Origin: Isoetes taiwanensis
Lineage: Eukaryota > Streptophyta > Lycopodiopsida > Isoetales > Isoetaceae
DNA: 64,000 nt
Assembly: GCA_021234155.1 (NCBI GenBank)
Contig: JAJEKV010000051.1
Location: forward strand, 8,516,105-8,580,104
Reading direction: 5' to 3'
Part shown: in pieces, positions 1 to 64,000 of the stretch
Position numbering within the stretch: position 1 is the stretch's first letter
How the letters are laid out: every line of letters begins with the position of its first letter
The notes under the pieces: generated by a model
What the model was told of the DNA's origin: nothing
The model's database searches: none
The model's input: the letters and a program-made list of their open reading frames with translations, nothing else
Translations under genes and position numbers: made by a program

Positions 1-1097
1 CTTAGAGGGTCTGTTTTCGTAGGTAACCTTATGATTGCACCTTATAAATGATATCAGAAATGCTCTACACCAGAAAGTTCTTCAAAATGCCTAAGCACAA
101 AAGGTCACTGCTCTGTAATTTTGAGGAGTTAACAGATATAATTACTAGTCAATGTGGATTTTGCAGATGTCAAAGCATTTATGTCAAATGCAGGAAGTGC
201 ACTGCTAGGAGTAAGTGTGGGATCTGGTAAATAACAGTGTAGAAATTGCAGCTAAGTTGGCCATTATATCTTCAGTAACTTGGGCTTGCCAGAAACTTGG
301 GCTGTCAGTAAGGTCGTACCAATTTACAAAGCAGGTGATAAGCATGACCCTTCTAATTATCGCATGATCATGGTAAGTTCCATATTTTCAAAGCTCTTAG
401 CCAGTCTTACTGAGAAGCAGTTGACATCATGGGCAGAACATACTGGTGTACGTGCTGTAGGACAGGCAGGCTTTTATTTTCACATTGCGCATGCTTATTG
501 AACATAGTCGAAGTTTGAAACAAGACCTCTATATATGCTTTGTGGATTTTACTTCTGCTTTTGATACAGTACCACGTGAGCTTCTTTGGCGCTGCGGGTG
601 CACTTGGGGTTCCACAAGATCTTCAAAATGCAATTTATCGGCTCTATGAAAGGGTTTTTGCTAAATTTCCAGCATCAGGTACTCAAATCACTAGCAATAT
701 TGGAGTTCGTCAGGGTTGCCCTTTATCTCCTACACTCTTTGGCTTGTACATTGATCAATTGGAAGAATGGCTTGATAATCATGGCGGCGGAGGTCCACAT
801 TTGGCACACTATATCATTAGGCAACTTATGTATGCTGATGATGTTTCACTTTTGGCACATACCGCTGCTAGTATGCAGCAACATTTACATGCTCTGCACA
901 GTTTCTGTGGGAACACAGGTCTGCGTGTTAATCTGCAAAAGACCAAGCTTTTGGTAGTTCAATTCCCCCTATGCACTATGATAGTCGCGAAGTTGAAGTT
1001 GTAGATAGCTACAAGTATCTTGGTGTAGAATTCTGTAAGAACACACTTTGGGAACAGTGTATTACCAAGCGGGTGGCTGCTGGATGGAGAGCACTCT

Positions 1098-1997
1098 ATG
1101 CAATGCAAAACAATTGTTTTTAAGCAGAAATTCATGATTGGCCCACGGAAAGCCCACTTGTTTCGGGCTTTGGTAGAGCATGTTTTACTGTATGGTTCTG
1201 AAGTGTGGGGGCCTGCCATTAGTGCTAGTGCTTGGGAGAGCTTGGAGCGGGTGCAAAAGTCCTTTCTCACTTACAGCCTTGGAGTTAAAACAACGGTGCC
1301 CTATGCTATTCTTTTACAAGAGGCGAGGTTTTGGCCTCTTCAACATTACGCCATGGCGCCATCTCCACTATATCGCAAGGTGCACCACATGGATGATGTT
1401 AGGTATCCTGTTCTTGCACTTGCCATGGCTGAATCTCCTCAGCATTTGAAACGATGTTGGAAAGAGCATTGCACTACATGGTTTGCCCGTTGGGCGGCAA
1501 CCGTGATAATCCTTTGCGATGCTTGCCGATTCGATCCCGAGCTTTTGCAACAATATCTTAATGGTCGTTTTTCTCAAAAGATATGGGACGCAGATTACTT
1601 TGGCCCAAGTGGCGGTCATTATCATGCACACATAAATCCCACTTTGGCACTAGGGCCCCAAGCTTATTTGCTTGCTTCATTGTCCAGGAACAAGCTTGTA
1701 GCTATTGCATCAATTCGCACGGGGTCCCACAGGCTACGGATTGAGACAAGTAGATGGGAGCGGCCGCAATTGCCGCGAGAAGCGAGACTATGTGCCTGTT
1801 GCCAGTTACAGGTTATTGAAGATGAAAGCCATACTCTTCTGAGTTGCCCTGCTTTTGAGATAGTCCGGAATCATTTTTCGACCCTAGCATTCCATTCCAC
1901 GCTTCCACAACTTCTCAGCGCACCATCTGTGCATGACTTGGCATTATACATACTTGAGGTTCTAGATAAATGTCTGCAATTACTGAGCCCTCAGTAG
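1098..1997 (+). pseudogene. LINE ORF2 C-terminal region, longest open segment
   Basis: A 299-codon open segment covers the end of the LINE polyprotein downstream of the RT thumb. It contains a zinc-knuckle-like cluster near its C-terminus (LCACCQLQVIEDESHTLLSCP region, shown by the spacing C-x2-C-x9-H-x4-C). It is a fragment of the 1-2177 element, because the catalytic YADD motif lies upstream in a different frame. Its ATG is internal and is not a real start. The protein would have acted in target-primed reverse transcription, but this copy cannot make it intact. Confidence 0.75.
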
Positions 1998-2152
1998 TCA
2001 TTATCTAAGCTTGTCTAGTATCATCATTACTGCAAAGGTTTTTCCCTTGAAAACCTTTCGAGGCAGGGGTTTTTTAATCCTAGTAGTAATGATTGTACTA
2101 GCCCATTGTATGGGTCCCATGACCTATTGGTCTCCGTGGACGTTAAAAAAAC

Positions 2153-2177
2153 TATTCTATTCTATTCTATTCTATTC
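2153..2177 (+). repeat. (TATTC)5 tail of the LINE
   Basis: Five perfect TATTC pentamers directly follow GACGTTAAAAAAAC. Short tandem tails of this kind are made by some LINE clades in place of poly(A). The tail marks the 3' end of the upstream LINE. Confidence 0.85.
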
Positions 2178-2840
2178 ATTCAACAAGCTGTCCCACAGAA
2201 ATTGTTTATAACATTACAGGAGGATCTAATGTTACTTTTCATGAAGTGAATACAGCTGCAGCTGAAGACATAATCTGTTCTACTATTCCTATATTATCGA
2301 ATATTCCGATATTGACCAGAGAAGCTCATATTCCTAGATGCAGGCATAATCTATTCCTATATTGTCCAGAGAAGTTCATATTCCTGAGGTGTTTGGTTTT
2401 ATCCAAATGTTAAAAATCACCCATGCTGTATTAAAATCACCCATATGTATTTGGGTTTGCTTGAAAAGTGTTTAGCAGTTGCCATGATATAATGGTTGAT
2501 GCATGAAACTATTCATTAACAAATGGAGCTTAGACTATGTTCTCTCTTTAAATTGCAAAATTTGGTAATTCTTTCTAATATGTTTGGATGCACTACCCAC
2601 GTAAATGTAAGGTATCTACAATTTTGCCTGGATCACCAATGGCATGGTGCCGCGTGGCGACAATTCTTTTAAAGATTGTTAACCATGATCTTATCTGCTG
2701 CAACAAGAGATTTTACCACGTTGTTCTATTGCAGCAAGAAATTTACCCAAGGATTCAAGTGTTTTACCCCTATTCTGCCCAGCATTTTGCCGATTTAACC
2801 CACAGAATTGTAGATTCCTTACATTCACGTTGCATGAAAA

Positions 2841-2926
2841 GCCCGCTTGAATTCCGGGTCGAAGGCGGGGCCTCGCTTTCGCTGGCGTCGACCGGCCTTC
2901 CTCGCCCGGAATTCAAGGCGGAGGGC
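2841..2926. repeat. GC-rich long hairpin
   Basis: The arm TTGAATTCCGGG (2848-2859) pairs exactly with CCCGGAATTCAA (2905-2916). Pairing extends outward through GCCCGC against GGCGGAGGGC with small bulges. The enclosed sequence is strongly GC-rich, in sharp contrast to the AT-rich surroundings. It could be a fold-back element, or an RNA hairpin if transcribed. Confidence 0.7.
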
Positions 2927-3020
2927 ATTCCCGTATCTGATAAGGCAATTACCTAGAACCAGAATGTGCATAACATACTTCACATCTCTATACGAATGCA
3001 ACATACTAATCTCAACTAAC

Positions 3021-3205
3021 ACTATAGATCTCATTTAAGACCACATCCACTATTTGCATTATAGACTACTATCTTAAACAATCTTATGAAACTATAGATC
3101 TCATTTAAAACCACATCCACTATTTGCATTATAGACTACTATCTTAAACAATCTTATGAAACGTTTAATCGCCTCTTAAACAATCTTATGAAACGTTTAA
3201 TCGCC
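3021..3205 (+). repeat. Tandem duplications, 70-bp and 32-bp periods
   Basis: The unit beginning ACTATAGATCTCATTTAA at 3021 repeats at 3091 with one or two changes. The end of the second copy overlaps a 32-bp direct duplication (TCTTAAACAATCTTATG at 3142 and 3174). This looks like local slippage or unequal exchange with no coding content. Confidence 0.85.
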
Positions 3206-3560
3206 GAGGAGAGAGCAATAACTACTAACTACTATCACTTACAAACTTAGGCATCTCCAAATGACAACAAAGACATCATTTACTTAAAATGGTAATTTGA
3301 TCTTCAGTTCAAATGCTACATTTGGCTTCCCGGCATGATACCACTTATACATTTAGCATTCTTTCTTCAATTTCAAAGCATACAAAAAAACACCATCGAC
3401 ATCTACACACAAATACTACCCGTAGAAGTCAACAAATATGAACCTCAACATATGGTATCCCCTATCAACTTCCAAATGTGAACACCTAAACCTCTACCCC
3501 ACAACTTCCCACCGAACTTCGAATTACCACAGACGAAAACCCAACGCGAGCCCGACTGCC

Positions 3561-3612
3561 TAGCCTTCTTCCCAACCCTGCAGTTCTAGCCTTCTTCCCA
3601 ACCCTGCAGTTC
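3561..3612 (+). repeat. 26-bp tandem duplication
   Basis: Two identical copies of a 26-bp unit starting TAGCCTTCTTCCCAACCC are adjacent at 3561 and 3587. Confidence 0.9.
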
Positions 3613-4191
3613 TGCTAGTTTTATTTTATGTCAATGCCCATTTTAAAGTTTTTTCCTTCATTTATGCTAATATTTTTTTTAATAATTGAATGTATTGTTT
3701 TGCGTCCCCTCCCCTATGTGTGGCTCCATTACGCGAAGAGTTGGTTGTGGTGATTAAATTTGCATTGTACTTTTTTATCTACTTAATCTAACATGGTTGT
3801 CACAATGTTATCGTTCAAATCTACATGTTGCTTCACTATCGATAATACATCATTAGTGCCTATGTCTTAGTTTCTTCCAACCCTATTTTACGTTAAAGGT
3901 TTTTGCTGGAAATTACAATTGCAACTTGATTATTTTGTTCACACTATAAGAATTAAAACTAAAACAACTTTGTGTTTCCAAAGAAAATACTAACGTGTGA
4001 ATTACTAGAACCAATTTAGTAAATCTACGGTAGCTAGGTAGATATCATCTTTTTAAGTGAGTGTTTTTGTAAAGAATAATGTTCCACAAACACAAAAGTC
4101 TAACTAGTTTTTCTTTGTTTTGCTTTTCTTCAGAATCCACTGCTTAGGCTACAAGTCTGTTCAACAGAGACCTCTTGTTAGGATTCAAAAA

Positions 4192-4842
4192 TCCACTTCT
4201 TATTTTTTTTTGTTGAAGGACGCGAGGCTCTTTTTATTGACAAGAACAAAGGCACAATACACAATGCACAGACACGAATAAAACCCTAGTGGATAGGCTG
4301 ACCCAACTAGGCAAAAACACATGTCTATGCATAAGAAGAACCCCGTAAATACGCCTACCAAATTATCTCTTTTTTATCATCAGCTAGAGATGAGCAACGA
4401 TAAGCTTTAGTGATCTTCTGCTGAGCACAACGGAGAAGCTGCTGATCAGAGATGTGTGCACCTTGGAAAATACACAAACGTCGCCTCTGCCAAATAGACC
4501 ACAAAATCCAACTAGAAGCAAGATGAAATGCCCGCTTACGCAAGTTAGGCCAAACAGGGGGATAAAGTGCAAGTAGGATCTCCTGGCTAGTGAGAGACAC
4601 ACTGAAAAGAGTGAACAACCACTCCCAAGCAAGCCGTAGATGATCGCACAAGAAGAAGCAGTGTTCAATAGTTTCAACACGTTGGCCACAGAGAGGGCAA
4701 CGATCTGAGACTCTAGGGTTCATCTTGTGAACCAAGACATTTACTTGAACACATCTATGAAGAATTTGCCATCGCAACGCTGACACTTTAGGGTAGAGCA
4801 ATTTATCCCATGTCCACATCCAAACACTTTTCCACTTCTTAT
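4192..4842 (-). mobile_element. 5'-truncated L1 LINE with 12-bp target-site duplication
   Basis: The insertion occupies 4204-4830 and is flanked by a perfect direct repeat, TCCACTTCTTAT, at 4192-4203 and 4831-4842. The poly(A) tail on the minus strand is the T run next to the left repeat. The only coding content is the C-terminal zinc-binding domain of L1 ORF2 (zf-RVT). The 5' end is truncated, as is usual for L1 copies made by target-primed reverse transcription. The perfect duplication suggests a fairly recent insertion. Confidence 0.92.
4355..4819 (-). pseudogene. L1 ORF2 C-terminal zf-RVT domain fragment
   Basis: The 154-codon fragment begins WTWDKLLYPKVSALRWQIL and contains an intact Cys/His set (RCPLCGQRV...ETIEHCFFLC) followed by the usual WEWLF stretch. 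This is the reverse-transcriptase zinc-binding domain found at the end of plant L1 polyproteins. EN and RT are absent because of 5' truncation, so the fragment is non-functional. The LINE at 24418-28485 has the same domain with the first two cysteines lost. Confidence 0.85.
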
Positions 4843-5380
4843 GTTTCAGATCCTCTCAAGGAAGACCATTGCACCTAAGTCGTCCAGCATTCATGTTATT
4901 ATTTTGCACGATACACACGAAGGGATCCACAAATCGTGAAAGAATTCAACTGACGGATTGCAAAGACTGGAATAGTGATACATCAACACAATTTAATCTG
5001 GGTCTAAAACTAAGTGAAATTCTCCCCTGCCTTTTATGAGTGGAAAATGTGATGTATTGTGAATATTATGAGAGAAATAACACCTTGGAACGAGGGTGTT
5101 ATGCCGGGGGTAGAATTCGTTTGACCAGCCCCCCTCTGACATGGCATTCATCTCACCGGCCCCCTCTTGACATGGCATTCATCTCACCGGCCCTTGATGT
5201 TTGTGTGGTTTGGATCTGTGCCGAGTCAGTGGGGGCCAGTAAAATGAATGTCTTGAGCTCTAGGGTGTTAGGGTGTTAGTTAGGGGGTAATGTTGGTCTT
5301 GGTCATTACGGGGTAAGGCCACCGGAGCGTTAGGGCTTAGCCAAAGGCCCGCAGCACCAATGGCCTCAGACCAACATTCC
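4843..5380. other. Gene-free stretch with 31-bp tandem duplication
   Basis: No gene is recognised. The phrase CATGGCATTCATCTCACCGG occurs twice (about 5140 and 5171, period 31). An 11-bp inverted repeat AATGTTGGTCT / AGACCAACATT spans about 5288-5378, just outside the TIR element that begins at 5381. Confidence 0.5.
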
Positions 5381-6613
5381 CGAAAATGTTAGGGGTAGGC
5401 CACATTTCGCACGTGTGGCCACATTTCGCACTTCAGTCTTCACATTTCCGGCGAGCTTGGCGAGGTCGGCTATGGCGGCCGTTAGCCGCTTGCCTTCCTT
5501 GTCCGCTTTTTTGCTTGCTCCAGTCGTCTTTTGTGTGTTGCGGAGTTTTGGAGTTGTTTTTGGCGCTAGCGCCTCAATTTTGTGATTTTCAATGGCGCCT
5601 GCATCTTTTGTGTTGATTCAGCATTTTCTGACAGCATTTTCACAGGTTTAGCATGATTATCTTTCGATTTTGATGATTATCTTTCGATTTTGGCATGATT
5701 TTCCTGAACTGCAGTCCTAACATGTTTTTCTTGCAGATTTCGTGGGCTGGAGGTACATGCAACAGTCAAACAGCATTTCTTGCGAAAGATCTTGATATCT
5801 TGGCAGATTGCAAAAAGATCCGTCGCCGTAGAAGATCCTCGCCGTAGAAGATCCGTCTCAAGGTAAGCATGGGGTTGGGACTTCTATTCTCTAAATGACG
5901 GATTCATGGCCGCTGACATCTGCAGACAACAATAACGCCTACTATAGTAAGACTTTCTTGCACTCACTTAGTTTTCTGAACTTTAGCTTTACTTTCTGAG
6001 TTTTCTGAGCTTTAGTTTTCTGAACTTTAGCAGCTTTCTTGTTTCTTATTTCGATGGGGGCCCTAGAGCTCATAGACGTGCAAATGCTTATAGCTAATGT
6101 TAATGCCAGAGCTTGAAGGCAAAAGCGAACACTTCCTGTGAGCGAATCAGCCAAGGAACAGGGGGTAAAAATGGTGGAGCTTTTTAGCGTTTCGGCGTTC
6201 TTTATTCTTTTCAGAGAGACGCTGGAGGCCTCCATAATTTTGTCTGTGATGCTGGCGTTGATGAACAAGATGGTGGAGGATGATAATAATCAGAGATTGC
6301 AGAGTGCGAAAGATCTTGATATCTTGATATCTTGGCAGATTTTTGTAATGAATTGCAGATTGCTTGAAGCACTGCAAATTTTGAATGGAAACTGATAGGC
6401 CTATTGGTGTATTCTATTGGTGAATTGTATTGTGAAGTTGAATTTAAATGTATTATGAATTATAATATATAGCTGGCACAAGCACTGCCAGATGGCACTA
6501 GCTAGGACAGCTGGCACTAGCACCCTGCCAGGTACGACAGGAAAGTCATAGGAAAATTATAGGATGTAAGAACGATGATAATAAGAAGAAATGTGGCTTA
6601 CCCTAACATTTCG
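5381..6613. mobile_element. TIR-bounded element carrying a host gene fragment
   Basis: The ends at 5381-5408 and 6588-6613 are inverted copies of each other. They match at about 25 of 28 positions around the core TGTTAGGG..TA.GCCACATTTC. Subterminal GGCCACATTTCGCAC is repeated directly at the left end. No transposase is encoded inside. The only recognisable coding sequence is the N-terminus of an FTR1-type iron permease at 6171. This is the architecture of a non-autonomous DNA transposon that captured a gene piece, like Pack-MULEs. I could not find a clear target duplication, so the class is uncertain. Confidence 0.6.
6171..6395 (+). pseudogene. FTR1-like high-affinity iron permease, N-terminal fragment
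   Basis: From the ATG at 6171 the frame reads a first transmembrane segment with FSVSAFFILFRETLEA followed by a hydrophobic stretch and MNKM. The R-E-x-L-E motif inside the first helix is the iron-binding signature of the FTR1/OFeT permease family, which imports iron in partnership with a multicopper ferroxidase at the plasma membrane. Only about 35-40 residues match. The frame then runs into unrelated sequence and a stop, and the remaining helices and the second REGLE-type motif are absent. A GTG at 6138 extends the frame, but the family usually starts close to this ATG. It could be a first exon whose partners are elsewhere, but its position inside TIRs favours a captured fragment. Confidence 0.62.
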
Positions 6614-6904
6614 TTTGCATAACAAACTAAGTGTTTATGGCCATTTAGCATAACAAACTAGGTGCTTATGGGCCCCCTCAAGCTGGTCTCTAACAATTCT
6701 GCAACCAGCTATAAAACTTGAGGCCAGGAGGTTGTTAAGGGGATAGACACAAGGAATTAATTCCTGAACCATTTGATTCGGGCCATTTGATGATCAGAAC
6801 CTAGAATCTGATACTATTGTGTGACCAATGTCTCAAACTCAGAATCAATCAGAATTTTTTAATAGTGTGGAAATAATACTGTGCATTGAAAAACATTCAC
6901 AGCT
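6614..6904. other. Short intergenic stretch with a 31-bp direct repeat
   Basis: GCATAACAAACTA(A/G)GTG occurs at 6617 and 6648. Otherwise nothing is recognised before the thioredoxin stop codon. Confidence 0.5.
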
Positions 6905-7715
6905 TTAAACCAGGGTTTGAGAATAATGAAAAATCCGCTTTTCCAATTCGTCTTTGTTAGCACCTACTATCCTGTCAATCTGCTGCTCCTCTTTGATGAA
7001 GAGAAAAGTGGGCATCGCTTTTACTTCAAACTTAGATGCAACGTCCTGCACCACAAAAAAATAAGTTTCTCTCATTTCAAACTGATCCTTCGACTTTTCT
7101 CAGGATCAACGTATAGTTCTATAATGCTTAAGATTCATAACCTACAACCTATCAAACCATTCAAATTTACTCAGGATTGCTGTATTCACCCCCCTGCAGT
7201 TCCATAATGCTTAATATTTAGCTGCATATGCTTATATGAGGGCTATAATGTACCACATTTGAAATGCCAATCTAGAATGCCAAAGCTTCAACGCTGTAAT
7301 ACCATAGCTAGATCCAATTCGAACTAAAATGTGTCAGAAGTTTTTACATTCCAATGGCAGATTTCTGGTTATACCTTCAGGTCGTCAACATCCACCTGCA
7401 AAAATATAACCTCGGGATAATTTCTCGAGAGCTCTTGAAATATCGGCTCTATGAATCGACAAGGCGCGCACCAATCTGCAGCAAAATGCGCCACAATCTA
7501 GACAAAAAAAAAAAGGATTATACGTCAAAAAACCCCAAATGTCGACTGTAAAGAAATGAAAAACAGAGCAGAAATAATACAAGGGAGCCCTGCGAATTGG
7601 CCTGCTGAAGAAGAGATTCCCAGTCGCTACCAGATTCAACTGCAAAGACGCGAGAAGGCTCGGCCGTGCCATGGCTTTGAAGAAAAGAGGGCGAAATTAG
7701 CACAGTTTCCGCCAT
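6905..7715 (-). CDS. Thioredoxin, h-type / CXXS1-like, three exons
   Basis: Three minus-strand exons join in frame to give a 132-residue thioredoxin: 7581-7715 (45 codons), 7375-7497 (41 codons) and 6905-7045 (46 codons plus TAA). The introns are 83 bp (7498-7580) and 329 bp (7046-7374). Both are GT-AG and phase 0, and the second starts GTATAA. Exon 2 carries the redox centre IVAHFAADWCAPCRF. Exon 3 carries the cis-proline region KAMPTFLF and the C-terminal helix. Length and motif order match cytosolic thioredoxins that reduce protein disulfides. The IVAHF..WC and FEVKAMPTF phrasing resembles plant CXXS1-type proteins, but here both cysteines are present (WCAPC), so it should be redox-active. 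The start is the ATG at 7715; upstream in-frame sequence has only TTG. There is no transit peptide and every exon is open, so this is the best-supported host gene here. Confidence 0.93.
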
Positions 7716-7750
7716 AGCTTCATACTGTTTTTCTCGCTCCGGCAAACCTC

Positions 7751-7760
7751 CCTTTTAAAG
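7751..7760 (-). promoter_or_regulatory. Possible TATA element of the thioredoxin gene
   Basis: CTTTAAAAGG reads towards the thioredoxin about 36-45 bp upstream of its ATG. The distance would leave only a short 5' UTR, so this is tentative. Confidence 0.3.
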
Positions 7761-8983
7761 CCCTCTTTAGTTTTCTTTTTTTTTTTTTTTTTTTCTGCAA
7801 AAAGAGATAAGGTTAAAGAACTTGGCGGCCATGGAAAAATGGACTAAATTTGGTTCTAAAATGTCAGCCCCACAGTTTACATATTTTAGTTAAAATGCTA
7901 CAAACATATCAATTTTGCATATATATTTTTAGTAGAGTACAATGAGACCTTAAGTTATAGTTAAACTTTGCTAACGCTATCAAAATTCAATTTTTCAAAG
8001 AATCTCACAAAAGATTGTTTCCATTGGCATGTACCTAGTCAAAATTATCTTAATATAATTTTGAAAGGAATGTAAGAAAAAGAAATTGTTTCCATTGGCT
8101 TGTCGAGTAACATAGTAATGTCACTTGCTTTGATGCACAGCAGATCTTAGTTGTTGTATGCATTTATGCAATACAAGACAAATGATGGCATGTTGATATC
8201 TTTCTATACAAAGGGATAACCACAACCATAAACGTGTGCCAAAAGAATTGGGCCCAAAATGTGGTACAAAGGACAAGATATGAGCACTGCAAGTTCTCAG
8301 ATTTTATGCCGAAAGCCTTTGGCTATAAACCTATAGTGCAAGTGGAGGTGTCATGTTAGATTCTTCTATCATCTTTTCATCTAAATAAATATTTGTCTAG
8401 TTGCTTTAAAATCTTCAATTTGACTTATATGATTTGAATATAAACTTAAAATATTGATGACCTACAAAATCGAAAGGGGTCGTAGTACCAATATCTGGAA
8501 ATAGAAATAGGGCTTAGGATTTTGCTCAGCCAATAAGTTCTGGGTCTTGTTTAGTAAGGAATGTGTGATAGTTCAAGTTACATGAATGTCAATTTCGAAT
8601 GAATTGAATGCGAAGGGTATGAACTTGTGTCATTACCTTGAGTTCTCGTGCTCCTAAGGTAGATGAGTGATCACAATGCATAACAATTTGCAAGGAACAA
8701 TTTAACAAACCTATGCAATGATCTAAAGGGAAAGACCTTTTATATATTATATTACAATAAATTTTTTCGCAACATTTGTCTTAATGTCAATTTAAGACTA
8801 GAGTATTTTTGAACTCAAGTATACACTAGTGGATTGCATAGTTAAAAAAGAAAGAGGCCAGTTCCTTGATTGTCGAGAATGGAAGCACCATTGCATTGTC
8901 TTCGGCCCTTTGCTACTATTGCATCACCTACGTTAGGTAGCAAGATCACACACAATATAAAAGAGCGCAAATTATTATAATGT
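7761..8983. other. Gene-free AT-rich stretch
   Basis: A T-run at about 7777-7794 is followed by AT-rich sequence with no open frame of note, no terminal repeats and no recognisable RNA gene. Confidence 0.5.
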
Positions 8984-10041
8984 TTGTTGCTATATTCTAT
9001 TCTTATTATAAGTCTCGACAATTACACGGAGGCAACACGAAGATGGTGCAAAAGCCTATGGTGTTTAATTCTGATGCCACGTGGCATCCATGGAAATTGG
9101 CTTCCACATTCCAGCAACATCAATAACAGGTTTTCGAGGAATCAACGACGAATTTACACAGCCCATTCCCTTGTTTTTGCCATCTTCATCTCCAATCAAT
9201 CCACACCGAAGTTCAAGCACAGGACCGGACATAGCCAATTCATGCTAGAGTCTAAACACAGGACTGGACATAGCCAGGCTCCTGATCCCTCTTGTGAAAT
9301 CATACGCAAATGTAGAAATAATACCATTGCTATGGCAGGTTTCACAGGCTACAGATTAAACTCGAGAAGCCTTACCTCTCAAATATCACTTTCATTTATG
9401 AAACCCGTTTTTTTCCACTGGCTACAGAAGCCTTATATTCTCAAACTAGCAACTCCTTTTATGAAGCCCCTATTTTTGCACCACCTAACAGAAACCCCTT
9501 GTTTTTGCTCCATAAGAATCCCCTGGTTCTGCCTACGAAAATCCCTTGTTCTGCAAAGAAATCCTATGTTTTTCCCCTTTCTTGTCGGACTTGCTTCTGT
9601 GGTTTAAATATAACCGGCTGCTATATATTTATGGCACTCAAAATCCAACAGTCTTTTGAGCATCAAAGTATTTTTGCCAATCAAGTTAAAAACTAAGTGT
9701 GAATTTTATATTTGATTTAAATTAAGAAACCACATAAATTCCATTTGGTTTTGAAAATGCAAATCATTAATGTTGAAAAAAAAGGCAAGGAAAAATTGCA
9801 CCCAAAACAATTATGAGATTTTTTTAACAAAAACAGATATATTAATTTTCACATATACTAAACATGAATATGATGGGCTGATAAACACAGACGATATCCA
9901 CCCCAGAAACAATATTTCGGGGTGATAACTACGACGGATATCAGCCACAACAGATATTTGCACTGAAAAAGATTATTGTACAATGGATGATCTATACAAA
10001 TGCTCTTTTTCTAGTTTATATAGTTTGGCGATAAACAAAGC
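8984..10041. other. Low-information stretch with degenerate direct repeats
   Basis: A 207-codon frame (8984-9607, plus strand) resembles no family I know. It lies over internally repetitive DNA: ACAGGAC(C/T)GGACATAGCCA occurs twice (about 9219 and 9259), and a diverged unit starting GGCTACAGA with AAGCCTTA and TTTATGAA(A/G)CCC occurs twice (about 9347 and 9420). It is more likely repeat-derived than a gene. Confidence 0.4.
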
Positions 10042-10311
10042 ATGATCCATGGCGGCATAGCCATTTATCTACGCAATTCATGTGAAAGGTATGTAGACAT
10101 GGTGGAAGAGATCTGGCCTTTTCTCCCTCTTGCATCTCCTGCACGCAACATTCAAATCAATAATCCGCAAATTCCGTTTTACATACTGCCAGAAACTCTG
10201 AATCATCAGAAAAAACTACTTTTTCAATGTTCAATTGATTGGGATCATGGACACAGCTTGAACTGCATATGTCAGGTAGAAAAGGGCAAAGTAGAAATGG
10301 TTCAAAGCTAG
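10042..10311 (+). CDS. Unrecognised 89-codon frame, possibly an exon
   Basis: The frame starts [28 protein letters not shown] sequence lies about 30 bp upstream, and CAG followed by GTAGAA, a plausible donor, lies at about 10274. I recognise no family. It could be a first exon of an unidentified gene or chance. No partner exon was found before the bL36 gene at 11545. Confidence 0.2.
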
Positions 10312-11544
10312 CATGTGTTGATTTCATGTTTTAGTTGGATAGGTTCATGTAAAAAATCGTTGAATGCCAGATGTTTGAGATGTAAGACAAACTTTGCTTT
10401 CTGCAGTTCTTTGTTGTGCTTTGAGGAGATTGTGTATCCTCAGGATGTTAGTATTCCAAAATAACGGAAGCTTAGAAATGAACTATGATACCACACTGAA
10501 GTTACAGCAGAATCCATGAGTTGCTAAGCTGTTAGTGGGTGGTTGGAAGGTCATGCAAAGTAGAGGTTTTGTTGGAGCTTCTTCCATGTCTGGTTCATGT
10601 TGCACCAGAATTTGAAGTTGGCACGAAAGCAACGTCTATTTTCTTTTTCATGTCCTACATTATCTGGTTTGTGCAGCTAATGTGAAATTATAAAGCCAAA
10701 TATTTCACCATAGTATTACTATCCCTTTCCATAAGTTATGTCCTTTAAGCCCCAATATGGCAGCATCTTTAGGTATGGCATTTAGCAAGAAAATTTGGAA
10801 GAAATCAAGGAATGTCCATGCTTTCTTAGAAATTAGAATGAGATACCTTCATAGCCAGAAAATGATACATACAGGGATGAAAAATGCTAATGCTTCCTGA
10901 ACACTAGAATACTCTACAACTCATGGTCCCAAAAAGATGAAGGTTTCAGAAACTTCATGAAGCTCATACCTTTTTTGATTGCGCAGTCAATGCTGATGAG
11001 CACATACAAGTTGTTACCATCTTACTGGCAGTTCCTACTTGCTAGTAAAGTAAATATCTTGATCAAGCAATATGTCCAACAATCTATTTCTTTGCCACAG
11101 TTTCTATGATCATATCTCGGTTAATCAACCATTGCTGTAGTAAAATAGAGTGACATCAGTTTGAATCCAATCTTATTCATGATCTTATTCACTGGCATTT
11201 TAGCAGGGAAACATGTTCATAAGCAAATGTCCTCATCTTGCATTGGATCTGATGAATGCCATGATCATGTTATATAGAAGCAGATTTGATGTTCATCCTC
11301 AAGGAATACCTTCACTTGTCAAAGTAAGACTGCCAACTTGATGGTGATGCAGTTTTGTGACGAGAACGACCATGCCTGCATCTAATACATTTTCTACTGC
11401 AAACAGGGTATCTGGTTTACCAAGGTACAGTGTACCTGCATATGCTGTTTTTTCCGGCTTGTGGTTTTGGATTGCATAAACTAGCGGGCATTTTTTATCT
11501 TAAAACGAAAAAGTTTGGGTTGGTTTTTTATTACCCATTCGAGG
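10312..11544. other. Intergenic stretch upstream of bL36
   Basis: No coding or repeat structure is recognised. It may hold the promoter and 5' UTR of the bL36 gene, but I see no clear element. Confidence 0.4.
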
Positions 11545-11691
11545 ATGAAGGTGAGAGCGTCTGTGAAGCGCCTACGCGAATCGTGCAGGATCGTGAGGCG
11601 TCGGGGCGCGGTCTGCGTGATTTGCAAGAACCCTAAATACAAGCAACGCCAGGGCTGCTTTTCTGCCCATGATTTCGAACCATCAACGTAA
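11545..11691 (+). CDS. Ribosomal protein bL36, nuclear copy, probably mitochondrial
   Basis: The 48-codon frame starts [14 protein letters not shown], continues [22 protein letters not shown] and ends in a short extra tail before TAA. This is the full bL36 signature (MKVRxSVKK...C..RRG...V.C..P.xKQRQG), the smallest protein of the bacterial-type large subunit. In plants nuclear bL36 copies serve mitochondria, while the plastid copy (rpl36) is plastid-encoded; with an extended C-terminus and no transit peptide, this looks like the mitochondrial type. bL36 normally binds zinc through C11, C14, C27 and H32/33. Here position 11 is Arg and the His position is Tyr, so only C14 and C27 remain. A GTAACT donor overlaps the stop codon, and a TTCTTGCAG acceptor at about 11820-11828 could splice on an alternative C-terminus starting MEAPSMN. 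The start is set by the family N-terminus. Confidence 0.85.
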
Positions 11692-12956
11692 CTATTTATC
11701 CTCCTTGTGTATTTGTCGATCTATAAAGAAAGGCACTTTTTTTTTGGCAGATTCTTTGGTGAAATACAAGCAGGTGGTCAGTTGAAATAATTAATTTCGA
11801 ATGTTGTTCTGATTGTTCCTTCTTGCAGAATGGAAGCTCCAAGCATGAACCTTTCATGTCCTGATAAATCTGCTCTTGGTTTGGTCTCGACCTGTTGGAT
11901 TAAGGTACAAATTTATGCACATTGTTTTCAGGACATATGTGCATGAAGATCATTTAGTAGGTTCAGTCACTATATTTCTTGATTCCTGATTCATAAGCAC
12001 TGCCCTTTTGCCTTTATCATCTTGATAGGCCTGCTGGTTCATCAAAAAAGCAAATGGCAAAATCTAAATTAGGAGGCAACAAATCTCAGATTAGATTACA
12101 CTGGTTCTATAATGTTCAGATACTTCATAGAAAAATGTGGATAACATTGGGCTTATTATGTTAAATGTTTTGATTACATGTAATGCTGAGCTGACATCTA
12201 CCCTTAAATAAATATGGTGATGTCCTGGTCCTAAGCGATCGCTACCTTTGTGCTTTATTTTGATTTTGACTGACTTTGTGCTTCGGATTGGCATGGTGGA
12301 GGGCATGGGTAGTTATAACTTAATATGTGAGTGGTTCTCTGGCTTAAGGTGTTCTGAACAATTGAATATGTAGTTTTGCAACTGGTTTCTTTATCCCATT
12401 ATTGTAGTTATGGAGCAGTAACAGAGGTAATCAGTAAGGTTGTGGTAAGCAGCTTATGCATGTGTTTAAATAATAGATTTTATTCTAAGAAGTGTTAGAC
12501 TCCCTAAAGTTGTTTTACATGATTCTTAGATTGTACAAGAGCTCCTTATGAATACGAACATGACAGAAGGTAGGGTTCATGTTGTCTCCTTCCATGATAA
12601 CTGCAAAATCAGCATATTCTGGGGCCATTGCCTTCAGCAATGTCCTGGATCAGCATGTTTTAAGGCAAATTACCTCTAACAACTTGTAACCTAAGGTTCG
12701 CTCATATAGATATGTATTTACCTTGGCAGGGGTGCTATAAGCTGTATTGAACAAAGATGCTTGGTGCATTCAAATTGAAGCAGGTATAGACGTTGCACAT
12801 ACAAGGAATGAAACCATTTGGGGCTTCAATTGAGCTAAAGACTGATCGTGATCCAAGGGTACAGCAAAAAAAAGAAGCAATAGCTATTTCACAGGGTCCT
12901 GTTAGGCATCAAAGAATGAAACAAATAGATATGAAGTTTAGGTTGTCAAAGACCTG
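11692..12956. other. Region downstream of bL36; possible second exon or UTR
   Basis: After a pyrimidine-rich tract ending in CAG at about 11828 there is a short open stretch (MEAPSMNLSCPDKSALGLVST) ending at an AAG/GTACAA donor-like site near 11907. It may be a 3' exon of the bL36 transcript. The rest holds nothing recognisable. Confidence 0.35.
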
Positions 12957-13241
12957 GTGGAGCAAAGATCTAGCATTGACTCATTGGAAAAAATAATTGC
13001 AGGCAGAACAGTTCATGCCTATCTTCAAGTGCATTCCATGTGTCTCTTGCATCAAACGCCAATCCATGATTGCCACTGTTACGTTCTCATGCACATTATT
13101 TTTCACTATGCCTGTGTAGCTATGGTAATTCCAGAAAAACGAGGCAACGGTTTTGTAGCTCTTTTTTCAGAAATTTATGGAGAGCATGTGTGTATCAACC
13201 CTAAGGCAAACGTGATACAGATTTTTCTTGCTCTGAAGTAA
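12957..13241 (+). pseudogene. PPR protein relic
   Basis: The frame contains GRTVHAYLQVHSM, corresponding to the G+.+HAY......  helix of PLS-class PPR repeats. It then continues to EKRGNGFVALFSEIYGE.V..N, matching the NG...AL.LF..M...GV.PN part of the next repeat. The conserved intervening segment (N.LIDMYAKCG) is eroded. It is too short for a PPR gene and lacks neighbouring repeats, so it is a relic of an organellar RNA-processing factor. Confidence 0.5.
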
Positions 13242-14308
13242 CTGCAAGAGTACATCATCTTTTATATGTAAAAAATACCCAGCAAGGCCTCTAGCAAGGC
13301 CTCTGCCTCTTTGATTTAATTTTCAATCTATGAGAACGTACATGCATTTGGTCACTCATTCTTGAAGATTTGTCTTAACTTCATAAAGCCCTAGGCTATG
13401 CAATAAAACCTTGAACAAACATAAGAACTCAAGTAATAACCAAGAATTTTGACATTGCATTGGTTTAAATAATGTTATGCAGCATACTTGCCATGTCATG
13501 TCATACACAATTTGAAATAGTTTTCGGGCACATGTCATGTCATACACAATTTGAAATAGTTTTCGGGCACAAAAATAAACGGTGGCCCACTTTCTATTTT
13601 GTTTTATCCCTCCAACGACAGCAAGATTATTGCTGCAAAATCCTGTTGCCCGGATAGGTCTGCCGTGGGAAAAGATGCCTGACCGAAAGGAATTTTGAAC
13701 GGACATTGAACAAGGTGTGCCAATCCTTTTCCTCTTTTGAACGATTTGTGTCAATCCTTTTCCTCTTCTTCTTCTTAACACTATAATTTTTCTGCAAAAT
13801 AGGGCTCAGGCTTTAGGAAAATACATATGTTCGATAATTTGTCTAGAAAAACCTATAGAATTGTTGTTGATAAATGTAAATCTAGAGTGATTCCTCAAGG
13901 TTCCAATTGTCTTCTTGCAGTTTAATATCCAAGAACAAAAATTTATTAGGTTTTGAGTAATTTTTTAGAAACGTACATGTTTAGGTCACATGGAAATTTA
14001 GAACACATGATTGTAGCATGTAATTATGATGAGGTTTATACGATATGCTTTCAAGAAAATGCATTTACTGAAGTATTGTTTGATATTTGCAGAAACACAC
14101 ACAGAAAGTTTTGGCATGTGTATTTGTAATTGGATTGAGGAAGAAATTTTCCTATGGCGCAAGTTATTTTCTCAACGTTGGCAACTCCAAATCAATCGTG
14201 GAAATTAGAGTACAAAAACAGCATTGCAAAGGAGGAAGTTTTACAGCAAGAATGAATGGCTACTATTTATGGTTGTAATGCCCCAATAGGTGTTGTATGC
14301 CCCAATAG
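13242..14308. other. Gene-free stretch with 39-bp tandem duplication
   Basis: A perfect 39-bp tandem duplication starting CATGTCATGTCATACACA lies at 13492-13530 and 13531-13569. A 12-bp AATCCTTTTCCTCTT phrase also repeats near 13721 and 13755. Nothing coding is recognised. Confidence 0.6.
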
Positions 14309-14640
14309 GTGTTGTTGGAAATGCTATATGTCCATCTATATGTCAGAAATGCTCAATCTTTCAGGAACTTCACATCCCTTACGGAGCTTGATAAAAATTT
14401 GGAACCTAGCACATGTGTTGCTCTCTTGTCTAAAGCATGGGGCAAAACAGTTCATGCCTATCTCATTATCAATAAACTTCATAAAATATTCTTGTCTAAT
14501 ACTCTTATTGGGATGTATGCCAAGTGGGGCAACATCATTGACTCATTTTCAGTGTTTGATAACATGCCTTGGTGCCTTGTTAACATTGTCCCAGTTTTAT
14601 TATCATTATCTAAACTTTGCCTGGTAAAAAGCCCAGCAAC
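14309..14640 (+). pseudogene. PPR protein relic
   Basis: This frame contains GKTVHAYLIINKLHKIFLSN followed by TLIGMYAKWGNIIDSFSVFDNMP, an almost complete PLS-type PPR unit (HAY..., N.LI.MYAKCG...., VF..MP). Cys in YAKCG is Trp here. The W..MI block expected next is missing, and the frame runs out into non-PPR sequence. It is probably the same kind of relic as 12957-13241, 1.1 kb away, perhaps from one decayed gene. Confidence 0.65.
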
Positions 14641-16747
14641 GCTGGGCACTTTTTCTAGTATTCTTATAATGGCGTTCTTGAAGTGTTATCTATTAAATCT
14701 GAATAAGTCCAAATTTTGTTGAATATGTCATAATTCTTAAAGCTACTTAGGTTTGAAACTCCAAAGCATTGTTGACGAAAGGAGCAAAGTCCTCTCATAA
14801 AGCAAAGTGAACAGTGACCCAAACAGTAATATCAATGTGTTGTATGCGTCTCACACATTAGTTGGTTCCCATTACAAATAATATTCTATCCTATTATGTG
14901 CTATTCTATTCAATTCTCATGAGTCTAACTTGTCTTATGCCAGGATCTAATTTGCCTGATGTGGTCATAAATGTTCTAAGTCTCGTTCCCTTTATTTCAT
15001 TTAAGGATAGTCCAATGAAGTATGATCACGGCTAGGATCTTTTTTTCCAAAGAGACTTCTAATTGATATGATGAATGACATGTCTATATAATGGTTGATT
15101 GTCCTACCCAAGTCAGTATGTAGTGTGAAGAATATGCGTGGCAATCCTGTCACCTTATCCAACAAGGCATCCATATCAGCCCAACAGGGCGCGTCTGTCA
15201 GTCCGGAGTCTAATGTAATCGAGTGCGTTGCATCCAAATAACTGTTCAAACAAGGGCTGATTCTTACCTAATAACATCAATACATATTATCCAGTTTATG
15301 TATGTTTGTTGATATGGTATCAGAGCACAGAAATCGGTTTTAGGAAACAAGATTTTAAGTTGCTGCAAGCTCTTAGGTTCAAAGGGCAACTGCCAGAGTG
15401 AATCAGAGATTAATTCAGCGTAAATCTAAGAAGCACATGGTTCAAAGAAGGAAGAATAATTCCAGAAGGAGTGTGTTTGAGTGACTCAAATTTCATTACT
15501 AGACCAGACGGCAACAATCTCATCAGGAAAATTTCTGATCTCACGACCTTTAAGTTAGATCATGCTAGGTATCTTTAAGAGACTGTAGTGAAGGGCATGG
15601 TAGGTTGCATCTCATAAACCACGTTAATCAAGAAAACAAATGCCACTCTCTAATGTGAAAGTTACAACAATGGCTAGGATTGGATCTAAATGATTACGAT
15701 CCAAGGGTTCTTATTAAAAGGCATGTTCCCAAAAAAAAAGGGGAGGTGGCTTTACAAAATTAGAGATCACTATTTCTGGGCCATGATGCCGTGATGGTTG
15801 CCATAGCTATTGTTGCGATCGATGTTAGTAAAACAACTCAATTGACATAACTGTTGTTGCAAGTAATGGCAATAAAACAATTCAATTATTTTTTGAATAA
15901 AACTCATGTTTGTTGTAAATAATATTATAAAAATTGGGTCCAAATAACATTAACATATCAATTTTCACTAATTTTAATCTTACTAAATCCATGCTATTTA
16001 GTTTGGCTCATAAGTGAGATGTTAGATGTATAATAACTGAATTTTTTTTTTACGAAATCCATAGGCTTTCATGTCCAAGGAAACATATTAGCTATATGTT
16101 TGCATTTAACGTTCACACTTGTGGTGGAGCTATGTGCACATACACTGTAGGCATTTCTATGATTTTGGATAACCAATTACGCATGAGTAGTGATGTTGCA
16201 GTTTGCATTCATGTAGATAAAATGTAAGACTTGCATCAATTACATGGACACAATGAATAATAAGCAATATCGGTTGATACAACTTTTGCAGGTTCATTCT
16301 TATGATCCACAAATTGGAATTAAACACCCCTTGCACCACTAACAATCAAAGCATTGTGCCTATCCTTGAATCTTTTGCTATAGGCTAGGAGTAAACTAAT
16401 AACTTCCAAGTTACTCCAGATCCAATTGGAATATTCTACAATAATGGAGTTCTAAGCTACACACTTTAATCTTGCAGGCTAACAAAGACCCCTCTTACAA
16501 CTTACCAATTGGCACATCTGACATACATATCAATAAGATGACAACAGGAGATTGACGTCCACTAGCAAGAATCTACTTATGATATTCCATTAAATTGCAT
16601 CATAAATTCAGTGAGCTATACCCAAAGGCAGCTTTCCAGTCTAGTACATAAAGAGTGGGGTAGAGAAGCAATAAGAAACCCACTTGCAATTCGCCATGTA
16701 ACAATTTGTTTCATTCTAAGATTATGTGACACAATTATAGTTATATG
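14641..16747. other. AT-rich stretch with an LTR-retroelement primer-binding site
   Basis: TGGTATCAGAGC at 15315-15326 is the complement of the 3' end of plant initiator-Met tRNA, so an LTR should end just before it. I could not define the LTR ends or any gag/pol frame downstream, so this is an old degenerate element. An 82-codon minus frame at 15001-15249 and a 62-codon frame at 16157-16345 match nothing I know. Confidence 0.45.
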
Positions 16748-17267
16748 TTTTTCCTTTTTCTTTTCTTTTTTTCTTTTTTGAGGGTAAGAGTTTATTTTGA
16801 TTAATAAGGATATAAAGTACAAAGAGTCCCCACAATGGCAGATATATACCAATGTTATTGATCCCTATCCATCAATACTATGTGTACTTTAGGAACTCCT
16901 ATTTCCACACTAGCAAGATGGTAGGGAAACCATATATATGCAGTTACTCACATTATATACTCAGTTACTCACATTTGGGGCTAAGTCCTCAGAATTCCTC
17001 CAGTGACATTTAAAGTAGCTATAAAACCCTTTAATCTTGCCAATTCTGTCCAGGCCCTTATAGTAGCTCACTCCCATCTTGCTATGGTGGGACAAAGCCA
17101 TTAAAGCCATCCGTATTAAAGCAATTCTTTACTTGTGAATAGAGATGCTCTGTCCCCTCAGAGCTACATCATAGCAATGTCACCAAATAATCCAAAGGGT
17201 GACACTGACTAAAGAAGCAGCAATAAAGCATGTGTCTATTAGACAAGCCACCTAAGGTGGTGTATAT

Positions 17268-17761
17268 CTAGTCCCAGGACAAGACATACCCAATGCCAAA
17301 ACTCGGTAATCTTAGGACAAAGAAGATATGTAAAAGAGATTCACTAGCATGGAATCCAAGTTGGCACTGGTCTTCAGTTAAGATTCCTTTAAGAACTAGC
17401 TTCTCTTTGGTATTGAGACCACCTTGAAGGGTTGTCCATCTAGAAAATTGTGTTCTCCTAGAGCATAATATTTTCCATGAATTTGCTAAGAGAAGCTTAG
17501 CCACCGTCCCATCCATCTGTAGTCTAGCTTCTGCTTTAAATCATAGAGAGCCCCATAGACCCTAGCTACACTATATATCTTTTTGCCTGCATACGGCCAT
17601 TTATCCCTAGGACCATCAAACTCATAGGAAAGTTTACGTGACATTTCCCGGAAATATATGCCATAAATACGTATATTTTTGGGCCACGTCACTGTACAAG
17701 TCTCTTGAGTAGCCTTGTACACCATAGTGGGTGGAAAAGGGAGCATGGCTAAGTTATTCAC
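17268..17761 (-). pseudogene. LINE-2 ORF2 zf-RVT region
   Basis: Two overlapping minus frames carry decayed zinc-binding-domain sequence (FSRWTTLQGGLNTKEKLVLKG, then C..GFHASESLLHIFF). The second metal-binding half has lost its His/Cys residues. It lies just downstream of the 1.5-kb LTR-like insertion that separates it from the RT thumb. Confidence 0.6.
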
Positions 17762-19277
17762 ATAACTTAGCCAACCTTAGGCTTAGGGCCATTTCCACAT
17801 GGCCTTACCCTATGGGGCACCCGCCACATAGAAGTATCCTATTAGAGCCACGTGGCGGTGACATGGAACCCTAACCTTTAAGTACCCTAACCTTAACGCT
17901 AGGCCATTTTTTTGGCTCCACCTGCCTTGAGGTCTGTTCTTCGCTCATAACTCTGTTTCGAGCACCGTTCGTTGCGACGTAGCTCAGATCGACAGCTCCG
18001 AGGCAGTGCGCTCATCAGAAGGAGTAGGAACCACCCGACTTATCAGCAAGTCATGGAGACCCTAGAAGTTGGAGGATGTTCGTCCAGAGCAGGTATTCAG
18101 AGTAGCTTCATAGGTAGATCATCTGGAACCTAGAATTTTAGATGAACTAGGATCTTGTCTTGCTAGTAGAGCCTTCCTAGAACCCCCAGTCTAGGTTTCA
18201 GACTCTAAGCAAGGAACCCGAACAAGTAGGTAGATTCATTTGTATAGATTAGATGTTATCTTCATTATTTATCATAATTATGTTGATGTAAGATGTTGGT
18301 TGATCTTAGGTTTGCACCTCTTGTGTATTGGGAAGGGCAGTAGAGACCTTATAACCATTATTTCGATGATGCTCCTAGTTTAGACCCCTTAGTTCCTGTT
18401 AGTTGCGGCCTGTGCATAGGAACCCACCCGGCTATGGAGGCTATGGAGTGACTTAGCACCACACAATGAGGCTAGTGGCAAAGTGGAGGGAGGCCCCTGT
18501 TGAGTGCGGCTACTGGGGATCCATAGCGGGCTAGATCTATAGTCGGTCACTTCGTGTGGGCCGGGTATGGGTCCGACACCTCCTAGGTCAGTGGTGTCAC
18601 CCTGACTCTCAAGAGTTGCAGGGGACGACCTGGCTCTTGTTTTGGGGGGTTCAGTCAGGTATGAATCGTGTGTCGCCACGACCCTCTAGCTGCCCATGGC
18701 GCCACTAGACCTCGGGAAGGGGAGATGCAACCCTTCCTACCTCATCGGACGAGGAGATGCAATCCAGAGTAGTTCCAATGGGTGATACCATAGGATTAGT
18801 CTCCGGCAGGTTATAGTCGCGCCAAAGCCCGATTTAGCTGTCTGCAAAGCATGCATAGGAGGGGCGAATGGAGTGGTCAACCCTAGCCATTGTCTATAGC
18901 CAGCCCTAACATTGTTATATCTCAGTCTGCTCTATCTTGAGGCCCAGCCGTCAGGCTACTTCCCTTACGAGTCTGAGCCTGGGTAGGAGCTCATATGTTT
19001 TATGGTATATTGATACCTTTGATGTATCTATTGTTGTAGGAATGTGCTACCCCTCGAGGGGATGTATTGTTATTGTTGGTGCTGACATGATGTTATGCTT
19101 CCGCTGTTATAGGAGCCCATAGGGGAAGGGCACGCAAGACACCTTCGTGTCCCCTTCCCGCACTAGAGAGATCTTGGGTGCGGGATAGACGGAGGGCCTA
19201 TGCGGCCGGAGTGTTGGATGGGGGATTTCCCACGAGATGTATGACTGAGCATCGTATATTTGGTGGGGATCGTCACA
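17761..19277. mobile_element. 1.5-kb LTR-like element, copy 1 (family F)
   Basis: The ends read CATAAC... and ...CGTCACA. They are flanked by near-identical 5-bp repeats ATTCA (17756-17760) and GTTCA (19278-19282) within the zf-RVT/thumb junction of LINE-2. The right two thirds (about 18330-19277) align with 47750-48032 plus 51009-51713 (shared GGGCCGGGTATGGGTC, TGCAAAG, TCTTGAGGCCC blocks). A 5-bp duplication, TG/CA-like ends and no coding content suggest a solo LTR. No ORF inside is credible. Confidence 0.65.
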
Positions 19278-19523
19278 GTTCAACAGTTTCTAGATTTTTT
19301 TAGTATTCTTCTGTCTCGTTCTCTAAGTCTGAATTTAGACCATGAGATCCATGTACCATTCTCCATAGATGCCATATATTCAAACTCCCATGGGCTTTCC
19401 ATTTCTTAAAGATGTGGGAATGGACTAATGCCAAAGGAAGACCATCTTTTTCCTAAACACCAATGTTCCAAAATATACTAATTCGCCCAGCCCCTCCTGC
19501 CATATGAACTTTCTATTGACAGC

Positions 19524-21024
19524 CTATATTTGGTTGTATATAGCCTTTTGGGCTACAAGTACAAATGAGAAATATAAGTGAGAGCTGAATAGTACAGCAT
19601 TAGCAACTATTATTGTCCTTGCCACCAATAGACCTTTTGCAGACCACAACTCAATCTTCTTCTGTAGTTTGTCTAAGATAGGGACCCAAAGGCCCTTAAT
19701 GCTATTTGAAAGAGCAAATAGAAAAACTAAGGGCTTCACCGTTTTCCCAACAGCTATGACTGAAAAGCCCAATTTATAAGCCTAGGGGTCAACGTCCCCC
19801 TCTAAAGCCCACTTTGTTGGCATTGAGGTCAATAGAACACTCCCATCATCATACCTGAGGAACATGAAGTTGTCATCCGCATATTGCATAATTGTGAGTT
19901 CCCATCTTGACCTGGCAGAACCAAACCACTAAGGCCCCCTTTCAAAACATTGAGGTTTATCATTCTTGTGAGAAGGTTTGCCATATTTAGAAAGAGATAG
20001 AGAGCAAGCAGGCAACCCTACCTTATACTTTTCCTAAGATCAAAAAGACCGGAACGCTCTCCATTTACCAAGACTGATGTAGAGGCAAGCTTATTCATAC
20101 CCATTGAAATATTAATAAACTCTTTGTGGAATCCCATGTGTCTCTGTCATTTTTTGCAAACCATCACATCTAAGATAGTCATAGGCCTTTCGAAGTCCAT
20201 CTTGACAAGTACACAATTCTGCCTTGTATCTCTGCACCAGTGCATTCCTTCCCCAGCAGCTAGATAATTGTCAAGGATATACCTTCCTGGAAGGAATGCT
20301 GATTGCTCTTTTCCAATGACCCTGTTTAAGATGGGCTTTAAATGATTGACAATTCCCTATAAACTATTGACATTTGTTAGTGCAAGAGGTCGCCACTCTC
20401 CCATTGATTGGAGACTAGAGACTTTTGGAATCAAAGTGATGAAACTTGCAGCTAGTGTAGGATGTAATATGCAAGAGGACCAAGCTCCTCTCGCCGCCTT
20501 CACATAGTCACAGCCGCGGACATCCCAAAACTTCACAAATAATTCAGATGGAAAGTCATCAGGACCAGAAGACTTACCAAAGGCCAAAGAGCATAGTGTT
20601 ATATATATCTTCTTCCTCCATGGGACGCAATAAATCCTGATTATCATTCTCAATAATTATGTAAGCCTAGTCAATTTTGGACACCCATTGTGCAATTTGA
20701 GATTGGTACGAATTCTTTGAATTGAGCTTGAAAGCTCCCCCTAACGGTACTCAGCGGATCAGCAAGCGTATTTTGACGACTATCCTTCATTGATGTGATA
20801 TTGTTTTCAGCTAATCTTGCCCCAGCCATTCTAAAAAAGAACTTGGAATTTTCATGATCCGACTCAGTGTACCATTTGCTTTTAGAGCGAATAGTAGCCC
20901 CTCTAGCTTCCTCCTCCTCAATGGCCTTGTCTTTTCCTTCCAACTCCTCCTCTATTGATTGCTTGTCTCTATTATGGGGATCTAGTAACAGCTCTTGTTT
21001 GATTATTCTTAGCAGGTTATACAC
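19524..21024 (-). pseudogene. LINE-2 ORF2 reverse-transcriptase region
   Basis: Broken frames cover the linker (KWYTESDHENSKFFFRMAG at about 20870), the GPDDFPSELF motif with LIPKV..... EWRPLALTNV (20653-20357), motif A (VKMDFER, about 20185-20205), motif C (QYADD, about 19870-19890) and thumb LDKLQKKIELW (about 19650). The order and spacing are those of plant L1 RT. Stops and frameshifts separate all of them. Confidence 0.75.
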
Positions 21025-21199
21025 AATGTCTTTCTCTTTTTTGGATTCGGAGGACCTATTTTTGCCTCACTTTTTTATCCACACTTTCATCAGGCTAAGT
21101 TTTTCACCAGGCATTCTGTATTAAATAAAGAGTCCAAGAAGGTCCTAATACTTTGTAGAATGCTTCTTTCCCTAGAAAAGAGGTGTTAAACTTGAAAGC

Positions 21200-21915
21200 C
21201 ACATTACCTCCTCTTAGGGATGTTGTCGAAGACTAACTTTTGTGGCACATGATCTAAATGTGAGAAAGCAAGCTCTCCCTCGACATAGCATCTGTCCATG
21301 AAGGAGGTTGTCCTATTGCCCATATAGAATCTATCTAACAAGCAATATAACTTGTCATGCCCCTTTTATTTATTAGACCATCAGAATGTAGGAGTAGATG
21401 GAGGAATTAAGGCTTAAAAGAGAGTTCCATGCAATGTTCTCCTCATGTAGCAAGTTCCTGTATAACCCAATTTTTTGGTCCCAAACATGAGTCATATTCA
21501 AATTTCGCTTAGAATCCAATTGTCAACTCCCCATCCTTGAAGAGTTATCCGATGCTCAATTTCTCTCTATATAGTCGGGCCTTTATTAGAGGCAAAGATA
21601 TTTAGTAGATCCACATACAATCTGTTATTTCAAAAATAACAACCTGCCATCTCCCACAGCTTCCTGCAAATTAATATTTTTGCATTTGAACCTTCCACAG
21701 AATACATGTACCTCCTTTAGTACCTTCGGCAACACAACTATAAGAAGAGTAGTTACAATCAACCCAACTACCAATAGACCTGGTATTGAAGTTCAGAAGC
21801 TTATGCTCTTGCAAAAGGATGATATCTGCCTTCAATGATATGATAGTAGCTAAAACACGACCATGCTAAGGACCCCCTTGATACCACGCAAGTTCCATGA
21901 GACAATAATCATAAA
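21200..21915 (-). pseudogene. LINE-2 ORF2 endonuclease region
   Basis: On the minus strand from about 21915, MIIVSWNLRGIKG gives the N-terminal Asn motif of the AP-like endonuclease. After a frameshift, ISLKADIILLQEHK gives the catalytic Glu motif. The downstream EN sequence is decayed. Its role in an active element would be nicking target DNA. Confidence 0.65.
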
Positions 21916-22069
21916 TTTAAATTTGTAGAAAATTCTGCTCTATAATTATCGTCCAAGGTATAACCAATATTTCCGAACCACGGTCCACTAATAACAATTA
22001 CATTTGAGGACTTTACACGTCTAATATTCCAGTTCACGACTTCAAAATTCATTGTGAACTTTAAAAGTA

Positions 22070-22840
22070 GGGAAAAACTACAAAATACCCTTATGTTTTG
22101 ACTAATTTCGCCACATACCCCTAATTTTTCAAAAATTTATGGAATGCCCCTGATCAATGTATCTGGCTATGTAGAATTTTGTATATCACAAGATGCCCTC
22201 GTATTTTGCGTATTTCCTAAGGTGCTCATTTCGGCTCCCTCCTTTTTCTACAAAAAGCGTATGCTTTTCTGGTGCTTCATACCATTAGCTTCATTCTAGT
22301 GAGTTTATCTTAAGGCGTCAGTACCAGCAACGAGTTTATATGAAGGCTTCAACATCTTAAGCTTTAAGAATTTTGATTCTTTTGCCATCAGTGACTTTTG
22401 CCATAACAATTTGCCAAAAAAAAATTTGAATGCTACAGTAACATCGTTGCAATGCTGTTTGCTTTTTCGGATGCTACATTAACATCGATTCATGCTACAG
22501 TGACCCATCGCTATAGCCCATCGTTTATAATCGATTCTATTCATCGTTTCTTAAGCTTCACGCATTTTGATTCTGCCACAATCATTAGCGGCAGCAAGGC
22601 CACGTATTGGAGCGATCTGAAATTGCCATTCGAAATTGCCACAGACAGTGTTTTCCCACAGGGATTCGAAATTGCCATAAGGGCATTTCAGGAATTAACC
22701 TAAAACTTAAGGTTAATTGAACAATTTTTAAAACTACAAAATACATTGTATGTTGACCAGGGGCATTCCATAAATTTTTGAAAAGTTAGGGGTACGTAGC
22801 GGAATTAGTCAAAACATAAGAGTATTTTATAGTTTTTCCC
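22070..22840. mobile_element. Mutator-like MITE with long TIRs and 9-bp TSD
   Basis: The ends are inverted copies for about 90 bp, starting GGGAAAAACTACAAAATACC. They are flanked by a perfect 9-bp duplication TTAAAAGTA at 22061-22069 and 22841-22849. Nine-base duplications with long TIRs are typical of Mutator-like elements. The 771-bp interior has no transposase; an 83-codon frame at 22452-22703 is unrecognised. It sits between ORF1 and ORF2 of LINE-2. Confidence 0.88.
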
Positions 22841-22987
22841 TTAAAAGTATGATCATTTCTCTTATTTTACACATTTAATTTTCTTTCAATAGCAACTCAC
22901 CACCAAAGGAGTTGCTAAAAGGTTGAGGCTTTTTTTCTCTTCATCTCATCCATATTATCTAGATTCACGTTTGCATCCATCTTATTC

Positions 22988-23180
22988 TGGGTGTTTAGTC
23001 TAGTGGTAACACACTAGGTCTAGCAACTATAGGTCTCGAGTTCGAGACCGCCCAGAATCGCACTCTGAACTGTTGGGTGTCAAAACCCACAGACGCAATG
23101 TAGTGTGGTGTGTGGTCACATGTCCAGTTGGATGCTGCCTAGTGGCGTGACGTTAAAATACTATCTATCTATCTATCTTC
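22988..23180 (+). mobile_element. tRNA-derived SINE with (CTAT)n tail
   Basis: The head contains an A-box-like TAGTCTAGTGGTAA (about 22996) and a B-box-like GAGTTCGAGACC (about 23038-23049) at tRNA spacing, so an internal pol III promoter is present. The body ends in GTGACGTTAAAATACTATC, then (ATCT)n up to about 23178. The last segment resembles the 3' end of the LINE at 1-2177 (GACGTTAAAA...CTAT), as expected for a SINE using that LINE's machinery. Confidence 0.82.
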
Positions 23181-23188
23181 TTGCCCAT

Positions 23189-23490
23189 TTAAGCAAATGG
23201 GTTATGTAGCATTTCCACATCATCTGTTGTATCTATATTTGCCCATTTGGAGTTGCCTTTATGTAGCACCATGGCCGTTTCAAGATGCCATGCTTCTCGT
23301 GTATCTTTAATTATCGTACATGTGAGATTCCTTTTCTCTACAGAAGTTACGTTCGTGATATACTTAGACAATGATGACATTAATTGTGGAACCTGTGAAG
23401 TTTTTGGATCCAATGTGTTGGCCTTTAGACTTCTTGGCCATATTTCTAGCTCTTGTACCATGTTTGGGAGCTAGCACTTGCCATTGAGTC
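23189..23490 (-). pseudogene. LINE-2 ORF1 C-terminal part
   Basis: The minus frame reads TQWQVLAPKHGTRARNMAKK then a basic, Ser/Gly-rich tail. A second frame is open for 90 codons. The W....K.G.R basic tail is what plant L1 ORF1 proteins show after the zinc-knuckle area. The TRIM at 23498-24116 separates it from the preceding ORF1 part. Confidence 0.45.
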
Positions 23491-23497
23491 TCCCCAC

Positions 23498-24116
23498 TGA
23501 TATGGTGGGGTATGGGATAAAGCCTCGTAGAGGTTGGGGCTCATAAAGTATCCGCCCTTTTTGGTGTATTGAGCTAGGGGTTTAGTGCATTACATTTGGT
23601 ATCAGAGCAGGGCTTGAGTTCGAGTCTCCATGGGGACATGTATGACCCAAAATACCGTTGGACCGTAGGCTATGGCTTGGTCTTGGACACCACGGGATGG
23701 TGTGGTTTATAAAGTTGTGATGATCGAGGATGAGCATAGTTCTAGTGGGAGAGATTGTAATGGACCCATGGGAGACTGCTCGAGTGGATCTTAGTGTCGT
23801 GTTCTCGAGACATCGGCATAAATGGATAGAAGCGACTATTCATAAACGTCTAAACGCTTTTGCCCAGTTGGTTGGGGCATGATAATTAAGCTCGTATCAA
23901 ATGGTATCAGAGCGAAGGGTCAATTCTTTGTGGCAACATTGATGTGTTCCACATGCTTGAGGGCAAGCATCTCAAGGAGAGGGAGGAACAAGCATCTCAA
24001 GGAGAGGGAGGAATTGATATGGTGGGGTATGGGATAAAGCCTCGTAGAGGTTGTGGCTCATGAAGGATCTGCCCTTTTAGTTTATTGGTTGGCACTAGGG
24101 GGCTTAGTGCATAACA
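23498..24116 (+). mobile_element. TRIM (miniature LTR retrotransposon), complete
   Basis: LTRs of about 100 bp (23498-23594 and 24015-24116) start TGATATGGTGGGG and end TTACA / TAACA. The 5-bp duplication CCCAC flanks them at 23493-23497 and 24117-24121. A primer-binding site TGGTATCAGAGC (23597-23608) lies two bases after the left LTR. A polypurine tract AAGGAGAGGGAGGAAT directly precedes the right LTR; it lies in a 25-bp unit present twice. At 619 bp with no coding capacity this meets all TRIM criteria. Confidence 0.92.
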
Positions 24117-24417
24117 CCCACATAGGGCACCCTCTTTAGATTTTGACATATTTGAAGGCGTGTTTCAAGCATATTTTCAACAACGGATGAAGAACAAGGG
24201 GTGATGATAGTTGCTTCTATAGCATATGTAAATGGAGGAGTGACAATAAACCGGAGGGGTCCATGTATCTCTTGAGTGATTTCTTGTTGTGTAGCTCCTA
24301 CAGTTGCATGTACGTGCTCCTTATCTTTATAGGGCATCCTCTTTAAATTTTGGCATATTTGAAGGCGTGTTTCAAGCATATTTTCAACAACGGATGAAGA
24401 ACAAGGGGTGATGATAG
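24117..24417 (-). pseudogene. LINE-2 ORF1 middle part with in-frame 207-bp duplication
   Basis: The minus frame contains CSSSVVENMLETRLQICQN twice, separated by KDKEHVHATVGATQQEITQE and VTPPFTYAIEAT. The nucleotide period is 207 bp (69 codons), so the duplication keeps the frame. The second copy is cut at 24417 by the younger LINE and continues at 28486. I do not recognise a domain in this repeat. Confidence 0.7.
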
Positions 24418-27400
24418 TTTTTTTTTTTTTTTTTTTGAAGAACTGAGACACTTATATTAAAAGAATGGCAATGATACAAGAGGAGTAGTGAGGAAAAAGA
24501 ATGCCCCGAAGGGACAAAGACACCTCAACACTCCATACTAAAAAACTAGAGCGTAAACTTCCAATCGCCTCTAGTAATCACTGTACAAACTCCCCATTCA
24601 CATTTACAATGTGCAAAATATCTCGCCAGATGCAAAACTTTGTCTCCTCTAGGCCAGTAAACACAAGAAAACTCTGGAATAGCTTATGTCTGAGTCATGG
24701 AACTAGAGAGGCTGCAGGTTGCTGAATCCCTTGAAAAATCCATAAATGACGCCGTTTCCAAATCAACCAAACCAACCACGCCTTACACAGATGGAAAGCC
24801 TGCTTCTTAGGAGAGGACCATGAAGCTGGAAACACATGAAGAAGTATCTTCTGGCTACACATCCTGATTCGGAACAATGCTCTGACCCAATCCCATGCAG
24901 CTTGCAAATGTGGGCACAAGACTAGACAATGTTCAATGGACTCCCCGATGAGAGCCGGGCGATAGGGCAAAGAAAACTCACGGTGGCTTAAATCTATGCA
25001 CCGAACATTTACCCTAATGCAGTGGTGCACCACTTGCCACAAGAGAACCCTAACCTTCGGTGGGGGGAGAGAGTTCCAAGTCCATGTCCAGACGGAGCGC
25101 CAACAAGAACCCAAGCTTGGTGCCCACTTGTCAGAAGGAGGTAAAGTATCATGAATAACCAATGTTCGGTAACAAGAACGAACAAAACATGACTCATCGA
25201 CCCCTGAATGAACCTTCCAAATCTGAAAGACCACCCCTCCCTGGAGGAGAACAGGAATATGCAAGTGGAATCTGAGGAGGCCACTTGCTGCCGGATAGCT
25301 CGACATCGCTTTGCTCTTAAGCTGCGGGCCTGAAAAACTCCCAAGGAGCCGGTTGGCCATGCCAATACCAATCCTCTAAAGTGGAGATCAGAGTCTCGAG
25401 TCCAATGGGCCTCAAGGCCCGGAAGGCAAAGCCGGGCGACCAAAGGCAAGTATGTCGGAGGCAGAGAAACCCACAGAAAAGGAGAAGTGTGATGAAATAC
25501 TGATGCATAGTCTACCTGGAAAAGCACTCGCACATGCTCCCAAGCCCGCAGTACACCCTTGAGAAAAGGTGACGCGTGTGGGTACGGGCTCAGACCGTAA
25601 AGCAAGGCCCAAGGCAACTTCACAGGGACCGATGGCTTGTGAAAAGCCACACAATTCTGGAGGGACTGTAAAAGCAATGCTGCACCTAGAGAGAACACCT
25701 CTTCATGGAGAATACTCCAGACAAACTTGGAGACTAACACCTTAGAATGCAGAACCAAATCTAGGATTGCCAAACCCCCATCCTCTCGAGGGCGGAGGCA
25801 CTTCCACCAGGCTACTTTAACCACTGCTCCTTCTGCAGTCCCTCCCCAAACAAAGTTTCGGACAATTCTGTCCAATTCCTGAACCTTGCATTCTGGAGCT
25901 AACATAACAGATGCTGTGTATACGTGGGTGCTACAGAGCACTGACTTAGCTACAGTAATCCTGCCTGCCATCGACAACTTACTAGCCTTCCACCAATTCA
26001 GGTGCTTCTGTAGTCCCTGCAAAATCTCATCCCAAACACAGCCCATAGAGATATCACCCCCAAAAGGAATGCCCAGAAGTCTGGTACATGCATTCACTGG
26101 GAGTACCTTCCAAGGGAAGAGAAACAAACAAGGTGGAGGCGGCGTCTCCAAAACCCACAGAGCCGAACACTTTCCCCAATTAAGAAGACAACCAGAAGCC
26201 AAGGAAAATGTATCCAGCAAACCCTTAACATTACTCAAATTGCTTTCTTCTGCTGCCACAAAGAGGAAAGTGTCATCTGCAAACTGATTGCAAATCTGAT
26301 GACTGCCGTTCTGCATCCGAAGACCCTCTACCACTCCCTCATCTACTGCAGTCAAGAGCAATTGTGATAATGCCTTCGCCACTATGGTAAACAAAAATGG
26401 GGCCAGAGGGCAGCCCTGACGGACTCCTCTTCCCATCGAAAAGAACGGGGAGGGCTCCCCCTGGCACACAACTGTAGCTCGTGCTGACGTGTGAAGCTTC
26501 ATAACTGTTTCTGTAAAACGTGGACCACAACCCAAAGCGAAAAGCACACTTGACAAAACTCCCAACAAGACACCTTGTCATATGCCGCCAGAAAAATCAA
26601 GCTTAAGATAAACAACTCCCTGACCTGTTTTCCTAGCCCAATACAAGCCCTCATAAGCAACAGCAACATTAGTTAAGATGTTTCTTCCTGGGATGAACCC
26701 GGACTGAACCTTGTTAATAGAGGAAGCTAGAACCAGTTTAAGCTTTTCTGCCAAAGCTTTTGCAATAATCTTATACACAGAGGAGAGCAAAGAAATAGGC
26801 CTCCAATCATTGATCGTGGATGGCTGTTTTACCTTAGGGATCAGGGAAATGCAGGCAGTGTTAAGAATTTTATCCATTTCATGAGAGCGCAGCAAGTCAA
26901 GATAGACCTGATACACTGACTCTCCAGCCCATTCCCAATAAGTCTGAAAGAATTCCACAGGCACCCCATCCAGCCCAGGACATTTATCCTTAGCCATGCA
27001 CATACATGCACCCTCTAAATCTTCCTTGGAGAGTTCCTGTTCTAAACTATCACGCTGATGGTGCAAGATAGATGGCTTAACGGCAGCCAAAACCAGATCC
27101 TGCATTTCTTGCTCGTATGGAAACGACTGCTTAGCAAAGAACATTGAAAAATGGCCGTGCACATACCTCTGGAGATCAGCAGGATCCTCCAATTTACGAC
27201 CATCTGACAAAGTAAGGGATGCCATTGATGCTGCATACTGACGCTGCCTTGCTGCCCTAAAGAAAACCGAAGAGCTCGTGTCTCCTTGTTTCAGCCAAGT
27301 AAGTCCAGACTTCACCCGAGCTTCCTTAACTTTGACCTGCTCTAGAGATATGATCTGCTGCAGTATGGCATTCTCCCGGATGCCATCAGAAGGTTGTGCC

Positions 27401-28485
27401 CGAATCTGCTCCAACTCTCTATAGAGTAAGTGGAGTTCCTGTCGCTCCTGCTGAACTCGCTGCCTACCAAAAGCCTTAGCAAAACGTTTAACCCTAGCCA
27501 ATGCTGCCACCATGCCTGCCATTCCACTCAGAGAGGAGAAGGTATTGAGCCACAAGTCCCGACAATGAGACGAGAAGACTTCATCTGTCAAGAAGCGGGT
27601 ATTCAGACGAAATACTGTTCTGGAGGGTTTGGGGGTAGAAGTATTTTGGCTACACAATAATTGAGGATAATGATCTGAAATGGAGGTGGAAAGAATGTTG
27701 CTCCTATGCAGAGAGGGTACTTCATCCAATGTGCGAGGGGAGGCATAACATCTATCATGCCTGGCATAGGCCCGCCCCGCCCCGATCTGCCTATTGCACC
27801 ATGTGAAAGACAAATCTCCTTCCACCTCTACCATAGCCAGATCCTGCAACAATCTAGACCATTGGTCCCTCTCAAAACCCTGCACAATCTGCGCACCAGG
27901 GTCAGAGCGATCCGCTGCCTGCTCTACCATATTAAAGTCTCCTAGTAGCAACCAAGCTACTTGCAAACCACCAAGATTCCTTATCTTGTTTCTTATTGTG
28001 GCCCACAGAGCACCTCTCTGAGATGGCTGGTTTGAGGCATAGACATTCACAATCCCCCATTCATGTCCTCCCTCAAGCCACTTAATAATTGCCCAACGAC
28101 CATACTTATCTGCTGCGGAGTACGTAACATTAACATTCATTTTCCAAGCAATAAGAGTACCCCCACTAGACCGCCCCGAGGAAGAGACAATGGATGCAAA
28201 ATGTCTTCCAACCATATCCATCAATTGTGTCATATCTCCCCTGTGGCACTTATGCTCCTGAATACAAACAATATCAGGATGAAGCTGACGAAGCGCCAAA
28301 GAAACTCTAGCCCTCTTACTACTGGAGGACCGCACCCCCTCACATTCCAACTGAGAATTGTCCTATTCATCCCACAACAGTCTTGTTCCTCCTCTCGCGA
28401 GGGGGCGAAACTTGCGGGCCTTCTAGAGCCAATGGATTGACCTCCGAGATGCGGTCGACCTCATCAGCCCAACTCTCCAACCGAG
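24418..28485 (-). mobile_element. Younger L1 LINE (LINE-1) inside LINE-2 ORF1
   Basis: A 19-T run at 24418-24436 is the poly(A) tail. The 5' end at about 28485 is truncated inside the C-terminal end of its own ORF1 (LESWADEVDRISEVNPL). The flanks share TGATAG(TT) at 24412-24417 and 28486-28493, a short target duplication. The uninterrupted sequence of the target exists next door at 24201-24230, which confirms both boundaries. ORF2 is nearly full length, with endonuclease, RT and zf-RVT, but has two frameshifts. Confidence 0.9.
24695..28350 (-). pseudogene. LINE-1 ORF2: AP endonuclease, reverse transcriptase, zf-RVT
   Basis: Frame 28350-26578 holds the endonuclease (PDIVCIQEHK, LLGDFNM, SISDHYP) and the start of RT (KDKCPGLDGVPVEFF, LIPKVKQP, FIPGRNILTN, then LKLDF of motif A). 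The frame breaks inside motif A near 26575; AYDKV continues in the next frame (26568-25009), which holds GVRQGCPLAPFLF and the catalytic FADD. A further shift near 25330 leads to the zf-RVT domain (25360-24695), where the first two zinc-binding cysteines are replaced (LPYRPAL) while H..CLVLC remains. The protein would nick DNA and copy the LINE RNA. Two frameshifts and the damaged zinc finger make this copy inactive. Several long antisense frames here are shadows. Confidence 0.88.
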
Positions 28486-29287
28486 TGATAGTTGCTTCTA
28501 TAGCATATGTAAATGGAGGAGTGACAGTAAACCGGAGGGGTTCATGTATCTCTTGAGTGGTTTCTTGTTGTATATCTCCTACAGTTGCATGTATGTGCTC
28601 CTTATCTTTGTCCTTGTTTTTTTGATCAAAAAAATCAACATAGGGGATGGAAGAAGGAACATGTTTGGTTAGGTCAAGCTGGACAAAGGTTCTGGGAGGA
28701 CGAGACGGCATGTATTCGGTAGCAATATAAGTGCCCAGAGATCCAAAGAGGTTCTTGATGTCAATTTTGTTCCAGTATATGGGACTGAGATTTTGAAGAG
28801 ATGAAGAGGCAATACAATACCGGTCCATGTTTTGAATAGGAATTTGTGGAGACCATTTGAGAAAGTTTAGTTGGAAGCTATCAAAAGTTAGGGTTCCATT
28901 TTTAAGAAGATAATCTGCAGATCTTTTAGAAGCACATTCAACCATTAGGAAGGGGTAGTTAAGTCAGTAAACAATGCTAAATTGCATGCCCTTGTTTAGC
29001 TTAAGAAGAAAATTCCAAAGTTTATCAGGCAAAAGACCGACCCTGTTGACTTTGACAATGACTGCCACTTGACTCAAAGATTTTATTTTAGAGCAAGCAA
29101 GAGAGGAATTTAGAAGAATATCTTTGAATTCTTTATCCAAAGGATCCACAGGAGGCTTGGAATATTTTAAAGTTTCCTCAATGGTACTGTCAGAGTGACG
29201 AGCAAGTTGTGGGCGAGTCACACCATGCTTAACAGCAATTTGCAAAGGACGGCAAAGGGTATCAACATCATATCTATGTCCAAACAT
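28486..29287 (-). pseudogene. LINE-2 ORF1, N-terminal part (DUF4283-like)
   Basis: Two minus frames (29287-28964 and 28945 onward) read through DYLLKNGTLTFDSFQLNFLKW, then NLSPIYWNKIDIKNLFGSLG. That pattern (F....L.W.P...., ...W....I......LG) is the DUF4283 gag-like fold of plant L1 ORF1 proteins, which bind the LINE RNA. The frame is cut at 28486 by LINE-1. The first ATG at 29287 opens a frame that stops before the DUF4283-like part, so a frameshift lies near 28950. Confidence 0.55.
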
Positions 29288-30293
29288 ATCTGGATCTCTG
29301 GAAAGATTGATTGTCCCAGAGAGGCACTTTGAGAGATTTAGGAGCCATATGTTGATCTTGATCTGCCTTTTGCATAAACATTCTGCAGTATCAATCTTGT
29401 TATAGATGTTATTTACTTTCCTCCTGTAGAGCCTGATGCCAAAGATAATGGCAAACTAATGTGGCAAGTCTTCCTTTCAAACTAAATAACTGAAACTAAG
29501 TTGCAAAATATTGTTGGAATTGTTAGTTGATATGAATGATAAACAGAGATGAAATTAAAAGCTAGAACTAAGAAAAAAAGAGAGGAAAGAATAGGATGGA
29601 CAATAGAAACATGCCCTTAGACGACTCAAAAAGAAGCACGGCTCTATAAATGAGACAACTCTGATGGTCTTTGCAACAACTACCAATTCCACCTGCAAGA
29701 ATTGCATAGGTAAAAGAAGCTGATATAAAAGGAGTGAAAGGGAGATTGGCAGGAAAAGTCGAGTGCCGAAAATTTGAAAAGAATATAAAAAAGAAAAAGA
29801 AAAGATTTCACAATGGAGAAGGAACGCCGCATGGGGCATAAGTATGGTCGTCCCCACCGTAACTTGCCCTCATCAGCAGGATAAGGGTCCCCGGTAGCTC
29901 CCCTGACCCCCGGGCATCGTGCACGATGTCACTTTGCGTTGTGCCATGTTTGCATGTTGGCCGACTGTAAGGCATTGATCTCTCTTCATTCCCTTTTGCC
30001 ATTTTTGAACATGTTCAAAAAAGCTCATCCAATTTTTTGAATTTGGGTGAATTCAATACATTCGAGTTCAAAATGCAGGCAGATCAATCCATTTTTGCTC
30101 AAATGAAGTGGACAGATCATTCAAACTGATTTGAATTCACGTTGTTCCTGTAATACTATACCAAGAACAGAGACCAGTTTCTTCTGTTGAGCACTTCGAT
30201 GGCGCTAACCAGACCGAACAAGCAACATGGCAATGCCATGCCACTCTAAGCCTCTGCCAACATTAAGAGGGTTAGGGCAAAGAGGGTAAAGGA
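29288..30293. other. Gene-free stretch
   Basis: This may include the 5' UTR of LINE-2. A GC-rich patch at 29820-29960 with CCCCCGGG and GTGCACGATG stands out in AT-rich DNA but encodes nothing I recognise. Polypurine stretches at 29570-29590 and 29790-29815 are present. Confidence 0.45.
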
Positions 30294-30780
30294 ATGGAGG
30301 ACGGAACACACACCAGAAAAGACCAGAACTATGGAGACTCATTCATCGAAGATAGGCTAGTGAATGGAACAACAAATGGAAACATCCTGGAAAAGGTTTC
30401 TGAGCATGGAATTTCAATTAGAGAGGCTTCTAGGAGATTTGACCTAAGTCTACTATATGGGACTGGCAATATGGGAAGAATTACCCATGAAGAGAAAAAG
30501 CACCCCCATGTCCTAACTCACGCGCAAGAAAAAGAGCTCGTTTCTTGTGCCCTTGATAGGGCAAACTCGAGCATGGGGATCACCCTAGTGCAATCAGGGT
30601 AAGAGTAACCCAAATGGCCAACTTGGGGGAGATAAATACGGTAGATGGCCTGTCAGGCAAAAAGTGGTGGAAACTCTTTTAACAGAGGCACTCCACTATA
30701 ACTTTGAGAAGTGCCCACACATTGGAGAGGGCTAGGGCACTTGCCATAGATCAGGCTAACTTGGACCCTCCAGATTGTGT
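30294..30780 (+). pseudogene. pogo/Tigger-like transposase N-terminal relic
   Basis: The first frame has a psq-type helix-turn-helix (ILEKVSEHGISIREASRRFDL), GR, then LTHAQEKELVSCALDRANSS. After a frameshift, a second frame (about 30649-30780) reads KKWWKLF, RHSTITLRSAHTLERARA. HTH_psq followed by a CENP-B-type domain with GK.WW..F..RH....LR....L..AR is the N-terminal DNA-binding half of pogo-family transposases. The DDE domain is absent. It is a relic and may be related to the MITE at 31054-31286. Confidence 0.7.
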
Positions 30781-30950
30781 TGGGTATCATAGAGCATGGT
30801 CTTTGAGGGATGGTTGAGATTCATCGACAAGTTTGAGGGTAGAGATTTACTGGCAGATCTGAGACATGCTAGGAACGACATAACGTGGGCCTGATAACGG
30901 GCTCCGTAGAAGACATATAAGGAATCCCAAGAGTGGAATTATGTACAAGA

Positions 30951-31048
30951 GAAAGGCCCCGTGGGCTTTTTCCTGGGAGTGAAAGCAGGCCGACGCGCAG
31001 AGCGCGAAGACCTGCTTGACCTCCAGGAAAAATCCCACAGGGCCTTTC
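30951..31048. repeat. Long imperfect hairpin with ~38-bp arms
   Basis: The arms 30951-30989 (GAAAGGCCCCGTGGGCTTTT...) and 31011-31048 pair with few mismatches (right arm reverse complement GAAAGGCCCTGTGGGATTTT...). The loop is GC-rich (CCGACGCGCAGAGCGCGAAG). It could be a fold-back repeat or a small-RNA precursor. Confidence 0.7.
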
Positions 31049-31053
31049 ACCTA

Positions 31054-31286
31054 ACGTAAAAACTGCCTGGGGTATTTTCAGCTGTTGATGCAATTGATTT
31101 GAAGAGCTGCGATTTGAATAGAGATCGAAATGCCGAGTAAAAGAAGCTGAATCCGGAATTGCAGGTATAGAAATTCAAAATGGGGAGTAAATCTTGGATG
31201 CTCAGACTTTCTTGGATTGAAAGTGCGCCATCTGTCATGATCTGATTGGAATCATGGGCTGAAAATAGCCCAGGCAGTTTTTACGT
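31054..31286. mobile_element. MITE with 29-bp TIRs
   Basis: ACGTAAAAACTGCCTGGG at 31054 and its inverted counterpart ending at 31286 match over 29 bp except two positions. The 233-bp interior has no coding content. No clear TA or longer duplication was seen. It begins six bases after the 30951-31048 hairpin and within 300 bp of a pogo-like transposase relic, so a pogo/mariner affiliation is possible. Confidence 0.65.
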
Positions 31287-32063
31287 ATCCTCAGATCGCG
31301 GGGCGCCAATGAGGCATTCTCGGCGGCCAGAAAAGTGTGTTGCGGGATCCCGGAGTGGGGTAAACTAATTGACGGCTGCGATGAATCAGGGTGCGCGACG
31401 ACTGAGATTTACTGCACCACTTGACTGGGAATGACATAACAGGGGGTGCCGGGAACGGGCACCATAGGGGACAGATGAGGGATCCTAAAGCGGGAATTTT
31501 GTTTTTTTAAGGATATCAAATCTGGAGTAAAACTATCTCGTCCCGAGAGGCATCATCGTCAAGAGGGGAGGGTCGGCCCCTTTAAACTGTTACAACAGTT
31601 AAAGGTGGCTAGACAACCTATTTGTTTGTTTGTAGAACAGAGCTAGGATGAACATAGCTCTAGAGAATGGACAGAGGTGCAGATGTGGCTTTTTTTTTTT
31701 TGTCTGCTTCAAGATAAACAGATGATGCCCCAAGTCTGTGGCATGGTTCAATCAATCTAAGGCTTGAAATACCGAGACTTGGAATTGAATGAATAATCTT
31801 CGAAACTGCAATAGATGAAACATTGTCAGAATTTGGCGAAGAAATGTGGAAATATATAGGATCCAAACCTCTAGAGGAGTTCTCACGAAGAACAAGCAAG
31901 AACGAAATCAATTAAGGGCTCTTAAACATTTGGAAGATTGTTGTTGGGTATAAATATTCGTCAAAATCGAATATTCGAGAGGTTATGGAATATAGCCTGG
32001 GTTTAAGAATACGAAAACGCTGTTGAGAAGCGCTGCTTCCACAATATTAAGTTGATCGATGTC
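31287..32063. other. Stretch upstream of the PPR gene
   Basis: A diverged direct repeat links 30875-30945 and 31430-31505 (GACATAAC...ACGGG(C/T)...GGAATCC/GGATCC...GGAAT). Nothing coding is recognised. The PPR promoter should lie here, but no clear TATA element was assigned. Confidence 0.4.
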
Positions 32064-34061
32064 ATGCGAGCATCATTGGATGAAGTTGTGAGATGGGCAG
32101 AACAGCAAGGAATTTTGTTATCAAAAGATCTAGCTTACAGACTGGTTCATGACAGCGCCAGAGAAAGAGACCTGGAATTAGGTAGGCGAGTGCAGTCACT
32201 CCTGGCTGGCAGCGCACTAGAGTCAGTTAGTATATTTGCTAACCATCTCATTCGTTTGTTTGCTTCTTGTGGAAGATTACTGGAAGCAAATCAAGCATTG
32301 AACAAAATTACCAAGCCAGATGATCACACATGGCAAGCAATCATTGACTCCCATGCCAACCTTGAAGGAGGTGAGACTGCTTTCCTTTTGTACAATAACA
32401 TCCAACAAATAGGCACCAAACCAAACAATTTCACTTTTACTAGTATTTTAAAAGCATGTCGTAATTTAGGTGCCCTAGATCAGGGAAGGCATATCCATGA
32501 GCACATTGTTGAGGATGGCCTTCAATGTGATAGAGTCATAGGAAGTAGCTTAGTTGATATGTATGCTAAATGTGGGAGCTTGAATGAGGCTCTTGCAGTC
32601 TTTAGCACGTTACCAGAACGAGACGTTGTGACATGGGGTGCTATGATTGGAGCATTTGCCCAGAATGATGAAGGCACGCGTGCCCTGCAATGCTTTGTGA
32701 AGATGCAGGAGGAAAAAGTTAAACCTACAAAATTTGTATTTTCAAGTGTCTTGAAAGCATGTGGCCATGCAGGCACGGTAGAGGAAGGCAGATGCATCCA
32801 CTGGCAAATTTTGGAGCTTGGTCTTCAGTCTAATGTCATCATTGGGAGTGCCCTTGTGGATATGTATGCCAAGTGTGGGAGCATGAATGAAGCTCACAAT
32901 GTTTTTCAGAGATTACCAAACAGGAATTCGGTGACATGGGGTTCAATTATCACTGGATATGCTCAAGCTGGTGAGGGTCAGCTTGCATTAGAATGTTATA
33001 AAGTTATGCAACTCAAAAGTATCCAACCGGACAGGGTTGCCTTTCTGGGCTCTTTAAAAGCATGTAGTATCCTGAATGCATTAGAAAAGGGTAGGTGTAT
33101 TCATGTCGAAATAATTGAGAGTAGGCTTTACTTTGATGTTGCTGTAGGAAGTACACTCATTGACATGTATGCAAAATGCAGGAGCTTAGAGGATGCACTT
33201 GTTGTCTTTGGTGAGCTTCCAGTTCGTAATATTGTGACATGGAATGCAATAATTACAGGATTTTCTGAAAATGATGAAGGCTTTCTTGCGCTACAATGCT
33301 TTGAGGCTATGCAATATGAGGATGTAAAGCCTAGTGAAGTCACATTTTTAAGCATATTAAAAGCTTGTGGCAGTTTGGGTGCCATAGGACATAGCAGGCA
33401 TATGCATGAGCAGATCAATGGAAGTATAGTTGAACTTGAAACAAAACTAGGGAATACTCTTGTTGATACCTATGCGAAGTGCGGATGCATGGAAGAGGCA
33501 CATGGAGTGTTTCACTATTTGTTGAATCCGAATGTGGTATCTTGGAGTGCATTGATTGCAGGTTACGCTCAGCTTGGGAACATTGAGTTGGTTGTAAACT
33601 GTTTTACGGACCTACAACATTCTGGTGTAAGACCAAATGATATAACTTTCACTAATATCCTCATGGCATTTAGTCGCGCTGGTCTTGTGGCCGAGGGCCT
33701 ATGGTTCTTTAGAAGTATCAAAGACCATGGATTAAAGCAGAACTTATGTCATGTTACCTGCATGGTGGATCTATTGGGACATGCGGGATGCTTCAATGAT
33801 GCAGATGATGTGATTAAATCTTGTAATGAACCAGATGTCTATCTTTGGACAACTCTGTTAAGTGCTTGCAGCATGCACAGCAACGTACAGCTAGGAGCAA
33901 AATGCTTTGCTGAGATTGTCCGTCTAGATAACCTTTCTGGTCCTGCATATGTGCTCATGTCAAACATGTGTGCTAGCTCTTTTGACATGGAGAATGCATG
34001 CCAAATAGAGAGATTGAGAATATGCAGGTTGGCCGGGGTAACGTCATTAAATATTGAATAG
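32064..34061 (+). CDS. PLS-class pentatricopeptide repeat protein, ends near an E1 motif
   Basis: The single-exon frame encodes 665 residues from the ATG at 32064 (MRASLDEVV); the in-frame TTG at 32052 is upstream. It is built of P-L-S triads: VDMYAKCGSLNEA and TLPERDVVTWGAMIGAFAQ-type blocks recur five to six times with KPT.F.F.S.LKAC and GR.IH between them. The C-terminus reaches MVDLLGHAG, WTTLLSACSMH and YVLMSNM, which lead into an E1-like motif, and stops after RICRLAGVTSLNIE. No E2/E+ or DYW deaminase follows, and none is seen in the downstream DNA. PPR proteins of this class bind single-stranded organellar RNA and select C-to-U (or U-to-C) editing sites; those without DYW need a partner deaminase. 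A plastid or mitochondrial address is expected but no clear transit peptide is seen. The frame is intact, so it is probably functional. Confidence 0.9.
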   Translation: MRASLDEVVRWAEQQGILLSKDLAYRLVHDSARERDLELGRRVQSLLAGSALESVSIFANHLIRLFASCGRLLEANQALNKITKPDDHTWQAIIDSHANLEGGETAFLLYNNIQQIGTKPNNFTFTSILKACRNLGALDQGRHIHEHIVEDGLQCDRVIGSSLVDMYAKCGSLNEALAVFSTLPERDVVTWGAMIGAFAQNDEGTRALQCFVKMQEEKVKPTKFVFSSVLKACGHAGTVEEGRCIHWQILELGLQSNVIIGSALVDMYAKCGSMNEAHNVFQRLPNRNSVTWGSIITGYAQAGEGQLALECYKVMQLKSIQPDRVAFLGSLKACSILNALEKGRCIHVEIIESRLYFDVAVGSTLIDMYAKCRSLEDALVVFGELPVRNIVTWNAIITGFSENDEGFLALQCFEAMQYEDVKPSEVTFLSILKACGSLGAIGHSRHMHEQINGSIVELETKLGNTLVDTYAKCGCMEEAHGVFHYLLNPNVVSWSALIAGYAQLGNIELVVNCFTDLQHSGVRPNDITFTNILMAFSRAGLVAEGLWFFRSIKDHGLKQNLCHVTCMVDLLGHAGCFNDADDVIKSCNEPDVYLWTTLLSACSMHSNVQLGAKCFAEIVRLDNLSGPAYVLMSNMCASSFDMENACQIERLRICRLAGVTSLNIE

Positions 34062-37000
34062 CAGATGTAATCAAATGCAAACTCTGTGGCATATTTCAAT
34101 GAGAGCCAGTATGTGGCTCCATTGTTGCATTATCCTTGCAATGCATTAGCATCCTTTTTTGCTGGCAATTATTAAGTGTGTTCTCGTAGTAATATAACTG
34201 GCAATGCCTATGATGCAGGGAGACCTCATGGCTGCTGTCCGAACTGCAAAAGGAAGCATCCTAATACACAATTGGGAATCGAATTACTTTTACGCTCCAA
34301 GCTGCAGGTAGAACAGGTAAGAAAACCTGGTTATACAGGTGGAAATGCAAATGCAGTTAGATGGTTAGACTAATAGTGAGAAACGATTTTCTGCTATGGT
34401 CACAAGATCCAGAATTAATATTTCTAGGTGAAAATGGGGAGACGGGGCAATATAACACATTTCTGGAAAAAGTTCTTATAGAGTAGAGGGACTCCTAGAT
34501 TTTTGTGGTTTCTGACCACTAAATCCATGATCTCATTGAGATGGGATGAAGCTCCTGCAAACAGCTTCAAGAGCTCGACATGTTTTAATATGCCGATATA
34601 GCTGGATTCTCTTAATAGCTCCATTATACAAGTTGGCCTGTACCGAAATTGGTACCTGCAATCAGCATGCTTTAAGAGCTTTTATTGATATGCGATTGAT
34701 AATGATAATGTATTTGTAATCGCTTGTCTGCAAATAACAAAAGTGTTCTTTGATCATTCCTTCAAGCCATTTTGAAGCTGGGATTGTCATAACGGAGCAG
34801 GCTTGAAAGCACATTAATCAGATCTGTTAGGTTATGAAAATCAAAGAAGCTGGTAAGGAGATGAATAGAATTTTAAATCTTGGTCAGTTCCGGTCTACAT
34901 TGGGGTGTCAAATAGTATTCCAATCATTTCTAGCCGCTACGGGCAGGTTATATTTCAAGATCACAGAATGTAAGCTTGGCTTAACTTCTACCTTTGCTCA
35001 TAAGACCAGGGGCAATGTTCTAAATGTTAGACATGTTTTCAGGTGCAAATTCACGAAAATCTAACAACAGCGAAGAGGTTTATTCACAACAAGTATGTTC
35101 CAGGATAAAAATATCACCAACTAATTGTAGGGACGGTTTTCTCTCAAGGAAGTTTGGCACTGAATACACTCAAATGGCCAGGGAACTTGTGGACTGGTGG
35201 GTGGAAAAAGGGTTTAACTTTTCTGTCTCTGCTCCATTCTCTTTACAATCTTCGATAATATGTTCCACATCTCTATTCAAATGGATCCACTTGCAGCAGG
35301 ATGTATTATGTCAGGAAAGGCAGTTGCAGTTGCAGAGTCTGCACTTCTTAGAGATGGTGTATTGTTGACTGTGGTTTGTCTAGAATATGGAGTGAGCAAA
35401 GTACTGGAGCATGAGAAACAGAAAAACTTGTTTGAATATATTCTGAAGGTCCATGCTGAATTGTAAGGGGTGCATGAAGATGAAGACATATTTTACACAC
35501 CAACAGGGAAAATAATATGTAATCTTACAGGACATGATGAGTATGAGCTTGGTGTGATGGAGTTATAATCAGACATACTAAGTTTAGAAAGGATGCTTTT
35601 TCCTATATAGGAGCTCATTGAAGGGAGAAGAAAAAAAGGAAGCCCTGAAAGATTCTGCAGGGTAGAAAAGTGTCATGGATGCTATATGTATTAACTGTCT
35701 AATGTTTTCGGGGAGGCTTGTTTCTTATCCGGTTTGCATGGTATCCTTCTTTGTAAATACAAGGAACTTTGGCGCCATTTGTTAAATCTTCATGCCCTTC
35801 TGCTGTTGTAAACATATTGCGGACTAGAATATAATCGCTCAATCCCAACCATTGATTATCAGAATATTCCGTGTCATATCCCCAATGCACAACATGTGGC
35901 CGTACCTTGGAAGTCAAGATGGGGTCAAACCCCAATTTCCACCACAGCCTAAGGTGCACTACAATGTATTCCGTTGAAGTCAAAGACGTACATCCTGAGT
36001 GCTTAACACTAAAGGAAAGACGTACATACTGAGTGCTTAACAGCAACTACACAGATTAAAGGAACTCTATCCCTGTTGAACATTGCCCACTTCTAACACA
36101 GAAAGACATGTGAAAAACAGATTGCAATAGAGCGAGGATGCACTGCAGCACCCAGCAGCATGTCGCCTACAGCATATCATGAATCTGCTTCACAAAGACA
36201 TCCACACAGTATTTATCTGCCAACATACTGCAGCTTCAGCAAAACAATTGGGGATTTGAACCCCCTGCCAAGAGACGGCAGTATCAATGCCCTGCCATGA
36301 ACATATACTCAGAAGAACAAAATAAAAACTCCTACTGTGATAAACTAGAACACTCATATGAAGTCGTCCATGAGACAATGGAAAAAAAGATGGGGTTTCT
36401 TATGTCACCCTGCTCACAATCTTCATGCCCTGCCATGAACTCCTCTTGCAAAGAAAACCACAAACAACATGATTTCATCGCCCTGCAACATGCTGGAAGA
36501 TGCAAGAAGCATGCAACAACAAATCCACCAGCACAACTCCGCCAGCATCATCCTCTGGGGCCGAGCATGCAGTCAGCTATCATTTCGCCAGAAAGAGGCC
36601 GCCATGGCCAAGCAGTCTGGCATGAGCCCTCATGCACAGCTGCCAGAAGAACGCCGCCATGGCCACGCTGCCCTGCCCTGCCGCACCAAACTGCCACGAA
36701 CCCTACCTTCCAAAGAAAGAAACCCGGATGCTCCACGATAAAAACTCTGCCCATAAAAAAAGGAAGACTGTGGAATTCCCAAACCCTATATGCTGACATC
36801 AGCATTCTACGGATTTCACATACCAATACGCCCTCCAACCTTACTAAATCTTATGTAATAAACTACCCTTGCAACATTTTGGAAACCTAATGCGGACTTT
36901 TGTGTAGAAGCTCCTCTAGATAACATTCCCCCACTATGTCCAGTCTGAGTTGTTATTTTAATAAAATAAATTGCATTATATTTTAAGGTTGGAAAGCACG

Positions 37001-37199
37001 TTATGTTGTCTGCAATGGTGCATGCATAGATTAGTCCCCACCAATTAAGGTTAATGGTGCATGCATAGATTAGTCCCCACCAAATAAGGTTAGCAAATTA
37101 TTAGAGGCATAAGTTTTTGGTAACGGTGGGCTGGAGGGGTTAAGGTTGTGAGATTTTATTTTTATTTTTTTTTAATTTTAAACTATAGTTCCTTGTTAG
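34062..37199. other. Region with several unrecognised short frames and tandem repeats
   Basis: No family is recognised. The longest frames are 36297-36890 (plus, 197 codons, Ala/His/Gln-rich), 35699-36046 (minus, 115 codons, containing LRLWWKLGFDPILTSKV) and 35260-35466 (plus, 68 codons from MDPLAAGCIMSGKAVAVAES). I cannot tell exons from chance. A 39-bp tandem duplication beginning AATGGTGCATGCATAG lies at 37014 and 37053. A short duplicated GACGTACAT.CTGAGTGCTTAACA lies near 35985-36045. Confidence 0.4.
35699..36046 (-). CDS. Unrecognised 115-codon frame
   Basis: The minus frame has ordinary amino-acid composition and contains PHVVHWGYDTEYSDNQWLG and VPCIYKEGYHANRI. No family comes to mind. 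It could be an exon of an unidentified gene or a chance frame. The N-terminal part overlaps a small direct duplication, so the start is unsure. Confidence 0.2.
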   Translation of the reverse strand: MLLSTQYVRLSFSVKHSGCTSLTSTEYIVVHLRLWWKLGFDPILTSKVRPHVVHWGYDTEYSDNQWLGLSDYILVRNMFTTAEGHEDLTNGAKVPCIYKEGYHANRIRNKPPRKH

Positions 37200-38069
37200 A
37201 AATTCGTGGCGCCGATTGCCCGAGCATGGCGGTTGGCCTGATGTCCATCTATTGTGTTGGAGGAGTGAGCATCATAGGTGCCGAGATCCCGCTCCCTGTG
37301 TTTTGGAGGGTATTGTGCATGTGGCCTCCCAAAAAAGTCCCTTCATCGACTTGCGCTGGAACTATGGGTAGGCTGCCAGGTTTGTTTGTGCTGGGAAGGG
37401 ATGCCTGGAGCGTAAGGGAAGGTTGGCAGGGTGGGAATGCCTTGGCAATTTGCAAGGGCGGAGGGGGGTGTTTTGCCAGCAACAATTCGTAGTTTTGCTA
37501 GCAACATTGAGCTTGAGATGGGATTGCCAGTGTCAGAACTTTGCCTGTTGTTTGCTTCGCAGGTAAAGAAATTCCTGTGCATATTTGAGAAGGAATATGT
37601 CGGTGATTCCAGTTATGTGGCGTGTGGATTGATCGAAGATTGCTTGATGGTGGAACGATTTCTTCTCGAGTCTGTGTTTCCTATGCTGGAGACGGTACAG
37701 ACACATCAGTCATTTGTTGCATCAACGAATTCAGAGCATCGTAGGTGCTGAGATGCCGCTCCCTGTGTTTTGGAGGGTGCTGCACATGTGGCCTGCCAAA
37801 AAAGGCTCTTAATCGGCTTGCGCTGGAACTATGGGTAAGCTGTTAGGTTTCTCTGTGTTGGGAAGGGATGCCCGGCGCGTAAGGGAAGATTGGCGTCGGG
37901 GGGATGGCTTGGCGGTTTGTAGACAATCGAGGGAGGTGTTTTGCTAGCAGCAGTTCGTAGTTTTGCTAGCAACATTAAGCCTGAGATGGGATTGCCAATG
38001 TCAGAATTTTGTCTGTTGTCTGCTTCGCAGTTAAAGAAATTCCTGTCCATATTCAAGAAGAGCTTGCAA
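37200..38069 (-). pseudogene. Tandemly duplicated host-like exon segment (467-bp period)
   Basis: Two units repeat at a 467-bp offset (GCTCCCTGTGTTTTGGAGGG at 37291 and 37758; GAGATGGGATTGCCA blocks further on). On the minus strand both contain NFF.CEA.NRQ.SD.GNPIS and a MLLAK stretch. A third block shared with the 39855 and 61089 regions (ATTGCTTGATGGTGGAA, GACGGTACAGACACATCAGT) lies at 37635-37730. So this is another partial copy of the host-like unit described at 38686-40351. The frames are broken and the function is unknown. Confidence 0.55.
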
Positions 38070-38685
38070 TGTTTAAAAAGCTTTGTCTTAGCTTCCATTA
38101 CAAAACTATTACTACGTAACAAAATAATTGTCCTAGCAGTATTGACCATGTTTGTTAACGCACATCGAGCTCATAATCATGCTGCATAACATGATTAATC
38201 CAACCTGGATGATATGTCCATAAATAAAGCCCCTATCATTGTTTTGGACTCGAGATATTGTGCAACAGATTTATTGATCTTATCAACCAGTCTGAGAAAT
38301 AAATCCACGGGGCACATAAATCACCACGAGAAAAAAGCACTTGTCAAAAATATTGAGTACATGGTCTTGGCTAAGGTGCAACCGTTGATTATTGTAGAAG
38401 CTGGGTCAAGTGACAGTAGTATCACGTGCGACATTAACATGAGTGCAAAGAGATATTGCAGATACTTGGCATGATATGAACGATGAAAAATTTCAAGCAA
38501 TCTTAAACTTACATCAGCAACCCTGCAACAACATTAACAACTATACAATAGCATTAAGATGAAATGTTGATTTTTCATAGTCAAACCTCATTTCCATTAA
38601 TAAATCGGCATTTCCTAAATTAAGATTGACACAACCACTCGAAAAATTGCCTCCCTTGAAAAACCAGCATTAGAACTTCACCACT
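38070..38685. other. Gene-free stretch
   Basis: An 86-codon plus frame at 38214-38474 is unrecognised. No repeats or RNA genes are seen. Confidence 0.4.
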
Positions 38686-40351
38686 CTCTAAAGAAGGACA
38701 TCAGTTGTCAATAATGGAGTGGATTATGGTTGAAGAGTTGAAGAGTGAGTAGCACGTATATAGATCTGCATTGTGGACAAAATTATTTACCTTAACCGTC
38801 AAATCTTAGCAACTTAAAGTAACAGAGCTCCTGCTCAACTGACTTGTATCCTAAACACAAGAGTTTGTTATGCAGAATCCACGCACTTCCCAACCCATAT
38901 AATGAGCCCGCTCTATTGCTAGCGGACACAAATTCGCTGCCTCCTTGAATCCATGCACATCCTATTCTGGCTTCGGAGATCTTGGCATCTATGACTCACT
39001 GTCACTTTCGGCCCATGTAATCCTGTAGCCAACCATTATGCACTATAAAAAAACATTTCAAAGAATTATCTACTATGCAATGCATTCAACTGTATAATGT
39101 AAAACCAAATCTCAATACATTGAGGCATGTGCAATCTCAATACATTGTGGCATTGTACCTTATCTTTCAAAACCATTTGTCAAGGTCTTTGACCTATCTG
39201 AGAAGTGAGAGCAAATGTAGAAGCCATTTGCTGAGGTCGTTGACCCATCTAAGATAAAGAAAGATACAGGTGGAATAACTGTAGCCTATTCTGCAGGTGA
39301 ATCAATACAAAAGTTACTTCCTGAACAAAGAAAAAAGTGCTTAACAATTTAAATAAGATATAGATTATGCAAGGATCACATCCATGTACACATCTATAGT
39401 ATCTCTCAAAATCCGGTAAGCAGCAGGATTAATCCCCTCAAGCATCTAATCTACTATGGCTTTTAAGCAGCATTATTGCTCCTTCAAATCTGGCAAGGGA
39501 ATAAGCTTGATAAGGAAAAGAAACAGTCGATGTAGCCCGTTAGTGAAATCTAATATCTATGATGCAAAGAAGAAAACCGTCCAAGTTGACACCGTATTAG
39601 ATCCAACATTTTTCTTCGTCATTGCAGCATGCACGGTTCTGCATAAAACAATCAGTTTTCATAGATTAATATCTACGCTTGGTTGACCTTGCAATGCAGA
39701 ATTGTCCATCTTGACAAAAGAAAGATAGCTGAGACCATTCTTATTTTCTTCAAACAAAAGCGCCAGGGCATTGGAGGGATCTGATGTGGTTTTAGGGCTC
39801 TCAAGCTGTGCTTTTTAATTACTCGACTGAAGGCTCGTCAGCTGTGCTCTTAGATTGCTTGATGGTGGAATGATTTCTTGCCGAGTCTGTGTTTTCTGTG
39901 CTGGAGACGGTACAGACACATCAGTCCTTTGTTTCATCAACGAATTTTCTTCAAAAATACATCGGTTGTGGAGCAGTGATTCCAATTGCTATGCTATGGA
40001 TGGAGATATGATTGCTACAAGGGCGAGGTGAAGTGGAGTTGTACAATTAGAATCCTTGAAAACTGGGCAAGTTTCGCAGTCATATTGTTTTTTGTGCATA
40101 TGGCACGAAGGGCTTTCTTTGGTGAAAGAATTCCAGAGGAAGTTTCTTCCAGTTGCATGTGCGGGTTTTGTTTGCAAGGGGTATCTTGGGAGGCTATACT
40201 TTCGCACCATGCAAGTCTACATGGATGTGGCAGCTCATGTCAATCTGTTTTAGCTATTCTTTGATGTTGGGTTTTGGTTTCTCTATGTACAGAGCTTGTA
40301 TAAACACTGGTTGTTTGGGAAGCTTCTTTTTGAGGCTTCTTTTTAAAGCTG
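38686..40351 (-). pseudogene. Host-like duplicated unit, copy A (uninterrupted)
   Basis: This 1.67-kb stretch aligns end to end with the dismembered copy B (46925-46963, 47211-47236, 51719-52327, 60618-61575). On the minus strand it carries gene-like pieces (QTDVSVPSPA, LSFVKMDNSALQGQP, DLKEK-type blocks) with stops in every frame, while copy B has longer open segments. I do not recognise the protein. Its value is as the empty-site reference for four insertions in copy B. It ends at 40351, where truncated gag sequence begins. Confidence 0.7.
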
Positions 40352-40837
40352 CAAATAATGTGCGTCAAATGCCGTTTTAAAACTTTCCCAATCAGTGATC
40401 TTGGGATCACATTCTCGTCTGCCTTGCCACCATGCTTGGGCTTGATCTTTTAGATAGGTATCCATGGCTTGCAGTCTTTCCACATCTGTTGCCTGCACAC
40501 GTTCAAAGAACTTTTCCCACTGACTGATGAAGCTGACAACCTTGACAGGCTTTGTCTTTCCCCCTTTGAACGACGGCATGTCTACTTTCTCTAGCCATTT
40601 TCTCAGCTTAGGTGGCGGTGGCAGAGTTACTGGTGGAGGATCATTAGGCAGAGGAGGTTGCGAGGGCTGCAGATAAATATCTGGAAGGAAGCGATACAGA
40701 ATAGACAGCAATTCCACTTGCCTGTCATACTCTTGCTGATTGCTAGGCATAGGTAGTGCTAACTGGGATGCAATGTAGCTAGCATTAGACAAGGCTTGCT
40801 GGTATTGTGCTTCAGTAACATTGAAGCGTTGGGCCAT
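40352..40837 (-). pseudogene. gag, truncated copy
   Basis: The first 161 or so codons of the element's gag, beginning MAQRFNVTEAQYQQALSNAS, run up to FDAHYL and stop at the junction with host sequence at 40351. It lacks the second half of the gag domain and the zinc knuckle. It lies downstream of LTR1 and its primer site and so is the start of a third, deleted unit. Confidence 0.85.
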
Positions 40838-40861
40838 TGATCAGGTAGGAGGATCAACTCG

Positions 40862-40873
40862 CTCTGATACCAC
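40862..40873 (-). promoter_or_regulatory. Primer-binding site (initiator-Met tRNA), unit 3
   Basis: Minus-strand TGGTATCAGAGC lies two bases inside the LTR edge at 40876 and is complementary to the 3' end of initiator-Met tRNA. Equivalent sites are at 43432-43443 and, altered, at 46002-46013. Confidence 0.85.
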
Positions 40874-40875
40874 TT

Positions 40876-41773
40876 GATATGATTTAAGGGTTCTTAGAGA
40901 TATTGTCCACTTAGATCAACAATTGAATAGACAGAAGCAGAAGAGATAATACTTTGAGTTCTATAACAGCTCTTCTCAAGAGCAATTGTACATGGTTTCC
41001 ACAACCAGGAATGGAGCATCCAGTTACCACCCAACCGAATCCAGAGATTAAGGCAATTTCCCAAGGGCTTTAAGACGGGAGGAATTGATCAAGGCTTATT
41101 CCCTTTTAGCACGAGATCAATCCGTTACAACAACTTTGGATTCAGATGGGTTCAATCACAACTACCAATGGTCAAAATTAGAACCAATCTCGGACTCCAC
41201 AGATAAAGTTGCAGTTAAGGCTCCGCTAGCAGGATCTCCAATCTCTGTCAGGCACTGGCATATAGGAACGGACCTGACTGTAGCAGATAGAAGCACAACC
41301 TAAGAGGTCGGAACGGAAATCAGCTCTGCTCCGACTAGTCTGCAGATGCCAACGCTGCTCAGGCCAGCTGCTGGTGCCGGAACTGCTGGTGCCGGAACTG
41401 CTGGTTCTCTGTTTCCCTGATTACACCGACAGCTCCCCTTCTGTAACAAGTGGTCTGCCTTCTATATCCAGTCCGGATAAAGCACCTGCGCTAACTATTT
41501 CTGTCTCACCAATCTTGTCCCTTTTTCCCCATAACGGTTGCATGAATCTTCCCTTTAAAAATATCATCCCCTTTTTCTAAAGATAGTTGCAATAATTGTT
41601 GACCATCAAATGTTTCCATGTATCCCTCCTTTAATACAAAATATCTTCCATTCTTGAAGGATTGTTTATAATAGCGTGCCCCCTTGCCTAGTTTTGTAAA
41701 CCATTGAAAGTCATATGCCCCATTGCCTTAATCCCTTATTATTGGACCACTCCCCCTAGCATGCTCCATATCA
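40876..41773 (-). repeat. LTR1
   Basis: An 898-bp LTR with short inverted ends TGATATG/CATATCA. Purine-rich minus-strand CAAGAAGGGATGGAAT directly adjoins its 5' edge at 41774-41789, giving the polypurine tract. It agrees closely with LTR2 except for a patch near 43815-43970. Confidence 0.88.
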
Positions 41774-41924
41774 ATTCCATCCCTTCTTGAAGAAGATCGT
41801 CCGCGATCTTTCAAATGCACTTGAGATGGGTCCATCCCTTCTCAAGATAATTACGTCCAAGTCAAATTGCATCGAAGTGTTCCGTAATCCTGTAAACTTA
41901 AGAAATAGTTATGGATATCCGCGT

Positions 41925-42027
41925 ACTTCCGCAGTACGATATATCCTTATACCTCCGCGGTACTATTTGATTGTATCTTCATAATATAGTATCTCCACGA
42001 TACCCAATCATTGTATCTCCGCGATAC
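41925..42027 (-). repeat. Cluster of miniature stem-loops in the retroelement 3' region
   Basis: Between gag and the polypurine tract there are four short palindromes: GTACTTCCGCAGTAC, TACCTCCGCGGTA, GTATCTCCACGATAC and GTATCTCCGCGATAC. Stems are 4-5 bp and the loop is always T-C-C-(G/A)-C on the plus strand (GCGGA or GTGGA in the element RNA). The same cluster is conserved at 44489-44591 in the second unit. Confidence 0.75.
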
Positions 42028-42208
42028 TGATGTAAATTTTGGCAGGCCTATTGCTACAACTACAATTTCCATTCTTCAAAATTTACATCTAATGCACCAT
42101 ACTTACATAATAGTTTAATTTTCATTCCACACGAAATTCACATACAAATCAAATCTTGCAAATCAAATCTTGCAAATCTTACCCTAAAGGTATAAATTTT
42201 AACTATGT

Positions 42209-43408
42209 TTACCCCAGAGTTCCCATTTGGAGCCATTTCCGTTCTTTGGCATTAGCTCTTGCTCGTTCCTCATCTTGGAAGCTTACATATTTCTTCCGCT
42301 CATCAGCAGCTTTAGAGGTCTCAGGTATATCCTCCAGCTTGGGACCTTCAATAGCATGCATGTGTACACCCCTTTGAGGTTTAGGTGTCTCAACCTTTGT
42401 GATTCCCCCTTCTCCAAACGGACAATCCCTTAGGTAATGCTTTCCTCCGCATCTATAACAACCTCCCTTTGGTTCCCTAGTTTCCTTCCTCGGTCTACCT
42501 TGACTTCCCTCTTCCCGCTTCTTTTCAGAACCATTATCGTTGCCGTTGTTTTTCCTCTTCTTGAAGCTTCTGGAAGATTCCTTATTTCCATTCTTCTCTT
42601 TGCTACTCTTTTTATCCTCTTGATCATCCGAAGTGTCTTCATCCCAAAAATCAAATTTCCTAGTTTTGGGATCTATTTTCCGTTCCACTGCAGATGCTAA
42701 TTTTATGGCTTCATTTAAATCTTTGGGGTGAAATATCTCCATCTCCGCATAGATATCATCCCTACATCCGCTGACATATTTTCTTAGAAGCTCTTTCCCA
42801 TCCAGATTCCTTATTAGTGCCGCTAAGTGAGTAAATTTGGAAGTGTAGGACTGAATACTCTCTGTTTCCCCCTGCTTCAGACAATCCCATTCCCTACGCA
42901 GCTCACTGTGATAATTAGAGGGCAAATAATGTGCGTCAAATGCCGTTTTAAAACTTTCCCAATCAGTGATCTTGGGATCACATTCTCGTCTGCCTTGCCA
43001 CCATGCTTGGGCTTGATCTTTTAGATAGGTATCCATGGCTTGCAGTCTTTCCACATCTGTTGCCTGCACACGTTCAAAGAACTTTTCCCACTGACTGATG
43101 AAGCTGACAACCTTGACAGGCTTTGTCTTTCCCCCTTTGAACGACGGCATGTCTACTTTCTCTAGCCATTTTCTCAGCTTAGGTGGCGGTGGCAGAGTTA
43201 CTGGTGGAGGATCATTAGGCAGAGGAGGTTGCGAGGGCTGCAGATAAATATCTGGAAGGAAGCGATACAGAATAGACAGCAATTCCACTTGCCTGTCATA
43301 CTCTTGCTGACTGCTAGGCATAGGCAGTGCTAACTGGGATGCAATGTAGCTAGCGTTAGACAAGGCTTGCTGGTATTGTGCTTCAGTAACATTGAAGCGT
43401 TGGGCCAT
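42209..43408 (-). CDS. Retrotransposon gag protein, intact, 399 codons
   Basis: This frame encodes a capsid/nucleocapsid polyprotein. Residues about 80-230 match the plant retrotransposon gag domain (WEKFFE..., YLKDQAQAWWQGRR, WESFKTAFDAHYL, LKQGETESIQSY). A charged Lys/Glu/Asn-rich linker covers 255-310. A zinc knuckle follows at 317-329 (CYRCGGKHYLRDC, spacing C-x2-C-x3-H-x4-C). A Pro-rich stretch lies at 60-77. The protein would assemble particles and bind element RNA. No protease or pol follows; the frame closes 435 bp before LTR1. This is the only intact gag in the array, and its start is 24 bp inside the primer site region. The gag is Ty3-like, but without pol I cannot assign the superfamily. 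Confidence 0.88.
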   Translation of the reverse strand: MAQRFNVTEAQYQQALSNASYIASQLALPMPSSQQEYDRQVELLSILYRFLPDIYLQPSQPPLPNDPPPVTLPPPPKLRKWLEKVDMPSFKGGKTKPVKVVSFISQWEKFFERVQATDVERLQAMDTYLKDQAQAWWQGRRECDPKITDWESFKTAFDAHYLPSNYHSELRREWDCLKQGETESIQSYTSKFTHLAALIRNLDGKELLRKYVSGCRDDIYAEMEIFHPKDLNEAIKLASAVERKIDPKTRKFDFWDEDTSDDQEDKKSSKEKNGNKESSRSFKKRKNNGNDNGSEKKREEGSQGRPRKETREPKGGCYRCGGKHYLRDCPFGEGGITKVETPKPQRGVHMHAIEGPKLEDIPETSKAADERKKYVSFQDEERARANAKERKWLQMGTLG

Positions 43409-43445
43409 TGATCAGGTAGGAGGATCAACTCGCTCTGATACCACT

Positions 43446-44337
43446 TGATATGATTTAAGGGTTCTTAGAGATATTGTCCACTTAGATCAACAATTGAATA
43501 GACAGAAGCAGAAGAGATAATACTTTGAGTTCTATAACAGCTCTTCTCAAGAGCAATTGTACATGGTTTCCACAACCAGGAATGGAGCATCCAGTTACCA
43601 CCCAACCGAATCCAGAGATTAAGGCAATTTCCCAAGGGCTTTAAGACGGGAGGAATTGATCAAGGCTTATTCCCTTTTAGCACGAGATCAATCCGTTACA
43701 ACAACTTTGGATTCAGATGGGTTCAATCACAACTACCAATGGTCAAAATTAGAACCAATCTCGGACTCCACAGATAAAGTTGCAGTTAAGGCTCCGCTAG
43801 CAGGATCTCCAATCTCGCCGCACGGCATATAGGAACCAGTTTGATCGTAGCGGATAGAAGCACAACCTAAGAGGTCGGAACGGAAATCAGCTTCGCCGAC
43901 TAGTCTGCAGATGCAGATGCCAACGCCGCCGTGCTGGTTTTGGAACTGGCCGGTGCCGAACTGGCTGGTTCTCTGTTTCCCTGATTACACCGACATCTCC
44001 CCTTCTGTAACAAGTGGTCTGCCTTCTATATCCAGTCCGGATAAAGCACCTGCGCTAACTATTTCTGTCTCACCAATCTTGTCCCTTTTTCCCCATAACG
44101 GTTGCATGAATCTTCCCTTTAAAAATATCATCCCCTTTTTCTAAAGATAGTTGCAATAATTGTTGACCATCAAATGTTTCCATGTATCCCTCCTTTAATA
44201 CAAAATATCTTCCATTCTTGAAGAATTGTTTATAATAGCGTGCCCCCTTGCCTAGTTTTGTAAACCATTGAAAGTCATATGCCCCATTGCCTTAATCCCT
44301 TATTATTGGACCACTCCCCCTAGCATGCTCCATATCA
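43446..44337 (-). repeat. LTR2 (shared by two units)
   Basis: An 892-bp LTR with the same ends. It serves as 5' LTR for the left unit and 3' LTR for the right unit. A patch at about 43815-43970 differs from LTR1 almost only at CAG/CTG triplets. Confidence 0.88.
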
Positions 44338-44774
44338 ATTCCATCCCTTCTTGAAGAAGATCGTCCGCGATCTTTCAAATGCACTTGAGATGGGTCCATC
44401 CCTTCTCAAGATAATTACGTCCAAGTCAAATTGCATCGAAGTGTTCCGTAATCCTGTAAACTTAAGAAATAGTTATGGATATCCGCGTACTTCCGCAGTA
44501 CGATATATCCTTATACCTCCGCGGTACTATTTGATTGTATCTTCATAATATAGTATCTCCACGATACCCAATCATTGTATCTCCGCGATACTGATGTAAA
44601 TTTTGGCAGGCCTATTGCTACAACTACAATTTCCATTCTTCAAAATTTACATCTAATGCACCATACTTACATAATAGTTTAATTTTCATTCCACAATCGA
44701 AATTCACATACAAATCAAATCTTGCAAATCAAATCTTGCAAATCTTACCCTAAAGGTATAAATTTTAACTATGT

Positions 44775-45980
44775 TTACCCCAGAGTTCCCATTTGGAGCC
44801 ATTTCCGTTCTTTGGCATTAGCTCTTGCTCGTTCCTCATCTTGGAAGCTTACATATTTCTTCCGCTCATCAGCAGCTTTAGAGGTCTCAGGTATATCCTC
44901 CAGCTTGGGACCTTCAATAGCATGCATGTGTACACCCCTTTGAGGTTTAGGTGTCTCAACCTTTGTGATTCCCCCTTCTCCAAACGGACAATCCCTTAGG
45001 TAATGCTTTCCTCCGCATCTATAACAACCTCCCTTTGGTTCCCTAGTTTCCTTCCTCGGTCTACCTTGACTTCCCTCTTCCCGCTTCTTTTCAGAACCAT
45101 TATCGTTGCCGTTGTTTTTCCTCTTCTTGAAGCTTCTGGAAGATTCCTTATTTCCATTCTTCTCTTTGCTACTCTTTTTATCCTCTTGATCATCCGAAGT
45201 GTCTTCATCCCAAAAATCAAATTTCCTAGTTTTGGGATCTATTTTCCGTTCCACTGCAGATGCTAATTTTATGGCTTCATTTAAATCTTTGGGGTGAAAT
45301 ATCTCCATCTCCGCATAGATATCATCCCTACATCCGCTGACATATTTTCTTAGAAGCTCTTTCCCATCCAGATTCCTTATTAGTGCCGCTAAGTGAGTAA
45401 ATTTGGAAGTGTAGGACTGAATACTCTCTGTTTCCCCCTGCTTCAGACGATCCCATTCCCTACACAGCTCACTGTGATAATTAGAGGGCAAATAATGTGC
45501 ATCAAATGCCGTTTTAAAACTTTCCCAATCAGTGATCTTGGGATCACATTCTCGTCTGCCTTGCCACCATGCTTGGGCTTGATCTTTTAGATAGGTATCC
45601 ATGGCTTGCAGTCTTTCCACATCTGTTGCCTGCACACGTTCAAAGAACTTTTCCCACTGACTGATGAAGCTGACAACCTTGACAGGCTTTGTCTTTCCCC
45701 CTTTGAACGACGGCATGTCTACTTTCTCTAGCCATTTTCTCAGCTTAGGTGGCGGTGGCGGAGTTACTGGTGGAGGATCATTAGGCAGAGGAGGTTATGA
45801 GGGTCGCAGATAAATATCCGGAAGGAAGCAATGAGAATAGACAAAGCAATTCCACTTGCCTCTGTCATACTCTTTGTAGACCGCTAGGCATAGGCAAAGT
45901 GCTAATCGGGATGCAATGTAGCTAGCGTTAGATAAGGCTTGTCGGTATTGTGCTTCAAGAACATTGAAGCGTTGGGCCAT
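44775..45980 (-). pseudogene. Retrotransposon gag, second copy, N-terminus broken
   Basis: From residue 87 of the intact copy onward (MPSFKGGKTKPVKVV) this copy is open and nearly identical (44775-45716). It includes the gag core and the CYRCGGKHYLRDC knuckle. The first 86 codons (45717-45980) are frameshifted by several small changes, nearly all at CAG or CTG positions. The original start corresponds to the CAT at 45978-45980. Either the copy is newly damaged or the consensus is wrong here. Confidence 0.8.
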
Positions 45981-46015
45981 TGATCGTAGGAGGATCAACT
46001 CGCCTCGATACCACT

Positions 46016-46924
46016 TGATATGATTTAAGGGTTCTTAGAGATATTGTCCACTTAGATCAACAATTGAATAGACGTAGCGTAAGAGATAATACTTTGAGTT
46101 CTATAACAGCTCTTCTCAAGAGCAATTGTACATGGTTTCCACAACCGTGAATGGAGCATCCATTTACCACCCAACCCAATCCGTAGATTAAGGCAATTTC
46201 CCAAGGGCTTTAAGACGGAGGAATTGATCAAGGCTTATTCCTTTTAGCACGAGATCAACTGTTACAACAACTTTGATTTGAGATGGGTTCAATCACAACT
46301 ACCAATGGTCAAAATTAGAACCAATCCCGGACTCCACAGATAAAGTTGCAGTTAAGGCTCCGCTAGCAGGATCTCCAATCTCTGTCAGGCACTGGCATAT
46401 AGGAACGGACCTGACTGTAGCAGATAGAAGCACAACCTAAGAGGTCGGAACGGAAATCAGCTCTGCTCCGACTAGTCTGCAGATGCCAACGCCGCCAGCC
46501 ACCGGCCGGTGCCGAATCGCCGGTGCCGGAATCGGCTGGTTCTCTCGCTTTCCCTCGACACAACCGGCGGAGCTCCCCTTTCAGAACAAGTGGTCTGCCT
46601 TCTATATCCAGTCCGGATAAAGCACCTGCGCTAACTATTTCTGTCTCACCAATCTTGTCCCTTTTTCCCCATAACGGTTGCATGAATCTTCCCTTAAAAA
46701 ATATCATCCCCTTTTTCTAAAGATAGTTGCAATAATTGTTGACCATCAAATGTTTCCATGTATCCCTCCTTTAATACAAAATATCTTCCATTCTTGAAGG
46801 ATTGTTTGTAATAGCGTGCCCCCTTGCCTAGTTTTGTAAACCATTGAAAGTCATATGCCCCATTGCCTTGATCCCTTATTATTGGACCACTCCCCCTAGC
46901 ATGCTCCCTAGCATGCTCCATATC
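46016..46924 (-). repeat. LTR3 (outermost, 5' LTR of the array)
   Basis: A 909-bp LTR with an extra CTAGCATGCTCC duplication near its right end. Patches at 46016-46290 and 46490-46590 diverge from LTR1 mostly at CAG/CTG triplets, while the region between is almost identical. The right edge CATATCA abuts host unit copy B. Confidence 0.85.
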
Positions 46925-46963
46925 ACACTCCCTAAAGATGGACATCAATTGTCAATAATGGAG

Positions 46964-47202
46964 CAAGGGGGCGTCACCTTGTGGAACCTGTCAAAACCAT
47001 GTGCGTCAATCGGAGGGGGCGATTTTTTACCCTTTTTCGTATGTATACTAGGGGTCATAGGGGTTTGGGGATGTTCTTCTAGTTGTAAAACCATACGAAA
47101 AGGGGTCAAATTTGCCTATCAGAAACACGTATACTAGAGGTTTTTTTGCTACCCTATGCATGCAGGTGGCATATCCCTTATAAAGAAGGTGGATCCCCGG
47201 GG
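46964..47202. mobile_element. 239-bp MITE, related to the 48041-50999 element
   Basis: It starts CAAGGGGGCGTCACCTT and ends with an inverted, imperfect counterpart (...AAGGTGGATCCCCGGG). TAATGGAG flanks it at 46956-46963 and 47203-47210. Copy A has the empty site AATAATGGAGTGG at the same place, which confirms the insertion. Confidence 0.8.
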
Positions 47203-47236
47203 TAATGGAGTGGATTATGGTGTTTAAGAGTTGAAG

Positions 47237-50200
47237 TATGACGTTCCATGTATTTATACGAGATACGTATACATACTATAACACGTCACCAGGACATAAA
47301 GTAGACACTTATGGGTCGATAGGGGCTAACCTAAAAGGGTTTTTATTAGCTATGCTAAAATATTAGTAAGTAAATAGTCTAATTATGCTAATTAGGTTAT
47401 TAATTAGTTAAAGTCAACCAATAGGGCAGTTCCACCTGGCCCAAATCGATTGGCCAAGAAGAACTTGCCAAGTTTGGAGGGCAAATTGGGACCCTACCCC
47501 CAATTCTGCCTTAAATCAATTTGGGGAGAGTTGAGGAAAGGAGGAGCTACTAGCTGCTGTAACCAGCCTTTCGTGATGATGGCTCTAGCCAAGAGACCGG
47601 TCAGTCCCTAGATAATTTGTGCTTCAGTTTAACACTTCTCTGATTAGATGGAATGGTTAATTTCTCTTTATGTGTGACAATGATGATGATATATACTTTG
47701 ATTATGATTGTGTTCTCTCTTTCTGTTTCTCCTGTGTGTCTGGGTTAAGGGAGAGTAGAGACCTGAAAGCTCCCTAGAAGTAGAGATGTCTCTAGCTAGA
47801 ACCCTTAAGACCCAGTAAATGCAGCCCGCGCATAAGAATCCACCTGGCTGGGGATGCTATGATGTGATTTAGCACTAGATAACGGGTATAATGGTGAATC
47901 GGGGGTGGGGTCTTGCCTAGCTTGGCTATAATACTCCTATAGTGTGCTAGACTTATAGTTGGTTACTGAAGGGGCCGGGTATGGGTCTGACACTTCCTGG
48001 AGTGCAGACGGCGTGCCTATATGGACCTCCTGGACTCGAACAAAGGGGGTGCACCTAGAGTACACGTATTGATCAAGTGAGTGCACGTTTAGGGTTTTTC
48101 TATCGCCTTGGTCGACGTATATGGTCGGGAGCCCATATGTCTATACTATTCATTTTCCAGTTTTCAACGTGAAGGGAGAAAGGCGGGAAGGAGAGATTTC
48201 GTAGATGATCGATTTGGGGTCCATCTGAAGGAAGGAGCATTGTATCCTTATATTTCCACTTCGTTTTTACCTTTCTAGCAGATTCATCTCCGCACTGTCC
48301 ATTCCAGCTATTCCAGGTATTGCACATTTCATTGCTGTTTCAGTATTTTATTCTTGATTCGAATCTAGGGCTCTAAATTTCTAAAGTTTCGCTCATTTTA
48401 TCTTTGGCTTTTGAGCCATGCATGTGATTTTGTGGAGTCTGCAGTTGGGCCTTCTCATCTTATATCTTTGGGTATTCGCTTTTATTGGCTTGACGTAAAA
48501 TATGGATCGCTTTTATTGTCTATTAAATGATTCCTCATCTCACCACTATGTCTGCATCGATGGCAAATAAATCCACTGTACAATAGGCTGAACATTTAGC
48601 TATCTTTCTTTTTATTTCTAGTTTGGGGCCCGAGATGGATTTAAATGTTAATGATCAAGTTGATTGAGCCTATGTCATGAATTTAAAAACTTCTAAATGT
48701 CTTGCCGTTTATCTTTCTCTAATTTGTGGCAAATGATGATTCAAGTCTTCTTTAACTGACTTGCATTTTCCAGGAATTTATTGCAGTGGAATCAGTCAGT
48801 TTAACGATTTTTCCCATATTGATCCTTTCACAGGTAGCTCTCTAACTATAGTCTGCTACACTGCTCTTAATCTACTAGATTAGTAAATAAATTTCAGTGT
48901 AATTTTTGTTAAGTCCACGGTTTATTTTCCATTTCCTTCGAATTAGTAACGGGGACCATACTTTATCATATCCAAAATATAGTTTTTGGCATTCACCAAC
49001 TTGATTTAATTACTCTGTTTTCTAGCATCTTGTCTTTCCATTTATCAATTTTACTACTTCGTTTTCTATTTTGTGATTTACAAATATTCTATGACATGAA
49101 TGGCTAATCTTTGTTCTTTGCATTTGGTAGGTTCTTAAACTGCATATTCTGGTGCAATTTAGGTAGCACATACAAGCTTCACATAAAAGGATGATACACA
49201 GCCCAGATCTTTGTAAGGCATATAAAAGAAGAAATTTTCATCTTCATATTGCAAGCAGTGCATTTGCCAAGGATGAACCAGCCTGGTATGGTTTTTCAAC
49301 CCTTGACATTATTATCCTTTTCCCTATAATAGGCATGCTGATTTGCAAAATGTCGTTCTTTAAATCTTTTGAGTGTCCAAACTTATTCAAGTATGAAGAA
49401 CTTGAGTAAAATTTTGTAACTAGCGGTGGCGTCTGATTTACTCGTCACTCTAATCAGAGGACTAGGTTAAGTTGCTGCTCTAGGCTGGGCTGCAAGAATA
49501 ACATCACAGCTTTTGGATTGAGTCGATCTGTCTGCTATCAGGCTGTATAAAGATGTATCTAATAATCTACCAAGCTCAAATGTTTTGAACTTTTACTACC
49601 CTTTTTTAAACTCAAAGGAGCCTAAGATGTGCATATTTCATTGCTATATTGTTTTCCAGGCTTTGTATTTATGAGCAGAATTGGAACCACTAATACTTGG
49701 CGGGTTGTAGATGCAGTATAAAATGTAGCCAACATTGAATTGGAGGTTGGTAATCAGGTTATCTACCCAAGCAACTTTTCTGGAAATGCATTATGGCCAG
49801 AATAAGCTGGAATTTGATGAAACATGCTAAAATAGTTAAAGGTAACCTTGAGCTTGAATGTTTTCCTCTTATGCTTTCACTTCAGCATTTCTCATTCTTG
49901 CAACTGTCTATTGCAGACAATGGCGTTGTATGCCAATGGAGCTTGATTATGCTCTGAACTATGCAAACTGAAGCATACATATCAGCAGGTTTTTAGTTAA
50001 CTATTTGGAGGTTTATGGATCTCCTTTATTATGATAAAGATGTTTACTTCTAATATATTTACTGGATAATCTTTGGGATGTGCAAGCCATTTCTAAAAAT
50101 ATGTATAGGCTATTAAAATTTGTATAGGCTATTAGATAGGCAAATTCGTGTCCCTATCCTTTTGCTCTCTGCCCTTCTATATGAATTGATATTAGAAAGT

Positions 50201-51713
50201 TCAAAATTTGTTTCTTAGTTTGTTGTATGAATCGTGATTTATAATGGAAAAGGAAACAATATAGTTTGATGAAGAAACTCATATTGATTGACTGACCACT
50301 TAAGTTTGCAAAATGATAATGCTTTCCAAGTTGAATATGGCTTAAGTGCATTAATATCAATTACATCGCCCAAAATAGTCGTTGATTTATCCTAATATCA
50401 TGATCTTGATGATGAAAGAACCATTACAAGTTATCTTCTAGTTGGAGACTTTTTATCATTGTGGAACAACAATAGTTTATAGAAAACGATATAATTAACT
50501 TCATTAGAAAACCATTCCAACAAGGATAGTGGTTTAATGCATATGTTACTTATTTGAACCACATAGTTAAAGTATATCAATAAGATATACTAATTAAATA
50601 AATCAAATAACCATTATAAAGAACTACGGTAGTGAACTGTAGTAAATAACTACTCCGTTGCCTAGACCCCATGATCAAGGTCAATGTGTCATGTTTACCC
50701 TGGAACGTGACCAAGCTCATTGTGACCAAGGTCCATGGGGGTCCATGCAAGCATGTGTGGCCTCTAAATGGAACCCTAGACCTATGTCCTCACAAAAGGT
50801 ACAAAGTCGGAAAGGGATTATATAATTTGGCACAACCAATTGTAAATCTATGGATAGGGGCTATAATGTATGTTAGTTCAAAAACCCGTATGGTATGGGT
50901 TTTTCTACTCCAAAAAGCCGTATACAGGGGTTTTTCTGTGACCCCTCGAACGCACATGCCATCTGTCCATATATAGAGGTGCACCCCCCCTCCCCCCCGG
51001 GACTCGAATAGGTGCGGTAAGCTGACCTTTAGATTTAAAGGAGTAAGTCGGGTACGGATGCAGGGGTCACTGATGTGGCACGTGTTCTCTAGCACACCCA
51101 AAGATCCGTCATGCCCGGGAAGGGGACGCCTCTCTGACCTGCCTCATCAAACTGGGGAGATATAACCCAGAGTAGTCTCATAGGGTGATTCCATGGGATT
51201 GTGTCTCTGGAAGGTTGCAATCACACCATAGCATGTTTTAGCCTATCTGCAAAGTGTGCACAGGAGGGACGGATGGAGTGGACTATCCTAGCCATTGTTC
51301 TATGCCAGCCAACACCATGTTATACCTCTATCTACTGATATCTTGAGGCCCTAACCGTCAGTCGACTCCATGGAGTCTGAACCCAGGGTAGAGCCTTATT
51401 TGTAGTATATTGCCTATGTTATCTTGTGCTTGTATTGCTATTTAGTTGATGATGATGGATGGGCCACCCCTCATGGTGGTATATTATTTGAGCATGATTA
51501 CTGTGTGCTAACATGTATATACACTTCCATCGTATAGGATTCCCATCGAGGATGTGTGACGAATGACACCTCCTTGTTCCTCGCCCGGACACTTGGCCAT
51601 CCAAAGTTGTCCGAGTTAGATGGAGGGCCCTTCCATGGTGATGTAGTCGCCACGGAAGGGGAATTCCTGTATTTATATGATGGGAGCATCGTATGCATTC
51701 AGGGAGCGTCACA
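47237..51713. mobile_element. 1.5-kb LTR-like element, copy 2 (family F), with internal insertion
   Basis: TGAAG duplicates flank it at 47232-47236 and 51714-51718. The empty site in copy A reads GTTGAAGAGTGAG. The ends are TATGACGTTCC... and ...GGAGCGTCACA, inverted relative to each other. Subtracting the element at 48041-50999 and its 9-bp duplication leaves 1509 bp, matching the 1517 bp of copy 1. No coding content is credible. It is most simply a solo LTR of an unidentified family. Confidence 0.75.
48041..50999. mobile_element. 2.96-kb DNA-transposon-like element with 9-bp TSD
   Basis: The 9-bp direct repeat GGACTCGAA lies at 48032-48040 and 51000-51008. The ends are imperfect inverted repeats around GGGGGTGCACCT. 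Both ends resemble the 239-bp MITE at 46964-47202. The interior is AT-rich with only short frames (for example 49191-49409, plus) and no transposase I can recognise, so it is non-autonomous. A 9-bp duplication points to a Mutator-like mechanism. Confidence 0.7.
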
Positions 51714-52705
51714 TGAAGAGTGAGTAGTAGGTGTATAGATTTGCATTGTGGACAAAATTATTTACCTTAGCCGTCAAATCTTAGCAACTTAAAGCAATAG
51801 AGCTCCTCCTCCACCGACTTGTATCCTATTGTTATGCAGAATCCACGCACTTCCCAGCCCACATAATAAGCCAGCTCTATTGCTAGCGGACACAAATCCA
51901 TTGCCTCCTTGAATCCATGCACATCCTATTTTGGCTTCTGAGATCTTGGCATCTATGACTCACTGTCACTATCTGCCCATGTAATCCTGCAGAGTAGCCA
52001 ACCATATGCACTATAAAAAAACATTACAAAGAATTATCTACTATGCAATGCGTTCAACTGTATAATGTAAAACAAAATCACAATACATTGTGGCATTGTA
52101 CCTTATTTTTCAAAACCATTTGTCAAGGTCTTTGACCTATCTAAGAAGTAGGAGAGCAAATGTAGAAGCCATTTGCCGAGGTCATTGACCCATCTAAGAC
52201 AAAGAAAGAATACAGGTGGAATAACTGTAGCCTATTCTGCAGGCGAACCAATACAAAAGTTACTTCCTGAACAAAGAAAAAAGTGCTTAACAATTTAAAT
52301 AAGATATAGGTTATGCAAGGATCACATTTAACAAAGTTGCATATTAAACGGGAGCAAATCATCGAAACGAGAGCGAAAGGAATATTCCTCAAATATTCCT
52401 TTTTTTTTTTTTTTAAAAAAGGGGGTAAAACGAGGTTAAAAAAAAAGATGCATGAAATTCTATTTTGACCCCCCCAAAAATGCTAATTTTTTTGTGCAAC
52501 GGAAGAATTGACTTTTTTAAAGTGTTATTTTTCTTAGCAAATAGAATGTTCTTGAAGTATATTTTACGAGAGAAACCCTAATTTCAGAGGATAAAATATT
52601 TAACAAAAAATTGAAGTTAGTCCGTAATTGAAACTGTAGTATTCTCAAAATTTGAAGATAGAATCTTCATATTCACATGCAAAATTTACAGTCTTTTTCT
52701 AAGAC

Positions 52706-53046
52706 TCAGTTATGTGCAAAAGTGTGAGGAGTGATGAAGGAGGGATCCAGGACGTCATCATGTTCATTTATGCCATCCTCATCACCTTCACTTCTTTCAC
52801 TGTCACTAGAGGAAGTGCTTGAGTTATCTTCCTCATCACTATCAACAGATGGTGTAGCATTGCCACCACCTTCTTCATCCTCTTCTTCATAATTACAAGC
52901 TTTTTTAAGCAAATTGATAGTCCTCTCATGAGACGCATTGTCGATTTCAATTTAAAATCATAGCACAATATAGTCACGTCATTAAGGATCAGCTCATCCC
53001 TACAACCCACCTTCTTGGACTTTCTCCCTTTTCCTTGGCTTCTCAT
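52706..53046 (-). pseudogene. Basic and acidic low-complexity C-terminal segments of the transposase-like gene
   Basis: One frame reads a Lys/Arg-rich stretch (RSQGKGRKSKKVGCRDELIL). A neighbouring frame reads EEEDEEGGG and DSDEEDNSSTSSSDSERSEG before the stop at 52706. It probably forms the end of the protein whose DUF7869 core lies at 53839-54337, but the connection passes through broken frames or introns. No enzymatic motif is present. Confidence 0.4.
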
Positions 53047-53838
53047 TTCTACTCATATCTACCTTCAAAAGCATTTTCTGAGCGTGTTGCAAGCCAATGA
53101 ATCTTGAGTTTAGTGACTGCCTTCCTTCCTCCTTGACTGTGTCAAGCACTTTTGCTATCCAAAAGGTCGACCTTTGTCATCCTCCCCGCTTGGAAGAGCA
53201 ATTAGCATACCCTTGGTAATTTCGTGGATATTACCTTGAGGCTCATTCCCGCGCCTTGGTCCGAGGTACATGACTCGATCCTCGCTCTTCTTTCATCGCA
53301 GGTGCTAATGTAGCATTGCTTTGACCTCGCTTGGTGCCGGGTTGATGGAAGGTGTTAAGCCATCCAAATGGTTCTTGCAACCGCTTTTTAGAGCTATATT
53401 TTTCACAACAATTTTCTGCTCGAGAAAGAAATTACTCCACCACATCCGATCTTCTTCTAAGAAGTACTTAAAGCTCGAGGAAATTCCATTTTCAATGGCT
53501 TTTAAGGATGACTCGGGGTACTTTTCTTCCGCTTGGACTCCTTAGGATTTTGAGAGGAAGTTGTTTCAAGACGCTCTATGAAGGAAGTGTCTGGAATATA
53601 TTTAAGGAAGCGTAATCCTCCGTGGACTCCAGTCCTTAGTTGTGGTATACTTCTTCCCTCAGAAGAAACTCGCCATCCTTCAAGTAGAACTTGATGTGAT
53701 GTTGAAAGGTGAGATCATTCAACTTGTTCACGCCTTTGTTCTCTCGTGGAACGCTTGAGAGAAAACAAACTCTCCTCAAATCAGCAGCTCTTTAAGAAGA
53801 TCGATCACCGGAGTGGGAGTGTAAGAATCTTCAATAAT

Positions 53839-54337
53839 TCAAACTAGTGTAGGAAGAGAGAAAGCCTTCTTCCTTCTAAGGCTACGTAAAAATCTGCTGA
53901 ACATTTGGTCAATTTGATCATGAGTGTGGCCTACAAGTAAGAAACCGAGCTTCACTTTTCTAAAGATCCCTAGCTCCACTAACATAGCACAGTATGCAAA
54001 GAGTGTTTGATTCTTGTTCTCCCTTGTAGTGTTGTCAAGTTGCGTGTAAAGTAATCGGTGGTAATTGCTCTTGCTCGCACAGGACCTTGTTAAGAATTGT
54101 AATTGTGAGGTTCGGGTCACCATGCAAGTTTGGATATGTCAAAAATACTTTGCACTTTAGACTTGCTTTGAAGACCATAGCTCCTACAAGGTGGACCTTA
54201 ACAAAACATTCCTCTGGCACATCTTTAGGAATGTTCAAGAAATGTGGTAGAGTAGTTTTTTTTTGGTCCATTCCATCAATCACAACAGACATATATTGCA
54301 GTGGACGTTCAAGAGCTTTTTTTCCGTGGTTTGGCAA
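53839..54337 (-). pseudogene. DUF7869-like core of a transposase-like protein
   Basis: Two adjacent minus frames encode one domain. The first has VVIDGMDQKKTTLPHF, a KVHLVGAMVF strand and HGDPNLTITILNKVL. The second has TQLDNTTRENKNQTLFAYCA, VELGIFRKVKLGFLLVGHTH and DQIDQMFSRF. Invariant acidic and polar positions (IDGMDQ, LDN..ENKN, GHTHDQID) are the signature of DUF7869 proteins, which occur in mobile-element-like genes of plants, algae, fungi and animals and whose motif pattern suggests an RNase H-like DDE fold. That mechanistic reading is inference. A frameshift near 54060 separates the two frames. Confidence 0.7.
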
Positions 54338-55109
54338 GCTTTCTTTCTCTCACGCTTGTTGTTCATTTATGTCGGCAAGGTTCTCGTTGCACAATATCTC
54401 AGAGAAGAAATAAGGTCAAAGCATTTTCTTTTAAAACAAGTGAGAGATTGGAGAACATGAGCTTACTTTTTTCGACCTGCCTTTGCGCTTTCTTTGACTT
54501 TTAATTTCGCAGACACCTTGAGCAAAATGTACATTCTATGTCTCCCGGGAATTTTCACTAAACCGAATTCACTTTTCCACAACCGGGTGAAGTGTGAGTA
54601 AGAGATGTGTCAAGCCGAGTGCAAGTGTCTTTGTACTCATTAAAACATCTTTTTTGGTGATGTTATCATTAAATGATACATGTTGTCGTTAGGGCCTTCT
54701 CACATGTTTTCTAAAATATTTCTCCATCCATGACACAAAGAAGAAGGGCATGCATGGTTACAACTCTTCTTGGTCCACAATGAACATCAATTGCTGGATT
54801 TTTGTCTAGTTTTTGTGTATTCTAGACATTCGGTGGACCCTAAACGGTGGACAACCATAAAGCATTTCGCAAACTTATTGACGGTTAATGTAGTGCAAGA
54901 AGGTGTTGCGGTCGGTCTTACATGATAGGCCATGTAGGCATTTCCGGGTCAGCCAATGTCATTGAACCAGTAGTTGTCTCTAATTGCTCGTAATTTAGAC
55001 ATGTTAAATTTGTTGATGCAACCCAATGAGCAAAGATTTACTTCTTAAAAGTCTTCTCATTTTATGCTCGCCCATAAGGTTTCTTCTTCTTTACAGGAGG
55101 AGCATGCTC

Positions 55110-55852
55110 TCAAACCATAATCCACCTTGAATTTCTTGGTGGACCGGCTAGAGAATGTGTAATCTCGCTGCACTTCGCTGGTGTCTTCATCTTCCTCAAG
55201 AGAGTTCTACTGGGGTGACCTCCTCCGCCCCTTAGTGGTGTGCTTGTAGAGGAGAATAAACCACGTGAAGCTGTAACCCTGATAAGGCGGAGGTGCAAAG
55301 TGTTGAATGAAGGAGATGGGCCACCATATGATGTGCCAAATAAAAGTTGTTGTAGCGCCTTCACAGTGGAGTTCGCTCAAACATATCTCTTATAGCAGAT
55401 CGAAATTCTACAAACCCATGTGTCACCACGCTTGTGTGAAGAGGAGTAGATGCCGCAGGTCGCCTTCATTTGTATTGAAATCGCGTGGTGGAGAAGCGAT
55501 GGAGAATCTCGCAGCCTTCGTAACGTGTTGTATTCCCCGCATGTGTAAGTGAAGATGGAGAAACAACAAACCACGGAGGTAGTCCGTTCAAAAATTTGCC
55601 GAGGTCGAGCCATTGTAGTGTCTGGGGATGGTACAAATGGTGGTGGAAGATTGCTACGCGGCAATAGGTGAGGCTTTGAAAGGAGGTGGCAGCCGGTTTC
55701 CCACCGACTTGGAGAGGGTTGGAAAGGTGGTGGCGCCTACTAGTTATCGGACTCCTGGTGTCTTCGAAGCAACAAAGACCTTGTCGAGGTAGGTGTTGAA
55801 GAAGCATCTCCGCCTTGTGTTCCATCCGAAGTAGAGGTACTTGGGCAAACAA
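55110..55852 (-). pseudogene. Proline/serine-rich N-terminal region of the transposase-like gene
   Basis: Minus frames here are rich in Pro, Ser and Thr, with LPPPFV repeated (about 55640 and 55860). They lie upstream of the DUF7869 core. No domain is recognised. A low-complexity N-terminal extension or 5' exons of the transposase-like gene is the simplest reading. 54340-55100 between it and the core is in broken frames (for example MSKLRAIRDNYWFND on the minus strand near 55000). Confidence 0.35.
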
Positions 55853-56011
55853 ATGGTGGTGGAAGTTTGTTCACGGGCGGTTAACCATGTCAAACAACCG
55901 CAAAAATTGTGGGCTTGTTACTAAGTCACAAGTCGATTGGACTAATGATGTTCGAGAATACAAATGCTATTCCTAATAGTATTTTGTGTGCAGATTTGCC
56001 GCAGGTGTGCA

Positions 56012-58740
56012 AAGATGTTATTCCGTAATACACTTGTCCAGTGTTTGGACAAGATGTATTCCAGATCACATAGAAAAACACAACCGATAAAGGGCTTACC
56101 TTTAAAAAGGAAAATCGATTTCGGGCCATGTGATTCCACTTTCAGAGATTTAGTCGCCAGCCCGAAGCTTCCGATCAATATACATTTGTCAGATTCGATT
56201 TACATAGCTTAAAACAATGGATGTGTAAGCATGTAAAGTACATAACACGCCTTTTCTTTTGTTTTCGATTTGATTTTTTTAGGCCAAAGTGTATTCCGTA
56301 TCACACTTTGCCCATCCGGGGCTAAGAATACACTTTTTTATTTTATGGCGCAAAGTGTATTCCGGAATACACTTTGCACTTGGCCAAGTGTAAAGTGTAC
56401 ACTTTGCACTTCACAGAAGGGCAAAGTGTATTCCGAATACACTTTTCAAGACGCAAAATACACTTTGCACTGGCAGATGTGCAAAGTGTAAGCAAACTTT
56501 GTATTCCAAAAGTGTACACGAATACACGTTTTTGTCTTTTTAGAACACTTGTTTTTGAGTCACACACTTTTTAGCTGAAATGCACCAATTTTTTAGGTTA
56601 AAATAACACTTTCGAGTCCAATTAAGGCACAAGAAATTGACTTAGAGTGACAATATTTTTGCTTGTTTTCCCGTCTTTTTTCTCGGGCCTTTAGGGCACA
56701 AGATTAGTAAATGTTATTCGAATACGCTGCTTGAAATTCTGTCTTTAACATGGTTGTTTTAAACCTTTTAGTGGCAGGGTGGAAGAAGGAAGCAAGAGGG
56801 CATCAAAGAAATCTCACAAGCCTAAGCGCCCACACCTCAAAAGCACATCACCGACACCGGACGAGCCTCGCTATTTACAAAAACTTTCAAACGCAATGGT
56901 TCAGAACTGTGGGTGCAGATGGAAAATACAAAGACACCGACGCTCTTGTACGCCCAGAAAAGTGCCGGGAACAAAAGGTACGCCGACTGAAGTTTGCAAA
57001 CCTTGGGACAATAAAAGATGTCTCCCAGGTTGCCGGACAAGGAGGTCAGGTGGGGAGCCCAAGGCTTCATTGTTGTGGACATCGCATTCTTTAGAATTGT
57101 CGCAGTGCAAACCACTGTGCACAATGCACAAATTCTTTTCACACTATCGACAAAACGAAGCATGTGGTTCAAGAATTAGACAAGTTTATTCCAAGACAAG
57201 CGAGGACTTTCCCCGTCGCTGAGTCCGAAAGCATCGGGGATGGAGAAAGGTCACAATCACCACCTTTCGCTAGTTATTCAGTGGAGGTCATCGATGGAGG
57301 TTCCTGTGAACAAGACGATTTAAGAACCCCCCGAGCGGCCAAAGAAACTTAGCAGCCAAGGGCAACCGGAGTCGCTAAAGAACCAAAAAGCTTAAAAAGT
57401 ACAAAGCCTTTGAAATTACGTAAGTCCCCGAGGAAAGCTCAAAAAAAAAAGGAAAAGGAAAAGCTCCTGGTTGCAATAAAGGAAAAGAAGGTTGATAAGA
57501 CCTCCAAAGAATGGAGGTTATTAATAGAGAAAAAATTTGTACAAGGGGTAATTTATCTTCCCCGCGGACTAGCATGAAGCTGCCCCCAAAGAATGAGTCC
57601 ATTTAAAGGCCCCTTCAAGTTCAAAAATTTATGCCGACCACTTAAGGAACTTGAAGGACGTAATTAGGAGCAATCCAAATGCTCATGTGGCCCCAATAGT
57701 TGTCCTTGTTGATGTGGAGCAAAGGCAAAACCCCCGTGAATATGACAGAGAAAACGCTAAAACATACACTCACTACGCCTTGGGAGGAAATCATAGCTTC
57801 AAGGCAAGAAGGCACCTGACAAAGAAAAGAATAACCCTGTGTACCTCTCTCGCCTTGTGCTAGCTTTATCGGGTCTCACCGACGAGGAAGCAAAAATCGC
57901 TGCCAACACCCATAATGCCGACAACGAGTACAAATTAAAGATGAGCTTCTCGCCGACAAGATCCGATTTATGCACAGAGAGTACATGATTTTAAGGAAAA
58001 ATATGGAGAAGATTTGAAGAAACCGCATACTCAAGTAGAATCAAGGAAGCGCATACCGTGGAGTGCCGCTTTGGCACGATGAAGCTAATAAATGGCGCCT
58101 CTCATACCGCATGACAACCGGTTTCAACTAGCCTTCAGAGACGGCAGGTAAGTTTTTTTGTATTCGAATAACCATGCGTAAAACTAACCCCGCTTGTTAC
58201 CGCGGCAGATATGGGACCTACAAAACGAAATTTTTACCATGTTCGAAAGCGTGGTGAATTAAAAAGTAAAGGAAAGGTCTCGTAAAAGAAGAAAGGTTCT
58301 CGATGTCCCCAAGAAGGAAATAACCATTCCGAGAGAAATGCGTGGCTTTACGCATATGGACATACTAGAAAGGCTATTGCGTAAGGTCGTTGATAAGGAG
58401 TTTACGTCAAGAAATGTCCAAGGAACCGCAGACAAGTAAGAACGATGTAACTTTCATTTAAATTTTCCTTCCCAGAGCAAGAAATGTTTTTAAAATACGC
58501 TCGGCTCACCGCGTTCGAGATGCCTTTCAAACACACTTTTTGTTTTTCGGGAAGCCAAGGTGTATTCGAATACACTTTGGCTTCGTGGGTAATCCAATGT
58601 GTATTCCGTATCACATTTTGGTTTATTAAGCCAAAGCAAAAGTGTATTCCGAATACACTTTTGTTTTGAACGCGAAAGCAAAAGTGTATTCCGTAATACA
58701 CTTTTTGTTAAAGTTAAAAGTGTATTCCGAATACACTTTT
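56012..58740. repeat. Array of ~9 dispersed palindromes, core GTGTATTCCGGAATACAC
   Basis: Copies lie at about 56012, 56286, 56351, 56422, 58552, 58594, 58637, 58678 and 58716. The copy at 56351-56376 is a perfect 26-bp palindrome (CAAAGTGTATTCC and its complement). That at 58637-58663 has 13-bp arms around one base. That at 58552-58583 has 16-bp arms with one mismatch. One group lies in the divergent spacer between the two genes, the other in a probable intron of the methyltransferase gene. Confidence 0.88.
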
Positions 58741-60262
58741 GCTTTTGGCTTGTAAGACAAAAAGTTATTCCTAATATACTTTGGCTTTTTCTTGGTGCTT
58801 TCGCCTCCTAGAAAACAATACTCAAATTGTTCAAATGTTCTTGACTTCCAAAATTTTAAAAATGTTATTACGTACAAACATGTTTAATGGAGCAGCTTAA
58901 ACGCGGGATACGGGGGATGATGTAAAGAGCTCTATCCCATAGCAACTTCCGACGAGTTTATTATTCAATGCGCCCAAATTTTGAGGGTCGGGTACGCCTT
59001 TTTCCCTGCTTTTAATGTTTTTCTTTTGTGATGCCCGCCTAACATCATTTACTAACAGAGCAAGAAGAAGAACAAGGACCTACCGTAAGGTTTTATGCAC
59101 CGGTAAGGACAAAAAGAGAAGAGAGGACTCTAGCGGATAGGCGATTGTTGATGTTGAGCCGTCCGACTACTTATGGAGAGGTTTTCCATGTTTGATCAAA
59201 AAATAACTTTTATTCTATCGCTCATGGGGACCGCACTAAGTTGGCTGGAAGTATAAAGCCACAAGATTTTACTTTGGTCATAGCAGATTTGCCGTGATGG
59301 GTTTAAGTGAAGGATAGCCGCCACGACGATCAACCATTCAAAAAAACTCAATTTAATGCTTTGCCGATGGAATTAAGCAGTGTTACCACAAAGAAAACAC
59401 CGGCGCCTTGTTGTGTTCCACTCAAAGATGCAATCCGGACTTGTGGAAGCTACTTTCAAGAACCACTTCGGTTCTCCCGTGTGTTTGGTTATAAAAATAT
59501 GGTCCGTGAGTTCTCTTCAAGTTTTGAGTCATTGTTGCGCTTGTAACTCGCCATGTTCTATTCTCGAATACGATTTACTATTCTCGAATACGATCTTGCA
59601 GTGTACAAAACTAATATTAACTACCATGGTGGAGGACCGAGGTCGGCCGAAAGCAAGGTTGAGTATCTCCATGTAGCTTACCGGAGTTTCACCGAAGCGC
59701 ACTCATGGAGCACTTTTAACACGCTGTACCGCCAAAATTTTTCTAACGCCCTAGAGTTCAAAGATTACTACGTAAGCTCCGGGACCCAAGTGCACAAGGC
59801 AAAATTGTGAATCATTACCAGAAGCCACGGAAGTTAATTAACCATATTTCGGATATGTTTTCACGCCCGTGAGATTGGGTCCTAGATGCTTTCTCTGGCT
59901 CTGGTACAACAATAGCATGTACAACAATAGCATGTACAACAATAGTCGCTGACATTGACAAAGAGGTCAGACTTTATTAAGATGCGATTGTCCGCTTCTA
60001 CCAACTCTACCGATGAAAATCAAGAGTTGGGAGCCAAATCATCATCGATTTTGCCAAGATGACATCTTTCGAGATACAACCTCCTTTCACAAGCTCTCGA
60101 AGATGAAGCTACCTTTGCAGAGCTCAAAGAAGTAGCTCGCTACTATTCCTCAAGAGACCGTTGACACCAACATAGATAAAACAGTGACAAAGGAGCAAAC
60201 TGTAGAGATAGAAAAAGGTTAGACGAGCAAACCACACACTGAAGACTTCGATTTAGACCTCT
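56770..60262 (+). pseudogene. Multi-exon gene ending in a DNA N4/N6-methyltransferase domain
   Basis: Coding pieces run left to right with introns: exons around 56770-57360 and 57650-58143; an intron 58143-58207 (GTAAGT...GCAG); an exon 58208-58436 (IPREMRGFTHMDILERLL) with a GTAAGA donor; then palindrome-containing intron sequence, and an acceptor near 59059. The enzyme domain follows: FYSIAHGDRTKLAGSIKP, then FTLVIADLP (motif IV, about 59230-59297), later NHYQKPRKLINHISDMF and WVLDAFSGSGTT (motif I with the QKP block, about 59811-59916). Motif IV before motif I is the beta-type order of PF01555 methyltransferases, which methylate adenine N6 or cytosine N4 in DNA using S-adenosylmethionine. 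A stop follows ADLP where P-Y/W-G is expected, and several other frames are broken. Confidence 0.72.
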
Positions 60263-60572
60263 GAGTTAGTTTTTGCTAAATTATTTACTACTGGCTATAA
60301 AATAATGCCATATTTGATGTACTAAAAGAAATTAATAATTTTTTATTTCTATTTTTTGCGTTTTTTTGACGTCCTCGAATTCATAGTAATATTCCTGGTG
60401 TATTAATGTCTGGAATTTTGCCATTTCCAAGTGCTCTATTCTACAAATGCAAGATCATCACTTCAAAAAGCCCAAAATGCACGATAAAATATTTTGTTTC
60501 ACTTCAAATCCCCAACTTTTTTTGAAAATGATCATTTTTTAAATCCTGGTGTTTTTTTTAAGGGAATCTTTG

Positions 60573-60600
60573 AAACGGGAGTGATGCAACACTCCCGTTT
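60573..60600. repeat. Perfect hairpin at the right end of the 8.3-kb element
   Basis: AAACGGGAGTG (60573-60583), loop ATGCAA, CACTCCCGTTT (60590-60600). The right arm is part of the terminal inverted repeat, so the end carries the repeat core twice, in opposite orientations. The left end has only a weak equivalent (AAACGGGAG...AAACGAGAG). Confidence 0.85.
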
Positions 60601-61575
60601 AATTTGCAATCGTGTTATCTATGTACACATCTATAGTATCTCTCAAAATCTAGTAAAGAGCAGGATTAATCCCCTCAAGCATCTAATCTACTATGGCTTT
60701 TAAGCAGCACTATTTCTCCTTCAAATCTGGCAAGGGAATAAGCTTGATAAGGAAAAGAGACAGTCGATGCAACTCGTTAGTGATATCTAATATCTGGGAT
60801 GCAAAGAAGAAAACTATCCAAGTTGACACCTTCTTAGATCCAACATTTTTCTTCATCATCGTAGCATGCACGGTTCTGCATAAAACAATCAGTTTTCATA
60901 GATTAATATCTACACCTGGTTGACCTTGCAATGCTGAATTGTCCATCTTAATAAAAGAAGGATAGCTTAAACCATTATTATTATCTTCAAACAAAAGAGT
61001 CAGGGTATTGGAGGGATCTAATGCGGTTTTAGAGCTCTCAAGCTGTGCTTTAGGATTGCTTGATCGGAGGCTCATCAGCTGTGCTCTTTGATTGCTTGAT
61101 GGTAGAACGGTTTTTTTCCGAGTCTGTGTTTTCAGTGCAGGAGACGGTATAGACACATCAATCATTTGTTGCATCAACAAATTTTCTTCGAAAATACATC
61201 GGTTGTGGAGCAATGGTTCCAATTGCTATGCTATGGGTGGAGATATGACTGCTACAGAGGCGAGGTGAAGTGGAGTTATACAATTGGAATCCTTGAAAAC
61301 TGAGCAGGTTTTGTAGTCATGCTGTTTTTTGTGCACATGGCCTGAAGGGCTTTCTTTGGTGAAAGGATTCCGGAGGAAGTTTCTTCCAGTTGTATGTACG
61401 GGTCTTGTCTGCATGGGGCATCTTGAGAGGTTATACTTTTGCACCGTGCAAGTCTGACATGGCTATGGTAGTTCATGTCAATCTGTTTTAGCTCTTCTTT
61501 CTGTTGAGTTTTTGGTTTCTCTATGTACAGAGCTTGTGTAGACACTGGTTGTTTGTGAGGCTTCTTCTTGAGGCT

Positions 61576-62044
61576 TCTTGGTGAAGCTGCTTACATGTAA
61601 TTTCGAGTTTCTACATGTAATTTCATTTCTGTCTTATAGTTCTGTACATGTACCATTGTCTTGTAAAGAATGTACTTTGGTAGTTGAGTTACGTTTGCAA
61701 TGTCAATGCAATTTCATCCAATCAATCATGTATTTGTGTTTCTCTTCATTGCATATATGTATGCGTATGAATACATGTATATGGAGCACAGACTTCTACA
61801 TGGGTGTGATGTGGAAATTCCTCAATCCTTCATTTGTCAAATTCATGGAATTATGTGAGGATCCAATGATCCAAAGTGTGCAATACGGAGTGCATAGATC
61901 CAAAAACTATATTATCTTGACAAGAAATTTATCACGGCGGCCAAGGCCGCCGTGAACATTGCTCTTCATTCGTCTCATATACGTGTTTCAAAAAATACAG
62001 GATTTGAACCTGCAATTTCTCACCTTATGTCTAGAGAAAAAAAA
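61576..62044. other. Stretch right of copy B with a GC palindrome
   Basis: CACGGCGGCC AA GGCCGCCGTG forms a 22-bp near-perfect palindrome at 61933-61954 in AT-rich DNA. A 125-codon frame (61578-61955, plus) ends in it and is unrecognised. A tRNA-like T-arm (GCAGGTTCAAATCCTG on the minus strand, about 62010) is isolated. Confidence 0.45.
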
Positions 62045-63301
62045 GGGGAAAACTACAAAATACCCCTAACTTTTTGCAAAATTCATAGTATACCCCTAAC
62101 TTTTTAAAAAACATGCCCCTAAAAAACCTATACATGTATTTGTATTTCTTATGTTTTTATAAAACGCCCTTAACTTTTGTTTTATTTTATAAAATACCCC
62201 TAACTTTTAATGAAATTCAAGAAATGCCCCTAACTTTTGTAATATTTGACCAAAAGCCCTTGCTCAACGTATGACAATTTAAAACATTAGAAGATATTGA
62301 TGGAATACCCCTAACTTTTCATAAAATTCACAAAATGCCCTCAAGTTTGGATAAATTATTAAATGCCCTTGTATACCAAGAAGCCCTGCATAAGGTAAGT
62401 CAAATTGGAGAAGGAAGATAACAAACTGACATTATATGTTTGAAAGGCATACCTTTTCCGATCGCTCTTAAGAATCTTCAATTCAACACTATGAGCGATT
62501 GCATGATCCTTCACAGCCAATTTCACTCATCCAAAGATGCCCAGGTTGATCCAGTTTGCAATGCCATGTTAATGTAGGATCTATTTATCAACTACAATGA
62601 AGCAAAGGCAAACATTTTTTGAAAAGAGAACATGATTGGCATGCTTTTCTGATACAAATGAACAAATGAGAGTTCACTCCAAATAATGCTTAAAGAGAGT
62701 TCCCAAGAACTTTTCCATCTATACCGCTAAAGAAGTTCATTGAAGCATACGGTCCTTCCAATAAAGTAGCTGATGCAAATCTTGCAAAGAAAAGAAAGCT
62801 TTGGAGTGTTCGATGAAGGAGCTAAAAGAATCGATCTTCTTACAAAAGAGGGAAATTTCTCGCTTATTCTTGGTCAAAATTTCTGCCTATTCCAGATACG
62901 AAATTGAGGTTTTTCAAGATCACAGCCTTTTCCTATCGCTATCCCAACCGGAGTTGCATGTTTATAATGCTAATTCTGAGCAAAATCATCTAAACGAAAT
63001 TCAAAGATTCAAGCAAGAACATACCGAATTCAGTTGAGAAGACCGCCCATCTTGCAAAAGAAAATCCTTCATCCCGCCTCTACTCCAAATGAACTCCACC
63101 GCATGCTTAATCGGTTCTCGCCAACGGGAAGTTTTTGCAAGTTTTTTGGTTGTGTTACGCTTTGACAAATACGAGGAGGGGTATACGCTTTTTGACAAAT
63201 ACGGTGCACAAGTCTATATAGGGGCATTTCATGAATTTTCTAAAAGTTAGGGGTATGTTGTGAATTTTGCAAAAAGTTAGGGGTATATTGTAGTTTTTCC
63301 C
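62045..63301. mobile_element. Mutator-like MITE-type element, same family as 22070-22840
   Basis: The ends GGGGAAAACTACAAAATACC... and, in reverse, GGGAAAAACTACAATATACC... are the same TIR family as at 22070. Both ends carry tandem subterminal motifs (CCCCTAACTTTT with AAATTCA spacers, at least eight copies). The interior holds a 78-codon frame (62801-63037, plus) of unknown origin. No target duplication was found, so one edge may have changed. Confidence 0.78.
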
Positions 63302-64000
63302 TATTATTTATAAGCTTGTTCAAATTTATAAGGCATCCGGGTTGTTTAGCTTTGATCCGGCCGCTATGTGTCTCATGGATCGAGTCCCATCTATTGCCGG
63401 TGCTCATCATGGTGCAAGTCAGTTCATATCTCTACCGTTAAAATATAATATTGTTAAGGTGAAAACAATATTCTTGATTCTTACAAAATGAAGTTAGTCT
63501 GCAAGATGCTTAAATGCTTTTTTATTGGTATATGCATAAAAATGCTCTCAAAACTGGATTTAGTGGATGACAATGAAACGTGGCCCAAGCCTTAATCTAT
63601 CAAGTCAAACCTTATCTATATTTGGACCATGATGTATCTCATCCGGTTATGTGCATCAAACTCGATCAGGCTCTGCCAATATTTTTTTGATGTCCCAGGA
63701 AGGCAGGTGCATTTCTTCGTAGCAATTTCAGATCTAGGAAATTGAAGGTGGTTCTAATCAACAAAGTTGATGCCTCCCCGTCACACATCGATTTGGCATG
63801 CTCATGATCGAGGTTGCTTTGATAACCACCGTGGAGTCAAGCCAATTTAACCTTTGGAGATCAAATTCATTGCCATATTGTGGTTCTTGCGTATTCAATG
63901 TGTTACAAGTTGGGTGATTATTGGGATGTGTTAAGCTGCAGATTATTTATGTTAAAATGGAAGTTTAAATAGAAGGGTCACATGTGATCTTTGTGTAATT
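63302..64000. other. Gene-free right edge
   Basis: No coding frame, repeat or RNA gene is recognised in the last 700 bases. Confidence 0.45.

Follow-up and report, generated by a model that had tools for sequence, protein, structure and literature searches.

What is a bacterial-style DNA methyltransferase gene doing inside a plant transposon? The question is raised by a locus in the window, by which we mean the whole 64,000-nucleotide stretch of Isoetes taiwanensis DNA that was analyzed. A first-pass annotation of this DNA had described one insertion with imperfect inverted ends, in which a DUF7869-type protein and a DNA methyltransferase are encoded divergently.

The window element and its two genes

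Comparison of the flanks with an empty-site copy, and with other copies of the element, bears out the single insertion, which spans positions 52330-60616 and comprises 8,287 bp. The earlier extent, 52328-60617, was right in treating the region as one block, and its ends have been refined by comparison with the other copies to AACA...TGTT. Within the window alone, the inverted ends match over 26 bp (52329-52354 and 60592-60617) at 85% identity; together with the copy comparison, this defines 25-bp terminal inverted repeats at 52330-52354 (AACAAAGTTGCATATTAAACGGGAG, plus strand) and 60592-60616 (AACACGATTGCAAATTAAACGGGAG on the minus strand). The empty site that had been noticed is also real, although the coordinates first given for it, 39398-39415, lie slightly too far right: comparing the two flank copies places it at ATCC, 39380-39383, in a paralogous copy of the flanks that is 88-89% identical to the filled one. 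The target-site duplication of the window copy is imperfect, with a decayed ATTT on the left (52326-52329) and ATCT on the right (60617-60620). A 2-bp duplication considered for this copy was dropped, as comparison of copies gave 4 bp; the 4-bp duplication is perfect in 18 of the 21 elements for which both ends were found, the exceptions being the window element, L009 and L030.

The DUF7869 gene occupies 52889-55137 on the minus strand and was delimited with the PF25273 profile, tblastn with pieces of a sister copy, and alignment. It consists of a C-terminal part (52889-53838), the DUF7869 core (53842-54403) and an N-terminal part (54456-55137). The annotated DUF7869 assignment held when the profile was run, as PF25273 matches two broken frames of the window at E-values of 2.9e-31 and 3.4e-6. 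The motifs QLDN-T-RENKNQ and GHTHDQIDQ are invariant in eight aligned sequences (L012 and L021 left out), and VVIDGMD is conserved wherever it can be read. A second alignment left out L019, L021 and L024, and the alignment that includes the window kept L012, L019, L021 and L024 with X, L012 being in the DUF7869 set only. The DUF7869 protein is presumed to be the transposase of the element; among the papers searched, none names DUF7869.

On the plus strand, tblastn located four pieces of the second gene. An N-terminal part (56870-57213), whose counterpart in a sister copy matched zero Pfam families, is followed by a ParB-like part with the motif GGNHSFKAR (57624-58073), a catalytic part (59091-59475), which reads ADLPYG in sister copies and is broken by a stop in the window, and a SAM-binding part with FSGSGTT (59607-60137), whose position is also backed by alignment. 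The window methyltransferase is degenerate, its pieces aligning to a sister copy at E-values down to 3e-36. It is in such a sister copy that the proposed DNA methyltransferase was confirmed, with a PF01555 (N6_N4_Mtase) match at 2.9e-17 and 63.8 bits, versus a curated cut-off of 26.7. Frameshifts and stops disrupt both genes, and the window element is a dead, decayed member of a DNA transposon family that is abundant in the genome.

The catalytic motif of PF01555 enzymes is [D/N/S]PP[Y/F/W]. At this place (motif IV), five family A copies have ADLPYG, L024, L018 and L019 have ADIPYG, and L021 is frameshifted; the acidic residue, one proline and the tyrosine are kept, and the first proline of the canonical motif is replaced. 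ADLPYG points to N6-adenine as the methylation target, but this specificity is only a guess, because motif IV is D-L/I-P-Y rather than DPPY. We likewise speak of a "ParB-like" part, and not of ParB, because the profile matches are weak and none exceeds its curated cut-off. Among seven members there was no match to Pfam ParB; the NCBIfam ParB profile TIGR03764 matched four (best E-value 2.5e-4, far below its cut-off) and DUF6551 matched five, also below its cut-off (best E-value 0.0016). A match to phrog_1033 was also weak (0.031), and a comparison of the ParB-like part with solved structures returned nothing relevant. Relatives of the ParB-like part were neither confirmed in viral contigs nor found in genome contigs or phages, and none of DUF7869 was confirmed in viral contigs, which is weak evidence, because such scans mainly reach close relatives. 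The methyltransferase cannot be traced to a donor, since even the top phage match shows only 29.9% identity, with 69% of the query aligned.

The gene pair across the genome

When the genome was searched for the element termini, as had been suggested, the end pattern (≤2 mismatches) occurred 1296 times on each strand, versus 56 and 63 for the reversed control. PF01555 and PF25273 gave 1,444 and 9,910 first-look candidates, rough numbers that are not comparable with one another, and 150 of each were scored; all 150 PF01555 matches exceeded the cut-off. Among these scored matches, 24 PF01555-PF25273 pairs lie ≤20 kb apart, versus 0.54 expected if placement is assumed to be uniform; 22 of the 24 are divergent, and 17 are 4.9-6.2 kb apart. 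The annotated layout is therefore recurrent. Individual loci agree. Ten of 13 loci chosen for a methyltransferase match hold pieces of the DUF7869 protein beyond a remnant, and four of seven loci chosen for a strong DUF7869 match, with no listed methyltransferase neighbor, hold the ParB-like and both methyltransferase pieces (of the other three, one has only an N-terminal piece and two have none). In most sampled copies, the DUF7869 gene stands head-to-head with the ParB-like/methyltransferase gene. We are highly confident that the autonomous form is a composite with these two divergent genes.

The arrangement is found in three diverged families, which all retain both genes in divergent orientation: A, which includes the window element; B (L018 and L019); and C (L021, together with L031-L033, which were identified by palindrome). 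The ParB-like parts of families B and A are only 51-53% identical. The inverted ends of family A copies are about 25 bp long and those of L021 31 bp; those of family B were not found within the stretches cut. Selection was estimated from stretches with a readable frame, with many dS values saturated and dS undefined for many pairs; on this footing, omega for the SAM-binding part is 0.02-0.06 in 16 of the 17 finite within-family pairs (21 pairs in total) and 0.30 in the other, that for the DUF7869 core is 0.04-0.05 in five of six pairs and 0.11 in the other, and the single finite pair for the catalytic part gives 0.04. The SAM-binding part and the DUF7869 core are under roughly equal constraint. 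Judged from these sequences, the partnership of the two genes is old.

Two rival explanations can be weighed at this point. One is a chance nest of two unrelated elements, which the first-pass annotation expected to show itself as halves occurring apart. Nothing was found in its favor. We reject it and assign it practically no probability, given the excess, orientation and spacing of the pairs, the loci that carry both halves, and whole-length twins of the window element such as L001. The other is that the methyltransferase is a captured passenger gene of one family, useless to the element. DNA transposons do capture genes, and L020 and L022 have no methyltransferase; yet these two are 87-92% identical, where alignable, to L021, which has one, the same layout recurs in diverged families, and omega is low among family A copies. 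A mere passenger is thus very improbable, and the selection evidence argues that the methyltransferase serves the element.

Palindrome arrays

Each of the families A, B and C has arrays of its own palindrome, of the form GTAT-N6-ATAC, with TCCGGA, GAATTC and AAATTT as the main centers. The arrays lie between the two genes and inside the methyltransferase gene. In the window, array 1, of the GTGTATTCCGGAATACAC type and degenerate, is at 56286-56530 between the genes, and array 2 is at 58560-58783, in what is presumed to be an intron separating the ParB-like from the catalytic part. Of the 12 copies of family A that have the two genes, 11 have sites in both places; L014 is without array 2, and array 1 of L024 has a single site. 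Of the family A spacings under 110 bp between successive sites, 95 of 131 are 41 or 42 bp. Strict helical phasing is not claimed, as periods of 12 and 9 bp score as well, and tandem duplication alone can give regular spacing.

A 21-base form of the site occurs 1007 and 1014 times on the two strands of the genome, versus one and zero times for the control. When 55 listed exact palindromes, from contigs no higher than C792, were compared with 100 listed exact termini (up to C856), a raw count placed 36 within 10 kb of, and inside, one of the termini; of the other 19, 17 have no listed terminus ≤10 kb away and two lie only outside one. The family C 18-mer occurs 4,415 times, versus zero for its control. 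Three loci (L031-L033) were chosen among its listed matches because two clusters were separated there by ~2 kb, another place of this sort (C18) not being included, and all three contain pieces of the ParB-like part, of the SAM-binding part and of a divergent DUF7869 protein; L031, which looks rearranged, has only the N-terminal DUF7869-protein piece, and L033 gave no match to the catalytic part. Gene-less derivatives retain the element ends and the arrays, but this retention is not independent, because all but one of the nine such loci are interrelated (L025-L030 had been picked for their resemblance to L010). Family-specific palindrome arrays look like a new feature of such elements.

Possible roles and known systems

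We propose that the ParB-like/methyltransferase protein would bind the GTAT-N6-ATAC palindromes of its own family and then methylate the element DNA, most likely at N6-adenine. An element so marked may be recognized as self and escape or relieve host silencing, or its transposition may be regulated. Taken as a whole, this explanation (a composite element, palindrome recognition, and self-marking or regulated transposition) is the one we consider rather probable. Its parts stand differently: on the sequence evidence, whether this protein binds the palindromes is finely balanced, and a self-marking or anti-silencing role is possible and offered tentatively. The most far-reaching version, which we consider doubtful, would be an epigenetic self-recognition system encoded by transposons of a vascular plant. 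A ParB-like/N6-adenine methyltransferase would read family-specific palindromic iterons with the common frame GTAT-N6-ATAC and put a bacterial-type mark on members of its family, so that several families could coexist, each with an address of its own, and gene-less derivatives would be served in trans. In this context, plants in general have reportedly lost the AMT1-6mA pathway of eukaryotes (PMC12695648).

Silencing need not be involved at all. The methyltransferase might only regulate transposition, for example by coupling cutting or transposase expression to replication, with the palindromes as regulatory sites. The same anatomy and selection data fit this account, as does the placement of the arrays, some between the divergent genes and others within that of the methyltransferase, and the present data in no way separate it from anti-silencing; however, no palindrome of the GTAT-N6-ATAC kind was seen in the inverted ends, and we consider it unlikely. 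The palindromes might instead serve the DUF7869 protein or host factors, as promoter or chromatin sites unrelated to the ParB-like/methyltransferase protein. Covariation cannot tell which protein reads them, because both proteins diverge together between families. Transposases, however, usually bind inverted ends, where such palindromes were not seen, and sites also lie within the methyltransferase gene, which makes this reading quite unlikely.

Self-marking by the ParB-like/methyltransferase protein is proposed to resemble VANDAL/VANC anti-silencing in function only; the VANDAL transposase and the VANC proteins are of other kinds than those of the Isoetes element. The Arabidopsis system offers a plant precedent, with an element-encoded sequence-specific factor (PMC5735166, PMC10398659) and target motifs that recur in its non-coding regions and differ between related families (PMC5735166), much like the family-specific repeated motifs found here. 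In contrast to the Isoetes palindromes and methyltransferase, the motifs given in these accounts are not palindromes, and the passages cited describe no methyltransferase activity. If true, self-marking would be a second, chemically different answer to the problem solved by VANC.

Bacterial-type DNA methyltransferases are found elsewhere in eukaryotes, as in N4CMT of bdelloid rotifers, a PF01555 enzyme, and the Marchantia 4mC methyltransferase mentioned in the same source (PMC8885841). As presented there, these are host genes and are not described as transposon genes, whereas the Isoetes methyltransferase is transposon-borne. N4CMT has an SPPY motif (PMC11065753) rather than ADLPYG, and the main text of PMC8885841 does not mention ParB, a ParB-like part being present in the Isoetes protein. 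Giant-virus Mariner elements also carry a methyltransferase gene beside that of the transposase (PMC3627910), but, as described, with another transposase superfamily and other methyltransferase families.

The transposon itself is probably Sola1-like, as it has a 4-bp target-site duplication and, in families A and C, terminal inverted repeats. Sola1 makes a 4-bp target-site duplication, and its transposase has an acidic catalytic triad in an RNase H fold. The related literature gives 4-bp AT-rich target duplications for Sola2 (PMC3627910). The closest known case is Sola1-1_Ec32 of Ectocarpus, in which a gene on the strand opposite the transposase encodes a ParB-like domain and an N4C/N6A DNA methyltransferase, and whose authors suggest that the protein binds and marks its own DNA (PMC12477816). 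The first-pass annotation knew of no described plant family with this layout; our literature search found no land-plant transposon with a ParB-like/methyltransferase gene, but the layout had already been published for this brown-algal element, and the same paper cites similar proteins in green and red algal transposons (Iyer 2011; Petroll 2025). The Isoetes element shares the opposite-strand gene; it differs in being 8.0-8.7 kb long rather than 21.5 kb and in residing in a lycophyte, and palindromes are not mentioned in the main text of PMC12477816. The Isoetes taiwanensis assembly made use of nanopore reads (PMC8566536). The present work extends the algal observation to a land plant, in which the elements are numerous, and proposes target sites family by family, by which the general suggestion of self-marking becomes testable on existing nanopore reads if their raw signal is kept.

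Insertion and pairing of the two genes

The element occupies 52330-60616 of the window (8,287 bp) as a single insertion, bounded by a 25-bp inverted repeat that starts AACA. One insertion with inverted ends and an empty-site copy had been proposed in the first-pass annotation, and both features were borne out: a paralogue of the flanks, 88-89% identical to them, runs on uninterrupted without the element. This empty site is available because the host segment around the insertion is duplicated ~13 kb apart (left arm, 51714-52327 with 38739-39381; right arm, 60617-61590 with 39380-40352; 88-89% identical), and the insertion sits inside one of the two copies. The empty site reads ATCC (39380-39383); at the filled site, ATTT precedes the element and ATCT follows it. 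We set the length of the target duplication at 4 bp because other copies carry perfect 4-bp duplications of varying sequence (CTGT, ATGA, ATAT, AAAA, AAAG, and others), which are found in 18 of the 21 elements with both ends. The remaining three are the window element and two loci cut from the same genome, L030 and L009. The latter is an inverted duplicate, flanks included, in which the methyltransferase end is repeated in inverted orientation with mirrored flanks (111-3488); it is either a fold-back element or an assembly artefact. Elsewhere in the window, a ~150-bp repeat (2026-2173) is 79% identical to positions 3998-4146 of L010, inside a gene-less element, and about the same L010 stretch is also common to L007 (4244-4386).

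The left half encodes, on the minus strand, a DUF7869 protein (PF25273, E 2.9e-31 and 3.4e-6, in two overlapping broken frames). The right half, on the plus strand, is a degenerate protein-coding region, and the corresponding frame of the sister copy L013 matches PF01555 (E 2.9e-17, 63.8 bits; cut-off 26.7). Both genes are broken in the window copy, where one stop falls at the catalytic motif. The divergent arrangement of a DUF7869 and a methyltransferase gene claimed earlier is thus confirmed by PF25273 in the window and PF01555 in L013. Another copy, L001, aligns with the window element end to end at 85.5% identity.

According to the first-pass annotation, copies lacking either half, or genes that only ever occur apart, would point to a chance nest of two elements. 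We looked for each gene beside the other. Among 13 loci picked by the methyltransferase (seven next to a listed end, six with a long open frame), 10 hold DUF7869-protein pieces beyond a remnant; L017, a deletion copy, keeps a C-terminal remnant, and no pieces were found within the stretches cut for L006 and L007. Seven further loci were picked by DUF7869 (five by score, two by long open frame) and had no methyltransferase neighbour among the listed matches. Four of these (L018, L019, L021, and L024) nevertheless contain the ParB-like and both methyltransferase pieces, and L023 has the N-terminal piece of the methyltransferase protein only. Searches of L020 and L022, including those with family B queries, gave no methyltransferase-protein pieces; across their aligned parts, both are 87-92% identical to L021, in which the methyltransferase gene is present. 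In two lists of 150 scored matches each, 24 DUF7869/methyltransferase pairs lie ≤20 kb apart, versus 0.54 expected if matches were placed uniformly; the two genes diverge in 22 of these pairs, and 17 pairs are spaced 4.9-6.2 kb. Chance nesting of two elements does not explain the pairing.

Three families and their palindrome arrays

The copies fall into family A (window, L001-L005, L012-L017, L023, and L024, with partial copies L006 and L007), family B (L018 and L019), and family C (L021, L022, and probably L020, with L031-L033 assigned by palindrome). The DUF7869 core of families B and C shares 70-72% identity with that of A; in the ParB-like part, identity to A is 51-53% for family B and 50-62% for L031-L033 where these are readable. 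L021 has a degenerate methyltransferase. The family C end, AACARAGTTTAAAATGAAAC, is complete in L021, with the duplication AAGT, and resembles the family A end, AACAAGRTTGCANATTAAACGGGAG. L018 and L019 share ~92% identity over 7 kb and are closer to each other than the family A copies compared are to the window.

Family A carries GTGTATTCCGGAATACAC-type sites in two arrays, one between the genes (window 56286-56530) and one between the ParB-like and catalytic parts (58560-58783). Sites occupy both positions in 11 of 12 two-gene copies (window, L001-L005, L012-L016, and L024); L014 has no second array, and the intergenic array of L024 consists of a single site. In the loci searched, 95 of the 131 successive intervals shorter than 110 bp measure 41 or 42 bp. 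With ≤2 mismatches, the 21-base form AAGTGTATTCCGAATACACTT has 1007 matches on one strand of the genome and 1014 on the other, largely at identical places, versus 1 and 0 for the reversed control. When 55 exact sites were compared with exact terminal matches, 36 fell ≤10 kb inward of one, 29 of them at 1.9-2.03 or 4.0-4.43 kb from it; 17 have no listed end nearby, and two lie only outside one.

The family A palindrome is absent from L018-L022. Its two positions are taken by GTATGAATTCATAC in family B (L018 3873-4521 and 6783-6995) and by GTATAAATTTATAC in family C (30 sites in L021, ≤2 mismatches), which in 4/4 copies (L021 and L031-L033) has further sites between the catalytic and SAM-binding parts or immediately ahead of them. 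The frame GTAT-N6-ATAC is common to all three families, the central six bases differ, and in family B the centre varies from site to site. The genome contains 4,415 occurrences of a family C 18-mer, CGGTATAAATTTATACCG, and 13 of a family B 16-mer (controls, 0 for each); of the three families, C is perhaps the most abundant. Among the matches listed, CGGTATAAATTTATACCG often forms clusters ~2 kb apart. In the family C copy L022, a dense array of another palindromic type, AAATGGCGCA..TGCGCCATTT (810-1345 and 2986-3116), occupies the expected place of the methyltransferase half.

For a forward test, three loci (L031-L033) were taken from the listed matches for having two family C site clusters ~2 kb apart. 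In each of them, a piece of the DUF7869 protein lies divergently to ParB-like and SAM-binding pieces. L032 is complete but for the methyltransferase N-terminal piece. In L033 the catalytic part was not matched, and the stretch ends within the DUF7869 core. The DUF7869 protein is represented in L031 by its N-terminal piece alone; behind it, on the opposite strand, comes another N-terminal piece of the methyltransferase protein, and this arrangement (6022-6979) looks nested or rearranged.

Family A ends are also present in nine loci without protein-piece matches (L008, L010, L011, and L025-L030), seven of which have palindromes toward both ends; in L008 there are three, close to one end, and just one end of L026 lies within the stretch cut. 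These gene-less forms share with autonomous ones chiefly ~250 bp per end and the arrays; in L010, ~320 bp are 69% identical to the sequence directly behind the methyltransferase N-terminal piece of L004. Because eight of the nine are interrelated, six having been selected for similarity, they represent one history and not nine.

The methyltransferase protein and selection

The protein comprises, in order, N-terminal, ParB-like, catalytic (ADLPYG or ADIPYG), and SAM-binding (FSGSGTT) parts; a rotifer PF01555 enzyme is likewise described with its catalytic motif preceding the SAM-binding motif (PMC8885841). The N-terminal part has no Pfam match. In the ParB-like part, YVLGG-[NT]-HS is invariant across seven aligned sequences; the label is a tentative one, drawn from agreeing weak matches (TIGR03764 in 4/7 members, best E 2.5e-4; phrog_1033, E 0.031; DUF6551, below cut-off in 5/7 members) and the published description of an algal protein. 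The closest solved structures for the C-terminal part are the adenine methyltransferases CcrM, MboIIA, and RsrI, and cytosine-N4 enzymes rank far lower (E 0.03). In N6-adenine enzymes the catalytic motif usually contains an acidic residue. Because such a residue is present in ADLPYG/ADIPYG, whereas the rotifer N4-cytosine enzyme is described with SPPY (PMC11065753), N6-adenine is the likelier predicted product.

Family A copies show little protein change, with synonymous sites near saturation. In stretches picked for readable frames, and so biased toward conservation, omega for the SAM-binding part was finite in 17 of 21 within-family pairs (16 at 0.02-0.06; young pair L015-L006, 0.30), that for the DUF7869 core was 0.04-0.05 in five of six pairs (young pair L023-L024, 0.11), and that for the N-terminal part was finite in six of 10 pairs (0.16-0.32), while the ParB-like (pN 0.07-0.12, pS 0.74-0.89) and catalytic (pN 0.03-0.16, pS 0.46-0.94) parts each gave a single finite omega of 0.04.

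Proposed mechanism and known relatives

Inverted ends and target duplications suggest that the DUF7869 protein would move the element by cut and paste. Judging from sequence, the ParB-like/methyltransferase protein may recognise the palindromes of its own family, as candidate sites, and methylate the element; such methylation could mark it as self, and so counter host silencing or tune transposition. The proposed role would resemble in function the anti-silencing VANDAL/VANC system of Arabidopsis (PMC10398659). A 6mA mark would stand out in plant DNA, because the AMT1-6mA pathway is said to be lost in plants (PMC12695648).

We found no paper naming DUF7869 in the open-licence literature. Among the matches listed there, titles and abstract openings covering plants, lycophytes, and algae revealed no land-plant transposon bearing a methyltransferase, and those on Sola elements in lycophytes no land-plant case. 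The word "Sola" is absent from the main text of the Isoetes taiwanensis genome paper (PMC8566536), as is the stem "palindrom" from that of the Ectocarpus paper (PMC12477816). The layout, for which the first-pass annotation knew of no described plant family, does have a published counterpart: the algal transposon Sola1-1_Ec32 is reported to encode, on the opposite strand, a 1,104-aa protein with ParB-like and N4C/N6A methyltransferase domains (PMC12477816). Since the same paper also cites green and red algal cases, this kind of element was already known, and the window element is a variant of a kind described in algae.
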